From assembly GCA_021160245.1 (NCBI GenBank), contig JAGHCW010000004.1, positions 1 through 5,053 on the forward strand: a stretch of 5,053 bases of DNA, in the 5' to 3' direction. Each line of letters opens with the position of its first letter. The first letter of the stretch is position 1. Source of the DNA: a bacterium. Lineage in GTDB: Bacteria; B130-G9. Below are positions 1 through 5,053 of the stretch, piece after piece. A program made the translations under genes and the position numbers. The notes under the pieces are model-generated. The model had not been told where the DNA came from. It ran no database searches and worked only from the letters and a program-made list of their open reading frames with translations.

Positions 1-69
1 CACCAAATCTGTGTTCCACTAACGCAGGATCAATGGACGGCGGAGAGAACGAAATGGAGATCGCGCTTC
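1..69. other. Leader segment, possibly the end of an upstream gene
   Basis: No complete gene or clear promoter is visible here. The frame starting at base 3 is open from the edge to a TAA at 84-86. If it is coding, it would overlap the GTG at 70 by 17 bases, the same overlap as at the next gene junction. The frame starting at base 2 ends at TAA 20-22. The frame of the downstream gene (base 1) is also open to the edge. The segment is too short to choose between these. Confidence 0.3.
56..60 (+). promoter_or_regulatory. Ribosome binding site for the sigma-like/TerB-C gene
   Basis: GGAGA lies 9 bases before GTG at 70. This supports GTG over the in-frame ATG at 97, which has no purine-rich sequence before it. 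The spacing is slightly long, so the call is moderate. Confidence 0.5.
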
Positions 70-1290
70 GTGGCATCAGAACCTAACGTTGCCCGTATGA
101 AAGACAGCTTGCTGAGGAAAGCGAGGGGACACAAATTCCTAGGCTATCAGTGGATAACATCCGAGTTGGCCGATGACACCGCGCTATCAGACAAACAGCT
201 TAACGAGTTGCTCTTGGCATTGGGCGACAACGGAATCGTGGTCTTGGAGGGTGGCTCGTCTGAGTGCATTGATCCGCTCTTTGAAGCTTTGAACGGAGAC
301 CAAAATGACGAGCCTGACGGAGAGAAAGCGTACCTCAGTCCTGAGGATTACACGTTTGATGAAGATGAGGACCATGCCCTTGACGAGACGAGCGAGTTCT
401 TGCACCAGTATTATCGGGACATAACCAAACTGCCACAAATAGAGAGAACCATTTCCGACCTCATCCAGGAAGGGAACATAGGCCTCATACATGCCGTAGA
501 TAAGTTGTTTGATTACAGGCTCAGGATTCGAGGCATAAACGCCTCAGACTGGATAGCGCTAGCAATGGAAAGGGCAATCGAAGATCAGCCACGGAGGATC
601 AGATGGCCAACCTGGGTAGTCTGGACCTCTAGACGCATTGCTTGCGCGTCCAGAAGCTTCGTTCAGCAATATGGCCGTGAGCCCACGCCGGAAGGGCTCG
701 CAGAGATACTGGCGACGTCCGTTGAGGAGATACTCAGGATCGAATATATCAGTCAGGAACCCATTTCCTTCGAAAGGCCAGTTGGAGAGCAAATAGACGC
801 GGCTGATCTACCTCATCCGGTGAAGATCAAGACCGGGAGGGCATCCGGACGTCAAGGCGAGAAGATACCGGCCCCACCGGCGCCGGGAGATGAGGTCCGC
901 AAAATGAGCGGCGAGGTCATCTCAAGGCTAAAGGCAGAGTCATCGGATGTCGGTCGCAGACTTGCGAACATCCTGGATCAGGCTGAGGATGGCAATATCA
1001 CTCAGGCAGACGCATCGCCCGCGAAGGTCCCCAAGGACACGCCAAAAAGTCTCACGGACCTAGATCCGCGGTTCCGAGCGCTACTGGAGCCGTTGTCGCA
1101 ACGTCAATCATGGGATAGGAAGAGCTTTGAAAACCTTGTGCGCCAACACAGTCTAATGGTATCAAATGCAATCGGTATGATAAACGGATGGGCCGACGAG
1201 GTTCTTGGGGATTTTCTGATAGAGGACAGCGATCCGGTGGTATTGAATCTTTCACTGTTGAGGAGAGCGCTCGATGAGCAAACCCATTAA
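70..1290 (+). CDS. Degenerate sigma-70-like / TerB-C fusion protein
   Basis: The 406-residue product joins two halves not normally found together. Residues about 5-62 resemble sigma-70 region 1.1. An acidic linker follows (78-107), then a trace of region 1.2 (105-126), region 2 (129-190, with DLIQEGNIGL at 130-139) and region 3 (198-243, with YGREPTPE and QEPISFERPVGE). Region 2.1 is mostly missing and region 4 is absent. From about residue 274 the sequence matches TerB-C, with a helix carrying RLKAESSDV and then LDPRFRALLE to GDFLIEDSD (331-387). Residues that read the -10 element are lost while the polymerase-docking motif is kept, so it is unlikely to be a working promoter-specific sigma factor. 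It overlaps the ATPase gene by 17 bases. Its role is unknown; I infer a sensor or adaptor subunit. The start is GTG at 70, behind GGAGA at 56-60. ATG at 97 is possible but has no ribosome site. The frame is open to the left edge, so a longer protein is not excluded. Domain calls are by eye. Confidence 0.85.
   Translation: MASEPNVARMKDSLLRKARGHKFLGYQWITSELADDTALSDKQLNELLLALGDNGIVVLEGGSSECIDPLFEALNGDQNDEPDGEKAYLSPEDYTFDEDEDHALDETSEFLHQYYRDITKLPQIERTISDLIQEGNIGLIHAVDKLFDYRLRIRGINASDWIALAMERAIEDQPRRIRWPTWVVWTSRRIACASRSFVQQYGREPTPEGLAEILATSVEEILRIEYISQEPISFERPVGEQIDAADLPHPVKIKTGRASGRQGEKIPAPPAPGDEVRKMSGEVISRLKAESSDVGRRLANILDQAEDGNITQADASPAKVPKDTPKSLTDLDPRFRALLEPLSQRQSWDRKSFENLVRQHSLMVSNAIGMINGWADEVLGDFLIEDSDPVVLNLSLLRRALDEQTH
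1260..1267 (+). promoter_or_regulatory. Strong ribosome binding site for the BrxD-like ATPase gene
   Basis: GAGGAGAG lies inside the end of the preceding gene. The AGGAG core at 1261-1265 is 8 bases from ATG at 1274. It fixes that start, and the 17-base overlap suggests translational coupling. Confidence 0.8.
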
Positions 1291-2593
1291 ACAGAGGGAG
1301 CGAAGCGCCATATTGCAGTCGCTTCGGGCAGGTGTGGTGCCCAAGATAGGCCTTCAGCATATTCAAGTGGGGAGAAAGGACGAGGTCGAGGCGATCATTC
1401 GAGACTTGGAGCTCATTGCCGATGGCGGCTCTACGGTGCGCCTCGTCATAGGCCGTTATGGCTCTGGGAAAAGTTTTCTGCTCAGCCTCACAAGGATACT
1501 TGCCTTGCATAAGAAGTTCGTCGTTGTTCAGGCGGATATCACGACAGACCGCAGGCTATACTCCAGGCAAGGGCAGGCCCGAGCTCTATATGCGGAATTA
1601 ATGCAGAACATGGCTGTCCTATCGAGACCGATGGGTGGTGCGATAGCAAGTGTTGTGGAGAGATGGGTCTCCGATGTCGATTTTCAGGTCAAGGAAGCCG
1701 GCGGGACCGAGGAAGATGTAGCCAGGGAGATATATAAGCAACTGAGGCCCTTACAGGACCAGGTGAGCGGCTACGATTTCGCCAACGTCATTATCAGGTA
1801 CCTTCAGAGCTTTCACAGTCAGGACGATTTGCTGATGGCGCACGCGCTTCGCTGGCTGCGCGCTCAATACACTACCAAGACTGAGGCAAGGCAAGATCTA
1901 GGCGTCAGGTCGATCATCGACGATTGCAGCATCTATGACTATTTGAAACTCCTGGCGGCATTCGTGCGAATGGCCGGGTTCGCTGGCCTTTTAGTATGCG
2001 TGGATGAAATGGGGGTTCTCTCTCACAGGTTGAACAATGCCCAATCGAGAAACGGGAACTACGAGGTGCTTCTGAGAGTGCTCAACGACTGCAACCAGGG
2101 CAATGTCAGCGGCATCGGATTTCTGTTTGCCGGGACTGACTCATTCCTTGAGGACCGCCGAAGGGGGCTTCATAGCTACGAGGCGCTCGCCACGAGGCTT
2201 GCGGAGAATACTTTTGCTGTTAATGGTCGCAGGGATTTCTCGGGGCCGGTCATACGCTTGGATAACCTGTCTCCAGAACACCTCTACGTCCTGCTGCACA
2301 ACATCCGAAATGTGTTTGCCAGCGGCGATCCGAGCACGCTTCTTGTGCCGGATAAGGCTCTGAAAGAGTTCATGGTTCATTGCTCGAAGAAGCTGGGCTC
2401 CGACTACTACTTGACGCCGCGCGAGACGGCAAAGGAGTTTGTGGGCTTTCTGTCGATTCTCGAGCAGAACCCAGAAATGGCTTGGGAGACCGTGCTATCC
2501 GGAACCAAGGCTGAGCCAAATCCTGACCAGAAAGGCCCCTCACCGGCTCATGATGGCGCTCGCAACGATGATCTCAAGGCATTCAAGCTATAA
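1274..2593 (+). CDS. brxD: BrxD-like AAA-type ATP-binding protein (DUF2791 family)
   Basis: The product is a 439-residue P-loop ATPase of the family found in BREX types 2 and 6 and in TerB-C-linked operons. The N-terminus carries the family's hallmark stretch SLRAGVVPKIGLQHIQVGR (16-34). Walker A is GRYGSGKS at 60-67 with K66. Walker B is the hydrophobic run ending in DE at 244-245. A sensor-1-like strand ends in AGTDS (286-290), and an RLAE segment at 308-311 could supply an arginine in trans. DYYLTPRE (377-384) is a conserved C-terminal feature, probably in a winged-helix region as in ORC/Cdc6-type ATPases. The last 30 or so residues look disordered. Length is as expected and all nucleotide-binding residues are present, so it should be active. 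Its exact task is not known; I infer that it loads or regulates the helicase encoded 20 bases downstream. The gene symbol is by family resemblance, since a full BREX locus is not visible. Confidence 0.9.
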   Translation: MSKPIKQRERSAILQSLRAGVVPKIGLQHIQVGRKDEVEAIIRDLELIADGGSTVRLVIGRYGSGKSFLLSLTRILALHKKFVVVQADITTDRRLYSRQGQARALYAELMQNMAVLSRPMGGAIASVVERWVSDVDFQVKEAGGTEEDVAREIYKQLRPLQDQVSGYDFANVIIRYLQSFHSQDDLLMAHALRWLRAQYTTKTEARQDLGVRSIIDDCSIYDYLKLLAAFVRMAGFAGLLVCVDEMGVLSHRLNNAQSRNGNYEVLLRVLNDCNQGNVSGIGFLFAGTDSFLEDRRRGLHSYEALATRLAENTFAVNGRRDFSGPVIRLDNLSPEHLYVLLHNIRNVFASGDPSTLLVPDKALKEFMVHCSKKLGSDYYLTPRETAKEFVGFLSILEQNPEMAWETVLSGTKAEPNPDQKGPSPAHDGARNDDLKAFKL

Positions 2594-2601
2594 CCTAATT
2601 A

Positions 2602-2607
2602 GAGAGG
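2602..2607 (+). promoter_or_regulatory. Ribosome binding site for the helicase gene
   Basis: GAGAGG lies 6 bases before ATG at 2614, within the 20-base gap after the ATPase gene. It supports the chosen start and independent initiation within one transcript. Confidence 0.65.
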
Positions 2608-2613
2608 TCAGAA

Positions 2614-4827
2614 ATGCCTGAGGGCAATCAGAAAGCGTTTGGCCTTCTCCATCCCTCCATCCAGCGCAAGTTGTATGACATGAAGTGGACCGAGCTTCGG
2701 CCAATTCAGGTCGATACCATTCGAGAGATAATCCTGGCAAAGAGTAGCCGAATCGTCATATCAGCCCAGACAGCGAGCGGGAAGACCGAGGCGGCTTTTC
2801 TGCCGATACTGTCAGAGATCGCTAACGAATGCTCCGGGGGCGTCAGGGCGCTCTATATTGGCCCCTTAAAGGCCCTCATTAACGACCAGTTTCGCAGGCT
2901 GGAGGACTTGTGTCAGCGCGCCTCTATCCCCGTTTGGAGATGGCATGGAGATGTGGGGCAGTCGTCCAAGAGAGCCTTGATCAAGACCCCATCGGGCGTA
3001 CTGCTCATCACCCCCGAATCACTGGAGTCCTTGTTCATCAATCGGCCGCAACATATCGACAAGTTGTTCCGTAGGCTTTCTTTCGTCGTTATCGACGAGA
3101 TGCATTCTTTCATGGGCACTGAAAGGGGAGCGCACCTGAAAAGCCTTATTCACCGACTGGCGCCCAGATCGAAGGAGAAGCTCAGCGTCATTGGCCTTTC
3201 CGCCACACTCGGCGATATGAAGCACGCGTGCGATTGGGTGCGACTCAATCAGACCGAGGGGGCTTTCTTGATTGAGGATGAGACTGAGGAGAAGACGATC
3301 CGCTACATGGTCCATGGGTACCTTAGAGAGCCATCAAGAGGTAAAGAGGCTTCTGACGAGGAGAATTGCGAGGGTTGCGGCCCAGAGGCGACAGCTGCCG
3401 ACGAGGCGATGGCATCTGACATCTACGAAGCCTTTAAGAACAAGACGGCGCTGATCTTCGCAAACAGCAAGAGCAAGCTGGAATTCTTTGCGGACCGAGT
3501 CAGACGAATATCACAACGCAAAGGGCTACTTAGTCCTTTCCGGGTTCATCACGGTTCACTTGGAAAGGGCGTGCGCGAGGATGCCGAGGATGACCTGCGA
3601 TCAAATCGCCCCACTTCGGTCTTCTGCTCAAGCACCCTTGAGATGGGTATAGATGTGGGGAACGTGTCCATTATTGGCCAGATCGGTCCTCCCTGGTCAG
3701 TGAGTTCACTGATCCAGCGTTTGGGGAGAAGCGGGCGCGGCCCTGAGCAGCCCTCCATAATGAGAGTGTTCATCGATGAATATGAATCCGGAAATAGCAC
3801 CCCAATAATCAGGCGCCTCTACCCCAGCCTTCTTCAGGCCATTGCGATGTCGGAATTGATGCTCCAGAAATGGTGTGAGCCCCCTGATCTGGACAGAATA
3901 CACGCCTCGACTCTGATACACCAAATAATGAGCGTAATCGCTGAGACCGGAGGAGTGAAGACGGACCGACTCCATCAGAAGCTAATTAAGAACGGGGTAT
4001 TCAAGAACGTGAGCAAAGATATGTTTATCCGGGTCTTGCGTTGCCTCGGAGACAAGGACGTGATCGAGCAGATGTCTGAGGGCGATCTAATCCTCGGCAT
4101 TGAGGGGGAACGAGTAGTCAGGAGGTTCGATTTCTACGCCGCCTTTCGTGTTGACGACGAGGTTCGCGTCATGCACAAGAGCAAATGCATTGGAAGCGTG
4201 CTCCTTTATCCCAGCCTAGCAGCGGATGGTTTCATTATTCTGGCCGGGCGTCGGTGGAAGATACTGGAGGTTGACAGAAAGCGAAGGGAGATCCTAGTGA
4301 CCCCATCAAAGGGCGGCCGGCTACCCTTCTTCTCTGGCAGCCACGGACCTGATGTTCATCCCGCCGTAAGACAGAAGATGCGGGAGGTTCTATTCTCGGA
4401 TAAGAGCATTCCTTATCTTGACCCCAAGGCCAGCGAACTTCTGGAATACGCTCGTGCCGTGGCCGACGATTCTAAGTTGAGCGAGGCCTGCTTCAGCAAA
4501 GATGAGTCCACGATTACGTGGTTCACGTGGACGGGTTCACGCATAAACAGGACCCTGATGGCTCTTGGGCATTTCTATGGCGATATGCACATTTCGGACG
4601 AAGGGATAGCCCTGAACTTCGAGAGGACCTCAGCAGAGAGGATATGTGAAGCCTATAGAGGATTTCTTGAAAGCTGTCCCACGGCTGTTGAGTTGGCTGC
4701 AAGCTTTCCCTGTCTTCAGCAGGAGAAGTTTGAGCACTATCTTTCTGATGCTCTGTTGGCTGAGGTTTTTGCAGACAGCAATCTTGACATAGATGGCGCG
4801 AAGAGAATAATCGAACATCTAGAGTGA
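2614..4827 (+). CDS. brxHI: Lhr-like superfamily 2 DEAD/DEAH-type helicase, BrxHI-like
   Basis: The 737-residue product has a full set of SF2 helicase motifs. These are a Q-motif-like LRPIQ (28-32), motif I AQTASGKTEA (51-60, K57), Ia GPLKAL (83-88), Ib ITPESLESL (132-140), II DEMH (161-164), III SAT (196-198), IV ALIFANSK (279-286), VHHGSL (311-316), V STLEMGIDVG (340-349) and VI QRLGRSGR (368-375). VHHGSL and QRLGRSGR point to the Lhr group, which are ATP-driven 3'-to-5' translocases acting on DNA or hybrids. Residues about 430-660 fit the Lhr-type winged-helix and beta-barrel region. No nuclease or methylase motif is seen. A short acidic stretch with two cysteines (245-262) lies between the two RecA lobes. 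It is the last gene of the operon and probably acts with the BrxD-like ATPase. It is too short to be a full-length housekeeping Lhr, and the partner gene favours the BrxHI assignment. The symbol is by resemblance. Confidence 0.9.
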   Translation: MPEGNQKAFGLLHPSIQRKLYDMKWTELRPIQVDTIREIILAKSSRIVISAQTASGKTEAAFLPILSEIANECSGGVRALYIGPLKALINDQFRRLEDLCQRASIPVWRWHGDVGQSSKRALIKTPSGVLLITPESLESLFINRPQHIDKLFRRLSFVVIDEMHSFMGTERGAHLKSLIHRLAPRSKEKLSVIGLSATLGDMKHACDWVRLNQTEGAFLIEDETEEKTIRYMVHGYLREPSRGKEASDEENCEGCGPEATAADEAMASDIYEAFKNKTALIFANSKSKLEFFADRVRRISQRKGLLSPFRVHHGSLGKGVREDAEDDLRSNRPTSVFCSSTLEMGIDVGNVSIIGQIGPPWSVSSLIQRLGRSGRGPEQPSIMRVFIDEYESGNSTPIIRRLYPSLLQAIAMSELMLQKWCEPPDLDRIHASTLIHQIMSVIAETGGVKTDRLHQKLIKNGVFKNVSKDMFIRVLRCLGDKDVIEQMSEGDLILGIEGERVVRRFDFYAAFRVDDEVRVMHKSKCIGSVLLYPSLAADGFIILAGRRWKILEVDRKRREILVTPSKGGRLPFFSGSHGPDVHPAVRQKMREVLFSDKSIPYLDPKASELLEYARAVADDSKLSEACFSKDESTITWFTWTGSRINRTLMALGHFYGDMHISDEGIALNFERTSAERICEAYRGFLESCPTAVELAASFPCLQQEKFEHYLSDALLAEVFADSNLDIDGAKRIIEHLE

Positions 4828-5053
4828 CCACATTCTCGACAGTTCCGTCAGAGAAGTTCACGCGCAACGCTCCAGAATGCCCCAAGACACGTTCTATGCT
4901 GCAGAATTCCAATTCATCCTCACGAATCTCTCTCCTATCCGTCAAATCTCAAGTCGCGAGAGTTAAGAAGCGTTCACTCCTACAAACAAAGCAGACCTTA
5001 TATCGACAGCCTGCTGCAATCAACCGCCAACGATAGCTCTGAAATTCGGGAGC
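4828..5053. other. 3' flanking segment with no convincing gene
   Basis: No ribosome site followed by a plausible protein, and no GC stem with a T-run, is visible after the helicase stop. A GTG at 4824 overlapping the stop opens a 70-codon frame to 5036, but it lacks a ribosome site and is rich in Ser, Arg, Lys and Gln like an arbitrary frame. The helicase frame stays open after its stop to the window end without an ATG. A 29-codon frame from ATG 4877 to TAA 4966 reads more like protein but has no ribosome site. The operon's transcription end is therefore probably beyond the window. Confidence 0.5.

What the first reader, a model, noticed from the sequence alone, without database searches (positions are those of the whole stretch)
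70..1290. A sigma-70-like protein fused to a TerB-C domain in a defence-type operon
The N-terminal 243 or so residues follow the order of a primary sigma factor (regions 1.1, 1.2 remnant, 2, 3). Where region 4 should be, the protein instead carries TerB-C. TerB-C proteins beside BrxD-like ATPases and helicases usually have other N-terminal parts such as TerB-N. A sigma-derived N-terminus suggests a link between the defence module and the host transcription machinery. For example, it could sense phage takeover of RNA polymerase or bring the ATPase/helicase pair to transcribing complexes. The domain order is seen in the sequence; the role is inferred.
Basis: partly seen in the sequence, partly recalled or inferred. 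Interest (0 to 1): 0.82.

Follow-up and report, generated by a model that had tools for sequence, protein, structure and literature searches.

The report
Shango defence protein built from a sigma factor
In a little-known bacterial phylum, the sensor-like protein of a known anti-phage system (Shango) has had its usual front half replaced by a copy of the cell's own main transcription factor (sigma-70), trimmed differently in two genera, which may turn that cellular target into bait for phage proteins.

Summary
The 406-residue protein at 70-1290 carries, in order, a weak sigma region 1.1, a remnant of 1.2, regions 2.2-2.4, region 3, and then TerB-C. The best match of its sigma part is RpoD (E 1.1e-31). 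Region 2.1 and the non-conserved region are also missing. The operon is the known anti-phage system Shango: the next two genes are SngB (E 1.6e-161) and SngC (E 1.4e-236). Canonical SngA is TerB-N, TerB, TerB-C; here everything in front of the TerB-C linker is replaced by RpoD-derived sequence.

This is not an assembly artefact. A genome from another genus of the same family has the same operon with sigma fused at the same linker, but it keeps regions 3 and 4 instead. The phylum has only four genomes held; two have the operon and both are fused. Synonymous divergence indicates that the operon moved between genera and that the sigma pieces were captured or rewritten separately. The G001 piece comes from that genus's own rpoD. 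Much of the promoter-reading surface is altered in both.

Best reading: Shango with host sigma used as an integrated decoy or RNA-polymerase handle. The architecture is shown; the mechanism is inferred (about 0.4). New variant of a known kind.

The parts
70..1290 (+). SngA variant: RpoD-derived N-terminal half fused to TerB-C (406 aa, GTG start; ATG 97 possible)
100..264 (+). sigma region 1.1-like part, with the YQWI motif shared with RpoDs of this family
   Evidence: Pfam r1_1 E 0.0014; alignment to own-family RpoD
406..450 (+). region 1.2 remnant (QYYRDITKLPQIERT-like); the deletion of the NCR and region 2.1 follows it
   Evidence: alignment
454..504 (+). region 2.2 (SDLIQEGNIGLIHAVDK), 15/17 identical to own RpoD; beta'-binding helix in true sigmas
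520..630 (+). regions 2.3-2.4 and start of 3.0; 7 of 10 listed promoter-contact residues changed
   Evidence: contact list from general knowledge
631..801 (+). sigma region 3
   Evidence: Pfam r3 E 2.2e-11; pLDDT about 80-94 in its core
802..915 (+). linker (PVKIKTGRASGRQGEKIP...) homologous to the canonical SngA linker of G319; fusion point at its start
   Evidence: alignment A1
916..1260 (+). TerB-C domain
   Evidence: Pfam E 1.7e-16; PADLOC SngA E 1.1e-17
1274..2593 (+). SngB ATPase (BrxC/BrxD family), overlapping the sngA end by 17 bases
   Evidence: PADLOC SngB E 1.6e-161; Pfam BrxC_BrxD E 1.4e-141
2614..4827 (+). SngC DEAD/DEAH helicase (BrxHI-like)
   Evidence: PADLOC SngC E 1.4e-236

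Best explanation
This is a Shango (SngABC) anti-phage operon in which the TerB-N/TerB half of SngA was replaced by a copy of the host's housekeeping sigma factor RpoD, joined to the linker before TerB-C (shown). The sigma part was then trimmed in frame and altered at promoter-reading residues (shown), so it is most likely no longer a working sigma factor. Proposed mechanism (inferred): the sigma part is an integrated decoy. Phage proteins that attack the host's sigma factor or holoenzyme also bind SngA; TerB-C passes this on to the SngB ATPase and SngC helicase, which act on phage DNA or its transcription or replication. Repeated re-capture from rpoD and different trimming would keep the bait matched to the target phages attack.
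For: Architecture. Canonical SngA with the same linker but TerB-N/TerB in front: G319. Second fused copy at the same linker with SngB and SngC downstream: G001 C5. The sigma pieces are RpoD-type: G001 is 51-56% identical to RpoDs of this family against 31-42% to others. The G001 region 3.2-4 comes from its own genus: dS 0.39 to its own RpoD against 2.97 to the window genome's RpoD. The sigma pieces are not the same age as the rest: win-G001 region 3.1 pS 0.73 over 24 sites, against pS 0.37-0.47 for SngB, SngC and linker+TerB-C (binomial P 0.003-0.016). Promoter-reading residues changed: 4 of 5 in the -35 recognition helix of G001 against 18 of 88 elsewhere (Fisher P 0.01); 7 of 10 in the window's 2.4/3.0. 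The frame stays open and the TerB-C part is conserved (dN/dS 0.36). Phage small proteins often target sigma70 (PMC5053324 abstract).
Against: No functional data. The fusion is known from only two genomes of one family. The two copies share only region 3 and the first residues, so no single phage-target surface is common to both. The window's contact losses are not enriched over its general divergence (P 0.31). The contact lists are from memory. The sigma-2 part is modelled with low confidence. The fast change could also mean relaxed constraint.
Confidence: 0.4

Rival explanations
1. RNA polymerase handle: the sigma remnant docks SngA on core RNA polymerase (region 2.2 on the beta' clamp helices in the window, region 4 on the beta flap in G001), carrying the ATPase and helicase to transcription complexes on incoming DNA.
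For: Region 2.2 changed at 2 of 17 positions against 21 of 36 in the adjoining 2.3-3.0, though both are invariant in the four RpoDs of the family (P 0.001). Region 4 of G001 is 76% identical to its own RpoD and is modelled with pLDDT about 79-97. Each copy keeps one region that binds core in real sigmas while promoter-reading residues change.
Against: The two copies keep different core-binding regions. Without region 2.1 the sigma-2 bundle is probably not intact (pLDDT about 50-68). Competition with RpoD might harm the cell.
Confidence: 0.27
2. Evolutionary leftover: SngA lost its TerB-N half by chance fusion with an rpoD copy. Only TerB-C matters, and the sigma part is a degenerating spacer that supplies the start codon.
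For: The sigma part evolves fast and has lost different pieces in the two copies. TerB-C, SngB and SngC are the conserved parts.
Against: The frame is open throughout in both copies; region 2.2 and the G001 region 4 are not decaying evenly; a sigma piece at the same linker in both copies, with at least one younger than the operon, is hard to explain by one chance event.
Confidence: 0.25
3. The fused protein still works as an alternative sigma factor or anti-RNAP regulator that controls transcription of the operon or shuts host transcription down on infection.
For: The origin from a primary sigma factor; MzaA of the MZA system is a sigma-70 family protein in a defence operon (NF041931 name; PMC9523054).
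Against: Region 2.1 and region 4 are missing in the window, and regions 1-2 in G001; key promoter residues are replaced in both.
Confidence: 0.05

Closest known systems
Shango (SngABC) anti-phage system
   Same: Three-gene order, SngB ATPase and SngC helicase at E below 1e-160, TerB-C end and linker of SngA; Shango with a TerB-like protein, ATPase and helicase was shown to be anti-phage in Pseudomonas aeruginosa (PMC10250203)
   Different: SngA lacks TerB-N and TerB; RpoD-derived sequence takes their place
Primary sigma factor RpoD
   Same: Regions 1.1, 2.2-2.4 and 3 in order; 51% identity to own RpoD over residues 150-267
   Different: No 2.1, no non-conserved region, no region 4; promoter-reading residues changed; fused to TerB-C
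MzaA of the MZA system
   Same: A sigma-70 family protein in a defence operon; hit by the same residues
   Different: No TerB-C found in the hit, different partner genes; the window scores far below the MzaA cut-off (67 against 800 bits)
BREX BrxD and BrxHI
   Same: Related ATPase and helicase families
   Different: Score well below SngB and SngC; BrxD cut-off not met (166.6 against 350 bits)
BrxL SIGMA-HTH-like domain (PMC12839542)
   Same: A sigma-like piece in a defence protein
   Different: A tri-helical domain inferred from structure comparison, not an rpoD copy with several regions

Membership tests
Shango | SngB ATPase | tested here: met
   E 1.6e-161
Shango | SngC helicase | tested here: met
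   E 1.4e-236
Shango | SngA with TerB-C at its C-terminus, first gene of the operon | tested here: met
Shango | SngA with TerB-N and TerB at its N-terminus | tested here: not met
   replaced by sigma regions; no TerB_N above cut-off elsewhere in the genome. Hence filed as a variant of Shango, not a typical member
Shango | anti-phage activity | not testable with these tools
   needs phage assays
RpoD / sigma-70 | complete regions 2, 3 and 4 | tested here: not met
   2.1 and 4 missing; 110.5 bits against an RpoD cut-off of 555
RpoD / sigma-70 | -10 promoter-contact residues of region 2.4 | tested here: not met
   Y430N, W433D, R436A, Q437L, T440E (E. coli numbering and contact list from general knowledge)
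RpoD / sigma-70 | binds core RNA polymerase | not testable with these tools
   region 2.2 conserved but binding not tested
MzaA / MZA | MzaA score over cut-off with mzaBCDE neighbours | tested here: not met
   67 of 800 bits; the two neighbouring genes are SngB and SngC

The most novel reading that the evidence does not exclude
A bacterial immune sensor that repeatedly captures pieces of the host's own rpoD gene as an integrated decoy, refreshed from the chromosome copy, so that phage proteins attacking sigma-70 or RNA polymerase trigger the Shango ATPase and helicase.
Probability: 0.3. Interest if true: 0.88.

Novelty: new variant of a known kind. Interest (0 to 1): 0.66.

Why it matters
How Shango senses infection was not reported in the papers read here. 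If its sensor half can be swapped for a piece of the host's main sigma factor, then that half is probably the part that recognises the invader, and the sigma version names a testable trigger: phage proteins that bind sigma or RNA polymerase. It would be a bacterial parallel to the integrated decoys of plant immune receptors, with the bait copied from an essential host gene.

Tried and rejected
Assembly or recombination artefact: rejected, because a second genus has the same join at the same linker and the sigma part is only 51% identical to the own RpoD. BREX identity: rejected in favour of Shango. TerB-N as a separate gene elsewhere in the genome: none above cut-off. Second sigma of the genome (C148) as source of the sigma part: a much weaker match than RpoD (35% identity; sequence). 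Viral contigs with the TerB-C alignment: nothing. Phage records with SngB: nothing. Plasmids: TerB-C relatives exist and the listed annotated ones are TerB-type SngA; no plasmid record covers most of the full query. A tree of sigma parts and RpoDs left both copies on very long branches and did not resolve one or two origins. The MzaA family search only returned ordinary RpoDs below cut-off. The first two model alignments were misaligned and discarded.

Full report
What is there. The window is a complete 5053-base contig (C164) of a 3.43-Mb genome (94.8% complete) from a phylum with only four genomes held. It holds three genes on the + strand: 70-1290, 1274-2593 and 2614-4827. PADLOC names the second and third SngB (E 1.6e-161) and SngC (E 1.4e-236), and the end of the first SngA (E 1.1e-17). 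[quoted passage not shown]

The sigma part. In the first gene, residues of the open frame (which begins 23 codons before GTG 70) match Sigma70_r1_1 34-88 (E 0.0014, below cut-off), r2 150-201 (E 0.005, below cut-off), r3 211-267 (E 2.2e-11) and TerB_C 306-420 (E 1.7e-16). The RpoD model of NCBIfam gives E 1.1e-31 and PDB sigma chains 2.3e-23. Alignment to the RpoDs of its own family shows that GTG 70 matches the RpoD start, that the region 1.1 motif YQWI is shared with the RpoDs of this family and not with the other RpoDs displayed, that the non-conserved region and region 2.1 have been deleted in frame, and that region 4 is absent.

The normal counterpart. The closest relative without the fusion, in G319, has a 791-residue SngA with TerB_N, TerB and TerB_C. 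Its linker before TerB-C (PVVIQTGKRLGRKGEAIP) aligns with the window (PVKIKTGRASGRQGEKIP) and with G001 (AVEVRTGRPSKRAGERIP). The sigma sequence thus replaces everything in front of this linker. Plasmid relatives listed with annotation are TerB-type SngA.

A second, differently trimmed copy. G001, from another genus of the family, has the same operon (SngB 87%, SngC 82% identical to the window). Its SngA has Sigma70_r3 (E 4.2e-10), Sigma70_r4 (E 3.8e-11) and TerB_C (E 1.4e-17). It starts like RpoD region 1.1, jumps to region 3, and keeps region 4 to the RpoD end, where the linker begins. Two independent assemblies with the join at the same linker exclude an artefact. Of the four genomes of the phylum, two have SngB and both are fused. 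Among 386 sampled genomes ten have SngB; no sigma fusion was seen outside this family among the SngA genes that could be read.

When the sigma pieces came in. Between window and G001, pS/dS is 0.44/0.65 for SngB, 0.37/0.52 for SngC and 0.47/0.75 for linker+TerB-C, but RpoD of the two genera is near saturation (dS 3.4). Other shared genes are only about 65-73% identical in protein. The operon has therefore probably moved between the genera. The G001 region 3.2-4 piece has dS 0.39 to its own RpoD, about the distance between two species of that genus (0.34), and 2.97 to the window genome's RpoD. It was taken from, or overwritten by, that genus's rpoD. In the region 3.1 stretch that both fused proteins share, pS is 0.73 over 24 sites, above the rest of the operon (binomial P 0.003-0.016). 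So the sigma pieces are not one block inherited with the operon: either separate captures, or an old fusion partly rewritten from chromosomal rpoD. The stretch is short and the choice between these two is open. The tree did not resolve it.

What changed in the sigma pieces. In the window, region 2.2 differs from own RpoD at 2 of 17 positions while 2.3-3.0 differs at 21 of 36 (P 0.001), although both are invariant in the family's RpoDs. Seven of ten listed promoter contacts are changed (Y430N, W433D, R436A, Q437L, T440E, H455W, E458W in E. coli numbering), but this is not more than the stretch as a whole (P 0.31). In G001, RERIRQ of the -35 helix has become RQCIDG, 4 of 5 contacts against 18 of 88 other positions (P 0.01). 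The contact lists come from general knowledge of sigma-70 and were chosen after seeing the alignment. AF2 models give confident region 1.1, region 3 core and TerB-C for the window, a weak sigma-2 part, and a confident region 4 for G001; Foldseek hits listed for both are sigma chains, with low TM-scores because relative domain positions are not predicted.

Mechanism. Shown: the fusion, its recurrence, the loss of parts needed for promoter recognition, and the youth of at least one sigma piece. Inferred: the sigma part takes the place of a sensor half. The decoy reading explains why a host target of phage proteins was chosen, why it was refreshed from rpoD, and why DNA reading need not be kept. 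Phage proteins often target the major sigma factor (PMC5053324, PMC3985653). The handle reading explains the conserved region 2.2 better, but not why G001 lacks it. The relic reading explains the fast change but not the uneven pattern. I put these at 0.4, 0.27 and 0.25.

Novelty. The system is Shango, so this is a new variant of a known kind. No paper found in the searches made here describes a sigma factor fused to a Shango protein; the library holds only part of the literature. MzaA is a precedent for a sigma-70 family protein in a defence operon (PMC9523054).

Noticed in passing
window 4927-5053; G000 C75 9763-9889 and C66 1-127: The last 127 bases of the window are shared with the ends of two other contigs, so the Shango contig and C66 are alternative neighbours of C75; the operon may be variably present in the population.
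   Followed up: partly
L030 7031-7330 (G001 C5): Just upstream of the fused sngA in G001 lies a 100-aa open frame without a Pfam match that by eye looks like pieces of unrelated domains, possibly gene debris from the capture event.
   Followed up: partly
L038 548-1465 (G362): SngB is preceded directly by a Sel1-repeat-like protein with a signal-like start instead of SngA, possibly another replacement of the first subunit or a broken operon.
   Followed up: no
G000 C148 (L015 514-2133): The genome has a second RpoD-like sigma factor with region 4, 35% identical to the query part.
   Followed up: partly
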